Source of the DNA: a virus
Length of the DNA: 35,674 bases
Strand: one strand, 5' to 3'
Virus record (IMG/VR): IMGVR_UViG_3300034152_000127
Location: 1 to 35,674 of that record
The notes under the pieces are model-generated. The model searched no databases. It was given only the letters and a program-made list of their open reading frames with translations, and had not been told where the DNA came from. The translations under genes were made by a program, and so were the position numbers. This document shows, one piece after another, positions 1 to 35,674 of this stretch (position 1 is the first letter of the stretch; each line of letters begins with the position of its first letter).

Positions 1-63
1 GACGAGCTTGCAGCGGAACGGCCCACCCTCGAGCAGCTTCGCGACTGTCGCGCGTCGTGCCAC
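1..63 (-). CDS. 5' end of an unidentified gene cut by the window edge
   Basis: An open frame begins with GTG at 63-61 directly after the TAG stop (66-64) of the ASCH-like gene and runs off the window. The first 20 residues read MARRATVAKLLEGGPFRCKL. An AAGGAG ribosome-binding site lies in the last codons of the upstream gene, 6 nt before the GTG, which is why I accept this start. Too little is visible to name the product. Confidence 0.5.
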   Translation of the reverse strand, partial: MARRATVAKLLEGGPFRCKLV

Positions 64-507
64 CTATCGCTCCTTGAACCTCGGCAGCTGCTCGAGAACG
101 CGCCGCTCGACGTCGTGCGGCAGCGTCCAGAGTCCCTGCATTCCGCGAGCGGGGATCGGCTCGTCGAGCGCGGCGACCTCGGTCAGCACCCACCCGTACG
201 GCCCGTTGAACCACGGGTTGTCGATCACGTTGCGATCGGCGCGTGGGTCGCTCTCGTCGACGACGCTGCCGACGACCATGACGCCGACAATGCCGAGCGG
301 CGAGTCGTCTGGATGCGGCGGGTCGTAGAGCTTGCTCAGTCGCATCGACTCCGCCGCCTCGATGTCGTAGCGCTTGCCCGCGTGGACGGCGATCGGCTTG
401 CCGATCATGTGCGGCCATAGCGCCCACGGCCTGTTCTCGATCCGCTTGCTGCCGTGGACGATCGCCTGCTCCCACGGACGCCAAAGAGTAATCGCCTTCA
501 TCCTCAT
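64..507 (-). CDS. ASCH-like domain protein
   Basis: A 147-residue protein resembling the ASCH/PUA-like fold: it opens with a strand and the ITLWRPWEQAI signature, followed by GSKRIENRPW, a central GIVGVMVVG strand and a C-terminal GPYGWVLTEV segment. Proteins of this kind bind RNA or modified nucleotides, and some act on acylated nucleosides; the substrate here is unknown. The start at 507 follows AAGGAG by 6 nt; an in-frame ATG two codons later is an alternative. The family is assigned by motif recognition and no catalytic set was verified. It sits next to a DUF1643 gene in an accessory cluster. Confidence 0.65.
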   Translation of the reverse strand: MRMKAITLWRPWEQAIVHGSKRIENRPWALWPHMIGKPIAVHAGKRYDIEAAESMRLSKLYDPPHPDDSPLGIVGVMVVGSVVDESDPRADRNVIDNPWFNGPYGWVLTEVAALDEPIPARGMQGLWTLPHDVERRVLEQLPRFKER

Positions 508-522
508 CTGCTTCTCCTTCTG

Positions 523-1017
523 CTACCTGTACGGGAGCGGCTGCGTGCTCGCCCGCATGAACAGCGGGTGTCGCGGCTGCCCTTCTTTCGTGAGTCCGAG
601 GCACCACAGATCGACGTCCTCGAGTAGCTCGCGAAGCTGCTCGTCGCGCTGCCGGTGCGTGCCGTGGACTCCCCACGCGACGACGACGAAGTCGGCGCGG
701 CTTGCCGTGTCGAGGATCGCCTCGTCGTTGCCTGGGCCGACCGGGTCGTCCGCTGCCTTCATGTCGCGCGGGTCGGTGGCTCGATAGCCAAACGCGTTGA
801 GCATGTGCATCGTGCCGTATCCCCACTCGCGCGCGAAACGGAGACACCTTCGGATGGTCGGGTCGTTCTTCTTCTCGTCGGCTGTGGACGGGTTGAGCGC
901 GACGAATGCGATCGTCGGCTTACCGCGATCCCACACCCGCCACAGGTCGTAGCGCCAGCGACGGCACGGTGAGAACGACGCGCCGCGCGCGTCCGCGATG
1001 TCGATCACCCCCGTCAC
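523..1017 (-). CDS. DUF1643 family protein
   Basis: A 164-residue protein with the hallmark of DUF1643: a W-D-R-G opening, then FVALNPSTAD, a DPTIRRC segment, FAREWGYG, the LNAFGYRATDP motif, and near the C-terminus VVVAWGVHG. DUF1643 is a widespread small domain in bacteria and phages of unknown biochemical role. The first codon is GTG at 1017, 3 nt after the upstream TAA, without a clear ribosome-binding site. A second GTG three codons on is an equally possible start. Confidence 0.8.
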   Translation of the reverse strand: MTGVIDIADARGASFSPCRRWRYDLWRVWDRGKPTIAFVALNPSTADEKKNDPTIRRCLRFAREWGYGTMHMLNAFGYRATDPRDMKAADDPVGPGNDEAILDTASRADFVVVAWGVHGTHRQRDEQLRELLEDVDLWCLGLTKEGQPRHPLFMRASTQPLPYR

Positions 1018-1020
1018 CGT

Positions 1021-1449
1021 TTATTCGGTGGGCGTCATCCCGAGAAAGCCTACTGTGCATATGCCTTCGGGGATCGCCATCTGCCTGACGTTCTCATCGG
1101 CGACTGCGTTCGCCGCGACGGTCGGCTCGTTCCAGAGCTGACCCGGTACGCCGTCCTCGCTGACGAAGAATCCGGCGAGGTTCGTAACGTCGGGATCTAG
1201 GCCTGCCATGAACGGGATCACCATCTCCGGCGGGTCGACTCCGAGTTCGATGTCGCCCTCGTCCCACATGAACACGAACGCGCGCGCGCTTCCCACCATG
1301 TTGTCTTGTGACGTAATGACGAGCTGCACGATCTCGATCGGCCGGTTGAACACGTCGGCGTAGACGGCCTCGCGAATGTCGTTGTTACCAAGCGGCAACT
1401 GATCGAACGGCCAGCGCTGGCCTCCTGCGCCTTGATTGAAAGATGCCAT
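1021..1449 (-). CDS. Virion-like beta-sandwich protein, paralogue A
   Basis: A 142-residue protein opening MASFNQGAGGQRWPF. Its middle, with VQLVITSQ, AFVFMWDEGD and a GVDPPEMVIPF strand pair, aligns with the neighbouring 1468-1863 product (YIKFYDDDTPDVGVTPPVMVL), so the two look like tandem paralogues. This pattern (strand, F/K-x-W/Y-D, G-V-x-P-P-x-M-V) resembles small beta-rich virion proteins found next to tail or fibre genes, but the function is inferred. The start at 1449 is preferred over ATG 1458 because the AGGAG site abuts the latter; the spacing to 1449 is 9 nt. Confidence 0.55.
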   Translation of the reverse strand: MASFNQGAGGQRWPFDQLPLGNNDIREAVYADVFNRPIEIVQLVITSQDNMVGSARAFVFMWDEGDIELGVDPPEMVIPFMAGLDPDVTNLAGFFVSEDGVPGQLWNEPTVAANAVADENVRQMAIPEGICTVGFLGMTPTE

Positions 1450-1467
1450 TCCAGTCATCTCCTCTCT

Positions 1468-1863
1468 CTACTTGGGGAATATCCCGTACGTGACACGCAC
1501 GGGGTTCGGACACGAGTCGGTTCCGCCTTTCCCCGGCTCCGCGTGCACGATGTAGCTCAGGTAATCGACCACCGCCTTGACGAAGAACTCGGTCACGGTG
1601 CCGGGCTTCGCGCGCAGCACCATGACCGGCGGCGTGACGCCGACGTCCGGCGTGTCGTCGTCGTAGAACTTGATGTACGCCATCGTCTCGGGGTTTTCCG
1701 AATTGTCGATCCTGACGCCTGTGATCCAAACGGCGTCACCCTGCGTAATGTCTTGCCGAAGCTGCCGAGCGTCCTCGTCGTCGACGACTGATTGCGCCGG
1801 CGGCGCTCCCAGAAACGTCTGAACGACGCCGTCGACGCCTTCGATCTTTGTCGGTCCTGCCAT
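1468..1863 (-). CDS. Virion-like beta-sandwich protein, paralogue B
   Basis: A 131-residue protein with no signal peptide or membrane segment. Residues about 47-80 contain the IDNSENPETMAYIKFYDDD and GVTPPVMVLRAKPG strands typical of small phage surface or tail-associated beta proteins that present a conserved K-x-Y-D turn. It is a paralogue of the product encoded just downstream (1021-1449). AGGAGG stands 8 nt before the ATG. With no structural genes nearby the role cannot be fixed; decoration or fibre-associated protein is the best guess. Confidence 0.55.
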   Translation of the reverse strand: MAGPTKIEGVDGVVQTFLGAPPAQSVVDDEDARQLRQDITQGDAVWITGVRIDNSENPETMAYIKFYDDDTPDVGVTPPVMVLRAKPGTVTEFFVKAVVDYLSYIVHAEPGKGGTDSCPNPVRVTYGIFPK

Positions 1864-1912
1864 GTCGTGTTCCTCCTTTGAACTTCGATGCTACCATCGC
1901 CGGGCGACTCGC

Positions 1913-2191
1913 TCAATGACTAGACGCATTGCTGCTGCTGTTCGTCGTGCCACTGTTCGATCGCCTTGGCGATCGCCTCCTGCTGCCTGTCTTCTGGTCC
2001 GTCGTACTCGACGACTCGTGGGGCTGTCCGTTCGCCTTCTGCGCAGTGGCGCTGTGACTCGATAACGACGGTCCAGTCTGACATGGCTCCTCCTCTTGTC
2101 CGAAGACGGTGAAGCATCCGCGCGAGAGCAGAGCGACGAGCGCCGCCAGCGCGAACGGGTAGAAGAACAGGGCAGCTTCACCTCGGGTCAT
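1913..2191 (-). CDS. Possible small membrane protein overlapping the next gene
   Basis: The frame starts with ATG at 2191, preceded by GGAGGCAGC, and encodes 92 residues. The N-terminal 35 residues hold one convincing membrane segment (ALFFYPFALAALVALLS) followed by a Cys. The remaining two thirds are Ser/Thr/Arg-rich and overlap out of frame with the 1920-2084 gene, so that part looks like a shadow. Either a real single-span protein carries an unselected tail, or a frameshift shortened it. Its position upstream of a small soluble gene in the same transcript fits a phage inner-membrane accessory protein. Confidence 0.35.
   Translation of the reverse strand: MTRGEAALFFYPFALAALVALLSRGCFTVFGQEEEPCQTGPSLSSHSATAQKANGQPHESSSTTDQKTGSRRRSPRRSNSGTTNSSSNASSH
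1920..2084 (-). CDS. Small hydrophilic protein, function unknown
   Basis: A 54-residue protein (MSDWTVVIESQ to the C-terminal EQWHDEQQQQCV). A strong AGGAGGAGCC sequence directly precedes the ATG at 2084, which selects this start over an in-frame upstream codon. It begins with a short beta-like segment and ends in a charged, Gln-rich helix. I do not recognise it. It lies wholly inside the 3' part of another open frame (1913-2191). Confidence 0.6.
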   Translation of the reverse strand: MSDWTVVIESQRHCAEGERTAPRVVEYDGPEDRQQEAIAKAIEQWHDEQQQQCV

Positions 2192-2252
2192 GCTGCCTCC
2201 GAATGGACGACGGCCGCGGTTGCGGTCGCCGTTTGTGTTGTGCGGGGTTGAG

Positions 2253-2531
2253 CTAGCGAGAGGCGCGGTCGACGTCGACGGGGAGCGGGACAGCGACGAA
2301 GACACCGGGCATGTCGGTCGGCTTGTACGCCATGAGCTTGCCGCTGCGCGGCTCGAAGGGGACGACGCCCGGCGTGCGCACGTCGGTGTAGGTCTTCCAG
2401 CTCGCGACCTCTTGCACCGTCGAGCGAGCGATGCCGAGTGACTCGGAGATCGCCGCGATGCTCATATGGTTCTCGTACATGCGCCGGATGGCGCGGACCT
2501 GAACGGCTGTCAGCGAGCGGCGGCGCGACAT
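2253..2531 (-). CDS. Small helix-turn-helix DNA-binding protein
   Basis: A 92-residue protein whose first half is a homeodomain-like helix-turn-helix: LTAVQVRAIRRMYEN, then MSIAAISESLGIARSTVQEV, with the recognition helix ending in a W-K-T-Y segment. This is the arrangement seen in small phage HTH proteins related to resolvase and HNH-associated DNA-binding domains. The C-terminal half is unassigned. The start at 2531 overlaps the upstream stop (TGATG), and GGGGGT lies about 7 nt before it. It probably binds DNA; a regulatory target is not visible. Confidence 0.65.
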   Translation of the reverse strand: MSRRRSLTAVQVRAIRRMYENHMSIAAISESLGIARSTVQEVASWKTYTDVRTPGVVPFEPRSGKLMAYKPTDMPGVFVAVPLPVDVDRASR

Positions 2532-2914
2532 CAGCACACCCCCTGCATCTCGAGCCCGGCGTACTTCTGAGCGGCCTCATCGCTCCAGACAATCGTCGCC
2601 TCGGGGGCCAGCTCGCCCTCGAACAGAGCCATGAGCGCGTCGAGCAGCTCGCCACCGAACGCCTTGACGTCCCACAGCGAGGCGCACCCGCTGGCGAGGA
2701 CGTCGAAGTCGCCATCCATGTCGTTCTGCTGGCGGCAGTCGTTGAGGTCGGCGTACACGTCGAAGTGTCCGTCGTCGAACTCGCAGACGACGAACGTGTG
2801 GTCGCTGGCCATGAGCGAGAGCAGCTCGGCCATCTTGCTGACGGGCGTCGTGCTGGTGTGAAATGCGCCCCCGGCGGTGACGATCTCGAATCCCTTGGTC
2901 TTGCTGGTGTCCAT
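2531..2914 (-). CDS. Acidic protein of unknown function
   Basis: A 127-residue acidic protein starting MDTSKTKGFEIV. The ATG at 2914 follows GGAGGCAACAAG, a clear ribosome-binding site, so an in-frame upstream start at 2950 is not needed. Features include VVCEFDDGHFDVYADLNDC, a DMDGDFDVLASG stretch and a C-terminal helix LLDALMALFEGEL. The alternating strand pattern suggests a compact alpha/beta fold. No family is recognised. It is the first gene after a 116-nt gap that may hold a promoter. Confidence 0.65.
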   Translation of the reverse strand: MDTSKTKGFEIVTAGGAFHTSTTPVSKMAELLSLMASDHTFVVCEFDDGHFDVYADLNDCRQQNDMDGDFDVLASGCASLWDVKAFGGELLDALMALFEGELAPEATIVWSDEAAQKYAGLEMQGVC

Positions 2915-2956
2915 CTTGTTGCCTCCGTTGTTTGTTGAAACCCTAACCATGCTTTG

Positions 2957-2985
2957 ATCATCGGATTTATCCGGTCGATTCGCAA
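2957..2985 (-). promoter_or_regulatory. Candidate sigma70-like promoter
   Basis: In the 116-nt gap before the 2914 start, the minus strand reads TTGCGA (2985-2980), a 17-nt spacer, then GATGAT (2962-2957). An A-rich tract lies upstream, and a short palindrome (CGGAT-AA-ATCCG) sits inside the spacer, where an operator could be. The -10 match is weak, so this is only a candidate. Confidence 0.25.
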
Positions 2986-3030
2986 CAGTTTTTCGGGTTT
3001 CGGAGACATTTTTTTCTTCTGTGTTTTCCG

Positions 3031-3573
3031 CTAGTTAGGTAGTTCGCCGTCGTTTTTCTTTCCGGTCGCTTGGGTTCGCTTGCTCCCCTTGTTGTTTTTT
3101 CTTGTCCCGCTCTCGCCCACTTGTTGCGCGGGTTTCCGAAGCTGCGCAACATTGTCGGCTGGCAAACCCGCATCCTCTCTGTCTTTCCCGTGGCGCGGTT
3201 TCTCGTCTGCTACCTGCGATGCGACCATCGACCCTGCACCGCTCAAGGTCGCGAGGTGCACGGCCAGCTCTCGCGGCGCGAAGCGTTGAGCGCCAGCTGC
3301 GAGGTTGGCGGCGACGGTCGGGATCATTCGGAGCATGTCGACGATCCGCTCCTGCCCCATCGCGCCGAAGTAGTCAGATTTCAGCCTGTCGCTGCCGTCC
3401 TCGGTGTAGATCGTTGCGAGCACCGACGCCTCGCCGGTTGCGAGCAGCTCGAACATCTCGACGAGGTGCGCGCGGGTTGCGGCTCTCTCGTCGCCCTGCG
3501 GCTTGGTTCCCCTGTCGGCCCAAGCGGTGAGCAAGTAGTCGACGAATGCGCCGACGGCTGGATTGTCACTCAT
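3031..3573 (-). CDS. Unknown protein with helical body and basic disordered tail
   Basis: A 180-residue protein. The start at 3573 (MSDNPAVGAFVDYL) is preferred because GGAGG lies 7 nt upstream, within an otherwise longer frame. The first 115 residues look mostly helical (AFVDYLLTAWADRG, HLVEMFELLATGEASV, ERIVDMLRMIPTVAANLAAG). The last 50 are Lys/Arg/Asn-rich and probably disordered. No family is recognised. Downstream is a gap with a candidate promoter for the next gene. Confidence 0.65.
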   Translation of the reverse strand: MSDNPAVGAFVDYLLTAWADRGTKPQGDERAATRAHLVEMFELLATGEASVLATIYTEDGSDRLKSDYFGAMGQERIVDMLRMIPTVAANLAAGAQRFAPRELAVHLATLSGAGSMVASQVADEKPRHGKDREDAGLPADNVAQLRKPAQQVGESGTRKNNKGSKRTQATGKKNDGELPN

Positions 3574-3655
3574 GGCGCGGCCTCCTGCTGTTGTCGATCC
3601 GGCCGAACCGACAGACACGACGACACCGTCGCGGCGAACGCCGCGCAGCGGTTCG

Positions 3656-3856
3656 TTACGAGTTGCTGAAACCCTTGCGGGGTGCGGGTTTGCGGGTTCG
3701 TGTGTCCATGCGTTCGTCCATAGTAGCCGATCCCGTCGAAGGGATCTCTTCCTTTGTCATCGACGAGGGCGCGTGTCGATCACGTGCCATCGCGGTTTCC
3801 GCGATCTCTGCGAGAACGGGCAACACGAGGTCGCCAACGTGTGTCGGTTCGCCCAT
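3656..3856 (-). CDS. Short protein, function unknown
   Basis: A 66-residue protein starting MGEPTHVGDLVLPVLAEIA at 3856. AGGCGG lies 5 nt upstream, and the start comes 8 nt after the TAG of the YkgJ-like gene. An earlier in-frame start at 3880 overlapping that gene is possible but has no better ribosome-binding site. One N-terminal helix is followed by a charged tail ending TRKPAPRKGFSNS. Nothing identifies its role. Confidence 0.45.
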   Translation of the reverse strand: MGEPTHVGDLVLPVLAEIAETAMARDRHAPSSMTKEEIPSTGSATMDERMDTRTRKPAPRKGFSNS

Positions 3857-3864
3857 TGCGCCGC

Positions 3865-4473
3865 CTAGCTCTCGCACCATCCCCAGAACACCGCCGCCTT
3901 GAGCGGTGAGAGCATGTCGTCACCGAAGCGCTTGCTCGCCGCGTCGAGTCCTCGCGCGACGATCTCGTCTGCGATGACAAGCAGCGGGTGCATCGGGCCG
4001 ACTACGAATGGCACACCGATCCGCGCTGCGGCGTTCACGGCGAGCCTGTAGCCGACATGCTGAATCTCCCTCGCGTCGACGTAGCCGTTGCCGTCTTGGA
4101 ACGGTCGGCACTTCGCGATGGCGAGGTGCGTGCGACAGTTGATCGGGCGCGAGCGGTAGACGCTGCATCGGTCGTGCTCGAGAAACGGACACGCCTGCTT
4201 GCGCGCGGCCCACGGCTTGACTTTTGTCGATGGATGTCGCTCGAAGAACAGCCGCGCCGATTCCTCGATGGCGTCGCGGTGCCGGTCGAAGGCTGCGCGC
4301 CCCTGCTTGTTCTCGAGCAGCGCCATCGCCTCTGGAAGCGTGACGCTGACGAGGATCGTGCAGCACGCGCTGCACCCGGCCTCGCAGCCGATGTCGATGG
4401 CGCTCCGCGCCGCGTCGCACCAGCCGTCGACGGTCAGGAACGTGGCAGTCAGCTCGGTCGATGCGTTGGTCAT
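3865..4473 (-). CDS. YkgJ-type cysteine-cluster protein
   Basis: A 202-residue protein of the YkgJ (CxxCxxxCC) family, thought to bind a metal or Fe-S cluster. Visible ligands are C30, C34, C37 and C38, then the signature C95-P-F-L, C103-S-V-Y-R-S-R-P-I-N-C113-R and C122. The C-P-F-L...C-x-[IV]-Y-x-x-R-P-x-x-C-R pattern is diagnostic. The biochemical role of the family is not established. The start at 4473 overlaps the upstream stop by ATGA, and I discard a much longer in-frame extension. A second, smaller cysteine-cluster protein is encoded at 31607-31942. Confidence 0.8.
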   Translation of the reverse strand: MTNASTELTATFLTVDGWCDAARSAIDIGCEAGCSACCTILVSVTLPEAMALLENKQGRAAFDRHRDAIEESARLFFERHPSTKVKPWAARKQACPFLEHDRCSVYRSRPINCRTHLAIAKCRPFQDGNGYVDAREIQHVGYRLAVNAAARIGVPFVVGPMHPLLVIADEIVARGLDAASKRFGDDMLSPLKAAVFWGWCES

Positions 4474-5468
4474 TCGTCCATCCCGAGCGCCTGCCGTGCC
4501 GCCGCCTCGATCGCATCCCACTCTTCGAGGTCGCCGTACTGCCGAGGGGCGCGGCCCGTGTCGACGTCGTGTTCGCGGCGTCGCGCTCGCCAGCGTGCGA
4601 CCCGTTCGACGAAGCGGTAGAGCGCCTTCGCGCGCTCGATGGCGTCGTCGTAGCCGTGAGTCTCTGCCCGCTGGTCGTCGCCCCACAGTGCGTCGCAGAC
4701 GTCGGCGAGCAAGCCGGCCGTCTCGGTGTCCTCTTCGTGCTGGCGAGCGAGCGAGTCGATCTTCGCGTTGGCGATCTCGAGCATGCGGAACCACTCGCCG
4801 TACACGCCTCCGTCCCACTCGGCCAGTTCGAGTTCGTCGGCACCGTAGAGCTCAAGCGCCCTGCGCTGCGCGTTGACCATTCCGGCCCACGCTTCCATGA
4901 CGGCGGTGTCGTGGCACTCGCTCATGCCGGGGAGCGCCTGCACCGCCTCGGCCATCTTGGTTCCGGCCCGCGCGAGCAGCTGCGCGATGCGCGGCTCGTT
5001 GTCCTGCTCTGCGCCGAGCGCGACGTGCTTCACGCGTGAAGCGGCTTCGAGCGATCGGCCTGCGATACTGACGAGCATCTTGCGCTCGGCGACGAGAGCG
5101 GCCTTGCTCGGCTCGCGGTCCGGTGCGGCGGCGACGCGCTTGATGTAGTAGCCGCGCGAGTGCCCGCTCGGCGTGTACTCGAGCAAGCCCCACCCTTCGG
5201 GCACCTCCGACTTGTCGACGAGCGCGGGCGGCGTCAGGAACCACCGCTCGTGTCCGACGCCGTTGCCGGCGCGCTCGTGCGGCTTGTTCGCGTTGGCAAA
5301 GAAGTCGTCGCGCGAGGTCTTGGCTTCGACGACCGTGCAGCGTCCCCAGCCGGTCCACCCGATCGCGTCGGGCGTCTCGCTGGCGTTCGTCTGTAGCTCG
5401 GTGCCGACGACGCGATGGTTGCGCTTGAGCCACGCAGCCGCGGCCTTGACGAGTGTGTCGTGCTTCAC
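4470..5468 (-). CDS. PD-(D/E)XK nuclease-like N-terminus with long helical C-terminus
   Basis: A 332-residue protein. Residues 1-100 match the stand-alone nuclease-like domain common in phages and related to the MmcB/restriction-endonuclease fold: KHDTLVKAAAAWL, then P-D34 in a PDAIGW strand, then E48-A-K50 in VVEAKTSRDDFF, and the P-E-G-W-G-L-L-x-Y motif. The remaining 230 residues are helical, including a charged segment with IERAKALYRFVERVARW. The start is GTG at 5468: GGAGGAGCGC precedes it and GTGA overlaps the upstream stop. Cleavage activity is plausible because the acidic and Lys positions are intact. Confidence 0.7.
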   Translation of the reverse strand: MKHDTLVKAAAAWLKRNHRVVGTELQTNASETPDAIGWTGWGRCTVVEAKTSRDDFFANANKPHERAGNGVGHERWFLTPPALVDKSEVPEGWGLLEYTPSGHSRGYYIKRVAAAPDREPSKAALVAERKMLVSIAGRSLEAASRVKHVALGAEQDNEPRIAQLLARAGTKMAEAVQALPGMSECHDTAVMEAWAGMVNAQRRALELYGADELELAEWDGGVYGEWFRMLEIANAKIDSLARQHEEDTETAGLLADVCDALWGDDQRAETHGYDDAIERAKALYRFVERVARWRARRREHDVDTGRAPRQYGDLEEWDAIEAAARQALGMDE

Positions 5469-5725
5469 GCGCTCCTCCTTGCGGCCATCCACTTCTGAAA
5501 CCACCGCTCGCTCTCTCCGTGCAGCGTGCAGTGTCCGTGTTCGTGACCGGGGCGCACGTCGACGCCTGCTCGGCGGTGGACGATGAGCCACGGCTCGCCC
5601 TGCACCTTGCGCTTCATGCGCAATACCTCGTAGTCGCCGCGGACGGGGAACTCGATCCATCCCTGCTCGGCGAGCCAGCGGGCGAACGCGGTGAGCTTGT
5701 TTGCGTGGAGTTGATGCCGACTCAT
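5465..5725 (-). CDS. Small basic protein, function unknown
   Basis: An 86-residue protein beginning MSRHQLHANKLTAFARWL. The ATG at 5725 overlaps the upstream stop (ATGA) and its own stop overlaps the next GTG start, so it is tightly coupled on both sides. It reads like a compact domain with an N-terminal helix, a hairpin (YEVLRMKRKVQGEPWLIVHRR) and a C-terminal HGESERWFQKWM helix. The His-rich stretch PGHEHGHCTLHG could bind metal, but that is a guess. Its place directly before a nuclease-like gene suggests a partner. Confidence 0.6.
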   Translation of the reverse strand: MSRHQLHANKLTAFARWLAEQGWIEFPVRGDYEVLRMKRKVQGEPWLIVHRRAGVDVRPGHEHGHCTLHGESERWFQKWMAARRSA

Positions 5726-6282
5726 GCTTCGCCCTGGGTGATCACGCCGTCGAAGCGGCCCCTCGTGGTCATGCCAGGCGGAAGCTCGATCGGTGCGACC
5801 TCCACCACCTTGCCGAACTGGTCGCGGACGATCTCGCCCATGCGATAGCACTCGCCGGTTCGCCCCTGCGCGTGGACCAACAGGATCTCCTTGCGACCCG
5901 GCGCGTGCTCGAGTCCTTCCTTGTCGTAGCGCTCGCGCGCTTCGTCAGCGGCTTTCCCGTCCTCGTTGCGAACGTCGAGCATCCACGCCTCGTTGATGAT
6001 TGCGAGCGCGTGCGCGTCGACGTCACTGGCGTACTTGTGGATCACGTTCGCGGCGAGCTGCTTGCCGAGCGCTGCGTCCGGCATCCCGTAGAGGTTGCCG
6101 AGGTTCATCATGTGATAGCACTCGTGCGTCTGGAACACCGCCGTCGGCGGGTGTCCGCCGTCTTCCTTGGCTATCTGCACCGCGCGGCTCCACGCGATGT
6201 CGGCCAGCTCGCTGTAGTTGCGAGGCGGCGGGTCGTCGAGCGCCAGGCGTCCGCACGGTATGTCTACGAGTCCCATGTCCAT
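5722..6282 (-). CDS. Unknown 186-residue protein
   Basis: Starts MDMGLVDIPCG at 6282, with GGGAGGG 5 nt upstream. Segments of note are FQTHECYHMMNLGNLYG, a long helix with DEARERYDKEGLEHAPGR, and a C-terminal strand-rich part with GECYRMGEIVRDQFG. The His/Cys/Glu concentration in the first of these could form a metal site. There is no signal peptide or membrane segment and no recognised family. It lies between two nuclease-like genes in one operon. Confidence 0.6.
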   Translation of the reverse strand: MDMGLVDIPCGRLALDDPPPRNYSELADIAWSRAVQIAKEDGGHPPTAVFQTHECYHMMNLGNLYGMPDAALGKQLAANVIHKYASDVDAHALAIINEAWMLDVRNEDGKAADEARERYDKEGLEHAPGRKEILLVHAQGRTGECYRMGEIVRDQFGKVVEVAPIELPPGMTTRGRFDGVITQGEA

Positions 6283-6283
6283 G

Positions 6284-6859
6284 TCACCCTCCCATCGGTT
6301 CGGGTATCCACCGCCATCGGAAAGGCGGCACCCTGTTCAGTTCTCTGCCGGCGAGCACGAACGACTGAGCGAAGCGCTCGGCGTCCGGCGACACCGGGCT
6401 GTTCGGGAAGTCCTCGGCGGTGGCCCACCCTATGATGTGCGCGACGTTGTTCTCGAGGTCGACGACGACGAGCACGTACACCCAATCGGCGTGCCACTCG
6501 CGCGTGTGAACGGCGAGGCGGTAGTCGAGCAGGTCGCGCGATCCACCGAGTAGCCGTGCCGCCTTGACGTCGAGGTTCAACCCCGTGAAGTCGTAGCCGC
6601 CGTCACCAGAGCCGCGATACAAGTTCGCGTAAAACTGGTTCACCAAGTAGTCGCCGACATGCCCACGCAGGTAGCGGTTCACCGCGATCATCCCGATCTG
6701 CCCGACGAGGTTGTCGAGGTACAGTCGCTCGCCGCGCTCGTCGTCACGTCGGACGTTGGACGCACCGCCCTTGCAACAGGCGCGGGTCTGCGCCTCCGCG
6801 AGCCGCCTCGTCTCTTCCGAGATCCCGACGCGGACAACGTGTCGAGCTTCGACGGGCAT
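6284..6859 (-). CDS. PD-(D/E)XK nuclease-like protein
   Basis: A 191-residue protein with a restriction-endonuclease-like core. A helix with GQIGMIAVNRYL is followed by D90 in GGYDFTG, D97-V-K99 in NLDVKAARL, and later an edge strand WVYVLVVVDL and a WATAEDF segment. D90...D97-x-K99 forms the classic catalytic triad arrangement, so activity is plausible. The start at 6859 overlaps the upstream stop as TGATG. Similar stand-alone proteins are common in phages and usually lack an assigned substrate. Confidence 0.65.
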   Translation of the reverse strand: MPVEARHVVRVGISEETRRLAEAQTRACCKGGASNVRRDDERGERLYLDNLVGQIGMIAVNRYLRGHVGDYLVNQFYANLYRGSGDGGYDFTGLNLDVKAARLLGGSRDLLDYRLAVHTREWHADWVYVLVVVDLENNVAHIIGWATAEDFPNSPVSPDAERFAQSFVLAGRELNRVPPFRWRWIPEPMGG

Positions 6860-7050
6860 CAGCCGAGAAACCGCTCCAGCGCCGCGTCGCTGAACTCGAG
6901 GTCGTCGCCGTGTTCGTCGTACAGCTCCTGCAACCGCTCGCGCGTGATCTCCTCGAACGTGAAAAAGAAGAACTTACCCTTGGCCTCGGCCCGCGTGTCG
7001 AATACGCGCTTGCCGATGGTCGGAATGTCGAGATACCAGAACGTCTCCAT
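6859..7050 (-). CDS. Short protein, function unknown
   Basis: A 63-residue protein (METFWYLDIPTIGKRVF at its start). GAGGAGG lies 6 nt before the ATG at 7050, so the longer upstream extension is rejected. Aromatic residues are concentrated in the middle (KGKFFFFTFEEI), followed by an acidic helix ending DAALERFLG. It is probably a small folded adaptor or inhibitor; nothing specific can be assigned. Confidence 0.6.
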   Translation of the reverse strand: METFWYLDIPTIGKRVFDTRAEAKGKFFFFTFEEITRERLQELYDEHGDDLEFSDAALERFLG

Positions 7051-7060
7051 GATCGCCTCC

Positions 7061-7639
7061 TCAGTGAAGTGTGCCGTTCTTCTTCGACTCCGCTGCCGCA
7101 CGCGCCGCGCGGCATTCCTCGCAGTCGCAACTGTCGGACGCCTTCTTCGCGCCGAGCACCGCCGCGACCGCCTCGAGCGGGTCGAGCATCCTGATCGTCG
7201 CCGACGGCTCTGCGTCCATCGCCGCCATGAGCAAGCGATCGACTGCCTCCTTCGCCGCGTGGTACGTCGCGGGCAGCATCTTCTTCGAGGCAGAACCGAG
7301 CAGCACCGAGTTGCCAGCGTAGGCACCCTCGCCGTCGGCGAGCTTCTGCTCGGTGCGCGTGGCGAGGTTGAGCGGCACGTCGGCGGAGTCGACCATCGTC
7401 GTGACGAGCGTCGAGCGCGAGTGCGCGATCAGCATGAGTACGTCGGCGACGTTGTTCCTGTAGGCGAGAGTCTCGTCGGAGTCCGGCTCGTCCCCTCGCT
7501 CCTCCGCGTGATCGATAAAGCGTTGCGCCATGTGACCAGCGAGCACCATCACCGCCTCGATGACGTCGGTCGACATCTGGATCGGCTCGAACCGTTCGCG
7601 CGCCTTCTTGCTCCCCCACTTGTACTCGGTCGTGTCCAT
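7061..7639 (-). CDS. Helical protein with C-terminal Cys motif
   Basis: A 192-residue, mainly helical protein (IEAVMVLAGHMAQRFIDHA, NVADVLMLIAHSRSTLV, YHAAKEAVDRLLMAAMDA). Near the C-terminus is a compact CDCEEC motif before an Ala/Lys-rich tail. Three Cys in six residues can hold a metal, but four ligands are not obvious, so binding is uncertain. The start at 7639 follows AGGAAAGG at a rather long spacing. No known family is recognised. Confidence 0.6.
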   Translation of the reverse strand: MDTTEYKWGSKKARERFEPIQMSTDVIEAVMVLAGHMAQRFIDHAEERGDEPDSDETLAYRNNVADVLMLIAHSRSTLVTTMVDSADVPLNLATRTEQKLADGEGAYAGNSVLLGSASKKMLPATYHAAKEAVDRLLMAAMDAEPSATIRMLDPLEAVAAVLGAKKASDSCDCEECRAARAAAESKKNGTLH

Positions 7640-7710
7640 GTTCCGTGCCTTTCCTGCGGGAGCGCAAACTCGCGGACGCCCGCAATTTGTTGGTCGGCGG
7701 CTGGCGCCGC

Positions 7711-8046
7711 CTAGAACTTGGGATTCCTACGCCCCTTGCGGTCGTGCCACTCCTCCGTTCCTTCGACCGCGCCACAGAGGTTGCAGACCATGACGCCGTC
7801 GGCGTTGCCGTCCGATGTCGGGTGCGTGCAGTAGCCGCAGCCGGGCGGAAAGTCTTCGAGCTGCGCCGACTCGTCGGGGTCGAGGTGCGCGACGACACCG
7901 AAGCCGTCGAAGTCGGGTACGAGCAAGCCACAGCCCGGACAGTTGAGCAGCGGCACCTCGTCCTCGTACCTGGCGATCGTCCTCCGGTCGATGAGCGCGC
8001 GACTGACGTCTTGCGGGTTCGTGATCTTGATCGGGCCGATGGTCAT
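7711..8046 (-). CDS. Zinc-ribbon protein
   Basis: A 111-residue protein with three paired Cys knuckles: CPGCG around residue 36, CGYC around 71 and CNLCG around 88. This gives six Cys plus His (AHLD, THPTS, WHDRK) that could ligate one or two zinc ions. Start at 8046: AGGAGG lies 8 nt upstream and ATGA overlaps the preceding stop. The N-terminus (MTIGPIKITNPQDV) is non-zinc. Comparable small zinc ribbons in phage operons are usually nucleic-acid or protein adaptors; the partner is unknown. Confidence 0.6.
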   Translation of the reverse strand: MTIGPIKITNPQDVSRALIDRRTIARYEDEVPLLNCPGCGLLVPDFDGFGVVAHLDPDESAQLEDFPPGCGYCTHPTSDGNADGVMVCNLCGAVEGTEEWHDRKGRRNPKF

Positions 8047-8300
8047 CGTCGTTTCCTCCTGCGCTGGCGCACTGGTGCGATGCGCCACTTCTCCGGCGAC
8101 GTGCCGATGCGTTTCTCGCGCGCGGCGTCGAGTTGAGCGAGAGCAGAGGTCATGCCTTCACCCGCGCCCTCGACCGATGCGTTGCAGGTCGTGCATCGCA
8201 TCCGTAGGTACACGAGGCCCGCTGCTCGAGCCTTCGGTTCGGTCGTCTCGTAGATAGCGACGAGCCTCGCACAGAACGGGCATTGTCGATGCTGGTTCAA
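8043..8300 (-). CDS. Lar-like zinc-ribbon protein
   Basis: An 85-residue protein with CPFC near the N-terminus, a basic strand region, then MRCTTCNASVEG and a downstream amphipathic helix (ALAQLDAAREKRI). This order (CPFC...V-x-C-x-x-C-x-A...helix) is that of the Lar/restriction-alleviation zinc-ribbon family, though the usual G after CPFC is replaced by A. I place the start at TTG 8300 because it overlaps the upstream stop as TTGA and GGGAGG is about 7 nt before; a GTG slightly upstream is the alternative. Anti-restriction activity is only suggested. Confidence 0.55.
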   Translation of the reverse strand: MNQHRQCPFCARLVAIYETTEPKARAAGLVYLRMRCTTCNASVEGAGEGMTSALAQLDAAREKRIGTSPEKWRIAPVRQRRRKRR

Positions 8301-8866
8301 CCCTCGGCCTCCCACGCCGCCACGAGTTCGGGCCAGCGCGCGAAAACCCACGCGGGGAGCTGCTGATCGTCGCGCTGCTTAAACCTGGCGTCGCACTCGG
8401 CCTGAAACGACGCGCTGCTCGCGATCCGTTTCGCGATTGCTGTCGTCATGTACTTGCCGTCGGGTAGTATCCCGATGCGCCAGTAGTCGAGTCGGTCTGC
8501 ATCCCAGCAGACCGCGACGCGCGGATCGTCTGCGAGGTTGCCTGCGTTGTGAAGTGAGAGCGCGACGACGAGCGCGTACTCGTCCGACGGTCCGATCCGA
8601 AGCTGCGGCAGCAGCTTGCGAAAGAATGTTACCGCCCTCGTGCCGTGTCGCGGATCGCCTAGCTCGGTTTCCCTGCACGAGTCGTGCAGCAGAGCGAATA
8701 CCTCGACGAGGTGCGGGCTGACGCCGCTGGCGCGCGCGAGCTTGAGTCCTCGCTCGAGCACTCGCGCCCAATGCGCGAGGCCGTGATCGCCGCGCAGCGA
8801 CAAGCGGTACTGCTCGATGACTGCGGACAGTGCCTCGCTTTGATTTGTGATCGTGGTCTTCTCCAT
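8297..8866 (-). CDS. HD-domain phosphohydrolase
   Basis: A 189-residue HD-superfamily protein. Metal-site positions are H28/H32 (GDHGLAHW), H61-D62 (FALLHDSCRE) and a later aspartate in CWDADRLDYWRIG, the usual H...HD...D pattern. H74-G is consistent with an added site. Such enzymes remove phosphate from nucleotides or cyclic nucleotides; a phage copy might trim nucleotides or degrade host signals, but the substrate is not readable from sequence. It is the first gene downstream of the 8867-9125 intergenic stretch. Confidence 0.8.
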   Translation of the reverse strand: MEKTTITNQSEALSAVIEQYRLSLRGDHGLAHWARVLERGLKLARASGVSPHLVEVFALLHDSCRETELGDPRHGTRAVTFFRKLLPQLRIGPSDEYALVVALSLHNAGNLADDPRVAVCWDADRLDYWRIGILPDGKYMTTAIAKRIASSASFQAECDARFKQRDDQQLPAWVFARWPELVAAWEAEG

Positions 8867-9016
8867 GTCGTGTCCTCTGGTGCTCAGTGGGTTGACGACG
8901 CCGCGCCGCGTGCTCGCACCGGATAGACCGGGATGGCGACGAGGCGGATTGACCGGATCGCCTGACGGTGTTCGTCGTGTCCCGTTGCTGGTGCTGGACC
9001 GGCCAAGAGGCGGTGC

Positions 9017-9036
9017 GGGGGCCAGGGACAGCCCCC
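9017..9036 (-). other. GC-rich hairpin in a leader
   Basis: GGGGGC (9017-9022) and GCCCCC (9031-9036) form a perfect 6-bp stem around an 8-nt loop. It lies between the promoter-like element at 9062-9106 and the first gene, starting at 8866. No U-tract follows on the minus strand, so it looks like a leader structure rather than an intrinsic terminator. The rest of 8867-9125 holds nothing else I can support. Confidence 0.4.
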
Positions 9037-9061
9037 GGCGGTGCTAGGTCGTGCGTCCATG

Positions 9062-9106
9062 TCTATATCAGTTTACCCGCATGAACACTGGTTTTCCACG
9101 ATATAG
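9062..9106 (-). promoter_or_regulatory. Promoter-like element with shared upstream motif
   Basis: On the minus strand a -10-like TATAGA lies at 9067-9062. The -35 position is poor, suggesting activator dependence. Upstream, the plus strand carries GGTTTTC-N3-GATATA (9090-9105), which recurs at 30741-30756 before the XRE gene at a similar distance from its -10 (24 versus 22 nt). An inverted pair CTATATC (9063-9069) / GATATAG (9100-9106) brackets the element. It would drive the cluster from 8866 leftwards. Confidence 0.4.
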
Positions 9107-9125
9107 GCGGAGGTGCGGAGCAGGG

Positions 9126-9347
9126 TCAGATTTTCAGTTCGGCCTCGGTGGCTTGGACCGGGATCGGGGGGCGCTCGGCGTCCACGAAGTAAACCGGCTC
9201 GCCGTCCGCGTCGTGACGGATCGTCTTGACGACTGCCTTCACCCCGTTATCGTTGAACTGCTGCGACCAGGCGTTCACCAGGCGCACCTCGTCTCCCTCT
9301 TTGAACTTCGGCTCCTGCTTCTTGGGCTGCTTGTTCTCGTCGGTCAT
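9126..9347 (-). CDS. Small KOW/SH3-like protein
   Basis: A 73-residue protein: a charged N-terminal tail (MTDENKQPKKQEPKF), then FKEGDEVRLVNAWSQQFNDN, a VKTIRHDADGEPVYFVD hairpin and a C-terminal strand. The G-D-E-V-R-L...G-x-V-Y-F-V pattern is that of a small SH3/KOW-type barrel, common in short phage proteins. GGAGG lies 6 nt before the ATG at 9347. A 6-bp hairpin (CTGCGG/CCGCAG) sits in its short leader. The role is unknown. Confidence 0.55.
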   Translation of the reverse strand: MTDENKQPKKQEPKFKEGDEVRLVNAWSQQFNDNGVKAVVKTIRHDADGEPVYFVDAERPPIPVQATEAELKI

Positions 9348-9418
9348 CTTGTCCTCCAAGTTGTGCTGCGGTGATCGCCCGCAGTCTATCACGGTTTCCT
9401 GTTCCGTGTACCCGTTTC

Positions 9419-10030
9419 CTATTTCCCCGCGCACGCTTCGCAGACGACGACCTTCGGGTCGACGATCGACTGTGCGTGGCGATGCACCGCGGCTTCGTCT
9501 GTTGTGTACGACTCGACGAAGGTCGAGCCGCAGCCGGCGCACACGAGCGCGATGCTGTGCTCCTTCGGATGGTCTGCGAACACGTGCGGGTGAACGATCT
9601 TTGGCGGTGTGTCCCACTGTAGCTTGATGTCGAGTCCCTGCGTCTGCGCGCCGTGTCCCGTGCCGTGCATGTCGCCGTCGACGAGTCCGTCTGCGATCAA
9701 CTCGTTGACCGCCTGCCACACAACGTGCAGCAGATGGTTGCGCCGCATCGTCTTGTCGAGCTGCTTCTTCATCCGGTTGCTTCTTTCCTGTGATGTCTCC
9801 GGTTTTAGCGTCTCGCACCTTGCGTTGTAGTGCTGCGGCGGGTTGATCTGCTGCGCCATCTGGAACACGGCCTCTTCGAGCATCTCTTTCGTGAGTTGTC
9901 CGCCGTCGCAGTAGTCGACCACCTTCGCGGGAAGCTCGACGCGCACCTCGCTGACGTACGTCTGGTGCTTGAGAGGTGCGCCGTCGAGCGAACCCTCGCG
10001 GTAGAGGACTGCCTGATCGCCGTCGGTCAT
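9419..10030 (-). CDS. Unknown protein with C-terminal zinc knuckles
   Basis: A 203-residue protein starting MTDGDQAVLYREGSLDG at 10030, overlapping the upstream stop by ATGA. Residues 30-110 are helical and charged (TKEMLEEAVFQMAQQIN, MKKQLDKTMRRNHLLHVVWQAVNEL). The last 45 contain CAGCG and CEAC, with several His (HPHVF, HPKEH, HRHA) that together can form a zinc site. No family is recognised. Its neighbours are a basic helical protein and the adenine methyltransferase. Confidence 0.6.
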   Translation of the reverse strand: MTDGDQAVLYREGSLDGAPLKHQTYVSEVRVELPAKVVDYCDGGQLTKEMLEEAVFQMAQQINPPQHYNARCETLKPETSQERSNRMKKQLDKTMRRNHLLHVVWQAVNELIADGLVDGDMHGTGHGAQTQGLDIKLQWDTPPKIVHPHVFADHPKEHSIALVCAGCGSTFVESYTTDEAAVHRHAQSIVDPKVVVCEACAGK

Positions 10031-10569
10031 TCCTGGCCGAGCTGCTCGAGCATGTAGTCGTAGTCGGGTTCGCCGCGCCGAAGCATGGCGAGTCGGCCCG
10101 ACTTGAATACCCGCGCCTTCGGGACGGAGCCGGCGCGCGGCGGCGCGGCCTTGAGCACGCCCATGTCGATCCGGCTCTGCATGAAGTCGCGCACCTCGTC
10201 GTCGACGACCGCGTTCGGTGTGTCGGTCCCCTCGTACTTGGCGAGGTGCGCCTTCATCTCTGCGGCGAATGCTTCGACGGACTCCTTGGTCGTTGGCGCG
10301 AGGTTGCAGTACTCGAATTCCTCCGGCACGACGGCGAGCAGCTTCGCCTTGTCGAGCACGGTGCGAAGCGTGGCGGCTGCTTCCCGCTGCCGTCGTTGGA
10401 AGCGCTTGCGCTGCAGCTCGGCCTGCGCGAGTCGGCGCGGTGATGCCGCCTTCGGGTGAATGCCGAACTTGTTGTAGAACTTGACCGCCTCGGCCGCCTC
10501 CTCCTTGCGCTTCTCTGCCGCGCGCAGCCTGCGGGCCTCCCGCGCCTTCTGCGATTTCCGCCTGCTCAT
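10027..10569 (-). CDS. Basic helical protein, function unknown
   Basis: A 180-residue protein. The first 75 residues are strongly basic and helical (MSRRKSQKAREARRLRAAEK and onward), suitable for nucleic-acid binding or coiled coil. A central part with KLLAVVPEEFEY and a C-terminal acidic segment (DDEVRDFMQSR, EPDYDYMLEQLGQE) follow. The start at 10569 uses AAGGAG located in the last codons of the methyltransferase gene. Not recognised. Confidence 0.6.
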   Translation of the reverse strand: MSRRKSQKAREARRLRAAEKRKEEAAEAVKFYNKFGIHPKAASPRRLAQAELQRKRFQRRQREAAATLRTVLDKAKLLAVVPEEFEYCNLAPTTKESVEAFAAEMKAHLAKYEGTDTPNAVVDDEVRDFMQSRIDMGVLKAAPPRAGSVPKARVFKSGRLAMLRRGEPDYDYMLEQLGQE

Positions 10570-10571
10570 GA

Positions 10572-11258
10572 TCACTCCTTGTTGATGACGACGCGCTCGC
10601 CGTCGGTGCTGCTGAACTCGGGCTTCTGCCACGCGGCGTTGATCTCCCAATACAGCCGAGAGATGCGGCCGTACTTCTTGCGGATCTTGGCGTCGACTTC
10701 CTCACCGTTCCAGAACATTACCGCGTACTCCTGCGCGTCGGTCTTGCCGTGCGCGAAGCTCGGGCGCTTCGACAAGATGTGCACCTCTGCGGGCGGGCGC
10801 TCGAGAAAGAACTTCGCCCGACCCTGCGAAGCGAGGAACGACATCTTCATCAGGAACGCCGCGACACCGCGCGGTGCGAGCAGGTCGAGCGAGCGGATGA
10901 TAAACTCCTCGCCGATGACGAAGGGCGGGTTCGTGGCGATGACGTCGTACTTCTGCCCGTAGATCACCGGGTCGGCCCGTTCGGGCATGCACACGAAGTC
11001 GGTGCCGGGGATCACAGTGACGTCGCCGTGCTTCGGAACCTCACGCAGGTCGCAGGCGAATGCGTTGATGCCGAGCGATGCCGCCGAGCGTGCGAAGGGC
11101 GCGACGTCGCCGCATCCCGGCTCGAGCATGGCGAGGCGCGTCGTCGGCTTGCCGCAGTAGCGCTCGCTGATGCCGAGACAATGATTGACGGCCCACCAAG
11201 CGATCTCGGTCGGCGTCTCGTAATTGTCGTTCGCGATCCTGTCGTGGTGCTTCTTCAT
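10572..11258 (-). CDS. DNA adenine methyltransferase, phage type
   Basis: A 228-residue class I S-adenosylmethionine-dependent methyltransferase. Visible motifs are NDNYETPTEIAWW near the N-terminus (the substrate-side signature of phage N6-adenine enzymes), LEPGCGD (SAM-binding motif I), ACDLRE (motif II) and NPPF (catalytic motif IV) in DVIATNPPFVIGE, followed by FLMKMSFL. The NPPF form fits N6-methylation of adenine in DNA. It could protect phage DNA from host restriction or mark it for replication. The start at 11258 overlaps the upstream stop by ATGA, with GGAGG 7 nt before it. Confidence 0.8.
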   Translation of the reverse strand: MKKHHDRIANDNYETPTEIAWWAVNHCLGISERYCGKPTTRLAMLEPGCGDVAPFARSAASLGINAFACDLREVPKHGDVTVIPGTDFVCMPERADPVIYGQKYDVIATNPPFVIGEEFIIRSLDLLAPRGVAAFLMKMSFLASQGRAKFFLERPPAEVHILSKRPSFAHGKTDAQEYAVMFWNGEEVDAKIRKKYGRISRLYWEINAAWQKPEFSSTDGERVVINKE

Positions 11259-12202
11259 TGCCAATCCTCCTCTCCGTCTTCGTCTTCGAGTTCGGCCCAC
11301 TCCTGCCGAGCGTAGGTCGTCGTGCGGTCGTGCAGCGTCTCGAGTTGCTCGCGCTCGCGCGCCTGCTCCTGCTCCTGCTCCCGAAAGGCGTCCATGTCGA
11401 GGTTGTCCTCGATCGCCGTGCGGATGATCTGCTGCAACAGTTGAGGCTTGAGCGCGTCGAGCTCTACCGCGAGAGCGCCGAAGCGCGCGACGTATTTCTT
11501 GGCGCGCGAGTCGGTCGTCTTGATAGCGTCGGGGCTGCGCGGCAGGTTGTAGGTCTTGACCTGCGCGGGCGTGAGCGCACAGCGGATTCCCTCGACGTCG
11601 TCCTCGAGATCCATCTCGACCTGTAGCGTGTGCATCATCGATGGCAGCATCTCCCACCCCGACGGGTCGAGGTCGCCGAAGTAGAGAATCTTCGTCGGCT
11701 TGCCGTGCTGCTGGTTTCGTCGGATGCGCTCGGCCGCTTGGTGAACGTAGCTCACGCTGCTGAAACCCTTGGCGACGACGACCGGCACGCAGTACTCGAA
11801 CGCGATGTCGTGGCACACCCGCGAGAGCGCGTCCTTCTCCACCCACAGCTCGAGTGCGTGCGACTGCCCTTGTGCCAGGTCGCGACGATACCCGCTGAGA
11901 AATGAATCGACTTCGGTGTCGACGAATGATCCCGCCGACTCCCATCCACCGGACGTGAGCGTCGAGCGCGCGCGGTCCTCGATTGCGCGCCACGGCACGA
12001 TGCCGTCGAGTCGGGCTTGCGAGAGCACGCGCGACAGCTTCTGATACTGCCCTCGGTTGTTCTCGATGACGAGTGCGGCGACGAGCTGATAGTACACCTG
12101 TCGAAGCGTCAGCGGCCAGTAGCCGCGCAGGTTATCGAGGACGTCCTTTACTTCGTCGAGGTACGCGAGCTTCGCTTCGGTCCATGTTCCTCTGTCTCTC
12201 AT
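11255..12202 (-). CDS. Stand-alone Spo11/Topo VI-A-like protein (mini-A type)
   Basis: A 315-residue protein. Residues 25-80 form a winged-helix segment with L-T-L-R34-Q-V-Y37-Y38-Q, matching the position of the catalytic tyrosine in the R-x-x-Y-Y motif of topoisomerase VI A and Spo11. Residues 115-190 are a TOPRIM domain: W-V-E122-K-D-A-L, an AKGFSSVSYVHQAAE helix and F-G-D177-L-D179-P-S-G. The C-terminus is a Gln/Glu/Arg-rich coiled coil. No B subunit (GHKL ATPase) gene is in the window, as expected for Mini-A-type relatives. The natural activity of such phage versions is unproven; DNA cleavage is possible. GGAGG lies 7 nt before the ATG. Confidence 0.75.
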   Translation of the reverse strand: MRDRGTWTEAKLAYLDEVKDVLDNLRGYWPLTLRQVYYQLVAALVIENNRGQYQKLSRVLSQARLDGIVPWRAIEDRARSTLTSGGWESAGSFVDTEVDSFLSGYRRDLAQGQSHALELWVEKDALSRVCHDIAFEYCVPVVVAKGFSSVSYVHQAAERIRRNQQHGKPTKILYFGDLDPSGWEMLPSMMHTLQVEMDLEDDVEGIRCALTPAQVKTYNLPRSPDAIKTTDSRAKKYVARFGALAVELDALKPQLLQQIIRTAIEDNLDMDAFREQEQEQAREREQLETLHDRTTTYARQEWAELEDEDGEEDWQ

Positions 12203-12215
12203 GCGGCACCTCCGG

Positions 12216-12701
12216 CTAGAAAGGGATGTCGTCGTCGTCGGGGCCGTCGTAGCCGCCACCGCCAGAGCCACCCTGCGGCTCCCCACCGCCGCCCTGCTGC
12301 CCGCTGTTGCTGCCGCCGCCCTGGTGGCTGCCGCCTCCGCCTCCGCCGCCGTAGCCGCCGCCTCCGCCCTGCTGCTGGCCACCGGGCAAGAAGTGAACGC
12401 GCTCGCCGTTGATCTCCGTCATGTACTTCTTCTGTCCGGTCTGCTGGTCGTCCCACGAGCGCGTCTGAATCTTGCCCTCGATGCCGACCATGCGACCCTT
12501 GGCGAGGTACTTCGCGCACACCTCGCCCTGCTTGCCCCACACGACGATGTTGTGCCACTCGGTGCGCTCCTGCCTATGGCCGCTGTTGTCGGTGAACTTC
12601 TCCGACGTCGCGATCGAAAAGCGACAGCGCGGTGTCCCGCTCTGCGTGTAGCTCAGGTCGGGGTCTTTGCCGAGCCTGCCGATCAAGATTGCCTTGTTCA
12701 T
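12216..12701 (-). CDS. ssb: Single-stranded DNA-binding protein
   Basis: A 161-residue SSB with the standard OB fold: [39 protein letters not shown], the [11 protein letters not shown]-like segment and [13 protein letters not shown] Gly/Gln-rich flexible linker (residues about 108-150) ends in DDDDIPF, the acidic docking tip that recruits replication and repair partners. Length and architecture are like cellular SSB, suggesting interaction with host or phage replication proteins. GGAGG is 6 nt before the ATG and lies in the last codons of the upstream gene. Confidence 0.97.
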
Positions 12702-12702
12702 T

Positions 12703-13299
12703 TCATTCCTCCGTCGTTGCGTCGTTTTTCGACGACGTGGTCCTAGCGCTGTCGAGCGCCATGTTGATCTCGCCGAGGCGCGACACGACGTCGTCGAGCA
12801 TCGCTCCGGCGAGGGTTTCCAAGATCGCGAGGTGCTGCTGCGCGTCCTCGAGTGCTCCGACTCGTGAGGTGCGCAGAGCCACGGGGTCTACGGCGAACTT
12901 CGACTTCGTGTCCGCCGACATCGGATCGTCGAGAGCGACGAGCACCATCGTCTTGCCGTCGCTGTTCTGGATGCTGTCGCGGTCGGTGACGTCGACTTGC
13001 GCGATGGTCGAATCCTCGGCCTGATAGAGCCACATGCTCGTCGGCGCGCGGAACAGTCCGACGCGGGCGACGAGGCCGCACGAGCTGCACTTGCAAAGCG
13101 TGTCGTCGTTCCAGCGAAAGCCGTCGACGGTGACGAGCGCCACCGCGTCGTCGACCGACTTGACGATGACGTCGGCCTCTGCCGCGATCTTGAACGGGCC
13201 GACCTTGCCGCAGCTGTAGCAGACGAGGTCGGCCTCGGGGCCTTCGAGTTCGTAGCTGTTGGCTGGCGGATCTTTCCTGTCGGTTTCCTCGGTGTCCAT
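12703..13299 (-). CDS. Zinc-knuckle protein upstream of SSB
   Basis: A 198-residue protein. Two CxxCG pairs, CYSCG near residue 27 and CKCSSCG near 70, make one probable four-Cys zinc site. The middle is strand-rich ([27 protein letters not shown]) and the C-terminus helical ([20 protein letters not shown]). AGGAGGG precedes the ATG at 13299 by about 8 nt. The gene abuts ssb, whose ribosome-binding site it contains, so the two are co-translated. A role in single-strand DNA metabolism is inferred from position only. Confidence 0.6.
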
Positions 13300-13334
13300 C
13301 GGTGTGTCCCTCCTTGGGTCGTTCTGTGCCTGCA

Positions 13335-13351
13335 CGACGCTTCTCGCGTCG
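13335..13351 (-). other. Small hairpin between genes
   Basis: CGACGC (13335-13340) and GCGTCG (13346-13351) pair around a 5-nt loop in the 57-nt gap between the 13698 gene and the 13299 start. No U-run follows, so a processing or attenuation role is as likely as termination. Confidence 0.3.
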
Positions 13352-13356
13352 AGTAA

Positions 13357-13698
13357 CTACTTGCTGACTGGCCTCGTGAGCTGCTCGAGCACGACTCGTG
13401 CCGCTTCGCCGGAAGCGCGCAACGTGAGCACGCCGGGTATGTTGAGCACGAAGTCGTTGCCGGTGTCGAAGCTGTCTCGCAGCTTGTCGAGTTCGTCTCT
13501 CCAGTTGCCGTGCGCGCGTACGTGTCGCTCCTCGAGTTGTCCGATGCGCTCACGCAGGTCGCTGTTCTCCGCGTTGGCCTCGTTGAGCGAGCGCGTCAGC
13601 TCCTCCACCGACGCCGCGTGCTGCTCCGCCTCCTTGCGGGCGAGAGCGAGGTCGCGCTCGGTGCGCTCGAGTTCGGCCTTGAAGTCGTTGCTATCCAT
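13357..13698 (-). CDS. Short coiled-coil protein
   Basis: A 113-residue protein. Residues 5-75 form a long charged coiled coil (ELERTERDLALARKEAEQHA, VEELTRSLNEAN, LRERIGQLEER), followed by a strand-rich C-terminus (DFVLNIPGVLTLRASGEAARVVLEQL). The start at 13698 overlaps the upstream stop as TGATG. Oligomerisation is likely; no family is recognised. Confidence 0.6.
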   Translation of the reverse strand: MDSNDFKAELERTERDLALARKEAEQHAASVEELTRSLNEANAENSDLRERIGQLEERHVRAHGNWRDELDKLRDSFDTGNDFVLNIPGVLTLRASGEAARVVLEQLTRPVSK

Positions 13699-14126
13699 CA
13701 GTCGATCTCGATGGTCGTGCGAGCGAGGACGATCCGCATCGTCGGCTCGGTGCCGACGTTCTCGATCGCCCGCGACACCGGCTCGGCCAAAGGCTGTCCA
13801 CGCGGACCTGTCGTCATGGACTGCGCCGCGCGCTGCGCGTTGGCCCTGGCCTCCTCTCGAGAGATCCGCTTCGCCGGTTTGCCCGAACTGCCGATGCTCT
13901 CTCCGGCGATTTCGGTGCCGACGATCTCGAGAAACCCATCGCAGTGCGGGCACCGCGCGAGCTGGTGGTTCTTCGCCACCTTGCCCTTCGGGTCGTACTG
14001 CTTGTCGTCGAACACGAACGCGTCGACGAATGTCTGCGCCGTGATCTTGTGCTTGCCCGGCTCCAGCTCGAGCGCACCGATGACGACGCCCTCGGTGTTG
14101 CATCTGACCTCAACCCTCTTCTTCAT
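13698..14126 (-). CDS. Unknown protein with a single Cys pair
   Basis: A 142-residue protein starting MKKRVEVRCNTEG at 14126 with GGAGG 7 nt upstream. Strands at the N-terminus (GVVIGALELEPGKHKITAQT) precede a CPHC pair at residues 59-62 within LARCPHCDGFLEIVGTEI, then a helical Ala/Arg-rich stretch. Another Cys (C9) and H55 might complete a metal site. Its first 17 nt overlap the end of the upstream gene. Function unknown. Confidence 0.55.
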   Translation of the reverse strand: MKKRVEVRCNTEGVVIGALELEPGKHKITAQTFVDAFVFDDKQYDPKGKVAKNHQLARCPHCDGFLEIVGTEIAGESIGSSGKPAKRISREEARANAQRAAQSMTTGPRGQPLAEPVSRAIENVGTEPTMRIVLARTTIEID

Positions 14127-14631
14127 CTGCTACCTCCTTCTTCGCTTGTGCAGCGACGAACATAGTCACTTGGTCGCGTAGCGTGGACGCGTCGAGCGAC
14201 TCAACCTCGTACCCATTGTCGGCCATGCGAACGCCGCGGTACACCCTGAAATTCTGCGCGAGCATGAGCAGCGTTCGTCCGCGATCCGTGTCGGCCGGTA
14301 TCCAGCCCGAGCCGTCGCACTCGGTGCATCGGGGCGCTTCCAAGTCGGCGAGCGAGCGCAATCGAGAGTACAGCTTGTCGTAGCGGCGATGCGTGCCGTG
14401 CGCTTGATGCGTGCAGTGCATCGCGTCGAGCTGCCACGAGTACGTGCCGGGGATCGTTTTGATGATCGCAATCCTCATCCCGTCGCTGGCGATGACCGCC
14501 CTTCGTGGCGTTTCCCTCTGCTCGTTCGCCACGAGCCACGCTGCGATGTCGCCGGGCGTTCGCTCCACCCGCTCGAGCAAGACGTCGAGCAGTGTGCTCG
14601 GGTGAACGATGATCGTCGGGTGGTCGGTCAC
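14110..14631 (-). CDS. Unknown protein with half DnaJ-type zinc motif
   Basis: A 173-residue protein. Around residue 100 it has R-C-T-E-C-D-G-S-G-W, a single CxxCxGxG element like one half of a DnaJ zinc centre. The N-terminal part is helical with IIVHPSTLLDVLLERVERT. The C-terminus contains a FRVYRGVRMADNGYEV strand region. The start is GTG at 14631: GAGGAG lies 6 nt upstream and the codon overlaps the preceding TGA as GTGA. With only one half motif, zinc would need a partner or dimer. Confidence 0.55.
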   Translation of the reverse strand: MTDHPTIIVHPSTLLDVLLERVERTPGDIAAWLVANEQRETPRRAVIASDGMRIAIIKTIPGTYSWQLDAMHCTHQAHGTHRRYDKLYSRLRSLADLEAPRCTECDGSGWIPADTDRGRTLLMLAQNFRVYRGVRMADNGYEVESLDASTLRDQVTMFVAAQAKKEVADEEEG

Positions 14632-14810
14632 ATCCGCTCCTCGTAGATTTGAAACAGCTTATCGAGTTGCGACGGCGAAAGATGATCCCAGCAATTCCGC
14701 TCGTCGATGCTCTCAATAAATTCTTGCTCCCACTGAGTGAACACCTCGGAGTCTTCTTCGTACTGCTCGCGCAGCTCCTCGATGATCCTTTCGATGACGT
14801 CCTCGTCCAT
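14628..14810 (-). CDS. Short acidic helical protein
   Basis: A 60-residue, very acidic protein (MDEDVIERIIEELREQYEED at the N-terminus, then WDHLSPSQLDKLFQIYEERM). GAGGG lies about 6 nt before the ATG at 14810. Small acidic phage proteins with this look often mimic DNA or bind host factors, but no specific match is seen here. Confidence 0.6.
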   Translation of the reverse strand: MDEDVIERIIEELREQYEEDSEVFTQWEQEFIESIDERNCWDHLSPSQLDKLFQIYEERM

Positions 14811-14817
14811 ATTGCCC

Positions 14818-15291
14818 TCAGAGTGCTCGCAGCTTGCGCTCCCAGCCGCCGCGCTTGCGAGCTATCAGCTTCGCCGCTGCGTCGAGCGGCGAGGTCACAC
14901 GCCCCTGGTTTTCGTCGGTGCGGATCGATTCGCACGTTCCTGCTGGCTCGAACTGAGTGCCGCGCCAGTGATCGACGATCTCGTCGATGGTCCTTTCGTC
15001 CGACTGCATCAGTTCGGATGCGTGAACGCAAACGATCTCGAGCAGCCGCCGATGCACCTCGAGCATCTTGCGCCGAAGGTCTACGAGCTTCGCGTCCTCT
15101 GGCTCGCGGTCCTTGGCGGTGTAGCGCGACACGGTTATGTCGATCCATACCCACCGACCGTCGGCCCACCCGAGCTTGACGTACAGGTCATGCTCGTGGC
15201 TCCCGTCGTAGATCGTGATCTTGGTGTTGACCGTGTGAACGCTCTCGGCCTTGATCAACCCCTCGACCATTTCCCACTTGCGCTTGCTCAT
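14818..15291 (-). CDS. TSCPD-like domain protein
   Basis: A 157-residue protein. A hairpin-rich first half (KITIYDGSHEHDLYVKLGWAD, WVWIDITVSRY) leads into a helix (LVDLRRKMLEVHRRLLEIVC) and the ending IVDHWRGTQFEPAG. The V-D-x-x-R-G-T-x-F-E-P-A-G end is characteristic of TSCPD domains, otherwise found at the C-terminus of ribonucleotide reductases and as small phage proteins. The usual Cys-Pro signature is not apparent, so the assignment is moderate. The start at 15291 overlaps the upstream stop by ATGA. Confidence 0.5.
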   Translation of the reverse strand: MSKRKWEMVEGLIKAESVHTVNTKITIYDGSHEHDLYVKLGWADGRWVWIDITVSRYTAKDREPEDAKLVDLRRKMLEVHRRLLEIVCVHASELMQSDERTIDEIVDHWRGTQFEPAGTCESIRTDENQGRVTSPLDAAAKLIARKRGGWERKLRAL

Positions 15292-15785
15292 TGCCTCTCC
15301 ACCGCGTACGCGCCAGCGAATCCCCCGGCCACGATTGCCGCGACGATCGCTGCGCCGCCCGTGAGCCACAGCGCGAGCTTGGTGCCGCTCCGTATCTCGA
15401 GCCTCGTTGACCGCTCCTCTTTTAAGAGCTCGACAGCGAGCAGGCGGCTCTCGTCGACTCGCTTCGTCGTGTCCTGCCAGAGTTGCAGTTGCAACTCGAG
15501 GTTGCGGATCTGCTGCTCGTGGTTCTGCTGTAGCTGCTCCATCCTGATCGCGTAATCCCAAAACCACCGATAGTCGATGACGATGCGGGCAACGACATCG
15601 TACTCGGCGGGCGTGAAGCACTTGTACGCTTCGACCTCACCGAAGTCGAGAGTTCGTGCGACGCGCTTGGTCAGCGAGAACCCTGGCGGCATCTCGTGCC
15701 GCTGCTGCGGCTTCGGGTCATCGGCCGATGCCGCGACGGAGTATGCGATCAATATCGTCAATGCTACGAGCTTCATCCAGCGCAT
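15288..15785 (-). CDS. Exported coiled-coil protein with C-terminal membrane anchor, possible spanin
   Basis: A 165-residue protein. Residues 1-21 are a signal peptide-like segment (KLVALTILIAYSVAASA). The middle has a long helix (RMEQLQQNHEQQIRNLELQL). Residues about 130-160 are a membrane span (LALWLTGGAAIVAAIVAGGFAGAYA). N-terminal export plus C-terminal anchor is the layout of a unimolecular spanin, but the lipobox Cys such proteins need is missing. GGGAGGAG is 8 nt before the ATG at 15785. It overlaps the 3' end of an i-spanin-like gene by 68 nt out of frame, as Rz/Rz1 pairs often do. Lysis role inferred. Confidence 0.5.
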   Translation of the reverse strand: MRWMKLVALTILIAYSVAASADDPKPQQRHEMPPGFSLTKRVARTLDFGEVEAYKCFTPAEYDVVARIVIDYRWFWDYAIRMEQLQQNHEQQIRNLELQLQLWQDTTKRVDESRLLAVELLKEERSTRLEIRSGTKLALWLTGGAAIVAAIVAGGFAGAYAVERQ

Positions 15786-16089
15786 CGTGTAGCTCCTCCC
15801 GTTGGCGAACGCTGTCTGCGATCTCGCCCCTGATGATCTCGACGTCGGCTTCCAAGATGCCAAGCGCCTTCTCGAGATCGTCGGCCCGCTTCTTCGCCGC
15901 TGCCAGCTCTGCGTCGATGCGAGCTGCGTCGTGGTCGATTGCGATGTCGACGCCGTCGTCCGCCTGCGGCTCGCAAGACCGCATGAGCACTACGGATGCG
16001 CCGACGACGAGCGCGACGACTATGAATAGGCCGACGGCCTTGGCGATCTTCCAGGCGCGCGTCCACCTCGGGTCGATACCCCACCACAT
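15718..16089 (-). CDS. Inner-membrane i-spanin-like protein
   Basis: A 123-residue protein with one N-terminal span (residues about 17-36, AKAVGLFIVVALVVGASVVL) and a long charged coiled coil after it (AARIDAELAAAKKRADDLEK and onward). This N-in, periplasmic coiled-coil layout is that of Rz-type i-spanins. It follows a holin-like gene, as in lysis cassettes. Start: ATG at 16089 in a TGATG overlap, GGAG 7 nt upstream; GTG 16092 is possible. Cys at residue 38 could form a disulphide, as in Rz dimers. The outer-membrane partner is not certain. Confidence 0.55.
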   Translation of the reverse strand: MWWGIDPRWTRAWKIAKAVGLFIVVALVVGASVVLMRSCEPQADDGVDIAIDHDAARIDAELAAAKKRADDLEKALGILEADVEIIRGEIADSVRQREELHDALDEARSIDDIDRILRRGIGR

Positions 16090-16436
16090 CACGCTTCTCC
16101 GTCGTCTTGCGGCTCGTCATCGTCCTCGTCGTCCGCCTTGCCGAAGACCTGCTCGAACAGCGTCCTCGGGGCCTGTCCTGTCAGCGCCATCCCTCGAACG
16201 TACATGTCGAGCTTCGCCTGGTAGCCGTTGAAGACGAGAGCAATGCAGCCCATCGTCACGACGACGCCGAGCATGAACGCCGCGAGCGGCCAGCCGAGCT
16301 GCGGCTGCGTGAACAGCGCGACGATGGCGAGCGCCGAAAGCAGCACCTCCATGATCAAGAACGCGACGAACTTCTTGCTCTTGTGCCACGGCTTCTCGAA
16401 TTTCGTGGCCAGCGCGATCCGTTGTTTGCCTGTCAT
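16089..16436 (-). CDS. Holin-like small membrane protein
   Basis: A 115-residue protein with two clear membrane segments (residues about 22-40, FVAFLIMEVLLSALAIVALF, and 45-66, WPLAAFMLGVVVTMGCIALV). The N-terminus is basic (MTGKQRIALATKFEKPWHK), and the C-terminus is long and acidic, ending EDDDEPQDDGEA. Size, topology and the adjoining i-spanin-like gene suggest a holin or a related lysis-timing protein; other roles for a two-span phage protein are possible. A strong GGAGG (7 nt) and an ATGA overlap fix the start at 16436. Confidence 0.55.
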   Translation of the reverse strand: MTGKQRIALATKFEKPWHKSKKFVAFLIMEVLLSALAIVALFTQPQLGWPLAAFMLGVVVTMGCIALVFNGYQAKLDMYVRGMALTGQAPRTLFEQVFGKADDEDDDEPQDDGEA

Positions 16437-17221
16437 GTTTTCACCTCCGGTATTTCCTTCGGCCAGTCGAGGCTGGGCGCGGCCCGCCTCATGTTCTCTT
16501 TGACGAAGCACGGCACGCCGAGCACGCGGCACCAGTGAACGATGCGCCGCGCGGACTCGACGAATTCGATCGTCGGCGGTGCGCCTGGCCCGCTCTGTGC
16601 GCCGACGACAACCCACTCGGCACCGCGAAGCACCTCGGAGTCGAACTGCCTGTCGAGTAACGGTTCGACGCTGACCCACCTCACGCCAGCGGTGTCGATG
16701 TCGCGCAGCTTGTCGATGCGCGTGCGGTGCGCGAGTCCCGATGTCGCGACCGAAACGCCGACGTGCATGTTGCCAGCCCAGATGTCGTCGCGCAGGTTCT
16801 CGGGCCGCTTGGTGAGCACCAAGAACGTGTGACGCGGATGCTCGAACGCGAGCGAGATCAAGCTCTCCCTCACCCACCGAGCTGGCAGCACCCGGTCCTC
16901 GATCCAGAACCGTCCATCCTTCCATGTCGCGACGTAGTAGGCGGTGCGGCCTCCGATGTCGCCCATCGACCCGACGAAAATCCTGCGCGGCTTGCGCGCG
17001 CGAGCGAGTTCGCCGTCGAGCCGTTCGAACAGGTACGGCGACACAACGGGCGTGAACGCCGCCATGCCTCCGCGTCGCAGCGCGGCCTGCATCGTCTTCT
17101 CGATGCCGCAGAGTCGGTTGGCGAAGCGCCGCGCGTAGCAGTAGGCGCACTCGTGGTAGCAGCCAGCAAAAGGGTTCTCGGTGTGCGTGCACCACTCGAT
17201 CGCTTTGGAGTGCTCCCTCAT
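16433..17221 (-). CDS. Phage Gp37/Gp68-type protein (DUF5131), Fe-S cluster motif
   Basis: A 262-residue protein of the DUF5131 family, distantly related to radical-SAM enzymes. The cluster motif is C21-Y-H-E-C25-A-Y-C28-Y-A in NPFAGCYHECAYCYARR. Other conserved parts are IFVGSMGDIGG, a HTFLVLTKRPENL segment, HVGVSVAT, WVSVEPLLDR and EWVVVGAQSGPGAP. The family is common in phages and its reaction is unknown. The start at 17221 overlaps the upstream stop by ATGA, with GAGGTGG 5-6 nt before it. Confidence 0.85.
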   Translation of the reverse strand: MREHSKAIEWCTHTENPFAGCYHECAYCYARRFANRLCGIEKTMQAALRRGGMAAFTPVVSPYLFERLDGELARARKPRRIFVGSMGDIGGRTAYYVATWKDGRFWIEDRVLPARWVRESLISLAFEHPRHTFLVLTKRPENLRDDIWAGNMHVGVSVATSGLAHRTRIDKLRDIDTAGVRWVSVEPLLDRQFDSEVLRGAEWVVVGAQSGPGAPPTIEFVESARRIVHWCRVLGVPCFVKENMRRAAPSLDWPKEIPEVKT

Positions 17222-17853
17222 TGGGCCACCTCGATGCCTGCGGCCTTGAGTGCCTGCGATGCGACGAAGCGCATCGAGCGATAGGCGGCTCGCCAGCCAC
17301 CCTCCGCCTCCGGCTCGCAGGTCGCGATCTCGAGCATCGGCTCGGCGAGGAACCGTACGACGTTGGCGGCTCTGCGATTCGCCCATGCGACCAGCCACGC
17401 GCGTGCCTCGACGGGGTCGTCCAGCATCCCGCCTGCGAGCTGTTCGACGAGCTCGTCGAGCGCACAGTCCTCGTCCGGTTCGATGTGCTCGAAGTCTGCG
17501 GCGCACCCGTCGCATGTGTTGTAGCGACAGGCGGCGCACCGTGCCTTCGGCTTCGCCTGCTCGAGCGATGCGAGCCACGCCTCGTGCAGCTCGAGCGCGT
17601 CGTGCTGGAAAGCGGCCAGCACCTCGAAGCGCCCGTCTCTGACGAGCGCCTTGTGCTTGACCTCGTAGGCGTCCGCGCACGTCTTGCAGACCCTTGCGAC
17701 CTGATAGTCGCTTGGCTTCATGCCGACGCCTCCGCCGTCGCCGAAGTGGTGAAGCTGTACGAATGGTCGTTCGCGACACACGCAGCACGGTGCCGGCTTC
17801 GTGGAGTGCGCGAAGCGCATGAACTCCTTGCAGCGAGCAGGCTTCGTCTTCAT
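17218..17853 (-). CDS. HNH-like/Ref-like zinc nuclease candidate
   Basis: A 211-residue protein. The N-terminal third has C23-C24-V-C26, then H35-H36-F and a G-M-K-P-S-D-Y-Q-V-A-R-V-C56-K-T-C59 segment. This C...C/HH...C..C arrangement resembles treble-clef nucleases of the HNH/Ref (DUF968) kind, with HH as the catalytic pair. A second Cys block (CAACRYNTCDGC) and a helical C-terminus follow. Start: ATG 17853 overlaps the upstream TGA; ATG 17859 is equally open, and neither has a good ribosome-binding site. Activity is inferred from motif only. Confidence 0.5.
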   Translation of the reverse strand: MKTKPARCKEFMRFAHSTKPAPCCVCRERPFVQLHHFGDGGGVGMKPSDYQVARVCKTCADAYEVKHKALVRDGRFEVLAAFQHDALELHEAWLASLEQAKPKARCAACRYNTCDGCAADFEHIEPDEDCALDELVEQLAGGMLDDPVEARAWLVAWANRRAANVVRFLAEPMLEIATCEPEAEGGWRAAYRSMRFVASQALKAAGIEVAQ

Positions 17854-18371
17854 CCACATATCGAGTACCAAAACCCCTGTGAGTAGACGCGCAGATGCGC
17901 GAACGGTGTCGTCAGCGTGACGCTCGGTGCCATGTCGATCTGTCCGCCGCCTTGCACGTCGATGACGAGCGGGTTCGCGACAGAGGCGTTGCCGTTTTCG
18001 TCCTTCACGATCACCTCGCGCCCCTCGCCGTACGAGAACGCGCCGAGCAGCGTGATTAAGATCCCGCCAGCGGGTATCGATGTCACGGCGATTATGTCGT
18101 CGGGCAACTGCACCGAGTAGTCGTTGTCGACCTCGACCCGTGTCTTCGGCCCGACGCGCATCTCGTCGAGGTACATGCCGATCGCCGCCATCGCGAGCGG
18201 CCACGGCCCGAGGCGCACGGACTCGTCCCACGCCTTGCCGGTCGGATGGATCTCGTCGATGACGTTCTTCAAATGATTGCCGGGAGCACCGAAGCCGATC
18301 CGTGTCTGGTTGTCGTTCGTGGCGTCAGCAATCGCTTGCGCACGTGTTATCAGTTCGTCCTTACCCGCCAC
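17850..18371 (-). CDS. Fibre-like virion structural protein
   Basis: A 173-residue protein. The N-terminal 95 residues are helical and mixed. The C-terminal 80 (DDIIAVTSIPAGGILITLLG, GREVIVKDENGNASVANPLVI, TTPFAHLRVYSQGFWYSI) match the repeated beta domain at the tips of phage tail fibres and head fibres, with its typical V-K-D-E-N-G-N-A-S turn and Y-S-x-G-x-W-Y end. The start is GTG at 18371, preceded by GAGGAGG. It is probably a small receptor-binding or decoration component; its location far from structural genes is odd. Confidence 0.55.
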   Translation of the reverse strand: MAGKDELITRAQAIADATNDNQTRIGFGAPGNHLKNVIDEIHPTGKAWDESVRLGPWPLAMAAIGMYLDEMRVGPKTRVEVDNDYSVQLPDDIIAVTSIPAGGILITLLGAFSYGEGREVIVKDENGNASVANPLVIDVQGGGQIDMAPSVTLTTPFAHLRVYSQGFWYSICG

Positions 18372-18666
18372 GAGTCACCTCCTCGAGTGCTGCGAGGTAC
18401 AGCCGGTTGATGTACGCGAACGCCTTGCGCGAAAGCACAGCTGCGTTGATCCCGAACTTCGCGCAGAAGTAGTCACGTTGATCGTGCGTCGCGAGGTCGC
18501 CGCCGACAAAGCCGGTCGGCCAGTAGCCGATCGCGCTGCCTGCTCCGGCCCACGGTGAAGTCACGACGACGAGGTGCTCGCGGTCGCCGACTTCTGCGAT
18601 AGTGACCGATGCGACTAGCGTTCCCGTTCGCTGGTAGCGGACAGCGATTTTCTGCGCTGTCTCCAT
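18361..18666 (-). CDS. Unknown 101-residue protein
   Basis: Starts METAQKIAVRYQRTG at 18666, with AGGACG just upstream and GGAGG further back. Strands (TLVASVTIAEVG, EHLVVVTSPW) and a C-terminal helix (AVLSRKAFAYINRLYLAALEEV) suggest an alpha/beta fold. Its 5' end overlaps the 3' end of the preceding small membrane protein gene. Not recognised. Confidence 0.6.
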   Translation of the reverse strand: METAQKIAVRYQRTGTLVASVTIAEVGDREHLVVVTSPWAGAGSAIGYWPTGFVGGDLATHDQRDYFCAKFGINAAVLSRKAFAYINRLYLAALEEVTRGG

Positions 18667-18812
18667 TCGTCCTTTGCCTCCGGTAGCTGCAACCCACGTC
18701 TTCTACCTGTAGCCCTGATCATGTCGAGGAACGACGCGCCAATAGCGACGATCGCTACGATGAGCGTCACACCGAGAAAGCTCGCGAGAAAGAAGTCGAG
18801 CCTTTCAGGCAT
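18615..18812 (-). CDS. Small single-span membrane protein
   Basis: A 65-residue protein with one N-terminal membrane span (FFLASFLGVTLIVAIVAIGASFL) and a basic, Arg/Lys-rich cytoplasmic tail. The start at 18812 overlaps the upstream TAA (TAATG), so translation is probably coupled. It could be a lysis or superinfection-related protein; no motif supports one over the other. Confidence 0.6.
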   Translation of the reverse strand: MPERLDFFLASFLGVTLIVAIVAIGASFLDMIRATGRRRGLQLPEAKDEWRQRRKSLSATSERER

Positions 18813-19231
18813 TACGACATGCACCTCTTGTGGTACGGCTTGCCCTCGTACATCTCGCGGATGCTGGGATCGCAGATGCGCTCGCCGCACGCGCAGCAAA
18901 CGTCCATCGGTATCTCGACCTCGGCGTCCTCGCCAGCGGCTTGCGCGTGCCTGTTCAGTTCGACTTCGCGCCCGTCTTCGAGTTCGGCGACGAGTCGAGT
19001 GACGACGAGGTCGGCCGAGTCGTCATCCTCCGGCACCGATGCCGCAACGACCAGCTCTTGCAAGACGAGACGACGAACGTGCGTCTCCTTGGCCGACGCG
19101 ACCTCGAGATCGGGATACGGTGGCGCGGCCTCCCAGTGAGTGCCTTGCTCGATCCCGAGCTGAAAACCGAACTTCGAGTCGGCGGCTGCGATCATCTCGC
19201 ACCAGCGCCGTAGCTTGATGTCGCTGATCAT
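18812..19231 (-). CDS. Protein with C-terminal LIM-like zinc motif
   Basis: A 139-residue protein. After a helical N-terminus (MISDIKLRRWCEMIAAADSK) and strands (LVVTRLVAELEDGREVEL) comes CCACGERICDPSI, then Y-H-K-R-C at the end: C-x-x-C...H-x-x-C spacing like one LIM-type zinc finger. The start at 19231 overlaps the upstream stop by ATGA. Likely protein-binding; the partner is unknown. Confidence 0.6.
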   Translation of the reverse strand: MISDIKLRRWCEMIAAADSKFGFQLGIEQGTHWEAAPPYPDLEVASAKETHVRRLVLQELVVAASVPEDDDSADLVVTRLVAELEDGREVELNRHAQAAGEDAEVEIPMDVCCACGERICDPSIREMYEGKPYHKRCMS

Positions 19232-19611
19232 CCCTGCCTCTTGGCCACCTTGCGCCGACGGGTCGCCATCGTGCGCTTGCCAGTGACCGGCTCGCCGATT
19301 GGAACGCCGCCGCGAGTGACGGGCTTCTTCGCTCTGCGTTCGAGCGGGCGCTCCTCCGATGGTGCGATGTTCACCGCGACGTTGCACCCCTGCTTGTCGT
19401 GCCGCATGACGGCGACGGCGAGTACGGTGCCGTACTGCTGGCAGCGCTCGGCCAGCCTGGTCTTCCAGTGCGGGTCGTTGAGCAGCTCGCCGACGGTGCT
19501 GCCTGTCTCGAGCTTTTCGATGAGCTTGGCCTCACCACGAACGACGCGCCCCTCGTGCCGCTTCTGCTCGCCGACGAATACGCCGACGACGGCCTTGGCT
19601 TTCTTGTCCAT
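19228..19611 (-). CDS. Basic protein, function unknown
   Basis: A 127-residue protein starting MDKKAKAVVGVFVGEQKRHE at 19611, with GAGGG 4-5 nt before it. The first 90 residues form strands and helices (AVAVMRHDKQGCNVAVNI); the last 40 are strongly basic (KRTMATRRRKVAKRQG), suggesting nucleic-acid contact. No family recognised. Confidence 0.6.
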   Translation of the reverse strand: MDKKAKAVVGVFVGEQKRHEGRVVRGEAKLIEKLETGSTVGELLNDPHWKTRLAERCQQYGTVLAVAVMRHDKQGCNVAVNIAPSEERPLERRAKKPVTRGGVPIGEPVTGKRTMATRRRKVAKRQG

Positions 19612-19612
19612 G

Positions 19613-19939
19613 TCACCCTCCGAGTTTGATCGGGCTTCCCTTGTTGATAGGTCGGACAGGCACGTAGTAGAGACACCTGTCGTATCGCTCGCGGTGGTCG
19701 CACCGCCCCTTGCCCTTGATGCGCGCGCACCGACCTGACTTCGTGACGCCCTCACACTCGACGTTGTCGAGCATGGCGACGCACTTCCGAATGAACGCGC
19801 GAGACCTCGGGCCGAGAAAGACGTTGCGCCTGACTTGGTCGAGCAGCTTCACCAGCTTCGGGTGGCGTTGCCCTTCCGGGTCCGCGTTCCGTATGAGGTG
19901 CACGAGCACCTCTTCGAGGTTGTCGGCGTCGTCGATCAT
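19613..19939 (-). CDS. Unknown protein with Cys-rich C-terminal half
   Basis: A 108-residue protein starting MIDDADNLEEVLVHLIRNAD at 19939 (TAATG overlap with the transglycosylase stop). The C-terminal half has C-E-G-V-T-K-S-G-R-C, GRCDH and RCLYY, with spacing that could bind a metal. The N-terminal helices resemble a small helical bundle. Function unknown. Confidence 0.55.
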   Translation of the reverse strand: MIDDADNLEEVLVHLIRNADPEGQRHPKLVKLLDQVRRNVFLGPRSRAFIRKCVAMLDNVECEGVTKSGRCARIKGKGRCDHRERYDRCLYYVPVRPINKGSPIKLGG

Positions 19940-20754
19940 TAGTCCTCGCGTCTCGCCATCTCGTGGTCGATGCGCGTGCGGTACATTCGCACCGCGTTGA
20001 TCCGTTCGCGCATCGTCCTGAACTGCGCGCAGCTCCCGTCTTTCCGAAACCCTCTCGGCCCTGCGGCGTAGACGGACAGCGGGCCGATCCAGTCTGCGTC
20101 TTCCCATGCGAACTCGTCGCCGAAGACTCCGCCTGCTCCGTCTTGCTGGCATTGCGGTATGAACGACGCGAGCCACCGGACACCGAGAAGCAACCCGAGT
20201 CGCGGGTTGTGTTGCACCTTGTCCGGTGAGTAGCCAGCGAGCGCAACGCCGTGCAGCTGCATCAAGCCGCGCTCCTCGTGCGATGTGCCGATGACGTCGT
20301 AGGTCACCGATGATTCCTTCGCCACCATGTAGGCGACGACGAGGTGATCGTTCTTCGCGCCTGGCAGTTGTCCGCCGATGTCGGTTTGCTCATTCTGGTA
20401 CATGATGACAGCGTCGACGAGGTACTCGGCGAACTCGGTGAAGCGCCGTCGCCGCTTGTCGTTCTCTGATGCGTTCTCGTCGTCGAACCACATTTCCCAA
20501 AGCAGCTCGACTTCTGCGATCATCTGCTCGGCGCTGATCTCGGACTCCGGCTTGTCGGCGAAGTCGACGCCCTGCTCGCATCCGTTCTGCTCGCAGTCGT
20601 CGCATGAGCAGCAATGCTCGTCGATCACAATGACCGGCTCGGGCCTTTCTTCCATCCACGGCTGGTCGCGGTGTCCCGCGTCGCTCGTGACTGCGGCGAT
20701 GCCACAGGTCGAGGTCACGAAAAGCAAAACCAAAAGCGGTGTCAGTGGTTTCAT
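19939..20754 (-). CDS. Exported lytic transglycosylase-like protein
   Basis: A 271-residue protein with an N-terminal signal peptide (MKPLTPLLVLLFVTSTCGIA). A Cys-rich, acidic linker (CCSCDDCEQNGCEQ) follows. Residues about 135-235 match the SLT fold: V-A-Y-M-V-A-K-E147-S-S with E147 as catalytic residue, then E-R-G-L-M-Q-L-H-G and later PRLGLLLGVRWL and LSVYAAG. It would cleave peptidoglycan glycan strands outside the inner membrane, in lysis or at entry. The Cys cluster is unusual for this family. Confidence 0.75.
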   Translation of the reverse strand: MKPLTPLLVLLFVTSTCGIAAVTSDAGHRDQPWMEERPEPVIVIDEHCCSCDDCEQNGCEQGVDFADKPESEISAEQMIAEVELLWEMWFDDENASENDKRRRRFTEFAEYLVDAVIMYQNEQTDIGGQLPGAKNDHLVVAYMVAKESSVTYDVIGTSHEERGLMQLHGVALAGYSPDKVQHNPRLGLLLGVRWLASFIPQCQQDGAGGVFGDEFAWEDADWIGPLSVYAAGPRGFRKDGSCAQFRTMRERINAVRMYRTRIDHEMARRED

Positions 20755-20767
20755 CTGTCCCTCCTAT

Positions 20768-21628
20768 TCACCCCCCGTAGCTGGCACCGACGCGCAAAAA
20801 CTGCTCAAGGTACTGCGCGACGTATGCTTCGAACCGCTCCCAAGGGAATCCTGCCGGGTCCCACTTCTTGGGCGTGCACTGCAAGTGACCGATGAGTCCC
20901 ACGTGCTGCTTCGCTTTGGGGACCACGGTGCGAGGGATGTGTCCGTTCGTGTTGCGCGGGAAGCGCGGCGCGACGATGTCGCTGGCATCGATGCCTTGCG
21001 CCAGCTCGACGGCGATCCATGTACCGGCTGCGAGGCGCGCGAGCGCGTCGACCTGCGGCTCGGTGAAACAGAACACCTGCCGCTTGCGACCGTGGATCAC
21101 GTCGACGGCCTTCTTGTGCGGGAGGTTGTCGCGCTTCTTGCGGTTCGCCGCCGAGTAGTAGTTCGGGCGCTTGGCCGCGTCGGGATACAAGCAGCACTCG
21201 ACGCCGACGGCGATCCGGTTGTGACCTCCTGCGTGCCAGCACCGCTCGACGACGTCGTTAAACTGAAAGATCCGGCCGTCGTCCTCGACTGCGAAATGCA
21301 CCGACAGCTTGCGCGTGTTGTAGAGCGTCTCGTACATGCCGCTCGGGTTGCGTCCGTCGCCGCCGCTGTGGTGGACGAAGAACTGTGTCACGTCGTCGAT
21401 GCCGCAAGGCCGCTGGTCGTAGCGCGGCCCTGTGATCACCTTGCGCTTGATGCGGCCTGTTCGCCTGTCCTCCTCTTCGACGACGACGCGCTTCTTCGTG
21501 TAGCCGTTGAAGCCTTCCGGCTCGTTCCATTTGAATACGCGAGCGCCGATGTCGACGAGGTCGCCGCAGACGACTATCGAGTCGTCGATGTCGATCGGTT
21601 CGCCGGTCAAGCTGATGCTCGGTCGCAT
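20768..21628 (-). CDS. N-acetylmuramoyl-L-alanine amidase (endolysin)
   Basis: A 286-residue amidase of the PGRP/Amidase_2 fold. Zinc-site residues are visible: H86-H87 in FFVHHSGGD, H132 in CWHAGGHN, and a late G-H-L-Q-x-x-x-K-K-W-D-P-A-G segment supplying the second His, Lys and Asp, followed by FPWERF. V-H-F-A-V-E-D-D-G-R-I-F-Q and GVECCLYP complete the core. It cuts the amide between muramic acid and the stem peptide. No signal peptide, so a holin is needed. The start at 21628 gives 10-nt spacing from GGAGG; ATG 21634 is possible. Confidence 0.85.
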   Translation of the reverse strand: MRPSISLTGEPIDIDDSIVVCGDLVDIGARVFKWNEPEGFNGYTKKRVVVEEEDRRTGRIKRKVITGPRYDQRPCGIDDVTQFFVHHSGGDGRNPSGMYETLYNTRKLSVHFAVEDDGRIFQFNDVVERCWHAGGHNRIAVGVECCLYPDAAKRPNYYSAANRKKRDNLPHKKAVDVIHGRKRQVFCFTEPQVDALARLAAGTWIAVELAQGIDASDIVAPRFPRNTNGHIPRTVVPKAKQHVGLIGHLQCTPKKWDPAGFPWERFEAYVAQYLEQFLRVGASYGG

Positions 21629-21677
21629 GATCATCATCCCTCCTGTGAGCGTGGCAATCTTACCACACGTCGAGCCT

Positions 21678-22064
21678 CTAGCGCTCGTCGTCGGCGCTGT
21701 CACCCGTGTCCTCCTGTTGGCCGTCTCCGGTGGGCGGTTGCGGTACGGTCATGCCGACGCCTGCACCCTTGAGCTTGTCGCCGATTCCGCGCAAGCGGTC
21801 GAGCGCGGCGTGCGGGCCAGCGCCGCCTCCGCCAGCGGGTGAGGCACCGCCGAGCATCGCCGCCATTGCCATCTTGCCGCTCGCCTCGGCGCTCGCCTGT
21901 ACGGCGTAGGCGTCCCGCTTGATCGTGGCGATCGTGCGAGCGAGCTTGACGGCGTCGTCGACGGCGTTGGCCTCTTCCGCTTTGGTCAGCATCTTGTTCA
22001 ACACGTGCAGCGTGTCGACGGTGTTGGCGAGAATGGTCTGCGCGATCGGTTGCTGGTCGTTCAT
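21678..22064 (-). CDS. Helical Gly/Ala-rich protein, function unknown
   Basis: A 128-residue protein starting MNDQQPIAQTILANTVDTL at 22064; AAGGAGAAG lies upstream. Residues 1-75 are helical (LHVLNKMLTKAEEANAVDDA). A Gly-rich linker (SPAGGGGAGP) leads to a short helix and an acidic tail (DGQQEDTGDSADDER). It resembles small oligomeric phage adaptors, without a specific match. Confidence 0.6.
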   Translation of the reverse strand: MNDQQPIAQTILANTVDTLHVLNKMLTKAEEANAVDDAVKLARTIATIKRDAYAVQASAEASGKMAMAAMLGGASPAGGGGAGPHAALDRLRGIGDKLKGAGVGMTVPQPPTGDGQQEDTGDSADDER

Positions 22065-22077
22065 CGTCTTCTCCTTG

Positions 22078-23229
22078 CTACTCGAGGCCACGCCTGCTCT
22101 GGCAGAACGTCGGCATCTCCCACTTTTCGTTCGGGTCCATGTTGTCGAAGTCAGCCGGGACGATCTCTATCACGTCGAGTCCGACGGGAACATCGAAGGC
22201 GTCTTCGTATTCGAGGGACAGCTCGAGCGCGCGGTCGGCCGGCTCCTTCTCGATCCAGAAGCAGATGCTCGGCACCTTGTTCGCCCGCGTCCTCGTGTTC
22301 TCGTCGCCGACGACGAGGATTGCAAAGCCGCCGTCGCGCTCCGCTTTCTTCATGGCTTCCGCTGGCGACTTGCCGATGAGTAGTCCGATCGTGTCGCCCG
22401 TGTCCTCGCGGTACTCTTCCGCGAACTCGATGAGCGTCTTCTTCACCGACGCTTCGAGCTTGCCGTCGTCGGGGATAGTGTCGGGGTCGATCTCGTTGGC
22501 GGGCGGCAGCTCTTGCTGTTTGGGTTTTGCCTTGGGCGCTTCCTTCTTCTCGATGATCCCGAGCTGCGCCGCGCCGCGCTCCATCACGCGCTGCCGTGTC
22601 TCGCGCACCTTGCGAGTGACCGCCGATTTCTTCTTGCCGGACTCCTCCGCCTCCTTCGCTGCCGCGTCGGATTCTTCGCGCATCTCGTCGACGACGGCAA
22701 TCACCTGCGGGTCTTCGCCTGAGAGGTGCTCGGCGCAGAGGTACTCGAGCGCGTGACCTTGCCACGTCTGGTCCTTGAAGTCGGGGTCGTTGCAGTTGCG
22801 GACGCGGATGCACTCGAGCGCGCGATCGATTGTGTTGTCCTTGGCCTCGAGGCCAACGCGGAAGCGCAGCATCGTGTAGCCTTGCTCGGACAGTGTCGGC
22901 TTCTTCTCCTTGCCCGCGCTCGGATCGTAGTCGGGATCGGGCCGCACAACCGACTTGGCGACCGCCGCCTTCACCTCGTTGTCGTCGACCTGCGCGAGCG
23001 CGACCGGCCCCTTGACGCTGGTCTTGTCGCCACACTTGGTACAGACGAGTGTGACCGATGTCTTCGTCTGCTTGTCGACGTTGAACGACGTACACCCGCA
23101 CTGGCACACGACGATCGCTGTCTCGCTGACGGCTTGCACCGGGCCGTCGGCCTGTGGCTTGTCTTCCTTCTTGCCGTTCACCTTGCTGCGCTTCGGTGCC
23201 GCGCGCGTGGTCTTCTTCTTAGTAGTCAT
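22078..23229 (-). CDS. Large unknown protein with N-terminal zinc ribbon
   Basis: A 383-residue protein. Its N-terminus is a basic tail (MTTKKKTTRAAPKRSKVNGK) followed by a zinc ribbon, C-Q-C-G-C...C-T-K-C-G (residues about 42-67). The middle has a LRFRVGLEAKDNTIDRALEC segment and a charged Lys/Glu helix. The C-terminus has KKTLIEFAEEYREDTGDTIGL and strands to WEMPTFCQSRRGLE. The start at 23229 follows GGAGG and overlaps the helicase stop by 11 nt. Being next to DnaB suggests a replication-linked role, which I cannot confirm. Confidence 0.65.
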   Translation of the reverse strand: MTTKKKTTRAAPKRSKVNGKKEDKPQADGPVQAVSETAIVVCQCGCTSFNVDKQTKTSVTLVCTKCGDKTSVKGPVALAQVDDNEVKAAVAKSVVRPDPDYDPSAGKEKKPTLSEQGYTMLRFRVGLEAKDNTIDRALECIRVRNCNDPDFKDQTWQGHALEYLCAEHLSGEDPQVIAVVDEMREESDAAAKEAEESGKKKSAVTRKVRETRQRVMERGAAQLGIIEKKEAPKAKPKQQELPPANEIDPDTIPDDGKLEASVKKTLIEFAEEYREDTGDTIGLLIGKSPAEAMKKAERDGGFAILVVGDENTRTRANKVPSICFWIEKEPADRALELSLEYEDAFDVPVGLDVIEIVPADFDNMDPNEKWEMPTFCQSRRGLE

Positions 23230-24676
23230 CGACGCCTCCTTTGTCCCACTGATCGTGCGCGTCCGCGCCTCCAAAGAAACTTCCTTGTCGTCGTCCCTTC
23301 TTGCGTTCCTGTCCTTCGTCGCGCGCCTCTTGCGGTTGGCGGTCGAAGCCAGGGAACGGCCCGTCTTCGTATTCCCACTGGCGCACCCACATGCGGCTGA
23401 GTTCGATCCACAGCCTGAGCATGCCGGTCTTTCCGTGGTTCGCCTTGCCGACGATGAGCTGCAAGTCGCGTCGTTCGTCGCCGTCGGGTTCGTAATAGCC
23501 GGGGCGGTAGAGGAACCACACGACGCGCGCGACTGCTTCGATCGCTCCCGATTGCCTGAGGTCCGACATTCGCGGTCGCTTGTCGGGTCGGTTCTCGACG
23601 TTGCGGTTGAGCTGGCAACCGAGGACGACAGGCACGTTCAGCTCCTTCGCCATGTTGCGGAATGTCCGCGCGGCGTTGGTCGCGATCGATGTGTCGTTCT
23701 CTCCGGTGTCGGCGACTTCGCCAAGATGGTCTGCGACGATCAAGTCGAGTCCGTGCATCTGCTGATGCGCCGCCGCAATCTGGTGGACGGCGGCCGATGT
23801 CAACCCGCCGCTGTCCTCGAACCACAGCGGCTTCTTGCCACTCAGCTTGTTGCCTGCGTCCATGAGCCGCTTCCATTCCTCGGCCCCTTGTGGTCGGCGC
23901 AGCATGATGTCGTTCAGGTCGATGTCGGCGAAGCGAGCGACCATCCGAGCGACAAGGTACTCCATGACGTCTTCGAGCGAGACGAACAACACGCGGTGTC
24001 CAGCGAGTGCTGCGTTCGTGGCTATGTTGAGCATGAACGCGGTCTTACCCATCGCCGGCCTGGCCGCGACGATATGCAGCAAGCCGGGCCACAGTCCGCC
24101 TGTCGTCTCGTCGATGATCGGTATGCCGGTCTTGACGATCCCTTGCGGGAGTGCTGCGCGCTCCATCTCGTCGTAGAGGTGCATCAGCGTGTCGTCGATG
24201 TGCTGCGGCCCACTGCCAATGCGAAGTTCCGCGGCTGCGAGCGTGACGGCTTGCCGCACCTCTGCGAGGTATGTCTCGACGCCTTCGGTTCCGGTGACGA
24301 AGCCGCGCGCTGTCGCCTCCATCGTCGCGTAGATCATGGCGCGCACCGCGTAGAGTGAGCGGACGATCCGTGCGTAGTGCTCGACGTTGGCGACTGTTGC
24401 AACAGAGTCGGTGAGCTGGCCCATGATGGTTGCGCCGCCGACTCGTTCGAGCTGACCGTTCGCTTTCAAAAAGTTCCCGAGCGTGACGGCGTCGATCGCG
24501 CTGTTGGCCTCGGCGAGTTCGATCATCGCCTTGTAAACCGTGCGCAGGTTCTCGAGGTAGAAATGCTCGGGCGAGACGATCGGCATCGCGTGCGCGAGCG
24601 CCGAGTTGTTCAGCAGGATCGCGCCGAGTACTGCTCGCTCTGCTTCTTGGTCGTATGGTGGGACTCGATCGGTCAT
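23219..24676 (-). CDS. dnaB: Replicative DNA helicase, DnaB family
   Basis: A 485-residue hexameric helicase. The N-terminal domain (residues 5-150) has the DnaB opening VPPYDQEAERAVLGAIL. The C-terminal RecA-like domain has Walker A R-P-A-M-G-K211-T, an SLEDVMEYLVARM helix, Walker B L-D-L-I-V-A-D-H-L (the usual DYLQ is D-H-L here), the VPVVLGCQLNRNVE strand and a LRQSGAIEAVARVVWFLYRP arginine-finger region. It unwinds the fork; the initiator upstream probably loads it. The start at 24676 overlaps the upstream stop by ATGA. The Gly/Arg-rich C-terminal tail is disordered. Confidence 0.95.
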   Translation of the reverse strand: MTDRVPPYDQEAERAVLGAILLNNSALAHAMPIVSPEHFYLENLRTVYKAMIELAEANSAIDAVTLGNFLKANGQLERVGGATIMGQLTDSVATVANVEHYARIVRSLYAVRAMIYATMEATARGFVTGTEGVETYLAEVRQAVTLAAAELRIGSGPQHIDDTLMHLYDEMERAALPQGIVKTGIPIIDETTGGLWPGLLHIVAARPAMGKTAFMLNIATNAALAGHRVLFVSLEDVMEYLVARMVARFADIDLNDIMLRRPQGAEEWKRLMDAGNKLSGKKPLWFEDSGGLTSAAVHQIAAAHQQMHGLDLIVADHLGEVADTGENDTSIATNAARTFRNMAKELNVPVVLGCQLNRNVENRPDKRPRMSDLRQSGAIEAVARVVWFLYRPGYYEPDGDERRDLQLIVGKANHGKTGMLRLWIELSRMWVRQWEYEDGPFPGFDRQPQEARDEGQERKKGRRQGSFFGGADAHDQWDKGGVDDY

Positions 24677-25935
24677 CGCTTCCTCGTTGCGTTCACCTTG
24701 GCGGCGAGGTCGCCACCGTGCTGATAGGGCTGTTCCTGCTGCGCCGAATTCCGTCGTGGGTGTCCGCGCTCTTGACTGTAGCGTGCGCGGTTGAGAATAA
24801 ACTTCGCGATGTCGACCTTCGCGCGATTGCGGTTCTCGAGCGTCCATGCGCCGAGGCGCTTGACGAGTCCGGCGTCGATGAGCGGGAACGTGTCGTCGTC
24901 TCCGAGGTTGCGCGCGAGGCGTACGGGATCGGGGACTGCCTCGAATGCAGTCATGATCCCTTTGCCTCTGACGTAGTACTCGGCTTCTTGTAGTGCGCGG
25001 TAGAACGCGACTTGCCTGTCAGTGAACTCGGGTGGCGGTTCGGTCGGTTTGACTGTTTCGACCATAACCCGCTGACGCTGGCGGGGCTGCTTCCGCGCAG
25101 CGGATGCTGCCCTTGCTTTCTTACTGTTACTGTTAATGCTAATGCTAATGGTGCGCGAACCGTTGTCGCCTTCCGGCGTAGACGGTTTCGGCTCGCCGGT
25201 GGAAACGGTTTCATGTTCCCCTGTGTTTTCGGTGCCTTGCCCGTCAGACGTTGTGCCTCCGGTGTCGGTGCCGTCATGGTGCGAGTCATCATTGCGACTT
25301 GCAATCGTGGTCGAAACGTCCTCCAAACGTCCCTCGAACGATCCCGAAGCGTCATCCGATCGTTCGTCCTCGTCTGGTCCAGAAGCACCGAGCCGACGGG
25401 CGAGCGAGTAGTGCAAGCTGCGGAGCTTGGCGACTCGTCCATCGTCGTTGCCGAATGCGGTGCGTAGCGATGAGAAAGCCGACTTGACCCACGCTCGCTT
25501 GATCTCCGTGTCTGGAAACTCCGCGAGTGCGCGCAGCCAGTGGTCGACGATGTTCGGGTTCGCTGGCAGGTCGTGTGCTACGGCGCGAGGTACCACGATG
25601 ATCCGGTGCTCGGCCGATACGATGATCCAGGGAACGCCATCGTCTCGGATGGTCGACGCGAGTTCGTCGAGCGCCTCGTTCGTGCGCTGCACTCCGTGCG
25701 CGATGCGCTCGTGCTCGGGCGCGTCATCAGCGACCCCGCGCCGATCCCATCCGAGGTCTTCCATCAGGTTCAAGGCCGACGCCTCGATCAAGCCGGGACA
25801 CTTGGACGCGCGCGGCGTCGTGAGCAAATGCACCCACATCCACCGCGCGTCGTCCGACAGCGTGTAGCGGAACGTCGGGTTGCGCCACGTCGCCCGCTCG
25901 AACTTGGCGTACAGCCGTTTTCGGTTCGCGGCCAT
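24673..25935 (-). CDS. Replication initiator / helicase-loading protein (O-like)
   Basis: A 420-residue protein. The N-terminal winged-helix domain (residues 12-60: WRNPTFRYTLSDDARWMW, LIEASALNLMED) and the layout DNA-binding domain, long polar linker (about 185-275), C-terminal helical domain (FTDRQVAFYRALQEAEYYVR, then GAWTLENRNRAKVDIAKFIL) match phage O-type replisome organisers, which bind the origin and bring in DnaB. The gene directly precedes dnaB. The linker encodes SISINSNSKK from AT-rich repeats that may be the origin (25121-25151). The C-terminus ends basic (AKVNATRKR). Confidence 0.8.
   Translation of the reverse strand: MAANRKRLYAKFERATWRNPTFRYTLSDDARWMWVHLLTTPRASKCPGLIEASALNLMEDLGWDRRGVADDAPEHERIAHGVQRTNEALDELASTIRDDGVPWIIVSAEHRIIVVPRAVAHDLPANPNIVDHWLRALAEFPDTEIKRAWVKSAFSSLRTAFGNDDGRVAKLRSLHYSLARRLGASGPDEDERSDDASGSFEGRLEDVSTTIASRNDDSHHDGTDTGGTTSDGQGTENTGEHETVSTGEPKPSTPEGDNGSRTISISINSNSKKARAASAARKQPRQRQRVMVETVKPTEPPPEFTDRQVAFYRALQEAEYYVRGKGIMTAFEAVPDPVRLARNLGDDDTFPLIDAGLVKRLGAWTLENRNRAKVDIAKFILNRARYSQERGHPRRNSAQQEQPYQHGGDLAAKVNATRKR
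25121..25151 (-). other. Candidate replication origin repeats
   Basis: In a GC-rich gene this 31-nt stretch is AT-rich and repetitive: the minus strand reads ATTAGC twice, then ATTAAC and AGTAAC and AGTAA in tandem 6-nt phase. It lies inside the linker of the initiator gene, as lambdoid origins lie inside gene O. It encodes the Ser/Ile/Asn linker, so a coding explanation is also possible. Confidence 0.4.
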
Positions 25936-25938
25936 TGG

Positions 25939-27117
25939 CTAGTCGTCGATGCCGAGCTGCTTCTTGCGCTCCGCCTCCTCGCGCTCCGCCTCCTCCGCTT
26001 CCATGCGCAGGGCATCGGCCTTCTCCTCGTCGCTCATGTCGCCCTCAGCGCCCGCCTGCTGGCCGTTGTCGCCCTCGGCCTTGTCCTGGGCCGCGTCGTC
26101 GCTGTCGTCGCCCTGCGGGGCCTTCCCGTCGCGCGCAGCCGCCTCTGCGGCCATCTTGGCGGCGAGTCCCTTCGTCTTGGCGAGCGAGAGGTTCTGCGCG
26201 TCCGCCAGCTTGCCCTCGTTCGGAGCGTTGGCCTCGAGCTGGCTCGCGATCACCGACGGCAGGGTCGTGCGGGCGATGTCGGCGAGCTGCTGCGACACGT
26301 TCGCCTCCTCGAGCGATGCGAGGTCGGCGGCGCGCTGGAAGTCCGGCGAGAGCGGCCAGTACTTGGCGCTCCAGCGAATCGGCGTCTTCTTGATCATCGG
26401 GATCGGAAACGCGAGCCACGGCTGCTTCGCGATCTGCTGGTAGTTCATTTCGTACTCGCCGCGGTCGCCCTTGCGAAGGTAGCGCTCATTGCCGTCGCCG
26501 CCCGTCTCCACGCGGATGCCTTTCTCCGCGAGGATCTTGTTGCGGTGCACGAGTATGTCGCTGAACGGGTACACCTCGAAGCTGTAGTAGCCCGCCTTGA
26601 ATCGCAGACCCGAGTACACGGCGACCATCGGCCCGCGCTCCTCCGGCGTCTTGCGGTGGTCCCACCTGTGGTGAACGAACGGCTCGGAGCCGCGACGGAA
26701 GTCGAACTCGTCGTCGTGGTGAACGATGATCGATTCGACCTCTCGCACGTCGGGGTCGCGATAGGCGATGTCGATAAAGCCGCGATAGCCGATCTGCGCC
26801 TGTGCCTCGTAGTGCGAGATCTCCCACCTTCCGGTCTGCGGGTTCTTCTCGCGGACGGCGCGCGCGGACAGGTACGCCTGGCCGAGCGGTCCCTCGAGTC
26901 GGAGTCCGAGCGACGCCACAGTCATCAGCGCGCCCATGAGCGAGAGCGGCTCGCAGTTCAGCAGCTTGACGTCGAGACGAATCGTCGTCAGCGCCGCCTG
27001 CACCCACGGGTCGACGGGAACGTTGCGCGGTAGCGTCTTGCGAAGCACGTCGCGCATCGCCTCGTTGTCGAGCCACGACTTCACTCGGTCGTATGATCCC
27101 TGTTTGTTGCTGGTCAT
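25939..27117 (-). CDS. recT: RecT-family ssDNA-annealing protein
   Basis: A 392-residue RecT-type recombinase. Residues 1-190 carry the family core: a KSWLDNEAMRDVLRKTLPRN opening, TTIRLDVKLLNCEPLSLMGA, GLRLEGPLGQAYL, then AQIGYRGFIDIAYR, IIVHHDDEFDF and the MVAVYSGLRFKAG strands. The last 100 residues are acidic and disordered (AEREEAERKKQLGIDD at the end), longer than in typical RecT. It anneals single strands produced by the exonuclease encoded two genes upstream. The start at 27117 overlaps the upstream stop by ATGA. Confidence 0.9.
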   Translation of the reverse strand: MTSNKQGSYDRVKSWLDNEAMRDVLRKTLPRNVPVDPWVQAALTTIRLDVKLLNCEPLSLMGALMTVASLGLRLEGPLGQAYLSARAVREKNPQTGRWEISHYEAQAQIGYRGFIDIAYRDPDVREVESIIVHHDDEFDFRRGSEPFVHHRWDHRKTPEERGPMVAVYSGLRFKAGYYSFEVYPFSDILVHRNKILAEKGIRVETGGDGNERYLRKGDRGEYEMNYQQIAKQPWLAFPIPMIKKTPIRWSAKYWPLSPDFQRAADLASLEEANVSQQLADIARTTLPSVIASQLEANAPNEGKLADAQNLSLAKTKGLAAKMAAEAAARDGKAPQGDDSDDAAQDKAEGDNGQQAGAEGDMSDEEKADALRMEAEEAEREEAERKKQLGIDD

Positions 27118-27833
27118 GGTTTCCCCTTCTTCTTGCGCCGACGTGCGTCGGCTTTCTTCTTCTGCGCCTCGACGAGAGCGGTGCCGACCTTGGCGACACT
27201 GTCCTCGATGGTTTCCGCTTCCCTGCGTAGCGTGCGGACGAACAGGTCCGCCCTGTTGGTGAGTTCGTCGAACGTCTCGACGTCGATGTCGTTGCCGTCC
27301 ATGCCCTCGAGCAGCCTGCCGATCTCCGAGCGCAACGCCTCGAGGTGTCCCTCGACGGTGTCGCCCTGTAGCGATACCTCGACGATCTCGAACTGCGAAC
27401 CCATCTCGCGCAGCTCCTCCACCTCTTTCTCGGTGGCGACGAGCTGCAGCGAGCCGGGCAGCGCGTCGTTCGCTGCGGTGTAGACGTTGCCGTCTGACGA
27501 CGTGTACGTCAGCATCATGTGCTTGTGCATCTTGTCCTTCGGCTTCATGTGGACGGCCCACAGTCTGCCGTGGAACTGCCGCGACGGTGTCGTCGTTGGG
27601 AACTCGGCGGGAGCTATGCGCTCGAACACGCCGCGAAGGTCGCCGGTCATCGACATGATCTTGCTGCGCTTGGCCGTGATCTTCGTTGTGCCTGTAGCGA
27701 CGTCGTCATCGATCTCGACTTGCCTCGGGCGCAGCACCATGCGGACGGGCGCTCCTTCGAGGCCGTCGACCTCGAGCACGATCGCTCTGCCGCCGTAGGT
27801 GTACGACGGCTTGTACTGCTCCTTGCTTCCCAT
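27114..27833 (-). CDS. Unknown partner protein with shared C-terminal module
   Basis: A 239-residue protein between the exonuclease and RecT genes. The first 150 residues are strand-rich (GGRAIVLEVDGLEG, RMVLRPRQVEIDDD, FHGRLWAVHMKPKDKMHKHM). Residues 157-223 are helical and align with the C-termini of the exonuclease and the 34722-35663 product, including T-F-D-E-L-T-N-R-A-D-L-F. The tail is Lys/Arg-rich. ATG 27833 overlaps the exonuclease stop (TGATG); GTG 27836 is possible. No ribosome-binding site is seen, so translation probably depends on the exonuclease gene. It may hold nuclease and recombinase together. Confidence 0.65.
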   Translation of the reverse strand: MGSKEQYKPSYTYGGRAIVLEVDGLEGAPVRMVLRPRQVEIDDDVATGTTKITAKRSKIMSMTGDLRGVFERIAPAEFPTTTPSRQFHGRLWAVHMKPKDKMHKHMMLTYTSSDGNVYTAANDALPGSLQLVATEKEVEELREMGSQFEIVEVSLQGDTVEGHLEALRSEIGRLLEGMDGNDIDVETFDELTNRADLFVRTLRREAETIEDSVAKVGTALVEAQKKKADARRRKKKGKP

Positions 27834-29053
27834 CACGCGGTGAGTGAGGCGACGAGCGCCTTGTGCGCCTTGTCGATGCCGGTGGCGATCCCTTCTTGCT
27901 CGAGGTTGAGCATGCGCAGGTACAGCTCGGCCCGGTCGCGGAGTTCGTCGAAGGCGTCGACCGCGTCTTCGTCTCCGATGCGCCTCGAGATGAACAGCGA
28001 CAGCTCATCCTTGAGCGTGAGCAGCTGACCGTCGAGCGTTTCGTCGCCGTAGCGAGCCTCGTCTTTGGGTCCGTAGTGACGGAACGACTTGAACGAATTT
28101 CCCTGCTTCTCGTAGCGAGTGAGATCGATCTCGGGGTGCTCGGCCTTGAGCTTCTTCTTGTCGAAGCTCTTGCGGCCCGCCTGCTCCGCATTCGAGAACT
28201 TGTGTCCGTTGGCGGTGATCACCTTGTCGAGTCCCGCCTCTTCGAGCGCCGACTTGATCTGCGCCTTGGCCGCGTCGAGCCTGAGCTTCGATGCGGTAAA
28301 CGCTTCGTCGGCGAGCGTGAACTGCTTGACGGCCTCGTCCCACGCATCGCCGTCGACGTGCTGGTACTCTGACTTCGACTTCGGGATCTTGATCGGCTGC
28401 GGCGGTGCGGCCTCGATGGGCGGCTCGTCCCGCTCGACGTGGTTCTTCCAGAAGTGCTCGGCGTTGGCGAGGATCGCCCCGATCATCTCGTCGTTGCGCG
28501 GCACCTCGTAGATCTGTACGTCGCACTTCTCCGGCTCGTAGATTACGAAGCACACGCCAGGGCAGCCGTCGGGCAGCTTGCCGAGGTGCGGAAGCTCGCC
28601 GACGCTTGCGACGTGTACGAGGTGCTGCCCTTGCACTTGGTAGTAGTCCTTCAACCCCTCGGCGCGGATGCGGTCGGCGACGCGCTGCATCGGCGACTTC
28701 ACCTCGACCACCCAGCCATCCTCGCGCAGTCCGTCGAAGTCGGCGTACAGCCACGGGCGGTCGGGGTCGACGACCTGAAACTCATTCCACCGCTCCTCGT
28801 CCGTCTCCGGCGCGTAGATCTTCATGCCGAGCTTCTGCTCGGCGAGCGCGATGGCGAGCGGCTCGTACATATGGCCGCGTCGAAAGTTGACGTTGTCGGG
28901 CTGCGGCTCGGGCTTCGACTTCTTGCTGATGTACGTGTCGAGCGATGTCGACTCGAACACCTTGCCGAGTGCGAGCACGGGCGAATCGCTCGAACCGACG
29001 CCGCGCTGGCGGCTCTCGAGCCATTCCTGTTCGTTGGTGATCCTCTTCGTCAT
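27833..29053 (-). CDS. YqaJ/lambda-type exonuclease with extra C-terminal module
   Basis: A 406-residue PD-(D/E)XK exonuclease. The core is intact: V-G-S-S-D23, E64 in RRGHMYEPLA, D105/D107 in LYADFDG, E117-V-K119 and the YYQVQGQ helix. It degrades one strand at double-strand ends so RecT can anneal. Beyond the usual size, residues 220-330 form helices, and 337-404 form a coiled-coil module shared with two other proteins here. Its GGAGGCAAACCATG initiation region (29064-29051) is identical to that of the 35663 gene and complementary to the 30260-30348 hairpin loop. Confidence 0.9.
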   Translation of the reverse strand: MTKRITNEQEWLESRQRGVGSSDSPVLALGKVFESTSLDTYISKKSKPEPQPDNVNFRRGHMYEPLAIALAEQKLGMKIYAPETDEERWNEFQVVDPDRPWLYADFDGLREDGWVVEVKSPMQRVADRIRAEGLKDYYQVQGQHLVHVASVGELPHLGKLPDGCPGVCFVIYEPEKCDVQIYEVPRNDEMIGAILANAEHFWKNHVERDEPPIEAAPPQPIKIPKSKSEYQHVDGDAWDEAVKQFTLADEAFTASKLRLDAAKAQIKSALEEAGLDKVITANGHKFSNAEQAGRKSFDKKKLKAEHPEIDLTRYEKQGNSFKSFRHYGPKDEARYGDETLDGQLLTLKDELSLFISRRIGDEDAVDAFDELRDRAELYLRMLNLEQEGIATGIDKAHKALVASLTA

Positions 29054-29064
29054 GGTTTGCCTCC
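29051..29064 (-). promoter_or_regulatory. Initiation region matching the hairpin loop (exonuclease)
   Basis: The minus strand reads GGAGGCAAACCATG, ending in the exonuclease start codon. Thirteen nucleotides are exactly complementary to the minus-strand RNA of loop positions 30311-30299. The same 14 nt recur at 35661-35674. Confidence 0.5.
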
Positions 29065-29070
29065 TTGTTG

Positions 29071-30243
29071 CTACCACCAGCTATACAAGCCAGGGTACGG
29101 GTCATCTGCGATCTCGTAGACCGCTTCGTCGCGAAGTGTCCCGGCGCACACGCGCCTGTACGGGCAGACGCTGCCGCGCGCGGCGCAAGCTCTCGGGTTG
29201 CGGGGCCACGTGCCGCGCCGCCGCGCCGTCTCGATCTCTCGGATCGTCTCGTAGGTATCAGCGAGCCACGAGTCGATCTGTTCGTCGGTGACGAAGCGGC
29301 GCACGCGGTAGGCGAATGACTCGCCGCGCTTGGCGAGCCTGTTCAGCAGCGAGCGAGCGGCCTCGCGCTGCTTGTCGTGGTCGAGGTGCTTGTACTGCTC
29401 GAGCTTGCTATTCCAGATCGCCCACGTCGTGTCGCACGCTGCGACGCTCATGCCGCCGACGCCTGTTCCGTTGCACGTCGGGCAGGGCTTCCGCACCTTG
29501 AGTCCAGAGTCGTCTTCGGTCAGGCAGTAGCCGTCTTTGCAGTGGCGACACTTCGTCGTGTTCGGAATCGATGGCGGTTTCGTGCGAACGAAGTCGAACT
29601 CGACGACGCGGACGGGCTTGCGGTTGAGCTTCGATGCGGCCCAGCAAAGGCCAGGGATGTCGAGCCGGTGTCCGAGTTCGGTGCGTACGTCGAGCGGGTC
29701 TGCGTTCGACGTCAGGTGCCTGACGACGAGCATCGGCTCGCCGTCCTCGTTCACGGTCAAGCGGTCGAGTAGGTGCGCCACCGTGTACTTCGACGGTCCA
29801 CCTATCTTCTTGCGCTCGAACGTTGGCAGTCGGTGCTCGACGATGCGCCGCACTACTGGCTTGCCCTTGCGCTTGATGGCGTGCGCGACTGAGGCGTGCG
29901 CGTCCTCGTAGTGCACGAGGATACCGGCGACGTCGTCCTCGATGGCGCGCATGGTTGCTGCGAGATCTTCGTCGTGGGTGCTCGCGGCTCTCGTGTCGCG
30001 TGACCATTTCTCGGCCGCGCGCGCGACGATGCCGTCGACCTCGCCGGGCTCCTTGTTGAGCGCCAGCGCGAGGTCGCGAGCGTAGAGCACCTCGGCGAGC
30101 AACGACTTGACGCGCGGCGGGAACCAACGCGATCGGTTCGCCAGGCGGTAGTCGTTGACGTACTCGATGTTGAATCGGTGTCGGCAAGACGCTGCCACGC
30201 CAAGCATCGACGGCGTGTAGCGCGTAGAGGGTCGCGTCTGCAT
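29071..30243 (-). CDS. RecB/Cas4-like Fe-S protein with degenerate nuclease site
   Basis: A 390-residue protein of the RecB-like PD-(D/E)XK_1 group. The four-Cys Fe-S cage is present: C20 near the N-terminus and C353-x6-C360-x5-C366 near the end. E136 and D160 occupy nuclease-fold positions, but the D-x-K strand reads V-V-R175-H-L177-T, so the catalytic Asp and Lys appear lost. A DnaJ-type zinc insertion (CRHC..., CPTCNGTG; residues 232-259) is unusual. It is the first gene after the 30260-30348 hairpin, in an operon with the exonuclease and RecT. Catalysis is doubtful; DNA-end binding is possible. GGGGTAG is a weak ribosome-binding site. Confidence 0.7.
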   Translation of the reverse strand: MQTRPSTRYTPSMLGVAASCRHRFNIEYVNDYRLANRSRWFPPRVKSLLAEVLYARDLALALNKEPGEVDGIVARAAEKWSRDTRAASTHDEDLAATMRAIEDDVAGILVHYEDAHASVAHAIKRKGKPVVRRIVEHRLPTFERKKIGGPSKYTVAHLLDRLTVNEDGEPMLVVRHLTSNADPLDVRTELGHRLDIPGLCWAASKLNRKPVRVVEFDFVRTKPPSIPNTTKCRHCKDGYCLTEDDSGLKVRKPCPTCNGTGVGGMSVAACDTTWAIWNSKLEQYKHLDHDKQREAARSLLNRLAKRGESFAYRVRRFVTDEQIDSWLADTYETIREIETARRRGTWPRNPRACAARGSVCPYRRVCAGTLRDEAVYEIADDPYPGLYSWW

Positions 30244-30259
30244 CTTCTACCCCGTGCGG

Positions 30260-30348
30260 GAGTCCCGCTCACAGAGGGACGGGCGAGCGTAGCTCAACGG
30301 AGGCAAACCATATCACCCGGCTCGCTCGTCCCTCTGTAGGCGGGACTC
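30260..30348 (-). ncRNA. Long hairpin with anti-ribosome-binding-site loop
   Basis: Positions 30260-30288 pair with 30320-30348 in 29 pairs with one mismatch and two G-U wobbles. The loop is 30289-30319. On the minus strand the loop reads AUGGUUUGCCUCC, complementary to GGAGGCAAACCAU at the starts of two genes. The hairpin overlaps the XRE stop codon (30347-30349) and lies before the 30243 start. No U-tract follows. It could be an RNase III-processed regulatory RNA, an attenuator or an antisense loop. That a transcript exists is inferred. Confidence 0.55.
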
Positions 30349-30655
30349 AGTCGAAGAATCCTTCGCCGTCGGTGCCAGTCCTCTTTTGCCGACGACGATC
30401 CATTTTTGCCTTTTTGGCTTGTGCGTATTCGTGTTCGGACACGGGCGTCAGCAACACCTCCATCGGCACCTCGAGCGCGCGAGAGATTTCGAGCGCGAGT
30501 GTCGCCTTCATGTTGCCTCTGCTGATGACGTCATGCAGCGACTGCGGTGTCTTGCCGATGCGTCGAGCGAGTTCGGCCCGTGAAATGCCGATGCGGTCGC
30601 ACTCGACTTCGATCCTCAGTCGCAGGTCGTTGATTCGGTCATTCTGACTTGTCAC
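30347..30655 (-). CDS. XRE-type (Cro/CI-like) helix-turn-helix regulator
   Basis: A 102-residue protein with a lambda-repressor-like domain: LRLRIEVECDRIGISRAELA, then RIGKTPQSLHDVIS as the recognition region and ALEISRALEVPMEVLL. The C-terminus is basic and disordered (KAKMDRRRQKRTGTDG). It has no oligomerisation or cleavage domain, so it is Cro-like. The start is GTG at 30655, with AGGAAACA just upstream; a longer in-frame start at 30715 would lie at or above the promoter -10. It is probably the regulator of the recombination operon. Confidence 0.8.
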   Translation of the reverse strand: MTSQNDRINDLRLRIEVECDRIGISRAELARRIGKTPQSLHDVISRGNMKATLALEISRALEVPMEVLLTPVSEHEYAQAKKAKMDRRRQKRTGTDGEGFFD

Positions 30656-30710
30656 TGTTTCCTGCCTCGTGTCCTGAAAGCCACGCCCCGCGCGGCCCAA
30701 CCGTCCATCC

Positions 30711-30756
30711 AGCATAGGGGCGGGTGCGCGTACACGTCAAGGTTTTCGGGGATATA
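30711..30756 (-). promoter_or_regulatory. Sigma70-like promoter of the XRE gene, with shared upstream motif
   Basis: The minus strand reads TTGACG (30740-30735), an 18-nt spacer and TATGCT (30716-30711). Immediately upstream is the motif GGTTTTC-N3-GATATA on the plus strand (30741-30756), also found at 9090-9105. An AT-rich tract continues beyond. This is the strongest sigma70-like promoter I see in the window. Confidence 0.6.
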
Positions 30757-30799
30757 AGATTCGGAAACCCACGAGCCGCGCACGTTACCCGAGTCGGGT

Positions 30800-31207
30800 C
30801 TACGTGCGGTCGGCCTGGGTCACGAACTGCGCGCGCCGTAGCTCCAGCTCGCGCTTGATGGCTTCGCGGGCGCGGTCGGATGTCAGCGGCGAGCTGAACT
30901 CGTATCCGGCGACCAGCTCGAGCGCGTAGTCGAATCCTGCGAGGTAGTCGTCACAGCGCTCGCTGATCTCCTGCTTACGAGCGTGGCAGCTCACGCACCG
31001 CTGCGGGACGGCGTCGGGGTTGTTCCCTTGGCGGTACGCCTCGATGTCGTCGTTCGGGATCTGCTGCCCGCAGTCGATGCACGTCGGCGCGGCGTCGGTC
31101 TTCTTGTTGAGTCCGTCGGCGATGCGCTCGAGCGCGCGTGCGATGCGAGGTACGTCGACTTCGTAGAACTTCGCGCCCATGCGCGTCTGAAAGAATTGAA
31201 TCGTCAT
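30800..31207 (-). CDS. Zinc-knuckle protein, function unknown
   Basis: A 135-residue protein. Two Cys pairs, CIDC near residue 43 and CVSC near 71, enclose a short loop and probably hold one zinc, as in small DksA-type fingers; the following helix (KQEISERCDDYLAGFDYALEL) supports that resemblance. The N-terminus is MTIQFFQTRMGAKFYEVDVP. The start at 31207 overlaps the upstream stop by ATGA, with AAGGAG upstream. A DksA-like role on host RNA polymerase is possible but not shown. Confidence 0.55.
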   Translation of the reverse strand: MTIQFFQTRMGAKFYEVDVPRIARALERIADGLNKKTDAAPTCIDCGQQIPNDDIEAYRQGNNPDAVPQRCVSCHARKQEISERCDDYLAGFDYALELVAGYEFSSPLTSDRAREAIKRELELRRAQFVTQADRT

Positions 31208-31398
31208 CGTGCTCTCCTTGTTGTCGTGACGTACCGCGCCGGCTCCTCGTCGAGCTTGCGGGTCGGCCACTTCTTGAGTGCGTGCGTCGTCTGCTGCAAG
31301 GTGCGCCCGCATCGCGGGCAGGCGGTGAACCGTAGCGGGTAGTCGCGCCGCCACTCGAAGCGCAGCTCGCAGAAATTGCACTTGCCCTGCCTCGCCAT
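31204..31398 (-). CDS. Short zinc-ribbon protein
   Basis: A 64-residue protein: CNFC near residue 7 and CPRC near residue 27, twenty residues apart, form a four-Cys zinc ribbon; a basic helix follows. TGATG overlap with the upstream stop sets the start at 31398. Small phage zinc ribbons often bind nucleic acid. Nothing more specific is seen. Confidence 0.6.
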   Translation of the reverse strand: MARQGKCNFCELRFEWRRDYPLRFTACPRCGRTLQQTTHALKKWPTRKLDEEPARYVTTTRRAR

Positions 31399-31610
31399 CA
31401 CACCACCTCGTCGAGCGCGTCGGTGTCGGCGAGCACCCTCTCCACGGCGTCGACGAGTAAGCCGTTCAACCACTCGTCGTCGTCGGGCGTGAACGCCTGT
31501 CCGTCCCACGAGCCGGTCATCACGCGCCCGTGTCCGTCTTGGTAGACCGCGACGGCGCTACCGAAGATCGACACCTCGATGAGTGCGCCCTCGAACCTGA
31601 AACAGATCAT
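31398..31610 (-). CDS. Short protein, function unknown
   Basis: A 70-residue protein (MICFRFEGALIEVSIFGSAV at its start). AGGAGGAGCC directly precedes the ATG at 31610, and the start overlaps the upstream stop by ATGA. The N-terminus forms two strands; the C-terminus is a helix (EWLNGLLVDAVERVLADTDA). Unassigned. Confidence 0.6.
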   Translation of the reverse strand: MICFRFEGALIEVSIFGSAVAVYQDGHGRVMTGSWDGQAFTPDDDEWLNGLLVDAVERVLADTDALDEVV

Positions 31611-31942
31611 GGCTCCTCCTTCCATGTGCGCGACTTCTCAATTAGCGCCTGCGTGTAGCGAGCGCCGAGTCGAGCGAGCAGCGCTTCTTCGTCCTCGAGT
31701 TCGTCGGGCGTTGGTACGTGGTCTACGATGCGGTACGTGTTGAGTCCGTTGCAGCATCCAGCGCCGAAGGCGAGTACCCGCTCGACCCGACGCTTCTCTT
31801 GCTGGTCGGCTTGTTCGTAGTAGCCACAGCGCCAGCGGTGGCCGTCCCACTCGAGGTGCTTGCACCGACCGCGGCTCTCTGCCGTGCGGTCGATCCCGCA
31901 CGTCGCCTTCCGGCAGCAGAAGCCGCAGCCGATGCACTCCAT
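31607..31942 (-). CDS. Cysteine-cluster protein, YkgJ-like in part
   Basis: A 111-residue protein whose N-terminus has C3-x-x-C6-x-x-C9-C10 and C15, with further Cys at 27 and 39 and a late GAGCCNG. The CxxCxxCC opening resembles the YkgJ class but lacks the C-P-F-L...R-P-x-x-C part, so it is a distant or different cluster protein. The start at 31942 overlaps the VWA gene stop (TGATG). Metal or Fe-S binding is likely. Confidence 0.6.
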   Translation of the reverse strand: MECIGCGFCCRKATCGIDRTAESRGRCKHLEWDGHRWRCGYYEQADQQEKRRVERVLAFGAGCCNGLNTYRIVDHVPTPDELEDEEALLARLGARYTQALIEKSRTWKEEP

Positions 31943-33414
31943 CAGACCCTCTGAAAGAACTTGTGCATCGCCTCGTCGTTGCGAAGCACGTCGTCGAGGT
32001 GCACCGTCTCGTCGCTGAACAGCTTGTTCGTGTCGGCGCTCGTGTAGGTTCCGACGAGAATTGAGTACACGGAGAACGACAGCTCGCGCTGCGCCGCCTT
32101 GAACTGAGCGAGCCACGAGTCGTCGACGCGGGCGTTGCCGTCCGTCACCATGACGATGTCGGCCTCGGAGAACGCTCCGGTGTCGCGGATCTTCTTGACG
32201 GCCTCGGACAGCGGACCCATGAAGTTCGTTCCGCCGTCGGCGGCGAAGAACGACACGGCAGCGAGTACCTCCTCGCGGTCGATGTCGGCCCACTTCGTGA
32301 ACGTGTCCACGCGCAGTACGTTCGCGCCGAAGTGAACGATCGCGAACGCGCGCTTCTGCTTGTAGGCGATCTCGAGGAACGCCAGCGAGACGGCTGCGGC
32401 CCACACGTCGGCGTCACCGGCGCTCATCGACCCGCTGCTGTCGACGACCATGACGATCGGCCCCTGTTCCTTCTTCGGCGTCTTCGACAGCTCGAACTGC
32501 AAGAGGCTGCGCTCGTGGAGCTTGGACGCGAACACGAGGTCGATGTCGTCGTCGGTGTAGAGCGCTTCGGCTGGCACCATCTTGCGAAGCTCGTCGCCGC
32601 ACTCGATGCCGGTCACCTCGTCGGTTCCCTTCTGTGGCTTCTGGCGCTGCTGCTCCATCGCGATGCGCCGCATTCTGCCGGCGAGCTCTGCGATGCGCTT
32701 GAGCCGCTTGTTCTGGTTCACCACCGACGCGAGCTTCTTGTGCACGGCCATCCGCGCCTTTCGCCCGCTGTGCTGCTCCATGCCGAAGCTGAACGCGTCG
32801 ACGAGCCGTTCCTCGGCGTCGACCTGCTCGTTCGCCTTCTTCATGGCCGAGCGGATCGCGTTGCGGACGTCGGTGTCGTCGAGCATCGATGCGGCCTGCT
32901 CGTTGCGCTGCTTGCGCGCGGGCAGTCCGTTCGGGTTGTTCGGGTCGAGCTGCTCGTCGATCGTTTCCTGCAACGCCTCGCGCTCCTCGTCGGTGTCGGC
33001 GTTGTCGCGCAGCCGCTCGAGGTACTCGACGACCTCTTCGTCGCCACGAAGATCCTCGACGGGTTCCTCGGGCGCAGGCACGGAGTCGAGCAGCGTGTCG
33101 ATGACAGCGGCGGTGCCGATGCCGGCCCAACGCTCGTTGCCCTTGCTGCGCTGGCGGAAGTCCTCGACCTCGGGCAGCTCGTCGATGCGCTCGTGCAGCT
33201 TGACGAACACGTCAGCGCCGGTCGCTGGCTCCTCGAGCTTCTCGGGCTGCTCCGCATAGAGGCGGTGAAACACCTCCGCCGAGAAGTCCGAAAACGCTTC
33301 GTAACGATCGCGCCCGACGCGGTCGGACTCCTCTGCGGCCTGGTCGACCATCTTGTGGTACTTCCACAGATGACGCTGAAAGCCGCTTGGCTTGTAAACG
33401 AGAGGGTCAGACAT
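31942..33414 (-). CDS. VWA-domain protein, ViaA-like
   Basis: A 490-residue protein. Residues 1-300 are helical and charged. Residues 319-480 form a von Willebrand A domain with an intact metal (MIDAS) site: D325-S-S327-G-S329-M, T396 in GGTNF and D425 in VTDGNA. This is the layout of ViaA/CobT-like partners of MoxR-class AAA+ proteins: helical N-terminus plus C-terminal VWA. The gene lies 10 nt downstream of its AAA+ partner. Together they likely remodel a substrate complex or load metal; the target is unknown. Confidence 0.85.
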   Translation of the reverse strand: MSDPLVYKPSGFQRHLWKYHKMVDQAAEESDRVGRDRYEAFSDFSAEVFHRLYAEQPEKLEEPATGADVFVKLHERIDELPEVEDFRQRSKGNERWAGIGTAAVIDTLLDSVPAPEEPVEDLRGDEEVVEYLERLRDNADTDEEREALQETIDEQLDPNNPNGLPARKQRNEQAASMLDDTDVRNAIRSAMKKANEQVDAEERLVDAFSFGMEQHSGRKARMAVHKKLASVVNQNKRLKRIAELAGRMRRIAMEQQRQKPQKGTDEVTGIECGDELRKMVPAEALYTDDDIDLVFASKLHERSLLQFELSKTPKKEQGPIVMVVDSSGSMSAGDADVWAAAVSLAFLEIAYKQKRAFAIVHFGANVLRVDTFTKWADIDREEVLAAVSFFAADGGTNFMGPLSEAVKKIRDTGAFSEADIVMVTDGNARVDDSWLAQFKAAQRELSFSVYSILVGTYTSADTNKLFSDETVHLDDVLRNDEAMHKFFQRV

Positions 33415-33423
33415 CGCGCACCT

Positions 33424-34620
33424 CTACTTCTTCTGGCGGAAAAACGTCACCGTGCTCATCATCTCGTCGACGTTGGCGATGGCGGCGTTCACCGTCTCGT
33501 TGGCCTCGGCGATGGCGGGGTTCTCGTCACCAGCCTCGTCGATGACGTCCAGCAGCGCGTCGCGGCGGCTGGCGACGTTGCTCGACACGTCGCTGATCTT
33601 CTTGATCATCTCGACCTTCGTCATCTGCCCGCTCTTGAGCAGCGAGATGTCGGGCAGCTCGCGCATCGCGGTCTTCACCGCGTCGATGATTGCCTCGGCG
33701 CGCGCGCCGTACGGGTCGGCGGCGTTGCCGATGATCGTCGACAGGCGCTCGCGCTCCTTGTGCTCCTTCCAGAGCACGTCGGCCAGTACCATGAAGTCGT
33801 TGCTCACGACGTTGCTGCGACCGGCGAGCACCGCGCGGGCCTTGATGGTCCGAACGGCCTTCACCCACGTCCTGTCGGATGCGACGAAACCCTCGTCCTC
33901 GACTGCGGCCTTGATGTTCAGCAGCGTGTCGATGTCGCCGTTCTTGAACGGCATCGAGTCGACGGCGTCGCGCAGCACGTCGAGGTCGCCCGGCTCGAGC
34001 TTCGCCGTCACCGGCGTCGTGCCACCAGCGCCGAGCAGCTTCGCGAGCGAGTCGCGGTCGCTGATGTAGTCGACCCAAAACTTGAAGCTGAACCGATCGA
34101 ACAGCGCCTGCAGCGAGTCGTCCTGCGGGTACTCGTTCGACGCCGACAGCATGATCTCCAGCGGGCAGTCGATGAGCTGTCCGCCGTTGTGGAACTTGCG
34201 CTCGTTCATCAGTGTCAGCTTCGTGTTGAGGATCGCGCTCGACGCCTTGAAGATCTCGTCGTCGAAGATGACGCGAGAGGTCGCGGCGTAGCCGTCGAGC
34301 ATCCGCTCGAAGCGGTCGTTCTTCAAGGCGCTGAACGACACGGGGCCGAAGACCTCTTCGACGGTCGTGAACTTGGTCAGCAGGATCTCGAAGTACGAAC
34401 CGTCGGCGACGGCGTTGGCGAACGTGCGCGCGAACAACGACTTCGCGGTGCCGGGCGGTCCGAGCATCAGGCAATGCTCGCTCGACAGCAGCGCCGTCAT
34501 CGCGCCACGCACCAGCGAGGTGCGCTCGGGGAATGCGGCGTCGAGTTGCGCGGTCACCTCCTTGGCGCGCGCGGTGGCGTCGTCGAGGTCGGGGAGCTGC
34601 TTCTTCGTCTTTGCGTTCAT
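33424..34620 (-). CDS. MoxR/RavA-type AAA+ ATPase
   Basis: A 398-residue AAA+ protein. Walker A is G54-P-P-G-T-A-K60-S; Walker B VIFDD121-E122 is followed by I-F-K-A-S-S-A-I-L-N-T, the RavA/MoxR signature; sensor 1 is N162 in LSASNEY. MNER and FDRFSFKFWVDYI are also typical. The C-terminus is helical. Its initiation region, GGAGGCAAACCGATG, shares 11 nt with the exonuclease and 35663 genes. It partners the VWA protein encoded next. Chaperone or activation function is inferred from the pair. Confidence 0.9.
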   Translation of the reverse strand: MNAKTKKQLPDLDDATARAKEVTAQLDAAFPERTSLVRGAMTALLSSEHCLMLGPPGTAKSLFARTFANAVADGSYFEILLTKFTTVEEVFGPVSFSALKNDRFERMLDGYAATSRVIFDDEIFKASSAILNTKLTLMNERKFHNGGQLIDCPLEIMLSASNEYPQDDSLQALFDRFSFKFWVDYISDRDSLAKLLGAGGTTPVTAKLEPGDLDVLRDAVDSMPFKNGDIDTLLNIKAAVEDEGFVASDRTWVKAVRTIKARAVLAGRSNVVSNDFMVLADVLWKEHKERERLSTIIGNAADPYGARAEAIIDAVKTAMRELPDISLLKSGQMTKVEMIKKISDVSSNVASRRDALLDVIDEAGDENPAIAEANETVNAAIANVDEMMSTVTFFRQKK

Positions 34621-34632
34621 CGGTTTGCCTCC
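34618..34632 (-). promoter_or_regulatory. Initiation region partly matching the hairpin loop (AAA+)
   Basis: The minus strand reads GGAGGCAAACC (34632-34622) followed by GATG. Eleven nucleotides match those of the exonuclease and 35663 initiation regions and are complementary to the 30260-30348 loop; the extra G breaks the match at the start codon. Confidence 0.45.
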
Positions 34633-34645
34633 TTCGGTCCTCTTA

Positions 34646-34715
34646 CCTCGAGGAACCTCGAAGCCCGCTCATCCACTTGACAAGCGGGCCTCGGCGCTCC
34701 TCCAAGCGCCGGGCC
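34646..34715 (-). other. Cluster of three hairpins in the AAA+ leader
   Basis: Between the module gene and the AAA+ gene are CGAGG/CCTCG (34649-34660), GCCCGCT/AGCGGGC (34663-34669 with 34683-34689) and GGCC-CGGCGC/GCGCCG-GGCC (34687-34715, one bulge). The last has an 8-nt loop which on the minus strand reads TTGGAGGA, a ribosome-binding-site-like sequence. No U-tract follows. The second and third share three bases, so they may compete. Confidence 0.45.
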
Positions 34716-34721
34716 TTTGCC

Positions 34722-35663
34722 CTAGTTGTTCTTCGCTTCCTCGACGACGGCCAGCGACGCGACGAGTCCTTTGTGCGCATCGTTGAGTCGCTTCATCAGC
34801 TCGTCCTGCTTGTTGCCGAGCACGCGGGCGTGCAGCTCGATCTGGTCGCGGAGGTCGTCGAACATCTCGACCCGCTTCTCCAGCGTCGACACGCGCGTGT
34901 TGCCCTTCGAGCAGAACGACTGCAACTGCTCCATGAGTCCGTCGAGTCGCGCCTCGAGCGTTTCCTCGGACGCCGTGATCAAGCTGTTGATCGTCTCCTC
35001 GGTGTCGAACACGGGAATGATCACCGTCGAGTTGCCGAGCGCGGACATAAACTCCTTCCACGCGCGGACGCGGTCGGCGTTCGGCGACGGCACCCACCAC
35101 AAGCCGCCGTGCTCGAGCAGCCGGATCGCTCCCCACCGCTCGAACGCGCGCTGGAACGCGACGCGGATGTCGCCGGGCAGGTAGCGCACGCAGAGGTCTT
35201 CGTACTGCGCCTTGACCTTCTGCGCGATCGGGTGCGTCTCGTCGGACAGCTTGAGCATCTCGTCGGCGTCCTTGCCGTCCTTGTACGCCTCCTTGTCGAA
35301 GCCGACCTTGCACTCCGTCTCGAACGAAGCGTCCTTCGGCGACAGCGACCCACCGGCCGCGTCGACGATGTCGCGCCGGACGATGGCGTGCACGATCTTC
35401 AACTCCGTCTCCTCGATCTTGACCGCCGCGAAGCGGCGCTCGTCGCGGCGTCCGCCCTTCACGGCGTCGTTGACCGCGCGGCGGTACGCGCTGGCGGGCG
35501 AGAGCTTCGGCAATCCGAGATCCTCGTCGAGTCCGTGCTGCTCGGCGAGGTCGGTTACGGTCGACTGCTTGTGCGCGCCGTTGAGCGACCAGCCACACAG
35601 GTCGCCCAAGTGCTTGCCCTCTTGCATTGCGAGCAGCTTGTTCATCACCTCTGACTTCGTCAT
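34722..35663 (-). CDS. Unknown protein with shared C-terminal coiled-coil module, AAA/VWA partner
   Basis: A 313-residue protein. The first 220 residues (MTKSEVMNKLLAMQEG, then SPASAYRRAVNDAVKGGRRD, an IVHAIVRRDIVDAAGG segment and a WWVPSPNADRVRAW part) recall an uncharacterised phage family often seen with MoxR/VWA genes (possibly DUF6744; I am unsure). Residues 234-304 form the helical module shared with the exonuclease and 27114-27833 products: M-F-D-D-L-R-D-Q-I-E-L-H-A-R, ending D-A-H-K-G-L-V-A-S-L. The start at 35663 has GGAGGCAAACCATG, identical to the exonuclease. Confidence 0.6.
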   Translation of the reverse strand: MTKSEVMNKLLAMQEGKHLGDLCGWSLNGAHKQSTVTDLAEQHGLDEDLGLPKLSPASAYRRAVNDAVKGGRRDERRFAAVKIEETELKIVHAIVRRDIVDAAGGSLSPKDASFETECKVGFDKEAYKDGKDADEMLKLSDETHPIAQKVKAQYEDLCVRYLPGDIRVAFQRAFERWGAIRLLEHGGLWWVPSPNADRVRAWKEFMSALGNSTVIIPVFDTEETINSLITASEETLEARLDGLMEQLQSFCSKGNTRVSTLEKRVEMFDDLRDQIELHARVLGNKQDELMKRLNDAHKGLVASLAVVEEAKNN

Positions 35664-35674
35664 GGTTTGCCTCC
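35661..35674 (-). promoter_or_regulatory. Initiation region matching the hairpin loop (module protein)
   Basis: GGAGGCAAACCATG at the right edge of the window is the same 14 nt as at 29051-29064, and 13 of them are complementary to the minus-strand loop of the 30260-30348 hairpin. The upstream context is cut off by the window end. Confidence 0.45.

Follow-up and report, generated by a model that had tools for sequence, protein, structure and literature searches.

The closest described relatives of the gene cluster analysed here are the MoxR-vWA/GTPase conflict systems and the RavA–ViaA-type pairs, each made up of one MoxR ATPase and one VWA protein. According to the accessible part of PMC7159879, VWA domains serve as peptide-binding adaptors of MoxR ATPases, and the conflict systems carry effector-associated domains (EADs), small, helical, non-enzymatic terminal domains of which a core component bears one copy and enzymes encoded nearby bear others, homotypic contact between them being the presumed means of coupling effectors. 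A role in virion assembly is proposed for the MoxR–VWA pairs of jumbo phages and an Acidianus virus in the available portion of PMC7824862, and the function of the halovirus pairs is called unclear in that of PMC7911831. The clients of most MoxR–VWA pairs, those of phages above all, are unknown. Here we describe a viral locus in which a shared C-terminal domain names a testable candidate, a nuclease.

The window, the whole 35,674-nt stretch analysed (IMG/VR record IMGVR_UViG_3300034152_000127), carries all of the features described below on the minus strand. The PD-(D/E)XK exonuclease of the YqaJ/RecE type (positions 27833–29053, 406 aa) matches Pfam YqaJ (2.3e-11) and, over residues 6–332 only, phrog_434 (1.7e-44). 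Residues D107, E117, K119 and Q141, which we take to be catalytic, are invariant in all six aligned sequences, and the protein ends in a tail domain (residues 338–404; positions 27842–28042). Next to it lies the gene for a 239-aa protein, hereafter the neighbour (27114–27833), which is translationally coupled through a TGATG overlap with the exonuclease stop and an ATGA overlap with the start of the RecT-type annealing protein (25939–27117; Pfam RecT, 1.9e-30). The neighbour has no family match in Pfam, PHROG or NCBIfam searches, and its tail occupies residues 158–222 (27168–27362). Profile searches found no tail in the RecT-type frame and no further carrier in the window besides the exonuclease, the neighbour and the DUF6744 protein described below. 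Directly upstream of the exonuclease is a gene with no assigned function (29071–30243) that is kept in relatives; its counterpart in L014 gives a weak PDDEXK_1 match (0.033).

The third tail carrier belongs to a cassette with a MoxR/RavA-type AAA+ ATPase (33424–34620) and a ViaA-like VWA protein (31942–33414), whose P-loop (GPPGTAKS) and MIDAS motif (DSSGS), respectively, are intact. The ATPase matches bpMoxR at 1.7e-48 (164.8 bits; cut-off 27) and the NCBIfam model for ATPase RavA at 2.9e-58 (198 bits, below the equivalog cut-off of 681), while the VWA protein matches VWA_3 (3.6e-9), VWA_2 (37 bits; cut-off 27) and the NCBIfam ViaA model (1.9e-20; 73.5 bits, below the equivalog cut-off of 500). 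In the third component (34722–35663, 313 aa), the sole significant Pfam family is DUF6744 (PF20529), which is matched over profile positions 18–296 of 314 (1.4e-13; 50.9 bits; cut-off 27). Judged by this alignment, the tail is the C-terminal region of the DUF6744 family itself, and DUF6744 is the only significant Pfam match over the tail; the Pfam scan gave no match to the DUF6744 model in the exonuclease or the neighbour. The preliminary description had called the tail an undescribed module, which holds in that one module is found on three proteins but not in the sense of a free-standing domain. PADLOC models of anti-phage defence matched none of five proteins (E up to 0.01), and we found no paper on DUF6744 and, judged by titles and abstracts, none telling of the shared tail.

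DUF6744 recurs as a third gene next to MoxR and VWA in phages, plasmids and bacteria. It lies beside both genes in 23 of 25 loci, one of which (L006) was itself retrieved by the MoxR query, and this co-location suggests that DUF6744 is the third part of a machine resembling RavA/ViaA. Outside the clade of the window, no second tail copy was found in the whole records of a Streptomyces plasmid and a Moorella phage or within 8–10 kb flanks of L008–L013, L064–L066, L068, L069, L071 and L073 (L067, L070 and L072 were left out), so that the tail must serve DUF6744 independently of the exonuclease. Otherwise that search returned only weak matches with E of at least 0.2 and, in L065, a second, broken copy of DUF6744.

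Comparison of the tails by sequence indicates that those of the exonuclease, the neighbour and the DUF6744 protein are homologous, and alignments and profiles thus bear out the common C-terminal pattern that had been claimed for the three proteins, at the places proposed. The exonuclease–neighbour and exonuclease–DUF6744 tail alignments scored 104 and 117, respectively, and none of 5000 shuffles scored as high in either case, whereas the neighbour–DUF6744 alignment scored 44, a value reached by 74 of 5000. With class-preserving shuffles the corresponding counts per 5000 were 2, 0 and 687, and the neighbour and DUF6744 tails are therefore firmly linked only via the exonuclease and via relatives. 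The test set beforehand for refuting the pattern was whether a profile from two tails finds the third. Among 5491 distinct ORFs, with tail segments delimited by a profile whose training set included every one of the three kinds, the exonuclease and neighbour tails retrieved the DUF6744 protein at E 7.0e-8 (best non-member 1.5), the DUF6744 and neighbour tails retrieved the exonuclease at 5.3e-14 (0.68), and the exonuclease and DUF6744 tails retrieved the neighbour at 2.3e-5 (0.2). At the family level, a profile of DUF6744 tails only recovered 10 of 10 exonuclease tails, close relatives included (5.9e-10 to 5.0e-7), and both neighbour tails (1.2e-4 and 2.4e-4). A full-length DUF6744-only profile, free of exonucleases, likewise matched exonuclease tails from five independent loci and the near-identical L015 (2.3e-8 to 1.7e-3). 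Six other bacterial genomes scanned with tail profiles yielded no match at E 0.1.

Two further features of the preliminary description proved accurate. The N-terminal parts are unrelated, being a YqaJ nuclease, a DUF6744 alpha/beta domain and, in the neighbour, a domain outside known families. The ending AHK-[AG]-LVASL is present in only two of the three window proteins; among aligned relatives it occurs nowhere but in this genome and, for DUF6744, in L003, a 95% relative.

The tail is a fixed feature of the exonuclease in one phage family. It is present in all 12 records with this exonuclease and in 7/7 relatives obtained with exonuclease queries, and in each case lies beyond the phrog_434 coverage, which ends at residue 319–339. 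DUF6744 is encoded in 9 of the 12 records, and the contigs of the other three end no more than 1.5 kb upstream of the exonuclease. The phrog_434 exonuclease of Arthrobacter phage Abba (gp35) is tail-less and stops where the phrog_434 coverage ends; the Abba genome searched gave no tail match anywhere, and a RecT gene follows its exonuclease too. A tailed neighbour occurs in two records, the window and the phage L087, where its counterpart (6219–7079) lies between the exonuclease and RecT; L087 encodes every one of the three tailed proteins, arranged as in the window, with a TAATG overlap between the exonuclease and the neighbour. Single-sequence scans with the exonuclease and with the neighbour, a first profile scan of genome contigs with the exonuclease alignment, and tblastn searches of phage records for the neighbour and the DUF6744 protein retrieved no relative.

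Codon positions 1, 2 and 3 agree at 23, 27 and 24 of 37 codons in the shared ends of the exonuclease and DUF6744 genes and at 35, 41 and 31 of 65 in those of the exonuclease and neighbour genes. Third positions do not stand out by their agreement, so the tail copies are not recent, and a recent gene-conversion duplication within the window is ruled out. The tails are under purifying selection, with a dN/dS of 0.11–0.12 for the exonuclease tail in the two pairs with enough changes and 0.08–0.12 for the nuclease body. The tail tree splits mainly by protein kind, with DUF6744 tails forming one side (93/93 support). Exonuclease and DUF6744 tails from the same genome score 84 against a mean of 73 (50 of 5040 permutations as high), a modest difference driven mostly by the window.

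AlphaFold2 predicts the DUF6744 tail (residues 222–312; positions 34728–35000, a range also set by the aligned extent of structural matches) to be a three-helix bundle with a mean pLDDT of 82.8, and the core matched in the exonuclease and the neighbour comprises residues 233–304. The coiled coil that had been proposed for the tails is not supported as such by this model, and a generic coiled coil is excluded by the shuffle tests, the six-genome scan and the separation of the profiles from the 5491 ORFs. The exonuclease model is too poor for use in the tail (pLDDT about 45), where a three-helix fold is predicted by homology only. A Foldseek comparison of the DUF6744 protein with the PDB gave no match with E of 0.001 or below. 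Over most of its length the protein does resemble four predicted structures of viral proteins, one of them from Haloarcula virus HVTV-1, and these model-based matches support an old viral family but point to no function. In structural comparison the DUF6744 tail matched BAG domains best (Z 12.3, rmsd 1.2, 80 aligned), but Z values of 12–14 were also reached by unrelated helical bundles, indicating likeness of shape and not kinship; a Pfam scan of the three proteins gave no BAG match at E up to 1.

The shared module is best read as serving docking or oligomerisation. Specifically, we infer that the tail is an adaptor through which the exonuclease and the neighbour dock on the DUF6744–MoxR–VWA machine, whose ATPase would then act on the exonuclease, a reading to which we assign a probability of about 0.6. 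Its basis is the tail homology, the purifying selection, the conserved trio and the co-occurrence in the same cluster. In this model, a small helical adaptor domain would have its home at the C-terminus of DUF6744 proteins in the trio with MoxR and VWA; ancient fusions would have placed copies at the C-terminal end of the recombination exonuclease in one phage family and, in some members, of the neighbour as well. Docking of the exonuclease and the neighbour would come about by pairing of like domains or by binding of each to the same face of the MoxR/VWA complex, and the ATPase may then load the exonuclease at DNA ends, release it or remodel it in the course of recombination and replication of the phage.

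C-terminal regions mediate the interactions of lambda Exo, Red-beta and SSB, and the tail could similarly be a tag by which all three carriers bind one further partner (MoxR, VWA, RecT, SSB or a host factor) in parallel without ever touching each other, with the AAA+ machine reading the tail as a client tag. We regard this as rather unlikely, even though it also accounts for DUF6744 tails that have no tailed exonuclease nearby and fits the peptide-binding role described for VWA domains in the accessible part of PMC7159879; a domain of three helices exceeds the size expected of a tag, and the RecT gene after the tail-less Abba exonuclease makes RecT alone an unlikely reader. The chances are poorer still that the tail, spread by within-genome shuffling, is a homo-oligomerisation domain of each protein, one that makes no hetero-contacts and leaves the AAA machine functionally unconnected to the nuclease. 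Helical bundles often oligomerise, YqaJ/lambda-type exonucleases are ring oligomers, and the position of the DUF6744 tails on one side of the tree would suit such a role, but tail-less phrog_434 exonucleases exist, the neighbour is tailed too, and the DUF6744 cassette lies a few kb upstream of the tailed exonuclease in every sufficiently long record. It is highly improbable that the tails resemble one another only as amphipathic helices do in general, or as non-functional leftovers of duplication: the neighbour–DUF6744 comparison alone does fall within the class-preserving shuffles, but the profiles separate members from the other ORFs and find nothing in the six genomes, and selection acts on the tails.

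Taken as an adaptor, the exonuclease tail, a copy of the DUF6744 C-terminal domain, suggests that the exonuclease is plugged into the MoxR–VWA machine, and DUF6744 gains a likely role as adaptor of that machine in phages, plasmids and bacteria. Whether the exonuclease is a docked client of the MoxR–VWA–DUF6744 machine through a newly recognised EAD-like adaptor domain is about evenly balanced. If true, phage DNA-end processing would be gated by ATP-driven, chaperone-like remodelling, lambda-Red-like recombination would connect with AAA+ remodelling, and coupling of the EAD kind would extend to phages, outside immunity and bacterial conflict systems.

The tail resembles EADs in being terminal, with one copy on a core component (DUF6744) and further copies on the exonuclease and the neighbour, and the DUF6744 copy is small, non-enzymatic and, as predicted, all-helical. 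It differs in that its carriers are phage recombination proteins whereas those of EADs are conflict effectors, and in that it is inherent to DUF6744 whereas an EAD is an optional fusion; Pfam matches of the three proteins (E up to 1) included no EAD, in a Pfam copy that may not hold every EAD. The locus shares with the MoxR-vWA ternary systems the side-by-side MoxR and VWA genes and a conserved third component, but DUF6744 is absent from the third components named in the available part of PMC7159879 (VMAP, iSTAND, FtsH and beta-propeller). The window protein is a member of Pfam DUF6744, for which the listed function is unknown, tail included, whereas the exonuclease and the neighbour go unmatched by that model. 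Abba gp35, a RecE-like phrog_434 protein, shares the nuclease body to residue 332 and lacks the 70-residue tail. Like RavA–ViaA and the viral pairs of Acidianus two-tailed virus, HVTV-1 and group 2.2 jumbo phages, the cassette combines an AAA+ MoxR ATPase with a VWA protein, and it differs from these pairs in its additional DUF6744 protein and in the two tailed DNA-recombination proteins of the same cluster.

In the window, a virus record of 35,674 bases, three minus-strand genes, translated and placed, encode proteins that end in a related segment, the tail: a YqaJ/RecE-type exonuclease (27833–29053), its neighbour nb, encoded between the exonuclease and RecT (27114–27833), and a DUF6744 protein (34722–35663) that begins a cassette with a MoxR-type AAA+ ATPase and a VWA protein. 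The exonuclease and nb genes overlap at TGATG, and nb and RecT at ATGA. Pairwise tail scores were 104 for exonuclease–nb and 117 for exonuclease–DUF6744, each above all 5000 shuffles, and 44 for nb–DUF6744, equalled or passed by 74 of 5000. With residue classes held in place, these scores were reached by 2, 0 and 687 of 5000 shuffles, respectively, and the nb–DUF6744 likeness is therefore not significant alone. A profile built from any two of the tails nonetheless retrieved the third from 5491 distinct ORFs (7.0e-8, 5.3e-14 and 2.3e-5; best non-members E 1.5, 0.68 and 0.2), which bears out the preliminary description of a C-terminal module common to the three proteins.

Searches for exonuclease relatives, using queries whose search patterns sit in the nuclease part, yielded seven further virus records (L014/L031, L015/L032, L033, L034, L035, L074 and L075), all seven with the tail. 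Scanning with the tail itself added four (L083, L085, L086 and L087), a set biased for tail presence. With these and the window included, the tail occurs in 12 of 12 records having this exonuclease, a count that holds duplicates (L074 and L075 have identical exonucleases, as do L085 and L086; L014 and L015 are near copies); one of each identical pair was removed on merging identical ORFs. The RecE-like phrog_434 profile stops at residue 319–339 in the five tailed proteins scanned, indicating that the tail is an addition to the exonuclease. Arthrobacter phage Abba has a related exonuclease that lacks the tail, and the tail was not found anywhere in that whole phage, and among the 60 matches listed of 93 from a phage-record search with the exonuclease, all end at or before residue 317. 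A 247-codon frame shared by L014 and L015 contains a weak tail-like stretch (L014 5317–5457; E 6e-4 and 0.0018, and 0.04 with the DUF6744 tail of its own record) and is possibly a fourth carrier.

In a tree of 20 tails (9 DUF6744, 9 exonuclease and 2 nb), all DUF6744 tails lie on one side (93/93) and the exonuclease tails lie together on the opposite side. The window nb tail adjoins the window exonuclease tail and the L087 nb tail groups weakly with the DUF6744 side, both on long, unsure branches. The fusion to the exonuclease is thus old and vertically kept. Own exonuclease–DUF6744 tail pairs are slightly closer than swapped ones (50 of 5040 permutations as high), due mainly to the window pair. 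Tail dN/dS resembles the nuclease-body value in both exonuclease pairs that have enough changes (0.112 vs 0.080; 0.116 vs 0.121, with dS saturated in the second pair); for L014/L015 the ratio of 0.63 stems from only three tail changes and is not informative.

The match of the first cassette protein to Pfam DUF6744 (1.4e-13, over the cut-off) extends to position 296 of the 314 in the profile. The tail thus belongs to the family itself, as its C-terminus, and 12 DUF6744 proteins from phages, one plasmid and the window align across it. An AlphaFold2 model from 11 sequences (mean pLDDT 82.8) places helices at residues 222–253, 258–277 (with 279–282) and 285–312 of the 222–312 region. Structural comparison describes a three-helix bundle, most like BAG domains (Z 12.3, where helical bundles reach ~13 by chance), and the module first described as a coiled coil is thus recast as a small bundle. 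Among viral proteins, L7TK87 of Haloarcula virus HVTV-1 is a match to the model of this DUF6744 protein (Foldseek E 8e-13).

The nb protein is probably not an orphan. L087 encodes, in order, the exonuclease, a tailed protein of 287 residues (TAATG overlap) and RecT, and nb aligns with this protein at 19% identity (BLASTP E 2e-5, as calculated for a single comparison). Shuffles reached the score of the N-terminal parts alone in 11 of 2000 cases, and that of the two nb tails against each other in 72 of 5000 or 17 of 3000, depending on the cut, so that common descent of nb is likely. RecT directly follows the exonuclease, with no nb-like gene between, in L014, L015, L033, L034, L035, L074, L083 and L085.

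DUF6744 is present in 9 of the 12 exonuclease records, at roughly 5–7 kb upstream of the exonuclease gene, and the MoxR and VWA genes separate the two. The three records without it (L033, L034 and L075) come from contigs that end within 1.5 kb upstream of the exonuclease. Searches of the whole L083, L085, L086 and L087 records gave two or three tail carriers apiece and nothing besides at E 0.1. The gene directly upstream of the exonuclease (29071–30243) is conserved in relatives and matches nothing in Pfam or NCBIfam; weak matches to a PD-(D/E)XK and a DnaJ zinc-binding profile were obtained for its counterpart in L014.

MoxR and VWA genes share the fetched locus with DUF6744 in 23 of 25 cases, including L012, where the pair lies ~7 kb away; the exceptions are an archaeal contig with neither (L067) and a 4.1-kb contig with VWA only (L072). 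In this count L069 and L070 share one ORF, and L006 was found through MoxR. DUF6744 is thus a recurrent third component beside MoxR and VWA. Anaeromyxobacter, Streptomyces, Nonomuraea, Kutzneria, Saccharopolyspora and Streptosporangium are among the hosts. The trio is shared by a Streptomyces plasmid, a Moorella phage and a number of bacterial genomes (L005, L006, L064–L066, L068–L071 and L073), which points to a broader three-gene system that is as yet uncharacterised. In the loci and records examined from outside the phage clade, no second protein was found to bear the tail. In Saccharopolyspora soli a frame-broken second DUF6744 copy follows the intact one (L065 9015–9737). Two loci from metagenome-assembled genomes, filed as Ammonifex and Desulfovibrio (L069 and L070), agree in both the DUF6744 ORF and its locus coordinates, a sign of either a single element common to both or an error in binning.

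Viral MoxR-vWA pairs are already known; virion assembly has been proposed as the role of those in jumbo phages and in Acidianus two-tailed virus (PMC7824862), and that of the halovirus pairs is called unclear (PMC7911831). The literature searched for DUF6744 yielded no paper naming it, and titles and abstracts gave no description of the shared tail.

McrBC is a precedent for an AAA_5-clade ATPase coupled with a PD-(D/E)XK nuclease. We propose, with a probability of about 0.6, that the exonuclease and nb dock on DUF6744-MoxR-VWA. ATP-driven remodelling of the exonuclease might then follow, judging from the chaperone-like role reported for MoxR ATPases (PMC3893208). This proposal draws on the closest match in print, the effector-associated domains (EADs), which are described as small, mostly helical domains, with one copy on a MoxR-vWA core component, others on enzymes encoded nearby, and coupling proposed through homotypic contact (PMC7159879). 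The tail architecture fits the EAD pattern, the Pfam hits of the three proteins (E up to 1) include no named EAD, and the carriers are phage recombination proteins.

What the first reader, a model, noticed from the sequence alone, without database searches (positions are those of the whole stretch)
30260..30348. Hairpin loop complementary to the ribosome-binding site and start codon of two phage genes
Seen: a 29-pair stem (one mismatch, two wobbles) with a 31-nt loop between the XRE regulator and the RecB-like gene. In the transcribed (minus) strand the loop contains AUGGUUUGCCUCC. This is exactly complementary to GGAGGCAAACCAU, the ribosome-binding site plus start codon of the exonuclease gene (29053) and the 35663 gene, and complementary over 11 nt to that of the AAA+ gene (34620). 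Those genes are in the same orientation, so their mRNAs would pair with this loop. Inference: a phage antisense regulator, made with the recombination operon, that represses translation of a set of genes by kissing-loop pairing, perhaps after RNase III processing. An inverted copy of the initiation site serving another purpose is the alternative.
Basis: partly seen in the sequence, partly recalled or inferred. Interest (0 to 1): 0.85.

Follow-up and report, generated by a model that had tools for sequence, protein, structure and literature searches.

The report
Hairpin loop antisense to phage start-cassettes
This phage reuses one ribosome-binding 'start cassette' in front of several genes and carries a single reversed copy of it in the loop of its only long hairpin, in a predicted operon between a regulator and the recombination genes; it is probably an RNA switch that can shut those genes off together, but no RNA from it has been observed.

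Summary
Arms 30260-30288/30320-30348 form the only long, near-perfect hairpin in the window. Its loop carries the exact reverse complement of GGAGGCAAACCAT, the RBS plus start of the exonuclease (29053) and DUF6744 (35663) genes; 11 nt are shared with the MoxR gene (34620). Chance is excluded (about 1 in 200,000 shuffled loops keep even 12 nt). One correction: 'one mismatch, two wobbles' describes the + strand; the transcribed - strand has two mismatches and one wobble. The target is a phage-wide start cassette, AGGAGGCAAACC: a related contig has it before four genes and never inverted. A sigma70-like promoter upstream of the XRE gene and the lack of a - strand terminator put the hairpin in the XRE-RecB-exonuclease transcript. 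Predicted pairing is favourable (net -11 to -14 kcal/mol), and the three best sites in the window are the three cassette starts. No relative covers the hairpin, so conservation could not be tested. Found here, an independent parallel: K1 mycobacteriophages have a repeated 'start-associated sequence' and one inverted copy, which I find in a hairpin loop in the interval where late transcription starts. Best reading: an in-operon antisense hairpin repressing cassette genes, c4/RNAIII-like in action but not a family member. Confidence about 0.45.

The parts
30260..30348 (-). hairpin; 29-nt arms 30320-30348 (5' arm on - strand) and 30260-30288 (3' arm), 31-nt loop
30299..30311 (-). anti-cassette AUGGUUUGCCUCC in the loop, exact reverse complement of the start cassette
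   Evidence: duplex energies
30301..30307 (-). predicted 7-nt apical loop UUUGCCU, unpaired in the fold
   Evidence: unpaired probabilities
29052..29064 (-). start cassette GGAGGCAAACCAT of the RecE/YqaJ-like exonuclease gene (target 1)
35662..35674 (-). start cassette GGAGGCAAACCAT of the DUF6744 gene (target 2)
34620..34632 (-). start cassette GGAGGCAAACC + GATG of the MoxR AAA+ gene (target 3)
30711..30740 (-). sigma70-like promoter TTGACG-18-TATGCT upstream of the XRE gene
   Evidence: 2 found in the region, 0.5 expected
30347..30655 (-). XRE/HTH_3 regulator, likely GTG start at 30655; its stop codon overlaps the base of the hairpin
27833..29053 (-). RecE/YqaJ-like exonuclease, target gene in the same predicted operon
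33424..34620 (-). MoxR AAA+ ATPase, target gene
34722..35663 (-). DUF6744 protein, target gene

Best explanation
The hairpin is an RNA element of the leftward (- strand) operon XRE-hairpin-RecB-like-exonuclease. Its long stem presents a loop that is the exact antisense of the phage's own start cassette GGAGGCAAACC(AU). When this RNA is made, the loop pairs with the ribosome-binding site and start codon of cassette-bearing mRNAs, in cis with the exonuclease start 1.2 kb downstream and in trans with DUF6744, MoxR and probably further upstream genes, and blocks 30S binding. Shown: the hairpin, the exact complementarity, the repeated cassette, favourable pairing energies. Inferred: co-transcription, trans action, repression, any processing (for example by RNase III).
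For: Only long hairpin in 35.7 kb. Exact 13-nt complement far beyond chance. The three best duplex sites on the window's transcribed strand are the three cassette starts, and four of the five best in G002. Net pairing energy -11 to -14 kcal/mol after opening loop and target. The 7-nt apical loop pairs with the cassette core. Promoter upstream of XRE and no - strand terminator in the region. The cassette recurs upstream of four genes in G002, none inverted, and is conserved beyond its Shine-Dalgarno part (CAAACC), so something other than 16S rRNA may read it. Independent parallel: in K1 mycobacteriophages the single inverted start-associated sequence lies in a 10-nt loop, CCUCCUAUCC, of a conserved hairpin, in the gene 92-93 interval of Adephagia where late transcription appears to start (PMC11373665).
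Against: No homologue of the hairpin, so neither conservation nor covariation was testable. No expression data for this phage. The A preceding GGAGG, present in every gene copy seen, is not matched in the loop (G opposite A). Part of the antisense is tied up in the inner stem. In mycobacteriophage subclusters other than K1 the loop is only partly complementary although the target is unchanged; pair changes there are few and do not exceed shuffles.
Confidence: 0.45

Rival explanations
1. The hairpin is an ordinary operon-processing or mRNA-stability element (RNase III site or barrier after the XRE stop codon). Its loop happens to carry an inverted copy of an RBS left by duplication or template switching, with no antisense role.
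For: The stem starts at the XRE stop codon and ends 16 nt before the next start. Other gene gaps of this phage also hold stem-loops (visible at 34640-34720). The + strand copy looks like a real RBS of this phage: a gene near 2930 has CAACGGAGGCAA, and GTAGC lies in the same register upstream of the exonuclease cassette and of the loop copy.
Against: The copy ends at the cassette boundary and sits in the loop of the only long hairpin; the arms are unrelated to the exonuclease leader; a neutral copy should have decayed.
Confidence: 0.3
2. The + strand is the functional one: an RBS-like loop GGAGGCAAACCAUA displayed on a hairpin as decoy or binding site for a phage protein that recognises the cassette, or a remnant start of a lost rightward gene.
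For: The stem pairs slightly better as + strand RNA (two G.U, one mismatch). The loop reads as a typical RBS on that strand.
Against: All genes are on the - strand, no + strand promoter lies nearby, AUA replaces the start codon, and a stop follows 8 codons later.
Confidence: 0.1
3. A DNA-level element: cruciform, replication origin or protein-binding site, in which the inverted cassette serves as a DNA motif.
For: Long inverted repeat next to a regulator and recombination and replication genes.
Against: No iterons or AT-rich stretch seen beside it; the 13-nt match follows translation-start boundaries, not a DNA motif found elsewhere.
Confidence: 0.1

Closest known systems
c4 antisense RNA of phages P1/P7 (PMC12197685)
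   Same: phage RNA with loop-displayed antisense against the RBS region of phage mRNA, blocking translation
   Different: c4 has one target (ant mRNA); here one loop matches a cassette shared by several genes. No match to any Rfam model.
Staphylococcus aureus RNAIII C-rich hairpin loops (PMC2837412)
   Same: hairpin loops complementary to Shine-Dalgarno regions of several mRNAs; loop-loop contact, RNase III cleavage
   Different: RNAIII is a 0.5-kb host RNA and pairs by short C-rich motifs plus extended duplex; here a 13-nt exact match to a phage cassette, inside a predicted mRNA.
Start-Associated Sequences (SAS) of Cluster K mycobacteriophages (PMC3203893)
   Same: conserved RBS-like repeat before many nonstructural genes, one orientation, and (K1) a single inverted copy not at a gene start, here shown to sit in a hairpin loop
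   Different: different sequence (GGGATAGGAGCCC), no detected relation between the phages, and the inverted copy lies in the late-transcription start interval rather than after a regulator.

Membership tests
P1/P7 c4 antisense RNA | sequence/structure match to a curated family | tested here: not met
   no match of the window to any Rfam 15 family at gathering score; that a C4 model is among them is recalled, not checked
P1/P7 c4 antisense RNA | loop complementary to target RBS | tested here: met
P1/P7 c4 antisense RNA | lies in the same transcript as a target | tested here: inconclusive
   promoter and lack of terminator only predicted
P1/P7 c4 antisense RNA | processed RNA represses translation | not testable with these tools
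   needs RNA and reporters
RNAIII | homologous RNA | tested here: not met
   no Rfam match in the window
Cluster K SAS/ESAS system | 13-bp SAS GGGATAGGAGCCC before gene starts | tested here: not met
   cassette is AGGAGGCAAACC
Cluster K SAS/ESAS system | repeated start cassette plus one inverted copy in a hairpin loop (K1 only) | tested here: met
Intrinsic transcription terminator | stem followed by a U run | tested here: not met
   one search lists no - strand terminator; the stem is followed by CCGCACGGGG

The most novel reading that the evidence does not exclude
Some phages tag a set of their genes with an identical start cassette and encode one RNA hairpin whose loop is the antisense of that tag, so that a single RNA switches off a whole phage regulon at translation. 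It arose independently in this uncultured phage and in K1 mycobacteriophages, where the anti-tag loop sits where late transcription begins, and could explain why start-associated sequences are conserved beyond the Shine-Dalgarno.
Probability: 0.3. Interest if true: 0.85.

Novelty: new variant of a known kind. Interest (0 to 1): 0.62.

Why it matters
[quoted passage not shown] their authors asked whether a phage RNA or protein binds them (PMC3203893). An anti-cassette loop would be a direct answer for at least part of the cases, testable in M. smegmatis with Adephagia. It would give phages a one-RNA, many-genes translational switch and provide short orthogonal RBS/antisense-loop pairs.

Tried and rejected
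Relatives of the hairpin: blastn of the region against phages and plasmids, arm pattern in viral contigs (15), protein-anchored scans with the RecB-like, exonuclease, DUF6744, vWA, RecT and XRE proteins (11, 12, 16, 27, 28, 36), and genome contigs (29, 37): only two related contigs, G001 (begins at window 26637) and G002 (ends at 31557), neither covering the hairpin. tRNA remnant (TAGCTCAACGG resembles a D-arm): ARAGORN finds no tRNA. Intrinsic terminator: no U run. Rfam: nothing. Foldback assembly artefact: arms differ at three positions and the loop content would be unexplained. Most of the 81 contigs sharing WAGGAGGCAAACCATGA are unrelated to the window by blastn and tblastn and carry a single copy, so they were not used as relatives. 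Cofolding cannot show the kissing complex because it excludes pseudoknots.

Full report
The window is an IMG/VR virus record of 35,674 bases, about 64% G+C, with genes packed on the - strand: RecE/YqaJ-like exonuclease, RecT, DnaB, a MoxR-vWA pair, DUF6744 and an XRE regulator.

The hairpin. Arms 30260-30288 and 30320-30348 (29 nt, 90% complementary, 31-nt spacer) form the best inverted repeat of the window; the next longest candidates are 77-78% complementary. The - strand segment folds at -70.3 kcal/mol against a shuffled mean of -48.3 (z -5.6). The stem begins in the XRE stop codon and ends 16 nt before the next start codon.

The loop. On the - strand it reads AUGGUUUGCCUCC, the exact reverse complement of GGAGGCAAACCAU, found at the starts of the exonuclease gene (29052-29064) and the DUF6744 gene (35662-35674), with 11 nt shared at the MoxR gene (34620-34632). 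Of 200,000 shuffled loops 14 kept an 11-mer of the cassette on either strand and one a 12-mer. The loop folds into a small inner hairpin with an unpaired 7-nt apex UUUGCCU; opening all 13 nt costs 5.8 kcal/mol. After paying for loop and target opening, predicted net pairing is -14.2 (exonuclease), -12.1 (MoxR) and -12.6 (DUF6744) kcal/mol. Scanning the window's transcribed strand, the three best duplex sites are these three starts; in the related contig G002 four of the five best are cassette starts.

The cassette is a property of the phage. G002 (15.9 kb, 93% identical over 4.1 kb) has AGGAGGCAAACC directly before four genes and no inverted copy. G001 (31.6 kb, 87% identical over 26.7 kb) covers the left part of the window and lacks it. 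Conservation beyond GGAGG, into CAAACC, is not needed for pairing with 16S rRNA (established knowledge). RecT has a near version, GGGGAAACC-ATG.

Transcription. The region's best promoter-like site on the - strand is TTGACG-18-TATGCT at 30740-30711, upstream of XRE; no - strand terminator-like site was found between 27500 and 35674. Co-transcription of XRE, hairpin, RecB-like gene and exonuclease is therefore likely but only predicted.

Missing evidence. No relative covers the hairpin: scans anchored on six proteins, an arm pattern, the phage and plasmid collections and genome contigs gave nothing.

An independent parallel. Cluster K mycobacteriophages carry a 13-bp Start-Associated Sequence, GGGATAGGAGCCC, before many nonstructural genes; four K1 phages have one copy in the opposite orientation not obviously at a gene start, and the authors left open whether a phage RNA or protein binds the sites (PMC3203893). 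I located that copy in Anaya (59870-59882) and Adephagia (at 58685). On the gene strand it forms the 10-nt loop CCUCCUAUCC of a 6-bp stem on a longer stem. The loop sequence is identical in Anaya, Adephagia, QuincyRose, Illumine, LastHope, Peanam and Validus and nearly so in Biglebops, with the stem kept. In Adephagia it lies between genes 92 and 93 (58447-58878), where RNA-seq shows late transcription appearing to start (PMC11373665), so the late transcript may carry it, depending on the exact start; its would-be targets are mostly early-region genes. Limits: in Amgine, DarthP and Krueger-type phages the stem persists with loops CUUCCCUUCCC, CCUCCUUCCCC and CUCCCUUCCC that match only partly, while SAS is unchanged; other members lack the loop. 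Pair counting on nine sequences gives 98% paired cells, but only one pair changed on both sides, not above shuffles. It is a parallel in layout, not proof of function and not homology.

Mechanism. The most economical reading is an in-operon antisense hairpin: the stem displays the anti-cassette and the loop sequesters RBS and start codon of cassette genes, in cis for the exonuclease and in trans for the others. It works like P1 c4 RNA (PMC12197685) and the C-rich loops of RNAIII (PMC2837412) but belongs to neither: no Rfam match. The main rival is a processing or stability hairpin with an accidental inverted RBS copy; the shared GTAGC in register with the exonuclease leader is a slight hint of duplication.

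Noticed in passing
L096 39680-40068 (Anaya 59679-60067); L120 1048-1479 (Adephagia 58447-58878): Conserved noncoding stretch of Cluster K mycobacteriophages (matches in 243 phage records, nearly all Mycobacterium phages) with a hairpin whose loop in K1-type phages is the antisense of the start-associated sequence core; late transcription of Adephagia appears to start in this interval.
   Followed up: partly
window 30763-30772; L095 9838, 9897, 10039: Motif CGTGGGTTTCCG upstream of the XRE promoter and, with variants, three times upstream of an HNH gene in the related contig: candidate operator of the XRE regulator.
   Followed up: no
window 31942-34620: Phage-borne MoxR AAA+ ATPase and vWA-domain protein pair, 90-96% identical in the related contig.
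   Followed up: no
window 34621-34721; L004 7344-7427 and 8942-9030: Gene gaps before cassette genes hold short stem-loops, visible by eye in the sequence.
   Followed up: no
window 29071-30243: 390-aa protein with cysteine clusters and no Pfam, PHROG or phage tblastn match: an orphan of the recombination operon.
   Followed up: partly
L052 (contig IMGVR_UViG_3300033146_006838): A contig with no detected similarity to the window carries three copies of GGAGGCAAACC on one strand, another possible user of this start cassette.
   Followed up: no
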